Of a DNA stretch of 33,890 nucleotides, positions 1 through 33,890 are shown in pieces. Both the position numbers and the translations under genes were made by a program. The stretch is from NCBI GenBank assembly GCA_004211695.1, contig SEEV01000026.1:1-33890 (forward strand), written 5' to 3'. Source of the DNA: Rhodococcus sp. (in: high G+C Gram-positive bacteria). Lineage in GTDB: Bacteria > Actinomycetota > Actinomycetes > Mycobacteriales > Mycobacteriaceae. The notes below the pieces were generated by a model. The model was not told the DNA's origin. It was given only the letters and a program-made list of their open reading frames with translations, and ran no database searches. The number at the start of each line of letters is the position of its first letter. The first letter of the stretch is position 1.

Positions 1-783
1 CAGCTGGCGTACAACCAGTGGACACAGTTCGAGGACTTTCCGTCGTTCATGAAGAAGGTCGAACGGGTCGCACAGGAATCGGACGAGAAACTCGAATGGA
101 AGGCGAAGATCTTCCTCTCGCATCGAACCTGGGAAGCGTCGATCCTCGAGCAGGTTCCCGACGAGCGGATCGTGTGGCGGTCGAAGGGCGCCAAGGGTTA
201 CATCGACGGTGCGGTGACGTTCCACGAGGTGACCCCCAATCTCACCCGCATTCTTCTGGTCCTCGAGTATCACCCGAAGGGATTGTTCGAGAAGACGGGA
301 AACCTGTGGCGTGCCCAGGGACGACGAGCGCGCCTGGAACTGAAGCACTTCGGACGCCACGTCATGACCCAGTCCATCCTTCATCCTGACGAGATCGAGG
401 GGTGGCGCGGAGAGATCCGGGACGGCGAGGTTGTCGAACCCGAGGAGTCCGAGGACTACGACGAGGAACCGGCCGAAGACGAGCAGGACGAGGTGGAACC
501 GGAAGAATACGAGCAGGACGAAGCCGAACCGGAAGAATACGAGCAGGACGAGGGCGAGGAGCCGGAGGAAGTAGCCGAGGACGAGGAAGAAGAGGAAGAG
601 ACGGCGTCCGAGGAACCCGACGAGGAGGCCGAAGACGAGGAGGCCGAGGAAGCACCGAAACGCCGACGCCGTCCACGTAAGACCGCGGCTTCCAGTTCCG
701 AGCAGGCACCACCGAAACGTCGGGGCCGGCCGCGCAAGACCGCCGCCAAGTCGGCAGGATCCCGGCAGGGGGCGAACCGATGA
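1..783 (+). CDS. SRPBCC (cyclase/dehydrase-type) gas-vesicle-associated protein with acidic and AT-hook tail, 5' truncated
   Basis: The reading frame is open from base 1, and the first bases already encode SRPBCC-like residues ([20 protein letters not shown]). The real start therefore lies left of the window, and the first ATG at 49 is internal. Roughly the first 140 residues resemble polyketide-cyclase/dehydrase SRPBCC proteins of the kind found in Streptomyces-type gas vesicle clusters. After that comes about 75 residues of almost pure Glu/Asp with two near-identical EPEEYEQDE units. The protein ends in a Lys/Arg/Pro-rich stretch with KRRGRPRKT, an AT-hook core (RGRP), preceded by RRRRPRKT. 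The stop overlaps the gvpA start by four bases, so the gene is co-transcribed with the gvp genes. The role in gas vesicle formation is unknown; the tail could bind DNA or basic proteins (inference). Confidence 0.8.
496..551 (+). repeat. Two 26-bp direct repeats in the acidic tail
   Basis: Bases 496-521 and 526-551 are identical over 26 bp and offset by 30 bp (10 codons), encoding tandem EPEEYEQDE units. This is an in-frame repeat that could expand or contract without a frameshift. Confidence 0.85.
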
Positions 784-1190
784 CGGCGATACAACCGGCA
801 GGCGGGGGCGGCGGCGTCAGCGGCGGTCCCAGCTCCAGTAGTCTCGCCGACGTCATCGACACCATCCTCGACAAGGGCCTCGTCATCGATGCGTACGTGC
901 GCGTGTCGCTGGTCGGCATCGAACTGCTGACCATCGACGCACGCGTCGTGGTCGCCAGCGTCGACACCTATCTGCGGTTCGCGGAAGCGGTGAACCGGCT
1001 CGAGATCGGTAGTGGCGAGCCCAAGGGCCTCACGGACCTGGTGGGGGACGTCACCGAGAGCGGCGCCAAATCGAAAACCAAGGGCGCACTCGAGTCCGCC
1101 GGTGAGAAACTCGGCGACATCCTCGGCGGCGGACAGGAAGAACCTGAGCGAGAGCGTGTTTCACGCAAATCCAGTCGAGGTGACAGGTGA
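780..1190 (+). CDS. gvpA: Gas vesicle structural protein GvpA
   Basis: 136 residues. Residues about 18-77 carry the GvpA fold signature: [20 protein letters not shown] followed by [20 protein letters not shown] and a YLRFAEAV segment. These correspond to the two helices and two strands that pack into the gas vesicle wall. The match to canonical GvpA ([22 protein letters not shown]) is closer than in the second GvpA-like protein at 2518, so this is the likely main shell subunit. There is a Gly-rich N-terminal leader (GGGGG) and an extended, charged C-terminal tail of about 55 residues that is longer than in cyanobacterial GvpA (about 70 residues in total). The start ATG overlaps the preceding stop (ATGA) and is preceded by AGGGGG. 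Confidence 0.92.
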
Positions 1191-1969
1191 TGGCGAGTTC
1201 CAACGAGACCACCGACGAACCGCAAGTCAGCGGTGTCTACGTGTACGGCATCGTGCCGGCCGACGTGGAGACCGAAGAGGACGCAGTCGGTGTGTGCGAC
1301 GGGTCGGTCAGCACCGTCAAGCACGGCGACATCGCGGCACTCGTCAGCGAAATTTCGGTGGACAGGCCGCTCGGCAAACCCGAGGACCTCCAGGCCCACG
1401 CGCACCTGCTGGACGGCACGTCGCGTGTCGCACCTGTCCTCCCGCTCCGATTCGGGGCTGTCATGACCGATGAAGACGCCGTCGAGGAAGAACTGCTCGC
1501 GGCGCACGCCGACGAGTTCGCTGCGGCGTTGGAGGAACTGGAGGGTCGAGCGCAGTACGTCGTGAAGGGGCGATACGTCGAGAAGGCGATCCTGCGTGAG
1601 GTGATCGACGAGAACGAACAGGCCGGCAAGCTGCGTGACACCATCCGGGATCAGCCCGAGGACGCCACCCGTGACGCACGGATGGCGCTCGGCGAGATCG
1701 TGAGCAACGCCATCGTCGCGAAGCGGGACGAAGACACCGCGAAGGTCGTCGAAGCGCTCACGCCACTGACCGATTCGGTCAACGTGCGGGAACCGACTCA
1801 CGAGGAGGAGGCCGCGCAGGTCGCCGTCCTCGTCGAGGTCGCCCGGCAGGAAGAACTCGAGAAGGCGGTGGGAGCACTGGCCGAAGAGTGGGACGGCCGG
1901 GTCGACATGCGTCTGCTCGGACCTCTCGCCCCCTACGACTTCGTGGTGACCGCGAAGCCGGAGGGCTGA
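1190..1969 (+). CDS. gvpF: Gas vesicle protein GvpF (GvpF/L family)
   Basis: About 259 residues. The GvpL/GvpF family is recognised from the N-terminal VYVYGIVPAD, the central VLPLRFGAV and VVKGRYVEKAIL segments, and the C-terminal GPLAPYDFV motif. GvpF is an accessory protein that binds GvpA during assembly in other organisms. ATG 1190 was chosen because GAGG at 1177-1180 is well spaced. GTG at 1187, directly upstream and in frame, is an alternative giving one more residue. The gene overlaps the gvpA stop by one base, and gvpG follows three bases later. A paralogue (gvpL) lies at 2912, as is usual in actinobacterial clusters. Confidence 0.92.
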   Translation: MASSNETTDEPQVSGVYVYGIVPADVETEEDAVGVCDGSVSTVKHGDIAALVSEISVDRPLGKPEDLQAHAHLLDGTSRVAPVLPLRFGAVMTDEDAVEEELLAAHADEFAAALEELEGRAQYVVKGRYVEKAILREVIDENEQAGKLRDTIRDQPEDATRDARMALGEIVSNAIVAKRDEDTAKVVEALTPLTDSVNVREPTHEEEAAQVAVLVEVARQEELEKAVGALAEEWDGRVDMRLLGPLAPYDFVVTAKPEG

Positions 1970-1972
1970 CCG

Positions 1973-2224
1973 ATGGGTCTGCTGTCGTTCATCGCCACGC
2001 TGCCGCTCCAACCGGTGAAAGGTGTGATCTCGCTGGCCGAGTTGATTCAGCGGCAGGTCGACGAGGAACTGCACAATCCCGCGAGCGCGCGCCGTGCTCT
2101 CGAGGAGTTGGAGGAAGCCCGAGAAGCCGGTGAGATCTCGGCCGAAGAAGAAGAGCAGGCGCAGCAGGCCATCCTCGACCGAATGACCGGAACGCCACCG
2201 CCCGCCACCCCGGAGAGGGAGTGA
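1973..2224 (+). CDS. gvpG: Gas vesicle protein GvpG
   Basis: 83 residues, typical for GvpG. It opens with MGLLSFIATLPLQPVKGVIS, matching the conserved hydrophobic N-terminus of the family, continues with a helical LAELIQRQVDEELHNP segment, and ends in a Glu-rich coiled-coil-like region. GvpG is an assembly factor found next to gvpF in most clusters. It starts three bases after gvpF and is followed by gvpO after six bases, so translation is probably coupled. Confidence 0.92.
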   Translation: MGLLSFIATLPLQPVKGVISLAELIQRQVDEELHNPASARRALEELEEAREAGEISAEEEEQAQQAILDRMTGTPPPATPERE

Positions 2225-2230
2225 TCGGCG

Positions 2231-2521
2231 ATGGCGGAAGAGCAGCCGCCTCCGTTGCCGGCACCCGAGATCGCGCAGGTCGCACTTCATGACATCGCGC
2301 AACTGACCGGCAAGAAGCCGCTCGGTGCGACCTCGGTCATGCCCACCGACGACGGGTGGACGGTGGAAGTGGAGGTCGTCGAAGACCGGCGGATCCCGTC
2401 GTCGACGGACATGCTCGCGTTGTACGAGGTGGTGTTGGATCTGGACGGAGAACTGTTGTCCTATCGCCGAACCCGGCGTTACATCCGCGGTTCGGGTGAC
2501 AGCGGGAGCGGGCAGTCATGA
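2231..2521 (+). CDS. gvpO: Gas vesicle protein GvpO
   Basis: 96 residues. The central part (WTVEVEVVEDRRIPSSTDML, then ALYEVVLDLDGELLSYRRT and RRYIRG) matches the GvpO family. The N-terminus is Pro-rich and Ala/Glu-rich. In haloarchaea GvpO influences gvp expression; in actinobacteria its role is not settled. The stop overlaps the next start (ATGA at 2518-2521). In Streptomyces clusters gvpO sits first, whereas here it sits in the middle between gvpG and gvpJ. Confidence 0.9.
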   Translation: MAEEQPPPLPAPEIAQVALHDIAQLTGKKPLGATSVMPTDDGWTVEVEVVEDRRIPSSTDMLALYEVVLDLDGELLSYRRTRRYIRGSGDSGSGQS

Positions 2522-2925
2522 CCGTCGCCGGCGGCGGGGCGAGCAACCTGCCCCAGAGCTCGGGTGGTGGATTCGGCGGCGGGCACCAGTCCACGAACCT
2601 CGGGGACATTCTCGAACGAGTGCTCGACAAGGGGCTGGTGATCGCCGGGGACATCCAGGTCAATCTCCTCGATATCGAACTGCTCACGATCAAGGTGCGG
2701 TTGGTCATCGCCTCCCTCGAGACCGCGAAGGAGGTGGGCATCAACTGGTGGGAGAACGACCCCTGGCTGACCGGGAAGAGCAGCGACCTCGAGCTCGAGA
2801 ATCGGAAGCTGAAGGAACGCATTGCCGCGCTCGAGTCCGACCGGTCGGTGCGCCCCGCCGTCGAGGCCGGCGAAACGGTGCAGGTGGAGGGACGACGTCG
2901 AGGGGAGGACGATGACCGAGAGTGA
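2518..2925 (+). CDS. gvpJ: GvpA-like minor gas vesicle protein GvpJ
   Basis: 135 residues. Residues about 27-85 are a GvpA-family domain of the J type: LGDILERVLDKGLVIAGDIQ, then VNLLDIELLTIKVRLVIASL, then the diagnostic GINWWENDPWLT. The N-terminus is Gly/Ser-rich, and the C-terminus is a charged heptad-like helix (LELENRKLKERIAALES) that could form a coiled coil. GvpJ is a minor shell or nucleation protein in characterised systems. It overlaps gvpO by four bases and gvpL by fourteen. Confidence 0.9.
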   Translation: MTVAGGGASNLPQSSGGGFGGGHQSTNLGDILERVLDKGLVIAGDIQVNLLDIELLTIKVRLVIASLETAKEVGINWWENDPWLTGKSSDLELENRKLKERIAALESDRSVRPAVEAGETVQVEGRRRGEDDDRE

Positions 2926-3700
2926 CGGTGTGTGGCTGTACGGCATCACGTCGGCGAGCGTCGGCGACGCACAACTGTCCGGGGTCACCGGCGTAGCCGG
3001 CGAGCCGGTGCGGGTGGTGGCGTCGGCGGGCCTCGCCGCGGTCGTCGGATCGGTGAGCCTGAGCGAGTACGGAGAAGGTCCGTTGCAGCGCAACCTCGAG
3101 GATCTCGACTGGCTGGCCGCGACCGCGCGAGCCCACGACGCGGTGGTGGCCGCGGTCCTGCGCTGTGGGCCCACCATTCCGCTGCGCCTCGCCACCTTGT
3201 ACCTCGACGACGATCGGGTTCGCCGCCTCCTCGACGAGCGTCACGAGGAGTTCGACGCCGCACTTCGCCAGGTCACCGGGCGGACCGAATGGGGAGTCAA
3301 GGCCTACGGTGACCCGAAAATCCTGGCGCAGCCACCCGCCGAGGAACCCGGCGCGAAGGGCGGCGCCGGCAAGGGGACCGCGTATCTGCTGCGCCGCCGC
3401 GCCGAGTTGACGGCCCAGCAGGACGTCGAACGCAAGGCGGCCGACCATGCGCGCAAGATACATTCCGCCCTTCTCTCCCATGCCGTCGACGGCCGACGCC
3501 AGCAGGTGACCGATCCGGCCATCACCGGCAGACGAGCGTGGATGATCTTCAACGGCACCTACCTGGTGGCCGACGAACTCGTCGACGAATTCGCCTCGGC
3601 CGTCACGGCACTCGACGCCGAACACGACGGGGTGACGCTCGAACTGACCGGGCCGTGGCCCCCGTATTCGTTCGCGGGGATCGACCAGGCGAACCCATGA
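2912..3700 (+). CDS. gvpL: Gas vesicle protein GvpL (GvpF/L family)
   Basis: 262 residues from ATG 2912. The frame is open further upstream (to 2822), but that extension is Arg/Pro-rich antisense-like coding of gvpJ, and GGGGAGG precedes 2912, so the shorter start was chosen. Family markers are VWLYGITSA at the N-terminus, TIPLRLATLY and WGVKAYGD in the middle, and GPWPPYSFAG at the end. It carries a Lys/Gly insert (GAKGGAGKGTAYLLRRRAEL) typical of the longer GvpL/F branch. It overlaps gvpJ by 14 bases and gvpS by four. Confidence 0.92.
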   Translation: MTESDGVWLYGITSASVGDAQLSGVTGVAGEPVRVVASAGLAAVVGSVSLSEYGEGPLQRNLEDLDWLAATARAHDAVVAAVLRCGPTIPLRLATLYLDDDRVRRLLDERHEEFDAALRQVTGRTEWGVKAYGDPKILAQPPAEEPGAKGGAGKGTAYLLRRRAELTAQQDVERKAADHARKIHSALLSHAVDGRRQQVTDPAITGRRAWMIFNGTYLVADELVDEFASAVTALDAEHDGVTLELTGPWPPYSFAGIDQANP

Positions 3701-3906
3701 GCGAGATCGTCCCGGCCGAGGACAACCGCCGCATCGCCCTCGTCGACCTGCTCGACCGAGTGCTCGGTGGCGGCGTCGTCATCACGGGCGAGATCACCCT
3801 CTCGCTGGCCGACGTGGACATGGTGCGAATCTCGCTGCGCACCCTGATCGCCTCGGTGAGCGCACTGGTGCCGGGGGCGGATGCCGAGGAACCCGTCGAT
3901 GAGTGA
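3697..3906 (+). CDS. gvpS: Short GvpA-like protein GvpS
   Basis: 69 residues starting at the ATGA overlap with gvpL. It is a compact GvpA-family domain: IALVDLLDRVLGGGVVITGE then ITLSLADVDMVRISLRTLIA. The ELL and IDARVV signatures of GvpA are replaced (DVDMVRISLRTL), as in GvpS/GvpM-type minor proteins. In-frame sequence upstream to 3538 is the antisense-like reading of gvpL and was excluded. This is the third GvpA-family member in the operon, consistent with a minor nucleating or tip role (inference). Confidence 0.88.
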   Translation: MSEIVPAEDNRRIALVDLLDRVLGGGVVITGEITLSLADVDMVRISLRTLIASVSALVPGADAEEPVDE

Positions 3907-4234
3907 TTCCGGGGACGAACCCGAACCGGACATGCTGGACGGGGAGGGGCGGCGCATTCTGCCGCAACGCATCGACGCCGACCCCGAATCGGTCGAGCGC
4001 GGCCTGGTGACCCTCGTCCTCACCCTCGTCGAATTGCTGCGCCAGTTGATGGAGAGGCAGGCGCTGCGCCGAGTGGAGCACGGCGATCTCAGCGACGAGC
4101 AGATCGAGCGGATCGGTACGACACTGATGCTTCTCGAGGAACGCATGACCGAACTGCGTGACCACTTCGGGCTGACACCCGAGGACCTCAACATCGATCT
4201 CGGACCGCTGGGGCCGCTGCTCTCCGACGAGTAA
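3899..4234 (+). CDS. gvpK: Gas vesicle protein GvpK
   Basis: 111 residues from ATG 3899, which overlaps the gvpS stop; an in-frame ATG at 3881 would add six residues. The GvpK family is recognised by RIDADPESVERGLVTLVLTL, then VELLRQLMERQALRRVE and the C-terminal DLNIDLGPLGPLL. GvpK is an essential helical accessory protein in other gas vesicle systems. This is the last gene of the operon: a hairpin follows, then an unrelated gene. Confidence 0.93.
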   Translation: MSDSGDEPEPDMLDGEGRRILPQRIDADPESVERGLVTLVLTLVELLRQLMERQALRRVEHGDLSDEQIERIGTTLMLLEERMTELRDHFGLTPEDLNIDLGPLGPLLSDE

Positions 4235-4240
4235 CCGAGA

Positions 4241-4261
4241 AGGGTGGGGTCTGTGCACCCT
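4241..4261 (+). terminator. Possible terminator hairpin after gvpK
   Basis: AGGGTG (4241-4246) pairs with CACCCT (4256-4261) around a nine-base loop, seven bases after the gvpK stop. There is no T-run, so it is at best a weak intrinsic terminator. Confidence 0.35.
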
Positions 4262-4342
4262 AGGGTGGCTGTCGACGCCGCTGCCGGGAAGGCAGTGTTG
4301 GTGTGACCAAGGAACACTCGACCACACCACCAAGGACTCAGC

Positions 4343-4591
4343 ATGTTTCGCCACACCGCCATCCGCGCCGGCCTGATGTTCGCGGCAGTCGCAATCTCCG
4401 TCACCGGCGCAGCCGGAATCGCGACCGCCATGCCCACCGCCTCGGGTTCCGACATCGCACACGTCTCTTCGTCGGACCGCGACGCCCGCGACCGCGACCG
4501 TGCCGAACGATTCGACGACAACACGGACAAGGCGTTCTGCGAGGGCAAGGCCGTCATCGCCAACCCCGGCTGCTCCTCCCTGCCGTACTGA
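4343..4591 (+). CDS. Small secreted protein (unknown function)
   Basis: 82 residues. A Sec-type signal peptide is clear: basic start (MFRHTAIRAG), hydrophobic core (LMFAAVAISVTGAAGIA), and a likely cleavage after TAMP or ATA. The mature part is about 50 residues, rich in Asp/Arg (DRDARDRDRAERFDD), and ends with two Cys in CEGKAVIANPGCSSLPY that may form a disulfide. The ATG is preceded by AAGGA. No family was recognised. The gene is separated from gvpK by 108 bases and appears monocistronic. Confidence 0.65.
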   Translation: MFRHTAIRAGLMFAAVAISVTGAAGIATAMPTASGSDIAHVSSSDRDARDRDRAERFDDNTDKAFCEGKAVIANPGCSSLPY

Positions 4592-4612
4592 GACGAGCGG
4601 ATCAGTGCCTCT

Positions 4613-5233
4613 TCACTTCTCCTCGGGGGCGGGTCGAGTGACGTCGCCTGTGCCCGCCCGCCATCTCCGTTCGATCTGCCGCATCATCGACGGGTAGACG
4701 ATCAGGTGCCGGAACGGGGCGATCGCGTACATGTAACAGGTACCGAGCACCCCGTTCGGCTTCGCGTAGACCGCCATCTCTCCGCGGTAGCCGCCGGCAC
4801 CGTCGGGGACCCAGCCGATGTGCATGACGCCGTGAACGGTCCGATTGGCGATCTCTGAGGCCCACTCGTCATCGAGCAGGTAGATGGAGGTGAACAGAGG
4901 CAAGTCCGGGCCGGTTGCGGCGTCGCGCAGATCCACCGGCAACCGGTCGCGGAGCGTCGGCACCCGAGAGCCGACGCCGGAGCCGTCCCATCGCAACACG
5001 CGCCCGATCGCCCACCGGATCGCGAAGAGCGCCCGGGTGGCGCGGGAAGTGACGTTCGACGAGTCGCCCGACGCGGCCCCCTGCAGGAGCCGCGGGAACT
5101 CCTGCACCAGCCGGGCGAAGTCGTTACGGCCGCCCGGAGTCGGCAGCGCCCACACGTCCTCGAGCGTGAAGTCGCGGGTGAGTTCGTGGATTCGCCAGGG
5201 CCGCGAGGTGTGCACGCTGTTCGAGATCCTCAT
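4613..5233 (-). CDS. DUF2867-like protein
   Basis: 206 residues without a signal peptide. The pattern matches what I know of DUF2867 proteins: an N-terminal region rich in aromatics and charges, a central DRLPVDLRDA followed by LFTSIYLLDDEWASEIANRT, then a C-terminal VHGVMHIGW and VYAKPNGVLGTCYMYAIAPF with RHLIVYPSMMRQIERRW. The family has an SRPBCC-like appearance but no established activity. It lies downstream of the whiB gene on the same strand, 48 bases apart, so the two may be co-transcribed. The assignment rests on remembered family features. Confidence 0.7.
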   Translation of the reverse strand: MRISNSVHTSRPWRIHELTRDFTLEDVWALPTPGGRNDFARLVQEFPRLLQGAASGDSSNVTSRATRALFAIRWAIGRVLRWDGSGVGSRVPTLRDRLPVDLRDAATGPDLPLFTSIYLLDDEWASEIANRTVHGVMHIGWVPDGAGGYRGEMAVYAKPNGVLGTCYMYAIAPFRHLIVYPSMMRQIERRWRAGTGDVTRPAPEEK

Positions 5234-5281
5234 GCCGAACCTCCATCCAGACGGCGGCGCCTATCACGCTAGCACCGGTGG

Positions 5282-5581
5282 TCAACGCCGCCGCTGCTCC
5301 TCGAACAGCTCGGACCAGGAGACACCGGGATGCTCCCTGAGCAGTGCTCGGCGCTGACGTTCCGTCATCCCACCCCAGATGCCGAACTCGACGCGGTTAT
5401 CGAGTGCATACGCGCCGCATTCCATCAGCACGGGACAGTGCCGGCACATAGCCGCGGCCTTGCGTTGCGCGGCGCCTCTGACGAAGAGCCGATCCGGATC
5501 TCCGTCCCGACACCGTGCCCGCGTGATCCAGTCGAGTTCCACGGGGTGGTCGAGATCGGGGCGCCTGTTCGGAGTGCACAT
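5282..5581 (-). CDS. WhiB-family iron-sulfur regulator, WhiB4-like
   Basis: 99 residues. Four Cys at about positions 24, 46, 49 and 55 (C-X21-C-X2-C-X5-C) would hold the redox-sensitive [4Fe-4S] cluster of Wbl proteins. The G[I/V]WGG turn is present (FGIWGGMTERQRRALL), followed by a basic C-terminus for DNA binding. The segment LFVRGAAQRKAA with CRHCPV and ALDNRVEFG closely resembles mycobacterial WhiB4, a redox regulator, as I remember it; the paralogue call is an inference. A 257-bp intergenic region separates it from the divergent CYTH-CHAD gene. Confidence 0.9.
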   Translation of the reverse strand: MCTPNRRPDLDHPVELDWITRARCRDGDPDRLFVRGAAQRKAAAMCRHCPVLMECGAYALDNRVEFGIWGGMTERQRRALLREHPGVSWSELFEEQRRR

Positions 5582-5838
5582 GTGGAGTCATCCCCCCTCG
5601 AAGACCGGACACAGTCGGGCCCTCGGAATGTCGGCACATCCGAGTGTCCTGTCCCGTGCCGGCTGCATGCATGCAGGAAGCATCAAGCGATCGAAGATCC
5701 ATTTGTGGAACGCTTTTCGCGGCGCATCGGCTTCGGCGACGAGGCGCGACCAACATCTACCGTGAGACAGATTAACCGCACTCCGTGCCGATTGCGCGGC
5801 GAGCAACGGTCCCGACGTTGTGGGTGCAGACTGGGCCC

Positions 5839-7302
5839 ATGGTGTCGACGCAGCGTGAGCGGGAAGTCAAGTACGAGGTGGGTCTCGAATTCGTCCTGCC
5901 CGACCTCGAGGACGTGGTCCCGGACGGAGGACGGGTCGAGCAGGCCACCGTGAACCTGAACAGCGTCTACTACGACACCGCCGACCGCGACCTGCTGCGC
6001 CAGCACCTCACGTTCCGCCGACGGACGGGGGATGCCGACGTCGGTTGGCAATTGAAGGTTCCTGCCGACAAGGCTCGTACCGAGATCCGGATGCCTCCGG
6101 GCGAAAGTGATGCGATTCCCGACGAGCTGGCGACACTGATTGCGGGTGTCGCACTGGGTAAATCCGTGCACCCGGTGGCCACTCTGACGACGGTGAGACG
6201 CACGTGGCGTGTCCTCGACTCGGAAGACCGCCTCGTGGCGGAAGTCGCCGACGACCGGGTGCGCGGCACCGTCGCGGGGGATCGTGCCGTCGTGAGTGAG
6301 TGGCGTGAGGTGGAGGTCGAGGCCGGCGACGCCGGAAACGAGAAACTACTCAGGAAGATCGGTAAACGCCTCACCCTCCGCGGTGCGAAGCCGGCGCGGT
6401 ATCCGTCGAAGCTCAGTCGCGTGCTGAGCACCGCTCAGCTTGCGGTCGACGGCGGGGACACGAGCCTGAGCACGGCCGAATCGGTGCTCGTCGGCTACCT
6501 GGACGCCCAGGCGCAGGCGATCGTGGCCGGTGACGTGTGGTTGCGCCGTGGTCTGGACCCGGTACATCCGACCCTGGTGGGAATCCGGCGGTTCTGCAGC
6601 ACCCTCCGGGTCTTCAAGCGCCTGCTCGAGCCGACCGCCGCGACGGAGCTCGATGCGGAGTTGTCTTGGTATGCAGGGCTATTCGGCGAAGTGCGGGACC
6701 GTCAGGTGCAACGCGCACGCTTCACGGAGGCGCTCGCCGACCTGCCGTCCGAACTGGTGATGGGTCCGGTGGCCGCGCGCATCGAGAACGGCCTGATTGC
6801 GGAGCAACAGCACCACCGGCAGGATTTGATGGCCACCCTCGACGGTGACCGCTACCGCGCGTTGCTGGCCGCGTTGGCCCGGTGGCGTACGAATCCGCCT
6901 CTGACAGCCACGGCAGCGGACGGTCCCCGGATGATCGAGCGGGCCTTGCGGAAAGCCGAACGGAAGGCGCTCTCCCGGGTAGCGACCGCCGCAGTCGGCA
7001 CGGACGACGCGGCGCTGCACCGGGCCCTCGAGGCCGCCACACGTGCCCGCTACGCCGCCGAACTCGCCGCGCCGGTGCTCGGGAAGAAGACCGCGAAGAA
7101 GGCAGCCCACTTCGAGAAGATGCAGAAGGTTCTCGGCGAGCACCGGGACAGCGTCGTCGCCGCGGAGACCCTCCGAACGCTCGGGGCCCGCGCCGGTACG
7201 ACGTCCGGCGAGAACGGTTTCACCTTCGGCCTGCTGTACGGCCTGGAACTGGAGCGGGCGCGGCAGGCCCGCGAGGACGCCGCCCAACTCGCCGCAGACT
7301 AG
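5839..7302 (+). CDS. CYTH-CHAD domain protein (triphosphate tunnel metalloenzyme fold)
   Basis: 487 residues from ATG 5839. The N-terminal CYTH domain (about 1-200) begins with the ExExK signature (E7-R-E-V-K11) and contains SVYYDTADRDLL and LTFRRRTGDADVGWQLKVP, as in inorganic triphosphatases such as E. coli YgiF. The C-terminal CHAD domain (about 215-480) is helical with conserved His/Arg/Lys: DPVHPTLVGIRRFCSTLRVF at its start, then LGEHRDSVVAAETL near the end. CHAD domains bind polyphosphate in characterised cases, so triphosphate or polyphosphate hydrolysis or binding is likely. An in-frame upstream start at 5785 was rejected because the added residues do not belong to CYTH. It is convergent with a SixA-like phosphatase. 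Confidence 0.88.
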   Translation: MVSTQREREVKYEVGLEFVLPDLEDVVPDGGRVEQATVNLNSVYYDTADRDLLRQHLTFRRRTGDADVGWQLKVPADKARTEIRMPPGESDAIPDELATLIAGVALGKSVHPVATLTTVRRTWRVLDSEDRLVAEVADDRVRGTVAGDRAVVSEWREVEVEAGDAGNEKLLRKIGKRLTLRGAKPARYPSKLSRVLSTAQLAVDGGDTSLSTAESVLVGYLDAQAQAIVAGDVWLRRGLDPVHPTLVGIRRFCSTLRVFKRLLEPTAATELDAELSWYAGLFGEVRDRQVQRARFTEALADLPSELVMGPVAARIENGLIAEQQHHRQDLMATLDGDRYRALLAALARWRTNPPLTATAADGPRMIERALRKAERKALSRVATAAVGTDDAALHRALEAATRARYAAELAAPVLGKKTAKKAAHFEKMQKVLGEHRDSVVAAETLRTLGARAGTTSGENGFTFGLLYGLELERARQAREDAAQLAAD

Positions 7303-7315
7303 AGGCGGAGCGCGG

Positions 7316-7783
7316 TCAGTTGGAAGGGGCGGGCGCGAGGTACCGCAGAGTCGGGGGCAGGCCGGTCCCGCAATCGACGAACCAGGCGCCGCCTTTCGCG
7401 GTCGCCCCCGACGGAGGGACACCGGGTATCCCGTGCGTCCGCGCGAACTCCGCCAGGGCGTTGAGGACCTCCCCGTGGGTGCAGAAGACGGCTCGATCGG
7501 CGTCCGGCGCGTGCAGCACCGCGAAAAGTTCATCCGGCGGTGCGTCCGGACCCAGCAGGGGGTGATCGGCGATGCTCAGTCCGCGCTCGTCGGCGAGCGG
7601 CAGAAGGCTCTGCCGACAGCGGGTGGTGGGACTCGAGAACAGCGCCGATACCTCGATGCCGGTCAGCGCTTCGACGAAGCCCTGAGCCTGCTGATCCCCC
7701 ACAGTGCTGAGCGGGCGGTCGGCGTCGGGGCCGTCCCAGTTCTTCTTCTCGCCGGCGTGGGCATGCCGGAGCAGGACGAACAT
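7316..7783 (-). CDS. Histidine phosphatase family protein (SixA-like)
   Basis: 155 residues. The catalytic LLRHAHAGEK motif (R6-H7) is at the N-terminus, followed by DRPLSTVGDQQAQG, the phosphate-binding Arg in SSPTTRCRQSL, and the second catalytic His in VFCTHGEVLNAL. The short length matches SixA-type phosphohistidine phosphatases rather than phosphoglycerate mutases. The start is preceded by GGAGGAGG. The stop lies 13 bases from the stop of the CYTH-CHAD gene; the pairing of CHAD and SixA genes recurs in actinomycetes as far as I recall, suggesting linked phosphate metabolism. Confidence 0.85.
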   Translation of the reverse strand: MFVLLRHAHAGEKKNWDGPDADRPLSTVGDQQAQGFVEALTGIEVSALFSSPTTRCRQSLLPLADERGLSIADHPLLGPDAPPDELFAVLHAPDADRAVFCTHGEVLNALAEFARTHGIPGVPPSGATAKGGAWFVDCGTGLPPTLRYLAPAPSN

Positions 7784-7884
7784 TCACACACCTCCTCCCG
7801 GTCACTTCACGCGACGGGTGCAGCGGATCGTCGTTGAAGGCTCCCACGCGACGACGCCGTTGACCACCCCCGGACGGACGCGCC

Positions 7885-9195
7885 TCAGCCCGGCGTGCGC
7901 GAAGGCCGAACTCCGCCGGATGGTCCGAATGCCGCTCGGACCGCGTAGATCACGGCCCCGATACCGAGAACGATCACGCCCGACATCACCGAGACCAGGG
8001 GAAGGAACGCCGCGAGGACGACACACCCCACGGCGCCGACCACCGTCACCAGGCGCGGCCACACTCTCCCCGAGAGTGTCCAGGCGGACGCATTGGCGAT
8101 CAGGTAATACACGAGCACCGCGAACGAGGAGAACCCGATGACCCCACGCAGATCCGCTGTCGCTGCGAGGATCGCGACCACGACGCCGACGGCCAGCTCC
8201 GCCCGGTAGGGCACCTCGAACCGGGGATGCACGGCGTCGAGCACACGCGGCAGGTGACCGTCGCGGGCCATCGCGAACGTGGTCCGCGAGACACCCAGAA
8301 TCAGCGCGAGCAGGGAGCCGAGCGCGGCCACCACCGCGGCCACCCGGACCACCGGTTCGAGCCCGTCGAACCCGGCAGCGGCCACCGCCTGCGCAAGCGG
8401 GTCCGTGGCGCCGGCGAGTGCGTCGGCGCCGAGAGCTGTCAGCACCGCGACCGACACGAACAGATACACGACGAGTGTGATGGCCAGAGCGATCGGGATC
8501 GCCCGGGAAATGGTCCGGCGTGGATCCTTCACTTCCTCGCCGAGCGTCGCGATCCGGGCGTACCCGGCGAACGCGAAGAACAGCAGTCCGGCCGCCTGCA
8601 GGACCCCGGTCACCCCGTTGCCGGAGACGATCTCGAGTTCCCCGACGGTGGTGTCGGAGCACCACAGGCAGGCGATGACAACCACCGCGAGGACGGCGAG
8701 CACGGCGAACACGATGATCCGGGTGACCAGGGCCGACTTCTGCACCCCCAGATAGTTCACGGCGGTGATGGCGGCGACCGCGATCACCGCGACGACGTGC
8801 TCGCGGCCCGGCCACGCGTAGGCGCCGACCGTCAGGGCCATCGCCGCGCACGAGGCGGTCTTGCCGACCACGAAACCCCAGCCCGCCAGATACCCGAAAA
8901 ACGGTCCCAGGCGTTCGCGGCCGTACACGTAGGTGCCACCGGACTGCGGATACAGCGCCGCGAGCCGAGCCGACGAGTTGGCGTTGCAGTACGCGATCAC
9001 CGCGGCCACCGCCAGCCCGACGAGCAGCGCACCGCCGGCGGCGGACGCAGCAGGTCCCAGCGCTGCGAAGATCCCGGCCCCGATCATCGACCCGAGGCCG
9101 ATCATCACCGAGTCGAACACCCCCAGTCGGCGGCGCAGTCCCGGAGTCGCCGCCGGCTGCGCGTGATCGTGTTCCGAAGCCTCGTTGGCGGCCAT
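7885..9195 (-). CDS. APC-superfamily amino acid permease
   Basis: 436 residues from ATG 9195, which has AAGGGGAA upstream; the frame opens earlier (9282), but that would overlap the promoter of the divergent secreted-protein gene. About 12 hydrophobic segments are visible. TM1 holds the substrate-binding VMIGLGSMIGAGIFAALGP, typical of APC family members, and FAFAGYARIATLGEEVKDPR in TM6 matches the usual FxxYGxERxATLGEEVKNP pattern. A proton-coupled amino acid or amine uptake role is expected; the substrate cannot be read from sequence. It is followed by the SixA-like gene on the same strand, 101 bases away. Confidence 0.88.
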   Translation of the reverse strand: MAANEASEHDHAQPAATPGLRRRLGVFDSVMIGLGSMIGAGIFAALGPAASAAGGALLVGLAVAAVIAYCNANSSARLAALYPQSGGTYVYGRERLGPFFGYLAGWGFVVGKTASCAAMALTVGAYAWPGREHVVAVIAVAAITAVNYLGVQKSALVTRIIVFAVLAVLAVVVIACLWCSDTTVGELEIVSGNGVTGVLQAAGLLFFAFAGYARIATLGEEVKDPRRTISRAIPIALAITLVVYLFVSVAVLTALGADALAGATDPLAQAVAAAGFDGLEPVVRVAAVVAALGSLLALILGVSRTTFAMARDGHLPRVLDAVHPRFEVPYRAELAVGVVVAILAATADLRGVIGFSSFAVLVYYLIANASAWTLSGRVWPRLVTVVGAVGCVVLAAFLPLVSVMSGVIVLGIGAVIYAVRAAFGPSGGVRPSRTPG

Positions 9196-9266
9196 GCGTG
9201 GCAGTTCCCCTTCTGGCGTGCGGAAGTCGACCACCTCAACGGTAGTGGCCACTATCGTCAACCCGT

Positions 9267-9671
9267 ATGACCGCACCCACAACCGTCGGACGGGTAGTCG
9301 TCGCCCTTGGGATCCTCGCGACCTCCGGGTTGCTGGCCTCGGGCACCGCGGCAGCCGAACCCAGCACGGTGCCGTTCCAGGTCGACCCCGTCATCCCGCT
9401 CGTCGACCTGCCGGCTCCCCGGCTCGCCGCGACAGTCGGCGAACAACCGGGCGTCGCGGTGCTGCAGGTGCGCCGAACCCCGAGCGACGGAAACCCGCAC
9501 GCCGCCGTCGTCCACTGGGTCAGTCTCGGGACCGGCGCGACCGGATCCGCGTCGTTCCCCACCCTGAACGCCCAGCCCGTCACCATTCGGCCGGGCCCGG
9601 GTCAGGTCGTGGCGATCGTCGACCCGCAGGCAATCGGATCACCGGGCTTCGGAACCTTCTTCGTTCCCTGA
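9267..9671 (+). CDS. Secreted protein of unknown function
   Basis: 134 residues. The signal peptide (VVVALGILATSGLLASGTAAA, cut in the middle here only by description) ends at a likely Ala-x-Ala site near residue 30. The mature part has no Cys and is rich in Pro/Val, containing VVHWVSLGTGATGSASFP and GPGQVVAIVDPQ, and it looks like a small beta-rich exported protein of actinomycetes. No function recognised. It is divergent from the APC permease with about 70 bases between starts. Confidence 0.72.
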   Translation: MTAPTTVGRVVVALGILATSGLLASGTAAAEPSTVPFQVDPVIPLVDLPAPRLAATVGEQPGVAVLQVRRTPSDGNPHAAVVHWVSLGTGATGSASFPTLNAQPVTIRPGPGQVVAIVDPQAIGSPGFGTFFVP

Positions 9672-9765
9672 CCCCATCTCTCTTCGCGGCCGAGTAGCTT
9701 GCCCTCGCTGGTGACGTGTGTGAAATCGGGGCTCAGAATCGCTTCGATCGACGGACGGGAATTGC

Positions 9766-10809
9766 TCAGAACTCGATCTTCAGCGCCGGGCTGGTGGGTG
9801 TGGCCTGGCAGCCGAGGATGTAGCCGTCGGCGACGTCGTCGGGGTCGAGCGCGTCGGTGTTGCCGGGATCGACGGTGCCTTCGGTGAGGGTGCAGGCGCA
9901 GGCGCCGCATTCCCCCTCGCGGCAGGAGTAGGGGGCGTCGATGCCGGCGTTGACCATCACGTCGATGAGTGTGGCGTCAGCGGGCCATGCCAGGACGTGG
10001 GTGTCGCCGTCGAGTGTGACCTCCACCGTGGCGGAGTCGGCGTCGGCACCGGACGTCAGGGTCTGGATCGGCGCGAACGGATCGCCGTCGAGGGACATGA
10101 ACTCCTCGATGTACACGCGGTGGCGGTCGTAGCCGATGCCGGTGAGGGTTCCCTTGACCATCGCCATGAACGGCGCCGGGCCGCAGACGAATACGTCGCT
10201 GTCCTCGCCACCGCGGGCGAAGCTCGCGAGACTCTCGGGAGTCGGCAGTCCCGATTCGCTTTCGAGGCGGTGTTCGACGGTCAGCCGGTCCGGGTAACGC
10301 GTTTCGAGGTCGGCGAGTTCGGCGGCGAAGATGATCGATCCGCGATCTCGGTTGGCGTAATACAGCGCGACCGTGCCGGCGTCCGATTCGAGGGCGGATT
10401 TGAGTATCGACATCACCGGAGTGATCCCGCTCCCCGCCGCGAACAGACGGAAGCTTCCGTCCAGGGCGCGGGGTGTGAACGTACCCGACGGCGGGAGAAC
10501 GTGCACGTCGTTGCCGGCGGTGACGTTGTCGCACAGCCAGTTCGACGCGTACCCGCCCGCGGTGCGTTTGACGGTCACTTTGATGCGGTCGTCGGTGAGC
10601 GGGCAACTGGCGATGGAGTAGCAGCGCGCCACCGAACCGGTGCGCTCGCTGGGGATGCGGAGGGTGAGGAATTGTCCGGGCCGGTAGGTGAACCGGTCGG
10701 CGAGGTCGTCGGGTACGTCGATGACGAGGGACGACGTGTCGGGGGTTTCCTCGATCACCTCGGCCACGCGGACGGTGTATCCGAGGGATTCGGGTGCGAG
10801 AGTGGTCAT
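9766..10809 (-). CDS. FAD/2Fe-2S oxidoreductase, KshB/PaaE-like reductase
   Basis: 347 residues from ATG 10809 (AAGGAA upstream). Order of domains: FAD-binding ferredoxin-reductase domain (about 10-110) with the RCYSIASCPL flavin motif and TAGGYASNWL; NAD-binding domain (about 110-235) with LFAAGSGITPVMSIL and FVCGPAPFM; and a C-terminal plant-type 2Fe-2S ferredoxin domain with Cys at about 296, 301, 304 and 334 (C-X4-C-X2-C). This architecture is that of KshB, the reductase of 3-ketosteroid 9-alpha-hydroxylase, and of PaaE. It passes electrons from NAD(P)H to an oxygenase. Here no Rieske oxygenase is near, while a P450 lies in the same leftward gene set, so it could serve that P450 (inference). 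Confidence 0.88.
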   Translation of the reverse strand: MTTLAPESLGYTVRVAEVIEETPDTSSLVIDVPDDLADRFTYRPGQFLTLRIPSERTGSVARCYSIASCPLTDDRIKVTVKRTAGGYASNWLCDNVTAGNDVHVLPPSGTFTPRALDGSFRLFAAGSGITPVMSILKSALESDAGTVALYYANRDRGSIIFAAELADLETRYPDRLTVEHRLESESGLPTPESLASFARGGEDSDVFVCGPAPFMAMVKGTLTGIGYDRHRVYIEEFMSLDGDPFAPIQTLTSGADADSATVEVTLDGDTHVLAWPADATLIDVMVNAGIDAPYSCREGECGACACTLTEGTVDPGNTDALDPDDVADGYILGCQATPTSPALKIEF

Positions 10810-10855
10810 GGCGGTTCCTTCGTGCCTGCGCCTCGGGGGCACAGGCTGACGGATG

Positions 10856-10873
10856 CCGTGCGTACAGGCACGG
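10856..10873 (-). other. Hairpin between tetR and the reductase gene
   Basis: CCGTGC (10856-10861) and GCACGG (10868-10873) form a six-base-pair stem with a six-base loop. An eight-base inverted repeat (CGTGCCTG at 10821-10828, CAGGCACG at 10865-10872) overlaps it. Either could end tetR transcripts or tune reductase expression. There is no T-run. Confidence 0.3.
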
Positions 10874-10893
10874 TACGGGATGAGAATGTTCGG

Positions 10894-11613
10894 TCAGTGG
10901 GTGCCCGGCGCGGTGGCCGGGGGCGGGAGGGCACGGAACCAGACCTCGCCGAGCGCGCGGCCGAGTTCGTCGATGCGTTCGCGTTTGGGGGTGGATGCGG
11001 GCAGTCCGACGTGGACGTACGCCATCTGTTCGGTCATGCAGCCGAGCGATTCGGCGAGGAGGTCCAGATCGGTGTCGCCGATCTCGCCCCGGTCGTGGAG
11101 TTTCTGCAACCAGCGGCGGGTGCGGGCGATGAAGTCCTCCCGCAGTTTCAGCCACAGTTGCTGGAACCCCTCGTTGGCGCTGGCCGCCGCGGCCTCACGG
11201 AGCAACCGCAGGATGTGCCGGTGCCGCGAATACGCGTGCAGGTAGGTGATGTTGACCTCGATCAACGCCTCCATTTCGCCGCTGGTGTTGGCCTTGCGGC
11301 TGGTGGCCTCGGACAGTTCCTGCAACCCGGTGTGCATGGCGGCGAGGAAGACGTCGTCGAGGTCGGTGAAATGCCGGTAGAAGTTTCCCTGCGCGGTCTT
11401 GGCGCGGTGGGTGATGTCCGAGACCCGGGTGCGGGTGTACCCGTATTCGCTGAAGCATTCGATCGCGGCCTGCACGATGCGTTCGCGGGTGAGTTCCCCT
11501 CGCCGGTTCGGGCGCTTGGGTGCGGGCGCCGCGGGATCGATCAGTCCGGCGTCGGTGTAGACGTCGTCGAGCGATCGCGGCGTGGCCGACGTGGCTGGGT
11601 TCTGTGCGGCCAT
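10894..11613 (-). CDS. TetR-family transcriptional regulator
   Basis: 239 residues from ATG 11613, preceded by GAGGAA; an in-frame ATG at 11664 would lie across the probable operator. The N-terminal 40 residues are unstructured. Then comes the TetR helix-turn-helix: LTRERIVQAAIECFSEYGYT, then TRVSDITHRAKTAQGNFYRHF. The ligand domain follows, with no recognisable specificity. It sits at the centre of the P450/kinase locus, 78 bases from the stop of the kinase gene. A GTGA/GCGA-N8-TCAC element directly upstream suggests autoregulation, with the same element upstream of the P450 and CoA ligase genes. Confidence 0.9.
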   Translation of the reverse strand: MAAQNPATSATPRSLDDVYTDAGLIDPAAPAPKRPNRRGELTRERIVQAAIECFSEYGYTRTRVSDITHRAKTAQGNFYRHFTDLDDVFLAAMHTGLQELSEATSRKANTSGEMEALIEVNITYLHAYSRHRHILRLLREAAAASANEGFQQLWLKLREDFIARTRRWLQKLHDRGEIGDTDLDLLAESLGCMTEQMAYVHVGLPASTPKRERIDELGRALGEVWFRALPPPATAPGTH

Positions 11614-11636
11614 CTCTAGTTCCTCGCCTTCCCCCG

Positions 11637-11660
11637 CGTTTGCGAACAAGATATCACTAA
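11637..11660 (-). promoter_or_regulatory. Candidate TetR operator, tetR promoter
   Basis: On the minus strand this reads TTAGTGA, 11 bases, CAAACG; the palindromic core is GTGA-N8-TCGC (11642-11657). It shares TTAGTGA-N11-CAAACG with the site in front of the P450 gene at 16636-16659. One core base deviates from GTGA-N8-TCAC. Confidence 0.6.
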
Positions 11661-11690
11661 CCATGGTCGTTGCATCGTGCTGACCTCGCG

Positions 11691-13187
11691 TTATGCCCGC
11701 TCGAGCCGTCCGGCGCGCAGCGCCGCCAGCGGGTGATCGACGGGCACGTGCTCGGGGAGGTAGCTCAGCAGTTCCGACACGTGTTCGTCGGCACCGGCCT
11801 CGTCGCCGGAATGCAGCGCATCCCCTTCGTACACCGAACCGGTGGCACCGTCGACGGTGACCGTCAGCCCGGTCAGTGTCGCGACGGTCCCCGCTCCGGC
11901 CCCGACCACGCACGGCAGCCCGATCTCCCGGCACACCAGCGCGGCGTGCGAGGTGGCGCCGCCGAGTTCCGTGACCACGGCCACGGATTCGAACATCGCG
12001 GGCACATCGTCCGGGGCGGTGGAGGGACGCACCAGGACGACCGGCGTTCCGGCCGCCGCGAGGTCGAGGGCCTCGTCGATGTCGTTGACGGCCTGCCCGA
12101 CCGCCACGCCTGGGCCGGCTCCCAGACCGGTGGCGAGCACCGCGTGGCCGGCGCGCACACCGTCGGTGTTCGCCAGGCTCGCAGCCTGTTCCGCGGACAC
12201 CCGGGTCAACGCCTCGTCGGGAGTGATGACGCCTTCGCGGACGAGGTCGACGGCCACTCGCACGGCGGCGCGGGGTGAGCGTTTCCCGGCCCGGCACTGC
12301 AGGACGTAGAGGCGACCGCTTTCCACGGTGAACTCGATGTCGACGAGGTCGCGGTGCTCGCGTTCGAGCGTGACGGCGATGCGCTCGAGTTCGGGGTAGG
12401 TGGTGGGCAGGACTTCCCCGACCGTCTCGAGCGCGGCGGGCGTCTTCTCCCCGGACACGACGTCCTCGCCCTGCGCCTCGGCCAGCCACTCGCCGTAGAG
12501 CACGTTGTCTCCGGTGGCGGGGTCGCGGCTGAACATCACCCCGGTGCCGGACTGCTCGTCGCGGTTACCGAACACCATGGCCTGCACGGTGACCGCGGTG
12601 CCGTCGCCGGCGCCGAGGTTGTGGCGTGCACGGTAGGCCTTGACCCGTTCGTTGGTCCAGGAGTCGAAGACGGCGCCGATCGCGGCGCGCAGTTGCTCGA
12701 GCGGATCGCTCGGGGGCTGGACGCCGGGAGTGCCGGCCACGATGGCGGCGTAGCTGTGGCAGAAGCGTTCCCAGGTGTCGTTGGCCCACTGCGGGTCGCC
12801 GGTCTCCTCGGCGAGGGCGGCGCACAGTTCTGGGTTCAAACCGAGGTTGAGGACGGTGTCCATCATGCCGGGCATGCTCTGCGCGGCACCGGATCGGACG
12901 GACACCAGCAGCGGGGAGGGTCCGGCACCGAACCGGCGGCCGGTCTCGGATTCGAGGCGGCGCAGGTGCGTGAGGACGTCCTGCCAGATCCCGTCCGGGA
13001 GGGATCGTCCGTTGTCGTGGTAGATCGAGCAGACGTGCGTGGGTAGCGCGAAGGCCGGCGGCACGGGCAAGCCCATCGCCCGCATCTTGTTGACGCTGTA
13101 CGCCTTGCCGCCCAACTCCTCCCGCGTTCCGGGGAAGCTACCGTCGAGCGTGATCACGTCGCCGAGGGGCGCTGTCGATGAGGTCAT
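11691..13187 (-). CDS. ppdK: Short pyruvate-phosphate-dikinase-like phosphotransferase (ATP-grasp + phosphohistidine domain only)
   Basis: 498 residues from ATG 13187. Residues about 20-330 are a PPDK-type ATP-grasp domain: LGGKAYSVNKMRAMGLPVPP, VSVRSGAAQSMPGMMDTVLN, FGNRDEQSGTGVMFSRDPAT, EAQGEDVVSG and DIEFTVESGRLYVLQCRAGK. Residues about 370-435 are the swivelling phosphohistidine domain with ELGGATSHAALVCREIGLPC, the phospho-accepting His being about residue 414. The protein then ends, so the C-terminal PEP/pyruvate TIM barrel of normal PPDK (about 870 residues) is absent. M. tuberculosis PpdK (Rv1127c) is similarly short as I recall. ATP would phosphorylate the His, but the acceptor is unknown. 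It overlaps the SDR gene by four bases (ATGA) and is the last gene of the P450 operon. Confidence 0.88.
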   Translation of the reverse strand: MTSSTAPLGDVITLDGSFPGTREELGGKAYSVNKMRAMGLPVPPAFALPTHVCSIYHDNGRSLPDGIWQDVLTHLRRLESETGRRFGAGPSPLLVSVRSGAAQSMPGMMDTVLNLGLNPELCAALAEETGDPQWANDTWERFCHSYAAIVAGTPGVQPPSDPLEQLRAAIGAVFDSWTNERVKAYRARHNLGAGDGTAVTVQAMVFGNRDEQSGTGVMFSRDPATGDNVLYGEWLAEAQGEDVVSGEKTPAALETVGEVLPTTYPELERIAVTLEREHRDLVDIEFTVESGRLYVLQCRAGKRSPRAAVRVAVDLVREGVITPDEALTRVSAEQAASLANTDGVRAGHAVLATGLGAGPGVAVGQAVNDIDEALDLAAAGTPVVLVRPSTAPDDVPAMFESVAVVTELGGATSHAALVCREIGLPCVVGAGAGTVATLTGLTVTVDGATGSVYEGDALHSGDEAGADEHVSELLSYLPEHVPVDHPLAALRAGRLERA

Positions 13188-13987
13188 ATCGGGAGTCCTT
13201 CGAAAACGGGGGATTTGGCGGCCGCGCGGGTGGCGAAAAGTCCACCTTCGACGGGGATGTCGATGCCGTTGAGCCAGGATGCGGCGGGGGAGAGAGCGAA
13301 CGCGACCACCGCGGCGATCTCGTGCGGGTAGCCGTGCCGGCCCACCGCATCGTGCGACCGTTGCATGGCGTCGCTGCCCATGCTGGCTTCGAAGTCGGCG
13401 AGGATCGGCGTCTCCACCGGGCCCGGGCTCACCGACAGCGCCCGGATGCCGCGGGAGGTGAGCTTCGCGGACAGCAGTTGCGTCCAGTCGACCAGCGCGC
13501 GTTTGGAGGTGTCGTATGCGTCCGGGCCCTTGACGGGGTGGGCCCGCAGCCAACTCTGGAGTTCGGTGCGGTCATGCACGCGCAGGAGTTCGTCTATCGC
13601 GTCCGGGGACTGGGTGTTCCGGTGGGCGGCCACGGACGCGACGTTGACGATCGCCGCACCCGACTGCATACGCGGTAACAGCTGTTCGGTGAGGAGTCGG
13701 GCCCCCAGCAGGTTGACCGACAACACCGTCTGCGCGGCGGCGGTGCCCGGGACACCGGCGACGTTGGCGAGCGCCGCGACGTCTCCGGGGAGGGCGGCGA
13801 CGGCGTCGTCGATCGAGTGCGGATCGGCGAGGTCGCACACGATGCTGCGCACCGACCCGAGGGGGCAGTCGCGCCGATCGAGGGCGAAAACCTGTGCGCC
13901 GGAATCACTCAACTGGTCGGCGAGCGCGAGACCGATCCCCGACGCCGCACCGGTGACGACGATGTTTCGGACACTGTTCCTGCTCAT
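13184..13987 (-). CDS. SDR oxidoreductase, 3-alpha-HSD/coniferyl-alcohol dehydrogenase-like
   Basis: 267 residues from ATG 13987. The cofactor motif is VVTGAASGIGLAL (TGxxxGIG), and the acid after strand 2 (ALDRRD) suggests NAD. Catalytic residues are S118 (VNVASVAA), Y158 and K162 (DAYDTSKRAL). The 40-residue gap between Ser and Tyr is much longer than the usual 13 and contains an insertion (HRNTQSPDAIDELLRVHDRT). Such an insertion is seen in 3-alpha-hydroxysteroid and coniferyl-alcohol dehydrogenases. It ends in IDIPVEGGLFATR. It overlaps the ALDH and kinase genes by four bases each. An alcohol-to-aldehyde step before the ALDH is likely (inference). Confidence 0.88.
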   Translation of the reverse strand: MSRNSVRNIVVTGAASGIGLALADQLSDSGAQVFALDRRDCPLGSVRSIVCDLADPHSIDDAVAALPGDVAALANVAGVPGTAAAQTVLSVNLLGARLLTEQLLPRMQSGAAIVNVASVAAHRNTQSPDAIDELLRVHDRTELQSWLRAHPVKGPDAYDTSKRALVDWTQLLSAKLTSRGIRALSVSPGPVETPILADFEASMGSDAMQRSHDAVGRHGYPHEIAAVVAFALSPAASWLNGIDIPVEGGLFATRAAAKSPVFEGLPI

Positions 13988-15414
13988 GACATTACCGCCG
14001 TCACGTCGGTGAACTCCTCGATGCCGAGGTGGCCGAGTTCGCGGCCGTAGCCGGAATCCTTGACGCCACCGAAGGGGACTGTGGGCCGGTTGCGGGTGCG
14101 GACGCCGTTGATCTTCACCTGGCCGACGTCGAGTCGTCCGGCGACCGCACGGGCGTGTCCGACGTCGCCGGACCACACCTCGGCGGACAGACCGTACGCG
14201 CAGTCGTTGGCGATGCGGACGGCGTCGTCGACGTCGGTGTAGGTCTGCACCGCGATGACCGGGCCGAAGATCTCCTCGCGAACGGCGCGGGCGTCCTCGG
14301 GCAGGCCGGTGACGATGGTGGGGTCGACGAAGAACCCGGTCGGGACGGCGTCGGACGGCTTGCCGGTGCCGGTGAGCAGGTGGCCGCCCGCGGCCACCGC
14401 GTCGGCGATGTAGTCGAGGACGCGGTCGCGCTGGCGGGCCGAGACGAGCGGGCCCTGTCGGGTCGACGGGTCGGCGGGATCACCGAGCGGGTGGTGTGTG
14501 ACCGCTTCGGCGAGGATGCCGGTGGCGTCGGCGGCAAGAGATTCCGGGATCAGCAGACGGGTGGTGGCGTTGCAGGCTTGACCGGAGTTCACCAGCCCCG
14601 AACTCACCGACCCGGCGAGCGCGGTCGGCAGGTCGGCGTCCGGCAGCACCACCGCCGGGGATTTTCCGCCGAGTTCGAGGGTGCAGCGGGTCAGCGCCGC
14701 GGCCGCGAGCCCGGCGACCGCACGGCCGGCCGTCACGCTGCCGGTGAACGAGACATGCGCCAGGTCCGGGTGCGCCGCGAGCGCGGCCCCGGTGTGCGTC
14801 CCGGTTCCGGTCACGACGTTGAACACCCCGGCCGGAAGTCCCGCCTCGAGGAAGATCCGGGCGAGGGCGTTCGCGTCGTACGGGGTCATCTCCGACGCCT
14901 TGAGCACCACCGTCGATCCGGCGGCGAGGGCGGCCGACACCTTCGCGACGATCTGGTGGACCGGCATGTTCCACGGGGTGATGGCGCCGACGACACCGCT
15001 GCCGCGGCGGACCAGGGTGGCCCCGTCGATGTCCTGCGACCACGGGAAGGCGCGGGCGGTGCGGGCCGTGGCACGGAGCACGTCGGCGGGCAGCTGCGCC
15101 TGGGTGACCTGGGCCAGCGAGATCGGCATGCCCATTTCCCGGCTGACCAGCGCCGCGATGGCCGCCCCGTCCCGGGTGAGGAGATCCGCCGCACGGTCGA
15201 GCAGCTCGGCCCGTTCGGCGACGTCGGTGCTCCGCCACGCCGGGTGTGCGGCCGCAGCCGACCGCACGGCGTCGTCGACGACCTCGGCTCCGGCGTCGAC
15301 GACGTCTCCCATCACGGTCTCGGTGAAGGGGTCGATCACTTCGATCACCGGTCCGGCCGGAACGAACCATTCGCCGTCGATCAGGCAGCCGGCCCGACCG
15401 AGAAGGTCAGCCAT
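13984..15414 (-). CDS. Aldehyde dehydrogenase (NAD(P)+)
   Basis: 476 residues, full-length for the ALDH superfamily. Catalytic residues are N149 (AITPWNMP), E247 (LELGGKSP) and C281 (NSGQACNATTRL), with the cofactor motif FTGSVTAG at about 223-230 and the C-terminal PFGGVKDSGYGRELG. It should oxidise an aldehyde to a carboxylate. It overlaps the P450 stop by eight bases and the SDR start by four, so these genes form one translationally coupled unit. The natural sequence of P450 (alcohol or aldehyde formation), SDR, ALDH and CoA ligase suggests stepwise oxidation of one carbon. Confidence 0.93.
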   Translation of the reverse strand: MADLLGRAGCLIDGEWFVPAGPVIEVIDPFTETVMGDVVDAGAEVVDDAVRSAAAAHPAWRSTDVAERAELLDRAADLLTRDGAAIAALVSREMGMPISLAQVTQAQLPADVLRATARTARAFPWSQDIDGATLVRRGSGVVGAITPWNMPVHQIVAKVSAALAAGSTVVLKASEMTPYDANALARIFLEAGLPAGVFNVVTGTGTHTGAALAAHPDLAHVSFTGSVTAGRAVAGLAAAALTRCTLELGGKSPAVVLPDADLPTALAGSVSSGLVNSGQACNATTRLLIPESLAADATGILAEAVTHHPLGDPADPSTRQGPLVSARQRDRVLDYIADAVAAGGHLLTGTGKPSDAVPTGFFVDPTIVTGLPEDARAVREEIFGPVIAVQTYTDVDDAVRIANDCAYGLSAEVWSGDVGHARAVAGRLDVGQVKINGVRTRNRPTVPFGGVKDSGYGRELGHLGIEEFTDVTAVMS

Positions 15415-16609
15415 GCCGGCGCTCCATCGTTACGGGGAGGGATTTGATGCCGCGGAAGAAGTTGCTCTGCAACCGCTTCGGGGTGTCGACAACGCTGATG
15501 TCGATGCCGCGCTCGACGAACGCGGTGAAGAACAGCTTCGCTTCGAGACGCGCGAGATGCGCTCCGAGGCAGGCATGCTCCCCCCAGCCGAAACCCAGGT
15601 GTTCGTTCGGGAATCGATCGGCCCGGAACACGTTCGGCTCGTCGAACACCCGCTCGTCGCGGTTCGCCGAGCAGAACCACATGACGACCTTGTCGCCGGC
15701 CCGGATCGTCTTGCCGTGCATCTCCACGTCCCGGGTGGCGGTGCGGCGCATCGACAGGACCGGCGAAACCCACCGCACCATTTCCTCCACGGCGGTGCGG
15801 ATCTTGCCCGGGTTCTCCCGGAGTTCCTGCCACCACTGCGGATTCTCGTGCAGCGCCAGCACCCCGCCGGTGAGCAAATTCCGAGTGGTCTCGTTGCCGG
15901 CGACCATCAGGATCAGGTAGTACGCGTCGAGGTAGCCGCGGCTGAGCGGGACGCCGTCGAGTTCGGCCGCGGTGAGCACACTGACCAGGTCGTCCGCCGG
16001 GCAGGCGCGCCGCTCCTCTTCGAGGGCGCGGAAGTACGCGAAAACCTCGTCGCGGGCGCGGACCGCGGTCTCGGGCCCCTCGGAGTAGTCGGGGTCCTCC
16101 GAGGCCATCTGATTGGTCCATCGCAGCAGGTTGGGGCAGTCCTCGAGCGGGGCGCCGAGCAGGCGGCCGATCATCACCAGCGGAAGCTGCGCGGAGATGC
16201 CGGCGACCATGTCGATCGGTCCGGCACCGACGGCCTTGTTCAGCAGGTCGTCGATGACCGCCTCGATGTCCGGGACCAGCGCCTTCACCTTCGCCGGCCG
16301 CACGTGCGGGGTGACGATCTTGCGCAGCGGGCCGTGCTCGGGCGGGTCGACGTGGTGAATGCTGCGCGCACCCTCGCCCTCGGCGCGGCGGCTCGCGATC
16401 TGCGTCCCCTCGGTGACGGTGAAGCTCCCGTGGTCGGAGGCGACCGCTTTGACGTCGGCGTACCGCGTCACCGACCAGAACCCGGGGCCGTTCGATTCGG
16501 CGTTCCAGTGCAACGGATCGTGTTCGCGTAGCTGCGCGAACACGTCGTCGGCGTACCCGGTTTCGAAGGCCCGCAGGTCCATCAGGTCGATATCACTGCT
16601 GGTTGTCAT
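15407..16609 (-). CDS. Cytochrome P450
   Basis: 400 residues, soluble bacterial P450. The I-helix oxygen-activation motif is AGNETT at 237-242; ExxR is E276-x-x-R279; and the heme loop is FGWGEHACLG with the axial Cys at about 347. N-terminal features include WSVTRYADVKAVASDHGSF and the C-helix HVDPPEHGPLRK. The GNETT form is common in steroid/lipid and terpene P450s of actinomycetes, but the substrate cannot be assigned. It is the first gene of the leftward operon, with GGGAG upstream of ATG 16609. No ferredoxin gene lies nearby; the KshB-like reductase at 9766 carries its own 2Fe-2S domain. Confidence 0.93.
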   Translation of the reverse strand: MTTSSDIDLMDLRAFETGYADDVFAQLREHDPLHWNAESNGPGFWSVTRYADVKAVASDHGSFTVTEGTQIASRRAEGEGARSIHHVDPPEHGPLRKIVTPHVRPAKVKALVPDIEAVIDDLLNKAVGAGPIDMVAGISAQLPLVMIGRLLGAPLEDCPNLLRWTNQMASEDPDYSEGPETAVRARDEVFAYFRALEEERRACPADDLVSVLTAAELDGVPLSRGYLDAYYLILMVAGNETTRNLLTGGVLALHENPQWWQELRENPGKIRTAVEEMVRWVSPVLSMRRTATRDVEMHGKTIRAGDKVVMWFCSANRDERVFDEPNVFRADRFPNEHLGFGWGEHACLGAHLARLEAKLFFTAFVERGIDISVVDTPKRLQSNFFRGIKSLPVTMERRHG

Positions 16610-16635
16610 TGGATGTCTCCCGTCACGGTCACGTT

Positions 16636-16659
16636 CGTTTGTGACATCTGTTTCACTAA
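16636..16659 (-). promoter_or_regulatory. Candidate TetR operator, P450 operon promoter
   Basis: The core GTGACATCTGTTTCAC (16641-16656) is a GTGA-N8-TCAC palindrome. It lies 27 bp before the P450 start codon. Flanks match the tetR site (TTAGTGA-N11-CAAACG on the minus strand). Confidence 0.65.
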
Positions 16660-16727
16660 ATCACAGTTCGAGCTTTTTGCAAACACCCCTTGTACGATGA
16701 GCCGACTCGCTTGTAGCCTGACCTTGA

Positions 16728-16748
16728 TAGTGACGAACCATTCACAAA
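16728..16748 (+). promoter_or_regulatory. Candidate TetR operator, CoA ligase promoter
   Basis: TAGTGA, eight bases, then TCACAAA, with a GTGA-N8-TCAC core at 16730-16745. It matches the sites at 16636-16659 and 11637-11660, and lies just in front of the ligase ribosome binding site, so binding would block initiation. Confidence 0.65.
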
Positions 16749-16758
16749 AAGAGGTCTC

Positions 16759-18267
16759 GTGTACCCACCCGCAATCGTCGCCGAGCACCCCGAATCCCTC
16801 GCGTTCGTGATGGCCGGTTCCGGCGCCTCGCTGACCTACCGTCAGCTCGACGAGCAGTCCAACCAGCTGGCCCATCTCTTGCGCAGCCGGGGTGTATCGC
16901 CGGGCGACTCGATCGTGCTGCTGATGGAGAACCGCATCGAATGGCCCGTGGTCGTCGCGGCGGGCATGCGCTCGGGACTGTATGTGACACCGGTGAATTG
17001 GCATCTCGGGGCCGCCGAACTCGCGGCCGTCCTCGAGGAGGCGGCGCCGAACGCCGTGGTGACCAGCGGTTCGCTCGCCGAGACAGTCGCCGAGTCACTC
17101 CCGGACGGTCACACCGCCCTGACCCTGTGCACGGATCCCGGCACCCGATTCGAGTACCTCGCCGCGGCGATCGAGGCACATCCGACGACGCCCATCGCGG
17201 ACGAGCGTTTCGGCGCCCGCGTGCTCTACAGCGGCGGCACCACCGGCCAGCCGAAGGCCTTCCGGCAGAAACTGCTCGACATCCACCCCGCCGCCGCACC
17301 CTCCCGCCACGCCGGGCTGGCCGCGGAACTGGGCATCGGCCCCGGCACCGTGCTGCTGTCACCCGCCCCGAACTACCACGCGGCGCCGTTCACGTTTCAG
17401 CTCATGACGATGGCCGCCGGCGGCACGGTCGTATGTATGGAACGTTTCGACGCCGCGGCGGCGATGGCCACGATCGAGACCTACGGCGTCACGCATTCGC
17501 AGTGGGTGCCGACCATGCTGCTGCGACTGCTCCGGCTGCCCGGGCGCGAGACCATCGCGCTCTCCCCGACCCACACCACCGCGTTCACCTCCGGCGCCCC
17601 CTGCCCGGTGGAGGTGAAGGAGCAGATCAACCAGTGGTGGGGGCCGATCCTGCACGAGTACTACGGCGCCTCCGAGGGGTACGGGCACACGTATGTCTCC
17701 GCCTCCGAATCCGCCGACCACCCCGGGTCGGTCGGCAGACCGCTCGGTGGCACGAGGGTCCACATCACCGACGACGAGGGAACACCGCAGACGCCCGGTG
17801 AGATCGGCAAGGTGTGGTTCGAGCCGCCGGCATCGGCCGCGTACGTCAACTCCGCCGAAGCCGGCGCACCCGACAGCTGGAAGAGCATGGGGGACCGGGG
17901 TTATCTCGACGAGGACGGCTTCCTGTACCTCGTCGGACGCGAAAGTTTCATGATCATCTCGGGCGGGGTGAACATCTACCCCGAGGAGATCGAGGCAGTC
18001 CTCCTGCGCCACCCGGACGTCGTCGACGCGGCCGTGTTCGGCATCCCCGACCCTGAATTCGGCGAGCAGGTCAAGGCCATGGTCGAACTACGCGAAAAGG
18101 TTTCAGCAGACGAGACCACCGAGTCCCGCCTCATCGACCACTGCCGGGCAGCCCTCGCCACCTACAAGGCGCCGCGGTCGATCGACTTCGTCGACCGCCT
18201 ACCGCGACTTCCGACGGGCAAACTCAACAAGAAGGCATTGCGCTCGCCCTACCTCACCAACTCGTGA
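16759..18267 (+). CDS. Acyl/aryl-CoA ligase (AMP-forming, FadD-like)
   Basis: 502 residues from GTG 16759. The adenylation motifs are complete: P-loop YSGGTTGQPKAFR (about 153-165), HEYYGASEGYG, the ATP-binding GDRGYLDEDGFLYLVGR, hinge ISGGVNIYPEEIEAVL, and the C-terminal catalytic Lys in LPTGKLNKK. It forms an acyl-AMP and then an acyl-CoA. The chain is somewhat shorter than long-chain FadD proteins, similar to medium-chain or aromatic acid ligases. It is divergent from the P450 operon across a 149-bp region with two matching palindromes, suggesting that the acid produced by the ALDH is its substrate (inference). Confidence 0.92.
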   Translation: MYPPAIVAEHPESLAFVMAGSGASLTYRQLDEQSNQLAHLLRSRGVSPGDSIVLLMENRIEWPVVVAAGMRSGLYVTPVNWHLGAAELAAVLEEAAPNAVVTSGSLAETVAESLPDGHTALTLCTDPGTRFEYLAAAIEAHPTTPIADERFGARVLYSGGTTGQPKAFRQKLLDIHPAAAPSRHAGLAAELGIGPGTVLLSPAPNYHAAPFTFQLMTMAAGGTVVCMERFDAAAAMATIETYGVTHSQWVPTMLLRLLRLPGRETIALSPTHTTAFTSGAPCPVEVKEQINQWWGPILHEYYGASEGYGHTYVSASESADHPGSVGRPLGGTRVHITDDEGTPQTPGEIGKVWFEPPASAAYVNSAEAGAPDSWKSMGDRGYLDEDGFLYLVGRESFMIISGGVNIYPEEIEAVLLRHPDVVDAAVFGIPDPEFGEQVKAMVELREKVSADETTESRLIDHCRAALATYKAPRSIDFVDRLPRLPTGKLNKKALRSPYLTNS

Positions 18268-18314
18268 CCGCGCCACGGCACTTGCCGCCGACCGAACCGA
18301 ACAGGAGCCAGATC

Positions 18315-18947
18315 ATGGTTCACACCCAGCAAGACCAGCTTGACTTCGACATCCTGCACTCGCTGCGCGTGAAGGGTTTGGCCAACGACGGCGTGCTCAG
18401 CGCGCTGTCCGGTGTGGCCCCCGAAGACCTGCCGGCGGCGGTGGATCCGCTCGTCGAACAGGGTTTCGTCGTCCGGAGAGAAGGCCGGATGGCCGGATCG
18501 ATGCTGACCCCCGCCGGGAAGTCCGAACATCTGCGGCTGCTCGCCGCCGACCCCGCGACCGCGGGCGGGTCCGGCGCACTGGGCGCCTTCTACGACCGGT
18601 TCCTGCCGATCAACTCCGAATTCAAACAGGTGTGCCGGCGGTGGCAGATGCGTAGCGACGACACCCCGAACGACCATTCCGACCCGGGCTACGACACCGA
18701 AATCGTCGAGCAGCTCGCAGCGACGGACGCGGAACTCGTCGCTCCGCTGACGGAACTGTCCGAGACGCTGCCGCGCTTCGCGCGCTACCTACCCAGGCTC
18801 GCCGCCGCACTCGACCGCGTCCGGTCCGGTGACAACGCGGCCTTCGCTCGGCCGATGTACGACAGCTACCACGACATCTGGATGGAACTGCACGAGGATC
18901 TCATCCTCAGCTCGGGCCGCACCCGCAGCGCGGCCGACGAGGGCTGA
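18315..18947 (+). CDS. Winged-helix-like protein of the P450/kinase locus
   Basis: 210 residues from ATG 18315, chosen for AGGAG eight bases upstream; GTG at 18264, overlapping the ligase stop, would add 17 unlikely residues. The N-terminal 75 residues look like a winged helix: LDFDILHSLRVKGLANDGVL, then a wing-like EQGFVVRREGRMAGSMLTPA. The remaining 130 residues are predicted helical with many charged and aromatic residues (VCRRWQMRSDD, YDSYHDIWMELHEDLIL). It might be a MarR/PadR-type regulator, or a partner subunit of the short PPDK-like kinase. It lies 47 bases after the ligase stop and is probably in the same transcript. Confidence 0.7.
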   Translation: MVHTQQDQLDFDILHSLRVKGLANDGVLSALSGVAPEDLPAAVDPLVEQGFVVRREGRMAGSMLTPAGKSEHLRLLAADPATAGGSGALGAFYDRFLPINSEFKQVCRRWQMRSDDTPNDHSDPGYDTEIVEQLAATDAELVAPLTELSETLPRFARYLPRLAAALDRVRSGDNAAFARPMYDSYHDIWMELHEDLILSSGRTRSAADEG

Positions 18948-18989
18948 CCTCACTGGCGAAAGCAATCGACAATCGCAAACACGTCTGCC

Positions 18990-19256
18990 TCAGCCGGTCT
19001 CCTCGAGGTCGGCGTGGGCAAGGCAGATATGCGCAAGGTCGTCGAGGGGCACGGAGAGGGTGCGGGCCAATGCTGCAATAGTCGTGAATGCCGGAGTCGG
19101 CATCCGGCCGGTCTCGATCTTGCGCAGAGTCTCCGGCGAGATCGCTGCCGCCTCTGCCACCTCGGCGAGCGTGCGATCGCCTCGAGCGTGACGCAGACAC
19201 GCACCCAGGCGTTGCCCGGCCGCGAGTTGGGCAGGAGTCAGCGGGAGACGCACCAT
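18990..19256 (-). CDS. XRE-family (Cro/CI-type) transcriptional regulator
   Basis: 88 residues. A lambda-repressor-like helix-turn-helix spans about residues 18-75: RLGACLRHARGDRTLAEVAE, then AAAISPETLRKIETGRMPTP and LARTLSVPLDDL. There is no additional ligand or protease domain. It is divergent from the methionine aminopeptidase gene, and two identical-architecture palindromes lie in the shared 95-bp promoter region, so it probably represses itself and the aminopeptidase gene (inference). Confidence 0.85.
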   Translation of the reverse strand: MVRLPLTPAQLAAGQRLGACLRHARGDRTLAEVAEAAAISPETLRKIETGRMPTPAFTTIAALARTLSVPLDDLAHICLAHADLEETG

Positions 19257-19276
19257 GCAACCAGCCTACTCGAAGG

Positions 19277-19292
19277 CGGTATGAAAATACCG
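19277..19292. promoter_or_regulatory. Palindromic operator 1 between XRE and map
   Basis: CGGTAT-GAAA-ATACCG, a perfect 16-bp palindrome with core GGTAT-N4-ATACC. It lies 21 bases upstream of the XRE start codon. Its centre is 31 bp, about three helical turns, from that of the second palindrome. Confidence 0.75.
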
Positions 19293-19308
19293 GACAATCG
19301 AGTACGGT

Positions 19309-19322
19309 GGTATTTTAATACC
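19309..19322. promoter_or_regulatory. Palindromic operator 2 between XRE and map
   Basis: GGTATT-TT-AATACC, a perfect 14-bp palindrome with the same GGTAT-N4-ATACC core as operator 1. It includes TAATAC, a plausible -10 element for map. Confidence 0.75.
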
Positions 19323-19351
19323 GGCCATCGGGCCGGGTGGAGAGGAAACCC

Positions 19352-20140
19352 GTGCTGGAACTGAAGACACCTCGAGAGATCGAGGCGATGCGCGTCACCG
19401 GCGCATTCATCGCCGAACTGCTCGACGACCTCGCCCGCCGGGCCCGGCCAGGGACGAACCTACTCGACCTCGAAAACCGCGCCCGCCAGCTGATCGCCGA
19501 ACGCGGCGCCCAGTCGTGCTACTGGGATTACGCGCCGTCGTTCGGGCGAGGTCCGTTCCGCAACGTCATCTGCCTTTCGGTCAACGACGCAGTGCTGCAC
19601 GGTCTGCCGCACGACTATGCACTGCGTGACGCGGACCTGCTGACCATGGACATCGCGGTGTCGATCGACGGTTGGGTCGCCGATTCGGCGCGGAGTGTGA
19701 TCGTCGGTGTCCCGCGAGCCGAGGACGAGCGCCTCATCGAAGCTACCGAACGTGCCTTGGCAGCGGGGATTGCCGCTGCGCTGCCCGGCAACCGCTTGGG
19801 CGACATCTCCGCGGCGATCGGCGCCGTGGCGGCGGACTACGGGTACTCGGTCAACACCGAGTTCGGTGGCCACGGACTCGGGCGCACCATGCACGAAGAC
19901 CCACACGTCCCCAACGTGGGACGGGCGGGACGAGGTCTCAGGCTGCAGCCCGGATTGACCCTTGCGCTCGAACCCTGGTTCGCCCGCAGCACCGACAAGA
20001 TCATCTACGACGACGACGGGTGGACCATCCGCTCCGCCGACGGATCTCGTACCGCTCACAGCGAACACACCATTGCCATCACCGACGGCGCCCCACTCGT
20101 GCTGACGTGTCCGGAGCACATCGCGGCATCCGCACAGTAG
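19352..20140 (+). CDS. map: Type I methionine aminopeptidase
   Basis: 262 residues from GTG 19352 (GGAGAGGA upstream); an in-frame GTG at 19337 precedes that binding site and is less likely. It removes N-terminal Met from new proteins. Metal-binding and catalytic residues are visible: His in NDAVLHGLP, Asp in LLTMDIAVSIDGWVADSARS, His in FGGHGLGRTMHEDP, Glu in LALEPWF, and Glu in AHSEHTIAIT. Length is normal and there is no N-terminal SH3-binding extension. Actinomycetes usually carry a housekeeping map elsewhere, so an XRE-controlled copy may be an accessory enzyme (inference). Confidence 0.92.
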   Translation: MLELKTPREIEAMRVTGAFIAELLDDLARRARPGTNLLDLENRARQLIAERGAQSCYWDYAPSFGRGPFRNVICLSVNDAVLHGLPHDYALRDADLLTMDIAVSIDGWVADSARSVIVGVPRAEDERLIEATERALAAGIAAALPGNRLGDISAAIGAVAADYGYSVNTEFGGHGLGRTMHEDPHVPNVGRAGRGLRLQPGLTLALEPWFARSTDKIIYDDDGWTIRSADGSRTAHSEHTIAITDGAPLVLTCPEHIAASAQ

Positions 20141-20178
20141 TCCGGCACCTCCACAAACCCAGGCCGGCCGTATCAGCA

Positions 20179-20286
20179 TTACGTCGATTCGAGAGGCTCG
20201 TAGCCGGAGCCACCGCCCCAATGGCGCCACTTGATCGCGAACGTGATCATGTAGTTGATGTTGCCGGTCTCGTGTATGGGTTGCAT
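20179..20286 (-). CDS. Short ORF (35 residues), possibly the 3' part of the gene at 20314
   Basis: 35 codons from ATG 20286 to TAA 20179, encoding NINYMITFAIKWRHWGGGSG then YEPLEST. The composition (aromatics, GGGSG turn, few Arg) looks like real protein, unlike antisense readings in the area. No ribosome binding site is visible, and the frame is continuous with the 69-residue ORF upstream, separated only by the amber codon at 20314-20316 and nine sense codons. It may be the C-terminus of a gene with a nonsense mutation. No family recognised. Confidence 0.4.
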   Translation of the reverse strand: MQPIHETGNINYMITFAIKWRHWGGGSGYEPLEST

Positions 20287-20313
20287 CAGTGGTGGTGTGC
20301 GCTCGAGTCGTCG

Positions 20314-20523
20314 CTATCGTTGTGCGAACAGATGGGCGGGTCCGCCCCCTTCGAGTTCGTCTGCCCCTCTGCCGGGGAGAATGATCCAATACCCGGCTGG
20401 CCAGGTGCGGATATCCTGTCGGTTACGGTCCAGAACGGTCAGCGCCCCGCTCACTGTGACGGTCGCGAGGTGACCCGGCGAGAAGAATTCGATGACGCTG
20501 TCGGCAAGAACGGCGGACTTCAT
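20314..20523 (-). CDS. Small protein of unknown function (69 residues)
   Basis: 69 residues from ATG 20523, with AAGGGAA upstream. The sequence is plausible protein: MKSAVLADSVIEFFSPGHLA, then TVTVSGALTVLDRNRQDIRT, WPAGYWIILPGRG and a Gly/Glu-rich end. No signal peptide or known motif. It follows the SDR gene on the same strand by 102 bases and could be the last gene of the permease-SDR unit. It stops at TAG, after which the frame stays open for 44 more codons to 20179. Confidence 0.5.
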   Translation of the reverse strand: MKSAVLADSVIEFFSPGHLATVTVSGALTVLDRNRQDIRTWPAGYWIILPGRGADELEGGGPAHLFAQR

Positions 20524-20625
20524 GGCGGTTCCCTTGAATGCGTCTGGGTCTGGGTCGGGTCAGCTGTTGGCGTGGCAAGAGCTCGGAGTTGCTGTAGAAC
20601 TCGAGTTGCGGCGCGACCGGATGTC

Positions 20626-21330
20626 TCAGCGCAGGACGTTGCCGCCGGAGAGCACGATGGTCTCACCGGTCATGAACCGGGCGTCCGGGCTGCCGAGAAT
20701 CGAGACCCAGCGGGCGATCTCCTCGGGTTGCGCCACCCGGCCGAGCGGGATCGACGCTGCGGCAGCCGCCATGCGGCCGGTGGCCTCGTTGCCGGGCGTG
20801 TTCACCCAGCCGGGGGCGATAGCGTTCACCCGGATGCCACGCGGTGCCAGTTCCAGTGCCAGTTCCTTGGTGAGCATCACGACGGCGGCCTTCGAGGCAC
20901 CGTAGAGGAGCTGACCGGGAGAGACGGTGAACGCGTCGACGGAGGCGAAGTTGACTACCGCACCGCCGGATTCCATGTGTGCGACGGCTTCCGCAGTGAC
21001 GTTGAGGACGCCGAGCACGTTGACGTCGAACACCTTCCGGTACAGATCTTCGGTGAAGTCGGCGAGGTTGCTCGGCGGGTAGATGCCCGCCACGTTCGCG
21101 ACGAGGGAGACCGAATTTCCGGATGCCGCGACGTGTGCGGCCACGGCATCGCGGACGTCGTCGCGGCGGGTCACGTCGACTGCGGTGGTGCGCACGGTCT
21201 CGCCGTGGGCTTCGAACTCGGTGGCGACCCGGTCGAGCGCGAGGACGTCCCATCCTTCTTTGACCAGTTGTGTTGCTGTCGCGCGTCCCATCCCGCTCGC
21301 CGCGCCTGTGACGATTGCCGTCTTGGGCAT
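20626..21330 (-). CDS. SDR family oxidoreductase
   Basis: 234 residues. Cofactor motif TGAASGMGRAT (residues 9-19); the acid at the end of strand 2 (ALDRV) suggests NAD. The catalytic set is S130 (VNFASVDAF), Y143 and K147 (LLYGASKAAV), the normal 13-residue spacing. It ends with IVLSGGNVLR. GAGGAG precedes the ATG. It lies 131 bases downstream of the permease on the same strand, in a locus bounded by a LysR palindrome. The substrate is likely an alcohol or ketone produced in the same pathway. Confidence 0.9.
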   Translation of the reverse strand: MPKTAIVTGAASGMGRATATQLVKEGWDVLALDRVATEFEAHGETVRTTAVDVTRRDDVRDAVAAHVAASGNSVSLVANVAGIYPPSNLADFTEDLYRKVFDVNVLGVLNVTAEAVAHMESGGAVVNFASVDAFTVSPGQLLYGASKAAVVMLTKELALELAPRGIRVNAIAPGWVNTPGNEATGRMAAAAASIPLGRVAQPEEIARWVSILGSPDARFMTGETIVLSGGNVLR

Positions 21331-21461
21331 TGGTTACTCCTCAAAAATACTGAGACAACGCGAGCCACGTTGTCGTGTCGGTGGGTGGTGGATTTCAGGT
21401 CGGGGTCTGCAGTCGGACCGACGGGAGAGTCGGGTTGTTCTCGAGCCCAGCCTGTTTGACG

Positions 21462-23357
21462 TCAGCCGATATCACCGAGCGGTGGGTGTGGGCTCTTCGT
21501 CGACATCGTGGGCGATCGGTTGCTGGAGCAGGTCGTCGTGCCGGGGGTGCGGAAGCCGGTGGCGGTACCCCAGTAGAAGGCGATCAGTCCGACGACAACG
21601 GCAGAGAGAGAGTCGGCGGGGAATACCAGCCACGGAGTGGACAGCGGACCGTACTCGCCGATGGCCGAGACGGTGAGCAGACCGAGGAGGAGGAACACCA
21701 GCCAATGCCCGCCGACGAGGTGGCGTCGGCCTTCGTCGCTGCTGATCAGGTGCATTGCGATAAGGAAGCCCATGCACAGGGCCGCCATGAGAAACAGGCG
21801 GACCAGCAGCGCGGATCCCGATGGGGCGGGCACACTGGCCGGTGCGAGGAGGTACCCGCTCGGGGCCGTGACCGCCGCCCAACCCAAAAGGAACACCGCT
21901 GCCACGATCGTCGATTCGTTCCGGCCGGACCAGCCCTTCCGTGCGGAGTAGCACACCGAGTAGATGACCATGCCGCCCAGCAGGATCGTGTTCAGGTTGA
22001 ACAGGGTGATGAAGCCGCACCAATAGATGATCACGGTGGCGGCGACGAAGCCGGCCGGCGCAAACACGTGGGCTGCGGGAAGACGGAACGGCCGGGGCAG
22101 ATCCGGCGCGGTGCGGCGGAAGACGACCAGGGCCACCGAGGCGGCGAGGGTGCTGAGGATCAGTGCGGAGCTGATGAAGCCGACGAGCCGGTACCAGCTC
22201 GGTGCGGGCAGGAAGAACAGGCACCCCACCCCGAAGGACACCACAGCGGAGACCGCGGGGACGCCGTGCCGGTTGACCTTGGCCATCACGCTGGGGAAGA
22301 AGCCGTTGACGGCGAGCCCGTAGCCCACCCGCGCACCGTTGCCGAGGTAGATGTACCCGGCTGCGCCGGGGGAGAGGATGGCGTCGAGGAGCAGGAGGGA
22401 GACGAAGGCGCCGAGCAGGGCATATCCGGACGAGTGCAGCGCCGCGGCGAGCGGGCCGTCGGCCCAGGAGCTGCCGGCCAGTGCCGTCCAGTCTCCCGCG
22501 GAGACTCCGGCGTCGGCCCAGTCGATCGCACCGAGGAAGGCGATCTGCAGGCCGAGGTAGATCGCCAGCGGAATCACCACACACCCGACCGTGCCGAGCG
22601 GAATGTTGCGTCCGGGGCGGCGAACTTCACCGCCGAAGTCGATGACGCCTCGAAAACCCATGAGCGCAAATGCGATACCGGACACGGCGACCGCTTCGAA
22701 CATCGAACCGGGGCCGCCGCCGGAGGCGCTACCGAAGAATCCGTGCGAGGTGAAGTTGCTGCCGTCGAAGGTCAGGAACAGGAGCAGGAACGTGGCGGTG
22801 GGGATGATGATCTTCCACCAGGTGACCCACCGATTGCATTCGCTGAGCATTTTGACGCCGAAGAGGTTGATGGCGAGGAACAACACCATCAGGGCGATGG
22901 CGGCCACGATGCCGCGGGGCCAGGAGAGCATCGAGACCCCGTCGCGCACGGTGAGCAGTCCGAGTTCCGGGAAGACACCGCCCAGGTAGGTCAGGGCGGC
23001 GACGGCTTCGATGGCGGGGAGTGAGACGTTGGCCAGCCAGTACGAGAGGCCCATGATCCATCCGGCGAGACCGCCGTTGGACAGGTACGGGTAGCGGGCG
23101 ATGGCGCCGCTGACCGGCATTGCGGATCCGACCTCCATCCAGGCCAGCGCGATGACCATGGTCAGGGCGCCGCCGATCAGCCAGGACACCATGGCCGACG
23201 GGCCGGCGATGCCGGCGGCGGCCAGGACGGCGAACAGCCATCCGGATCCGATCTGTCCGCCGACTCCGATGAACATTGCCGCCTGCAGCGACATCTTGCG
23301 TTGAAAATGGCCGTCCGTGGGGGCGGCCGCGGTACATCTCTGATCGGTCATCGCCAT
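21462..23357 (-). CDS. Large APC-superfamily amino acid/amine permease
   Basis: 631 residues from ATG 23357 (GGAGGAG upstream); the open frame to 23492 upstream lacks a binding site and looks non-coding. TM1 contains MFIGVGGQIGSGWLFAVLAA, the APC substrate-binding segment. TM6 contains SGIAFALMGFRGVIDFGGEV, then RRPGRNIPLG, matching the family pattern. At least 12 hydrophobic spans are followed by two or three more beyond residue 480, so it is longer than typical APC proteins (450-500), similar to aspartate/proton symporter-like members. The C-terminal 30 residues are polar. It is the first gene of the leftward arm, with a LysR-type palindrome about 160 bp upstream. Confidence 0.88.
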   Translation of the reverse strand: MAMTDQRCTAAAPTDGHFQRKMSLQAAMFIGVGGQIGSGWLFAVLAAAGIAGPSAMVSWLIGGALTMVIALAWMEVGSAMPVSGAIARYPYLSNGGLAGWIMGLSYWLANVSLPAIEAVAALTYLGGVFPELGLLTVRDGVSMLSWPRGIVAAIALMVLFLAINLFGVKMLSECNRWVTWWKIIIPTATFLLLFLTFDGSNFTSHGFFGSASGGGPGSMFEAVAVSGIAFALMGFRGVIDFGGEVRRPGRNIPLGTVGCVVIPLAIYLGLQIAFLGAIDWADAGVSAGDWTALAGSSWADGPLAAALHSSGYALLGAFVSLLLLDAILSPGAAGYIYLGNGARVGYGLAVNGFFPSVMAKVNRHGVPAVSAVVSFGVGCLFFLPAPSWYRLVGFISSALILSTLAASVALVVFRRTAPDLPRPFRLPAAHVFAPAGFVAATVIIYWCGFITLFNLNTILLGGMVIYSVCYSARKGWSGRNESTIVAAVFLLGWAAVTAPSGYLLAPASVPAPSGSALLVRLFLMAALCMGFLIAMHLISSDEGRRHLVGGHWLVFLLLGLLTVSAIGEYGPLSTPWLVFPADSLSAVVVGLIAFYWGTATGFRTPGTTTCSSNRSPTMSTKSPHPPLGDIG

Positions 23358-23519
23358 GGTGCTCCTCCATCGACTCCCGCGCCCTCGGGCCGGGGTGGTT
23401 GTGGCAGCTGATCCCGGTCTGGCTGGGAAGCCGGTAATGCGTCGGAATCGGCGTTCGGGGGTGTCGATGAGTCTTGCGCCACACCTTGCCATCGGTGAAG
23501 CCGTTATTTCCGATAGCCG

Positions 23520-23538
23520 TTCAAGGATTCACCTTGAA
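23520..23538. promoter_or_regulatory. LysR-type palindrome upstream of the permease
   Basis: TTCAAGG-ATTCA-CCTTGAA, a perfect 7-5-7 palindrome in the 293-bp gap between the permease start and the LysR stop. Its core TCAAGG-N5-CCTTGA is identical in sequence and spacing to the palindrome in front of the monooxygenase gene. Nothing else of note was seen in the gap. Confidence 0.7.
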
Positions 23539-23650
23539 TAAGGCGCGACTGCCGTCGGAGCGTCCGCATAGGCCCAGTTCAGGCCTGTCGCCGCGGGTCG
23601 CATGCGGTCACCGTGTGACATCGAGGAAGCGGCGGCATGGCGGCGAACCG

Positions 23651-24616
23651 TTACGTGGAGGTAATGGCCGGCGGGGTCTGCGCATCGGCGGGAAGCTGGG
23701 CCTGGGGCAGCTGCGCGAGTAGCTGGCGGGCGAGACGGACGAGGATCGTCGAGGCGGGCGTGAGGTTGGCGTAGCGGCGGGTGATGAAGGCGAAGGTCTC
23801 GATCAGCGGGGGCGTCAGGGAGGCCCAGTGCAGGGTCTTCGTCGCCCCGAGCGCATTGGCCAGTGGGAGCGAGATGATGGTGTCGCCGACACCGCGCGCG
23901 GCGAGTTCCAATGCGACGGCCGGTGATTCGACCTCGACCACCGGGTTGAGGGTGACCCCGGCATTCTGTGCGAGCGACAACAGTTGCCGCCGAGTGGGAT
24001 CCAGGTCGCCCCACCGGGTCTCGGGCAGGATCAGGGACGCTTCGGCGATCTCTTGGATCAGGATCGGGCGACGGGTCCGCTCGGGGTCGCGGGTGAGGTA
24101 GACCGCTTCCGCGGCCCACTCGACCGGCCCGACGTCCAAGCCGCGGTCGTCGACCGGCAGCGCGACGAGGCCGGCTTCGAGCTGGCCCTCGCGGACCGCG
24201 TCGGCCACCTGGACGGAGTTGAGCCCCACGATCCGGACGTGCACCTGGGGGTACAGCGCGCGGAAGTTGGCGACCAGATCGGTGTGGATGAGGTGGTGGG
24301 CGCTGCTGAACGTGCCGATCGAGACGGTGCCCCCGGTGAGGTTGCGAATGGGGTTGACCGCGGTCGTCGCCTCTTCCGCGGCGGCCACGGTGCGCTGGGC
24401 GTGGGGGATGAGCATGCGCGCCGCATCGGTGAGGATCAGCTTCCGGTTGGTGCGGACGAACAGGGTCACGCCCAATTGATGCTCCAACCGGCGGATCTGC
24501 TCGGACAGACTCGGCTGCGCGACGAAGTGCGCCTCCGCCGCAGCGGACAGGGACCCGTGCTCGACGGCGGCGAGGAAATAGGTCAGCTGCTGCAGGGTGA
24601 TGGGCGTGGGGGCCAT
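23651..24616 (-). CDS. LysR-family transcriptional regulator
   Basis: 321 residues. The N-terminal winged helix is typical: ITLQQLTYFLAAVEHGSLSA, then AAEAHFVAQPSLSEQIRRLE, and LGVTLFVRTNRKLILTDAA. An effector domain (about 95-300) follows, with GTVSIGTFSSAH and FAFITRRYANLTPAS. LysR regulators usually activate a divergent operon in response to a pathway metabolite. It is divergent from the flavin monooxygenase operon, and a perfect palindrome lies between them. Confidence 0.92.
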   Translation of the reverse strand: MAPTPITLQQLTYFLAAVEHGSLSAAAEAHFVAQPSLSEQIRRLEHQLGVTLFVRTNRKLILTDAARMLIPHAQRTVAAAEEATTAVNPIRNLTGGTVSIGTFSSAHHLIHTDLVANFRALYPQVHVRIVGLNSVQVADAVREGQLEAGLVALPVDDRGLDVGPVEWAAEAVYLTRDPERTRRPILIQEIAEASLILPETRWGDLDPTRRQLLSLAQNAGVTLNPVVEVESPAVALELAARGVGDTIISLPLANALGATKTLHWASLTPPLIETFAFITRRYANLTPASTILVRLARQLLAQLPQAQLPADAQTPPAITST

Positions 24617-24664
24617 GAGATTCCTTCATGTCGAAAGGCGCAGAACGACGACACCGGGGTTTGC

Positions 24665-24681
24665 TCAAGGCTACGCCTTGA
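24665..24681. promoter_or_regulatory. LysR-type palindrome upstream of the monooxygenase operon
   Basis: TCAAGGC-TAC-GCCTTGA, equal to TCAAGG-N5-CCTTGA, in the 176-bp region between lysR and the monooxygenase gene. It is the same core and spacing as the site at 23520-23538. Confidence 0.75.
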
Positions 24682-24792
24682 TCCGCTCCCGAGATATCAC
24701 CATTTACGAGAGCTGCAGTTCCTTCCAGACTTGCTTACCAAGTGAGGGCGCCGACGAAGGCGGGCCCACGATGAACGAGAGGAAGTCGAACA

Positions 24793-27526
<2,734 letters not shown>

Positions 27527-27573
27527 CCCCGCTCCACCTTCGACATTCACCACACTCATCAGAAGGCCCGAAC

Positions 27574-28344
27574 ATGCCCGACGCCGCGACACCCCGCGAG
27601 ACGACCCCCAGCCGGCTCACCGACCGGATTGCCCTGATCACCGGCGGATCCCGAGGGCAGGGCGCAGCCCACGCCTACCGCCTCGCCAACGAAGGCGCCA
27701 CCGTCTACATAGGTGACGTACTCGACGCCGACGGTGCCCGCACCGCAGCGGATCTGCGATCCAAGGGCCTCGACGTCACCTACATGCACCTCGACGTCAC
27801 CGACGCCTCCGACTGGGAGGCAGTCCACGACCAGCTCGAGGAAAAGTTCGGGCGGCTGGACATCCTGGTCAACAACGCCGGCATCGTCCACGTCACCGAC
27901 ATCGTCGACGAGACCCTCGACGCCTGGAACCGGCTCCTGTCGGTCAACCTCACCGGCGCCTTCCTCGGCCTGAAGACGATGATCCCCCTGCTGAAGTCGG
28001 GTACCCGCAGCGCGGTGGTGAACACCTCGTCGATCTTCGGGCCCTCCGGGGCGATCGGCTACGCCGCGTACGCCGCCAGCAAGGCCGGCATGCTCGGCCT
28101 CACGCGCACCGCCGCACTCGAACTCGCACCCGACGGCATCCGCGTCAACGCCCTCGTCCCCGGCGGCGTCAGCACGCCTCTCAACGCCAACGAGCCCGGC
28201 ACCGGCGTCGTGCCGGAAACACCGATGCTCCGCCGCGCGGACCCCACCGAACTCGCCGCCGCCGTCGCCTACCTCGTCAGCGATGACGCCAGCTTCGTCA
28301 CCGGCACCGAACTGGTCGTCGACGGCGGATTCCGGGCACGCTGA
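27574..28344 (+). CDS. SDR family oxidoreductase
   Basis: 256 residues. TGGSRGQGAAHA is the cofactor motif (the usual GIG is GQG), and Asp in IGDVLD suggests NAD. NNAG is intact (LVNNAGIVHV). The catalytic set is S153 (NTSSIFG), Y166 and K170 (YAAYAASKAG). C-terminal LVVDGGFRAR. This pattern is common in hydroxysteroid and cyclic-alcohol dehydrogenases of actinomycetes. It starts 47 bases after gdhA with AGAAGG upstream and is the last gene before a strong hairpin. Confidence 0.9.
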   Translation: MPDAATPRETTPSRLTDRIALITGGSRGQGAAHAYRLANEGATVYIGDVLDADGARTAADLRSKGLDVTYMHLDVTDASDWEAVHDQLEEKFGRLDILVNNAGIVHVTDIVDETLDAWNRLLSVNLTGAFLGLKTMIPLLKSGTRSAVVNTSSIFGPSGAIGYAAYAASKAGMLGLTRTAALELAPDGIRVNALVPGGVSTPLNANEPGTGVVPETPMLRRADPTELAAAVAYLVSDDASFVTGTELVVDGGFRAR

Positions 28345-28361
28345 CCGACCCCCCGAAACAG

Positions 28362-28404
28362 CCGGTGGGTGGCAGTGACCCCTGAATACCCTGCCATCCA
28401 CCGG
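28362..28404 (+). terminator. Strong hairpin after the monooxygenase-gdhA-SDR operon
   Basis: A 14-bp stem (28362-28375 with 28391-28404, CCGGTGGGTGGCAG against CTGCCATCCACCGG, one G.U pair) surrounds a 15-base loop, 17 bases after the SDR stop. There is no T-run, so it could be a terminator or an mRNA 3' stabiliser. Confidence 0.6.
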
Positions 28405-28445
28405 AGTCCACAGCAGTATGATGTGCACCCCGGTACTCGACCGTC

Positions 28446-28920
28446 GTGGAGGAGAAACCGCCATGTCACCTCGAGCGCACCGCCGTCAAACTGTCGAAGA
28501 TCTGCAACGACCTGCGGCTGTCGTCCGGCCCCCGCGCGGGCCTGTCGGAGATCAACCTGCTTGCGGTGCAGGCGGGGTCGTCGATCATGCCGGGAAAGGT
28601 AAATCCGGTCATCCCCGAGGTGGTCAATCAGGTCGCGTTCGAGGTGATCGGCAACGATGTCACCATTTCCCTGGCCGCCGAGGCCGGGCAGCTGCAGCTC
28701 AACGCGTTCGAACCGATCACCGCGCACAGCCTGTTTCAGTCGATCACGCATCTGACCCAGGCGTGCGAGACCCTGGCCACCCGGTGCGTCCCGGGATCGC
28801 CGCGAACGTCGAGCACCTCCGCCGCACGGTCGAGCACTCGATCGGTGTCGTGACGGCACTCAACCCCTACATCGGCTACGCCGCAGCAACTTCGGTTGCC
28901 GCGGACGCGAAGACATCCGG
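28446..28920 (+). pseudogene. Aspartate ammonia-lyase (aspA) remnant, truncated and frameshifted
   Basis: From about 28473 the frame starting at 28446 encodes the C-terminal third of an aspartase: [27 protein letters not shown], the catalytic loop [19 protein letters not shown], and [14 protein letters not shown]. One Leu codon is missing in the usual LRLLSSGP. Near 28790 the match jumps to another frame, where [20 protein letters not shown] and TALNPYIGYAAATS continue it, ending around 28915 before the expected C-terminus. The N-terminal two thirds are absent; immediately upstream is a good ribosome binding site (GGAGGAG) and an ATG at 28463. The fragment cannot give an active enzyme, since the active site uses all three domains. 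Confidence 0.8.
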
Positions 28921-29074
28921 CCGACGCCGAGGTCGGGAGATCAACCATTCCTACAGGTCGGGTGCGTTTCGTCCACACGACCGATGAATTCCGCCTCGCC
29001 ACGCAGTCTGCATTGATGAACCCCTTCCGCATCTGCGGGAGGCCTGAGATGAGGTGACAAGGAGCGTGCACACC

Positions 29075-29500
29075 GTGGACCGAGAGAACGTGAGCGCCAC
29101 CCTGACCGTCGCCGTGCCCGCCGCCAGGGTGTTCGCGGTGCTGGCCGACCCGAAAACCCATTCTGCGATCGACGGCACCGGCTGGGTGCAGAAAGCTGCC
29201 GACCAGGCGCCGCTGACCCAGGTCGGGCAGATCTTCCGGATGGACATGTACCACCCCAACCATCCGGACGGTGACTACCAGGTGGCCAACCGGGTCGAGG
29301 TGCTGGACCCGCCGCGCGCCATCGGCTGGCTGACGGGGCAGGAGAAGGACGACGGCCACCTGGAGTTCGGCGGCTGGACCTGGCGTTACGACCTGGTGCC
29401 GCGCGGTCCGTCCGAGACCGAGGTCACGCTCACCTACGACTGGTCGGCGGTGCCGCAGTTCATCCGGGAGTACCTCCAGTTCCCGCCGTTCGGCCCTTAG
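29075..29500 (+). CDS. SRPBCC family protein, apparently cut by an in-frame amber codon
   Basis: 141 residues from GTG 29075 (AAGGAG ten bases upstream; GTG 29066 or 29054 are alternatives). It is a polyketide-cyclase-like SRPBCC protein: VSATLTVAVPAARVFAVLAD at the start, a HSAIDGTGWV loop, RAIGWLTG, and LEFGGWTWRYDL then TEVTLTYDWSAVP. It stops at TAG 29498-29500, but the same frame continues for 24 codons (HLTNSLHHLAELA then a Ser/Thr/Gly tail) to TAG at 29573. The residues after the stop are the expected C-terminal helix of the family, so a nonsense mutation or readthrough seems likely. Confidence 0.7.
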   Translation: MDRENVSATLTVAVPAARVFAVLADPKTHSAIDGTGWVQKAADQAPLTQVGQIFRMDMYHPNHPDGDYQVANRVEVLDPPRAIGWLTGQEKDDGHLEFGGWTWRYDLVPRGPSETEVTLTYDWSAVPQFIREYLQFPPFGP

Positions 29501-29602
29501 CATCTCACCAACTCGCTGCACCACCTGGCCGAGCTTGCCGCACCGACGTCCCGAGCCGGGACGCCCGACGGCTAGGCATCTACCGGTTGGAATCGAGTGA
29601 TC

Positions 29603-30520
29603 CTACGGTCGGGTGATCCGCTCGAGCAGCCAGGAATCGACGCCGCTGAGCGCCGTCCTGGCCAGCGCCGTGGGGTGACCCGTGAACCCGTGAGGCGACT
29701 CGGGATAGATCCGGAGCTCGACGTCGTTGCCGGCAGCGGACAGCCGACCTGCCATCGCGAGGTTGTCTTCCAACAGCACGTCTTTGCTCCCGACGACCAA
29801 CAGTGCCGGGGGAAGGCCGTGGAGGTCGCCGTAGATGGGAGAGATGTCCGGAGCAGTGCGGTCTTCCGCGTGGCCGACGTAGGCCTGGATGAAATATTCG
29901 TCCGCGATCCGACGTCCGGCCGGAGTCTGCGCGCTCACGTCATAGGTGCCGAATTGGAGTGCGGCGCCGGTGAACCCGTCGACGGATCCACTGTCCCTCA
30001 GTCGGAGCAGGGTTGCCAGCGCAAGTGTCGCCCCCGCCGACCGCCCCCCGATCGCCAGTCGGGATGATCCGAAGCGGGCATCGGCGTGTTCGACGAGCCA
30101 GAGCGCTACCGCTTCACAGTCATCGGGTGCGGCCGGCCACGGGTCCTCGGGTGCCAGCCGGTAGTCGACGCTGACGACGGCAATGCGGAGAGCGTCTGCG
30201 AGCTCACGGTTACGCACGTCGTCTCGCGCTGCGGAGTCCATGTAGAAGCCGCCACCGTGTATGTCCAGAAAGACGCCCCGCGCTCGGCCGTCTGCGGGAG
30301 TGAAGATCCTCACCGGGACACGCACTCCCGCGACTTCGACCATCTCTTCGATCGCCGGTGGATCGGCGGGAGAAGGAGCGGACCGCCTCGCCCGCATGTC
30401 CCTCAACTCCTCGGGAGTGCTGGGACCACTGCCTGCAGCCCTGGAGTTGTAGAAGCCTCGGGCTTCATCGACCTGCTCCGCAGGCACGTCAGCCAACAAA
30501 CCGTCCAGCGCGAACCGCAC
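29603..30520 (-). CDS. Alpha/beta hydrolase, hormone-sensitive-lipase-like
   Basis: 305 residues from GTG 30520, with GAGGAGG upstream. The oxyanion-hole motif HGGGF is at residues 88-92, the nucleophile S161 is in GGRSAGA, the acid is probably Asp in VGSKDVLLEDN, and the His is in ESPHGFTGHP. These are the features of family IV (HSL) carboxylesterases and lipases, which act on short- to medium-chain esters. The N-terminal cap (about 1-60) is normal. It seems monocistronic and convergent with the interrupted SRPBCC gene. No signal peptide, so it is cytoplasmic. Confidence 0.9.
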   Translation of the reverse strand: MRFALDGLLADVPAEQVDEARGFYNSRAAGSGPSTPEELRDMRARRSAPSPADPPAIEEMVEVAGVRVPVRIFTPADGRARGVFLDIHGGGFYMDSAARDDVRNRELADALRIAVVSVDYRLAPEDPWPAAPDDCEAVALWLVEHADARFGSSRLAIGGRSAGATLALATLLRLRDSGSVDGFTGAALQFGTYDVSAQTPAGRRIADEYFIQAYVGHAEDRTAPDISPIYGDLHGLPPALLVVGSKDVLLEDNLAMAGRLSAAGNDVELRIYPESPHGFTGHPTALARTALSGVDSWLLERITRP

Positions 30521-30664
30521 GCGCCCTCCTCACACTCGGGGTCTCGTCACGACTCTATTGCCGCGACTTGCTCGAGACAGGTAGCCGGTCAGCGGACGTC
30601 ATCCGGGGCAAACATGGTAAGGGCTTGTCGGATACTCCGCACATGGCGTCGCCGCGTCGCGGTG

Positions 30665-31465
30665 TCAGGTGGTGGGTATGGTGCCGCCGTCGATGGTGAT
30701 CTCGGTTCCGGTGATGGCTGCAGCCTGGTCGGAGGCGACGAACGCGACGAGCGCGGCCACTTCGTGGGGTTGGGCTGGTCGGCCGAGCGGGATGCCTCCG
30801 AGGGCGTCCATGAGCTGCTGCCGGGCGGCCTGGGTGTCGGCGCCCGACTCCCGCGCTATCCGCTCGACGAGGCGGGTGGCGGCGTCGGTCTCGACGAATC
30901 CGGGGGCAATGCTGACGACGCGGATCCCCTGGGGGCCCAGCTCGTTGGCCAGGGCCTTGCTGTAGTTCGACAGTGCAGCCTTCGACGCGGCATAGGCGAT
31001 GGTCGATTCCAGCGGGAGGCGACGTTGAATCGAGGTGATGTGCACGATCACCCCGGAGCCTTGCTCGAGCATCGTCGGCACGAGGGCCCGGTCCAGCCGG
31101 ACTGCGGCGAGCAGGTTGGTATCGAGGTCGGACTGCCAGTGCGCATCGGTGAGAGCCAGGACCCCGCCCGGCGGGGCCGAGGAGCCCCCCACGACGTGCA
31201 CGACGACGTCGACCCCACCGAACTCGGCCAAGGCCCGGGTCGCGAGTGTCTGAACGCCCTGCGCGGTGCTCACGTCGGCTTGCACGAACAAGTCGGCAGC
31301 CCGCTCCGGCTGTGAGCGCGCGGCGCTCATCACCCGGGCGCCCGCCGCGGCGAACTGGGCGACGACCGCGGCGCCGATGCCGGCAGTGCCGCCGGTGACG
31401 ACGACACGCCTTCCTGCGTAATCGGAGGAACCGGCACCGGCGGGGATGGCCTCCGTGGTGGTCAC
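30665..31465 (-). CDS. SDR family oxidoreductase
   Basis: 266 residues from GTG 31465, overlapping the stop of the upstream SnoaL-like gene (GTGA). Cofactor motif TGGTAGIGAAV; the following AARS lacks the acidic residue of NAD-type SDRs, which suggests NADP. The catalytic set is S145 (ITSIQRRL), Y158 and K162 (AYAASKAAL). The usual NNAG is replaced by HVVGGSS, seen in some actinobacterial SDRs. C-terminal ITIDGGTIPTT. Co-transcribed with the SnoaL-like gene and divergent from a TetR gene. Confidence 0.9.
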   Translation of the reverse strand: MTTTEAIPAGAGSSDYAGRRVVVTGGTAGIGAAVVAQFAAAGARVMSAARSQPERAADLFVQADVSTAQGVQTLATRALAEFGGVDVVVHVVGGSSAPPGGVLALTDAHWQSDLDTNLLAAVRLDRALVPTMLEQGSGVIVHITSIQRRLPLESTIAYAASKAALSNYSKALANELGPQGIRVVSIAPGFVETDAATRLVERIARESGADTQAARQQLMDALGGIPLGRPAQPHEVAALVAFVASDQAAAITGTEITIDGGTIPTT

Positions 31466-31800
31466 GGTGCGATTTCCAGACGGCTGATGAGTTCACCGTT
31501 GACGGTGAAGTCGAAGGTCACCGTGGCGGTGCCGCCGGGAAAGTTGCCGTCGAGACGGCCGGTGACCAGGTAGCGGTCCTTGTCGCCGTCGGCGGCGGCA
31601 ACACCGAGGACCTCTGTCGTGTAGTCGAACTCCGACGCCGCCCCCGTCTGCCAGCCTCGGATCTCGGTGGTCCCGCGACGTGTCGTGCCCTCGTCGATGA
31701 CGACCGCGTCGTCGGTGAACAGCGCAACCAGAGCGTCGATGTCGCGGCGGGCGTCGGCCTCGAAGTAGCGGGTGACCGCCCGGGGAACAGCTGAAGTCAT
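31462..31800 (-). CDS. SnoaL/NTF2-like protein
   Basis: 112 residues from ATG 31800 (AAAGGAAG upstream); further in-frame sequence to 31992 crosses the operator region and was excluded. The pattern is that of small nuclear-transport-factor-2-like proteins: RAVTRYFEADARRDIDALVA, then LFTDDAVVIDEGTTRRGTTE, and a C-terminal sheet (ATVTFDFTVNGELISRLEI). Such proteins bind small molecules or act as isomerases or hydrolases; no catalytic residue can be assigned. It is the first gene of a two-gene operon under the divergent TetR. Confidence 0.85.
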   Translation of the reverse strand: MTSAVPRAVTRYFEADARRDIDALVALFTDDAVVIDEGTTRRGTTEIRGWQTGAASEFDYTTEVLGVAAADGDKDRYLVTGRLDGNFPGGTATVTFDFTVNGELISRLEIAP

Positions 31801-31847
31801 GACATCTTCCTTTCGGAGCGGGATGTGCCGTCGGCGGACAGAGCCGT

Positions 31848-31898
31848 CGCTACATACGCTATATACATTGATGTAGCGGTACAAGTAGTAATGTAGCG
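31848..31898. promoter_or_regulatory. Palindrome and repeat cluster between SnoaL-like and tetR genes
   Basis: TACAT-TG-ATGTA (31864-31875) is a perfect palindrome. CGCTACAT (31848-31855) pairs with ATGTAGCG at 31871-31878, and ATGTAGCG recurs at 31891-31898, exactly 20 bp later. TATATA at 31860-31865 could be part of a promoter. Likely operator of the adjacent TetR. Confidence 0.6.
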
Positions 31899-31900
31899 GA

Positions 31901-32620
31901 ATGGTAATGAAACGCGCTGGGGATGCCCGGGATCGCTTGCTTCTCGCCGCGGCGCAGCTGTTGGAGGAGTCCGGCGACCGGACGGTGAGCACCAGGGCGG
32001 TGTGCGAACGGGCCGGTGTGCAGGCCCCGACGCTCTATCATCACTTCGGCAACAAACAGGGCCTCATCGACGCGGTGCTCAACCACGGCTTCACCCAGTT
32101 CGTCGCGCCGGCTCATGCGCCGGGCGTCTCCGACGACCCGCTCGACGACGTGCGTGCAGGGTGGGACCGTCACGTCGAGTTCGGGTTGACCAACCCCACC
32201 TTCTACGCCCTGCTCTACGGACGGGTCGAGCCCGGCACACCATGCAGCATCACCGCGCCCGCGCTGGCGATGCTCGTCGAACTGCTCGACGCCGCCGCCC
32301 GCGCTGGTGTGCTGGCCGTGCCCCCGCGCGATGCCGCCGCCCAGCTCCTGGCCGCGAACGTGGGGGTCACACTGGCCCTGATCACCCAGCCCGACGGGCA
32401 GGTCGACCACAGCCTGTCCGACCGCGTCCGTGAAGCGGCCATCACGGGGGTCGTCACCCACCCGTCCGGCCGCCGCCCGCCGGGCTCGACCCGCCCGACA
32501 CCGACCCGGGCGAGTGCCGCAGTCGCACTCCGCACGCTCGTCGAGGACGACCCCGATGGGCTCAGCCCCGGCGAGTCCGCGCTGCTGCAGGAGCTGCTCG
32601 ACCGACTCAGCACATCCTGA
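31901..32620 (+). CDS. TetR-family transcriptional regulator
   Basis: 239 residues. Helix-turn-helix: ARDRLLLAAAQLLEESGDRT, then VSTRAVCERAGVQAPTLYHHF, then GNKQGLIDAVLNHGF. The ligand domain contains FGLTNPTFYALLYGRVEPG, common in regulators of SDR/NTF2 operons. A C-terminal extension of about 45 residues, Thr/Pro/Arg-rich then ALLQELLDRL, is unusual. The ATG at 31901 lies three bases after a copy of the ATGTAGCG repeat; an in-frame ATG at 31907 is an alternative. It probably represses itself and the divergent SnoaL-SDR operon. Confidence 0.88.
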   Translation: MVMKRAGDARDRLLLAAAQLLEESGDRTVSTRAVCERAGVQAPTLYHHFGNKQGLIDAVLNHGFTQFVAPAHAPGVSDDPLDDVRAGWDRHVEFGLTNPTFYALLYGRVEPGTPCSITAPALAMLVELLDAAARAGVLAVPPRDAAAQLLAANVGVTLALITQPDGQVDHSLSDRVREAAITGVVTHPSGRRPPGSTRPTPTRASAAVALRTLVEDDPDGLSPGESALLQELLDRLSTS

Positions 32621-32705
32621 GGCGGGCACGTCCACGCAGGGATGCGCCGCGCTCACGGATTCCTCTGCTCCACCACTGATCGCGCCTGGCGGTACTGTCC
32701 CGGTC

Positions 32706-33098
32706 ATGACCGTGCGCGTCGACATTTCGCTGCTGCTCGCGTCCGCCCGGATCGGCGTCGGCGTGCTGCTCGTCGCGGCGCCGACGGTCGTGCTGCCACG
32801 CGAGGCCGCCGGCAACGGTACGAACGCCCTGTTGATGCGGACGGTCGGGATCCGCGACCTCGTCCTCGGTGGGGGTGCGGTTGCGGCCCGGACCCGGGGC
32901 CGGCGCGACGAGTTCCGCCGGTGGGCGTCGGCCGGGCTCGCCAGTGACACCGGCGACCTGCTGGCGGGGATCTGCAGCACCCGCCTGGTCGGACGGTCCG
33001 GTGCGATCAAGGCCGTCGCGGTAGTGGCTCCGTGGGCGGCCGCCGGCGTTGCCGGCCTTGTCGGACCCCGACCGCGCGGCGACGCAGTGCTCTTGTAG
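32706..33098 (+). CDS. Small integral membrane protein
   Basis: 130 residues from ATG 32706; the frame is open upstream to 32430 but there it only reads the tetR sequence in another frame. Hydrophobic segments are about residues 8-28 (ISLLLASARIGVGVLLVAAP), 45-60 (IRDLVLGGGAVAA), 75-90 and 103-123 (AVAVVAPWAAAGVAGLVG), suggesting three or four membrane spans. It resembles small DUF4267-type membrane proteins of actinomycetes, but I cannot confirm the family. Function unknown. Confidence 0.65.
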   Translation: MTVRVDISLLLASARIGVGVLLVAAPTVVLPREAAGNGTNALLMRTVGIRDLVLGGGAVAARTRGRRDEFRRWASAGLASDTGDLLAGICSTRLVGRSGAIKAVAVVAPWAAAGVAGLVGPRPRGDAVLL

Positions 33099-33154
33099 CG
33101 CCTCGAAATTCGTGGCCGAGCCTCAGCCGGGAGGGCCACACGGTTGCCCTCCCT

Positions 33155-33637
33155 GTGACGTCATGCGCAAGTCTGCTGGTCGTCGCGTTGATCGCGTGCG
33201 GGTCCGTTGTCGGGGCCGTGCCTGCGGAGGCGGCACCGACGCAGCCGTCGTGGTCGGGCGAGTACTCGCTAAAGCGCTTCGCCGCGACGAAGGAAGGTAC
33301 GAGTTTGGCCGCGCGGCAGTGGGAGCCCGACTTCGCCGATACGTACACGTTCGAGACGAGTTGCACGGACGACTCCTGCGTGGCCACCGTGACCGATGGG
33401 CCCACGCCCGCCAATCCGACACTTCCGCTACCGCCGCAATACACCTGGGACGGGACCAGCTGGGTCCACACCTACGACTGGGAGTGGGACTGCTACCAAG
33501 GCGAGGGCGTGCCGAAGGTGTGGGCACCGGCGCACTCGGTTGCGTACTACACACCGCAACCCGACGGGACGCTGACCGGTTCCTGGCGTACCGATATCGA
33601 CAGCGGCCCGTGCGAAGGCTCTCAACTGTTACCGTAA
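33155..33637 (+). CDS. Exported protein of a mycobacterial/rhodococcal family, unknown function
   Basis: 160 residues from GTG 33155, chosen because it places the signal peptide at the N-terminus: SCASLLVVALIACGSVVGAV, then PAEAA with probable cleavage near EAA-P. Earlier in-frame sequence (to 33032) is Arg-rich and overlaps the preceding gene. The mature part contains WSGEYSLKRFAATKEGTSLA, CTDDSCVATVTDGPTPANPT, YTWDGTSWVHTYDWEWDC and a C-terminal GSWRTDIDSGPCEGS. Four or so Cys could form disulfides. It resembles a family of conserved exported proteins in mycobacteria that I recognise by sequence but cannot name. No operon partners. Confidence 0.7.
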   Translation: MTSCASLLVVALIACGSVVGAVPAEAAPTQPSWSGEYSLKRFAATKEGTSLAARQWEPDFADTYTFETSCTDDSCVATVTDGPTPANPTLPLPPQYTWDGTSWVHTYDWEWDCYQGEGVPKVWAPAHSVAYYTPQPDGTLTGSWRTDIDSGPCEGSQLLP

Positions 33638-33676
33638 TCCCTAATACTTCCTAGTCCTTCCTGTTGCTGTCGGATC

Positions 33677-33890
33677 ATGCGCATCGGCGAGGCGGCGGCA
33701 TACCCGAGCATGTCGGTGGTGGGGGTCCGGAAGGCCGCGTCGGTAGGGCCGGTTACCGTCTCGGCGTACAGGTTCCGGTCGGCGAGTCTTCGATCGGGAG
33801 GATCTCGACGTCTACCTGGGTCGACCTACACCGGAGAGTGTTCGGGCCGACAGGGCGGAAGCGTTGTACTGCCGGGTGTCCGGCTCGACC
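33677..33890 (+). mobile_element. IS607-type serine recombinase (TnpA) 5' fragment, frameshifted, runs off the window
   Basis: ATG 33677 begins MRIGEAAAYPSMSVVGVRKA, a MerR-like helix-turn-helix as found at the N-terminus of IS607 transposases. The frame then degrades, and from about 33783 a second frame continues it: RRVFDREDLDVYLGRP, then EALYCRVSGS at the right edge. The LYCRVSG segment is where the catalytic Ser of the resolvase domain lies. Between 33740 and 33783 a net one-base shift separates the two parts, so the gene is probably inactive unless the shift is programmed. The rest, and any tnpB, would lie to the right. Confidence 0.7.

Follow-up and report, generated by a model that had tools for sequence, protein, structure and literature searches.

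Why should a methionine aminopeptidase (MAP), an enzyme treated as constitutive housekeeping, stand behind a pair of matching palindromes and beside a small DNA-binding protein of the XRE family? This question arises from a window of 33,890 nucleotides (the whole stretch of DNA analyzed) in Rhodococcus sp. contig SEEV01000026.1 of assembly GCA_004211695.1. Within the literature searched, the regulation of bacterial MAP is almost unstudied. The explanation that we favor, and hold to be highly probable, is a dedicated regulon with one target, in which the XRE protein would bind both palindromes as operators and repress an accessory map gene along with its own. With a one-target regulon one could study the conditions under which a bacterium requires extra methionine excision and the way in which it would notice them.

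A divergent xre–map pair and its promoters

The gene xre (18990–19256, minus strand) encodes P0001, an 88-residue stand-alone helix-turn-helix (XRE) protein identified by Pfam profile match, and map (19352–20140, plus strand) encodes P0002, a 262-residue type I MAP matching TIGR00500. The map start is the GTG at 19352; an earlier in-frame GTG lies at 19337, and a predicted ribosome-binding site, GGAGAGG, occupies 19339–19345 on the plus strand. Measured from the XRE start codon to the GTG at 19352, the divergent intergenic gap is 95 bp, as originally reported. The closest named relative is Rhodococcus jostii NBRC 16295 (MAP 98% and XRE 95% identical), and the window's own assembly is 74% complete. 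Elsewhere in the window, an AMP-ligase gene (16759–18267) is followed by a 227-residue frame (18264–18947) without a Pfam or NCBIfam match at 0.001.

The gap holds two GGTAT-N4-ATACC palindromes, operator 1 (GGTATGAAAATACC, 19278–19291, one base inside the start of 19277 first given for the feature) and operator 2 (GGTATTTTAATACC, 19309–19322). Both are exact, share the same core and start 31 bp apart, in agreement with the preliminary description, and each read towards its own gene they are alike (GGTATTTT). The window contains no further exact match (analytic expectation 0.008 per window), and each of the three other palindrome-scan matches in it has two mismatches. That expectation, the conservation of the palindromes and their genome-wide placement at MAP promoters (below) rule out an origin by chance. 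The phasing of about 31 bp, presented earlier as three helical turns, is true here and common elsewhere but is not fixed. Among 62 distinct two-site promoters of family A (the form with the spaced 14-bp palindrome, family B being a second form), the spacing is 31 or 32 bp in 47, 21 to 30 bp in 13 and 43 or 45 bp in 2, and this range of 21–45 bp rules out a fixed 31-bp phasing as a requirement. Bias in these 62 promoters extends to the base preceding operator 1 when read in the direction of xre, to the G following it and to the T-rich palindrome center; the flanks are more variable.

How are the operators placed relative to the promoters? The predicted −10 element of xre, TAGGCT (19263–19268, minus strand), lies 6 nt before the ATG, and that of map, TACGGT (19303–19308, plus strand), abuts operator 2. 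Both proposals rest on conserved TANNNT positions; a sigma-70-type consensus scan of 18900–20400 under a stricter rule gave no match. In all 83 distinct family-A promoters a TANNNT ends 5–8 nt ahead of the XRE start codon (base shuffles averaged 4.5 and reached at most 11), as it does in 25 of 26 distinct family-B promoters (average 2.0, at most 7). From this position, and because 190 of 194 distinct XRE genes have 6 or 7 nt between the −10 and the start, the xre mRNA is predicted to be leaderless. A leaderless map mRNA was rejected, being unsupported in family A (2 of 83 promoters versus 4.1 in shuffles) and found in no more than 8 of the 26 family-B promoters (versus 1.9). The map-proximal palindrome is directly abutted by a TANNNT in 61 of the 83 distinct family-A promoters; the likely −10 of map stands beside operator 2 and not, as had been supposed, under it. 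The predicted map start point would fall within operator 2, while operator 1 would cover the predicted −35 regions of both promoters.

We infer binding by the XRE protein, its repressive sign and autoregulation. The protein would recognize GGTAT half-sites, arranged in family A as the 14-bp GGTAT-N4-ATACC; it would repress map with operator 1 over the predicted −35 and operator 2 over the predicted start, and it would repress its own gene through operator 1. Release of the repressor would then allow the MAP to be made, adding methionine-excision capacity. The XRE protein might instead be an activator, or an activator and a repressor depending on the site, in the manner of restriction-modification control proteins, which we judge improbable. 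Structural matches of P0001 include the control proteins C.BclI, C.AhdI and C.Esp1396I; P0001 is bare and small as they are, and control-protein mRNAs can be leaderless, as is predicted for xre. A common fold shows no function, however, and the position of operator 2 over the predicted map start in family A would be a repressing one.

What kind of enzyme would the repressor hold down? P0002 passes TIGR00500 with 239.2 bits (cut-off 171.35), and D100, D111, H174, E207 and E238, which we take to be the Asp, Asp, His, Glu and Glu metal ligands of MAP, are invariant in an alignment of 22 rows; by its sequence, P0002 is a type I MAP. Near its substrate pocket it carries an insert of 6 residues. The MAPs of families A and B share an insert of 5–6 residues, which is missing in the alignment from three housekeeping rows and from that of Escherichia coli. 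Family-A MAPs also have a Trp after Glu-Pro, where E. coli MAP presumably has Met. The check proposed earlier, a search for a second map gene, comes out in favor of the module in relatives: all 13 same-genus genomes searched with TIGR00500 encode two other MAPs above the cut-off, scoring near 305 and near 250–260 bits, and 11 of the 13 have one or two XRE-linked MAPs (none in G007 and G015). In the window's own assembly, 74% complete as it is, the module MAP alone passes TIGR00500. Close relatives have both housekeeping MAPs, and we take them to be missing here through incompleteness. As part of the regulon explanation, P0002 is very probably an accessory MAP that supplements the housekeeping enzymes.

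Operators and regulator across actinomycetes

How far does the arrangement extend beyond this contig? Scanning named genomes once yielded 494 MAP relatives, and the best 80, which we kept, span Rhodococcus, Mycobacterium/Mycolicibacterium, Williamsia, Gordonia, Kibdelosporangium, Kutzneria, Amycolatopsis, Actinomadura and others. In 77 of these 80 loci the 140 bp upstream of MAP contain one or two perfect palindromes (two in 55, one in 22; none in L070, L108 and L109), and a divergent XRE gene adjoins MAP in 68, truncated in one (L070). Since the palindromes accompany the XRE–map pair in other actinomycetes, the earlier characterization of the locus as a small self-contained regulatory module holds. 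L070 (Gordonia rhizosphera, 2780–3030) has an XRE gene without its N-terminal part, both operators gone and a MAP, 84% identical, whose frame runs on, which looks like one deletion; it and L142, from the same species and likewise with a truncated XRE, were dropped from the set of 135 XRE matches.

Starting from the regulator, 81 XRE loci comprise 61 with a divergent MAP, 2 with another arrangement and 18 with no MAP in the stretch read; 23 further XRE loci comprise 21 with a divergent MAP and 2 with no MAP nearby. With a MAP as partner in 61/81 and 21/23 loci, and with no restriction gene named in the five plasmid regions read, P0001 does not show the gene linkage of a restriction-modification control protein. 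Two loci (L355 and L198) have XRE and MAP in tandem on one strand, with a palindrome between them in L355. At three others (L138, L139 and L140), XRE has no MAP beside it and is preceded by TTATCCACA-like stretches that we take to resemble DnaA boxes; these XRE genes may lie near a replication origin. Family B comprises many genes, its XRE proteins being 50–67% identical to P0001 and divergent to MAPs about 50% identical to P0002. In most of its 26 distinct promoter sequences the half-sites are the same but abut head to head as ATACCGGTAT in place of the spaced palindrome.

At 1e-12, XRE matches occur in 23 of 396 genomes of the phylum and, in the class, in 162 of the 394 genomes sampled; 24 of 28 genomes of the genus have a match at 1e-20 or better, with weak matches only in G007, G014, G015 and G019. 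A tblastn search of P0001 against a phage collection gave no match at 1e-5, and on that result a phage origin was rejected. Plasmid records with an XRE match number 23. The five regions read all have map beside XRE, four divergently and one (Tsukamurella) in tandem, among differing neighbors and with no restriction genes named among their features.

Are the operators specific to these promoters? GGTAT-N4-ATACC occurs at 27 sites in 21 genomes (the window's own, 12 relatives of the same genus and 8 of the same order), 12 of them at these MAP promoters. In the center, these 12 carry no more than one G/C and the other 15 at least two; ten of those 15 were read and have neither XRE nor MAP present, and five were judged by coordinates. 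One of the 12 precedes a truncated MAP copy (G017:C1:2860649-2861109; TIGR00500 101 bits, profile 16–148) with an intact GGTATTTTAATACC just upstream, and this is a decayed second copy that kept its operator. The narrower pattern GGTAT-W4-ATACC, scanned in the 394 genomes of the class, gave 25 sites in 19 genomes, versus 3 sites for the backward control pattern. Twenty-two of the 25 sites, in 16 of the 19 genomes, lie just upstream of an insert-type MAP, and XRE is beside that MAP in 15 of the 16 genomes and on another contig in one (G541). The remaining three sites (G648, G750 and G794) have neither gene in the stretch read.

Operators also follow the regulator from genome to genome. We examined the 29 best non-own insert-bearing MAP loci in a search of the phylum, a selection and not every match. 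At least two half-sites lie upstream of MAP in 11 of 14 loci from XRE-positive genomes versus 0 of 15 from XRE-negative ones, that is, genomes with no match at 1e-12 (Fisher 1e-5, uncorrected for kinship). The three XRE-positive loci without a GGTAT/ATACC half-site are L215, the second MAP copy in its genome, and L220 and L224, where XRE is adjacent and the motif degenerate. A Streptomyces-like locus (L222) whose genome has XRE elsewhere (L182) kept its half-sites. Insert-bearing MAPs without XRE in the genome account for 15 of the 29 loci, so the enzyme does not need XRE.

Co-occurrence extends to loci at which the two genes are separated. Twelve of the best 80 MAP loci have no adjacent XRE, which might seem to count against the pair, but in 12 of 12 cases the genome has XRE elsewhere (55–67% identity), resolving the discrepancy; a perfect palindrome is kept in 10 of the 12. 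Of these distant XRE genes, five adjoin a family-B MAP, two a partial match where the stretch ends and five no MAP. We also chose 18 further genomes with XRE but no MAP within the stretch read. In 16 of them, 20 insert-bearing MAPs could be read, and every one has a half-site or more (at least two in 12; one of the 20 adjoins a second XRE copy), versus one of ten MAP loci scored as insert-free, among which L328 lacks its start. One of the 18 genomes (G517, XRE locus L306) yielded no insert-bearing MAP.

Comparison of genomes shows that the pair and its operators are conserved, that the operators are confined to these MAP promoters and that operator and regulator occur together even when the regulator gene lies elsewhere. 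On this comparative evidence the reading as a module is strongly supported. Because half-sites follow XRE presence (20/20 versus 0/15), the XRE protein most likely represses only itself and the insert-bearing accessory MAPs, or little else.

What would the repressor be for? It might simply set dosage, an uninduced, autoregulated XRE protein holding the accessory MAP low and steady. Consistent with this possibility, the two genes share their operators, an arrangement found in many autoregulated pairs, and the protein is a bare DNA-binding domain. We consider it somewhat unlikely: regulator and operators are retained in many lineages, also in trans, which indirectly suggests a condition under which they matter. 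The preliminary description had offered protection against an inhibitor, in which case the MAP would tolerate a natural MAP inhibitor and the XRE protein would release map upon exposure. The insert near the substrate pocket, the family-A Trp (against the presumed E. coli Met) and the presence of the module on plasmids with differing neighbors (5 of the 23 matching records read) would fit such a role. It nevertheless appears unlikely, as the XRE protein is without a ligand domain, insert-bearing MAPs also occur without XRE and no tie of this enzyme to resistance was found in the literature searched, as far as the available portions of those sources go.

The N-terminus of the XRE protein

Could the dedicated repressor sense the activity that it controls? 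P0001 exceeds the Pfam cut-offs of HTH_31 (44.7 bits, cut-off 27), HTH_3 and HTH_26, and by these profiles and its structural model it is a bare DNA-binding domain. The recognition stretch is nearly invariant in both families, with Glu42 to Glu48 invariant in 113 distinct sequences. The N-terminus of P0001 is Met-Val-Arg-Leu-Pro-Leu-Thr. Among 194 distinct XRE proteins, 193 have Val-Arg at residues 2 and 3, the Val being encoded by four different codons, and the sole exception (L286) is aligned only from residue 9. Val2, Arg3 and Pro5 are invariant in 43 XRE representatives below 85% identity, in which mean conservation is 0.87 for the arm (residues 2–7), 0.70 for helix 1, 0.97 for the recognition region and 0.59 for residues 68–74. 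At three loci (L190, L259 and L294), a start codon just before the Met fits the −10 spacing better, and these XRE proteins may begin one codon earlier, as Met-Met-Val-Arg. Residue 2 of the MAPs themselves is Leu in 65, Val in 55 and Ile in 18.

In the model (mean pLDDT 89.7, 79 over the first ten residues) helix 1 begins with residue 8, which places the arm ahead of the folded core. The closest solved structure, 2OFY (phmmer E 2.5e-23), aligns with the model at Z 14.5 and rmsd 1.7 over 82 residues with 56% identity. Its residues 1 and 2 appear to be unmodeled, since the aligned chain starts at residue 3 and covers all 82 modeled residues.

Our preferred guess for the signal is the loss of methionine excision itself. 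Translation of a leaderless mRNA would give an XRE protein that begins (f)Met-Val-Arg. Where MAP activity suffices, the Met would be removed, and the short processed N-terminal arm would help to hold the operator; upon a shortfall of MAP or deformylase the Met would be retained, binding would fail and the accessory MAP would be made. Human cells need their full MAP set for Met removal from Met-Val and Met-Thr N-termini, according to the available part of PMC5325365, and by that account Val2 would be a fitting probe of spare MAP capacity. A Val2 that is a marginal MAP substrate, as these human data support, leads to the bold reading of a repressor whose own N-terminus reports on methionine excision. 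We regard this as unlikely: Val2-Arg3 may be conserved simply through contact of the arm with DNA, and the three XRE genes that may start one codon earlier count against it. If true, it would make the repressor a sensor of a new kind, a transcription factor responsive to N-terminal methionine excision. More generally, MAP inhibitors directed against actinobacteria might meet an inducible extra enzyme.

Relation to known systems

How does the proposed one-target regulon compare with systems already described? No description of the XRE–map pair was found in the literature searched, including the available portions of PMC1266368, PMC9861041, PMC3154147, PMC5325365 and PMC5593965. P0001 resembles C.AhdI, C.BclI and C.Esp1396I in being a stand-alone XRE fold that would control an enzyme gene (Z 10–11.3) and differs from them in having a MAP as its partner and in sequence identity of 10–19%. 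ClgR shares the XRE fold, at 30–32% identity in structure matches, but P0001 falls far below the NCBIfam ClgR cut-off (21.2 versus 170 bits), ruling out that identification. The structure 2OFY, a putative XRE-family regulator from Rhodococcus sp. according to its entry title, belongs to the same protein family as P0001 and has the same Met-Val-Arg start. It was deposited in 2007 without a function and would gain one from the regulon proposed here; the sole paper found to name it uses the structure only in simulations, judging from the available text (PMC9861041).

Multiple map genes in one genome are on record: the accessible table of PMC1266368 gives Streptomyces coelicolor and Nocardia farcinica three each and S. 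avermitilis four. The same source, in the part available, describes yflG of Bacillus subtilis as a second functional MAP with very low expression and YvoA as a possible weak repressor. As is proposed for the module MAP, yflG is a second, nonessential MAP that accompanies an essential housekeeping enzyme and whose transcription is kept low (PMC1266368, available part). The effect of YvoA is only slight and is connected with N-acetylglucosamine metabolism in that account (PMC1266368), whereas in the module a small XRE gene adjoins map, with dedicated operators in many genera. The trio of XRE, map and operators, recurring in many actinomycetes, suggests that an enzyme supposed to be housekeeping is under a control circuit not yet described.
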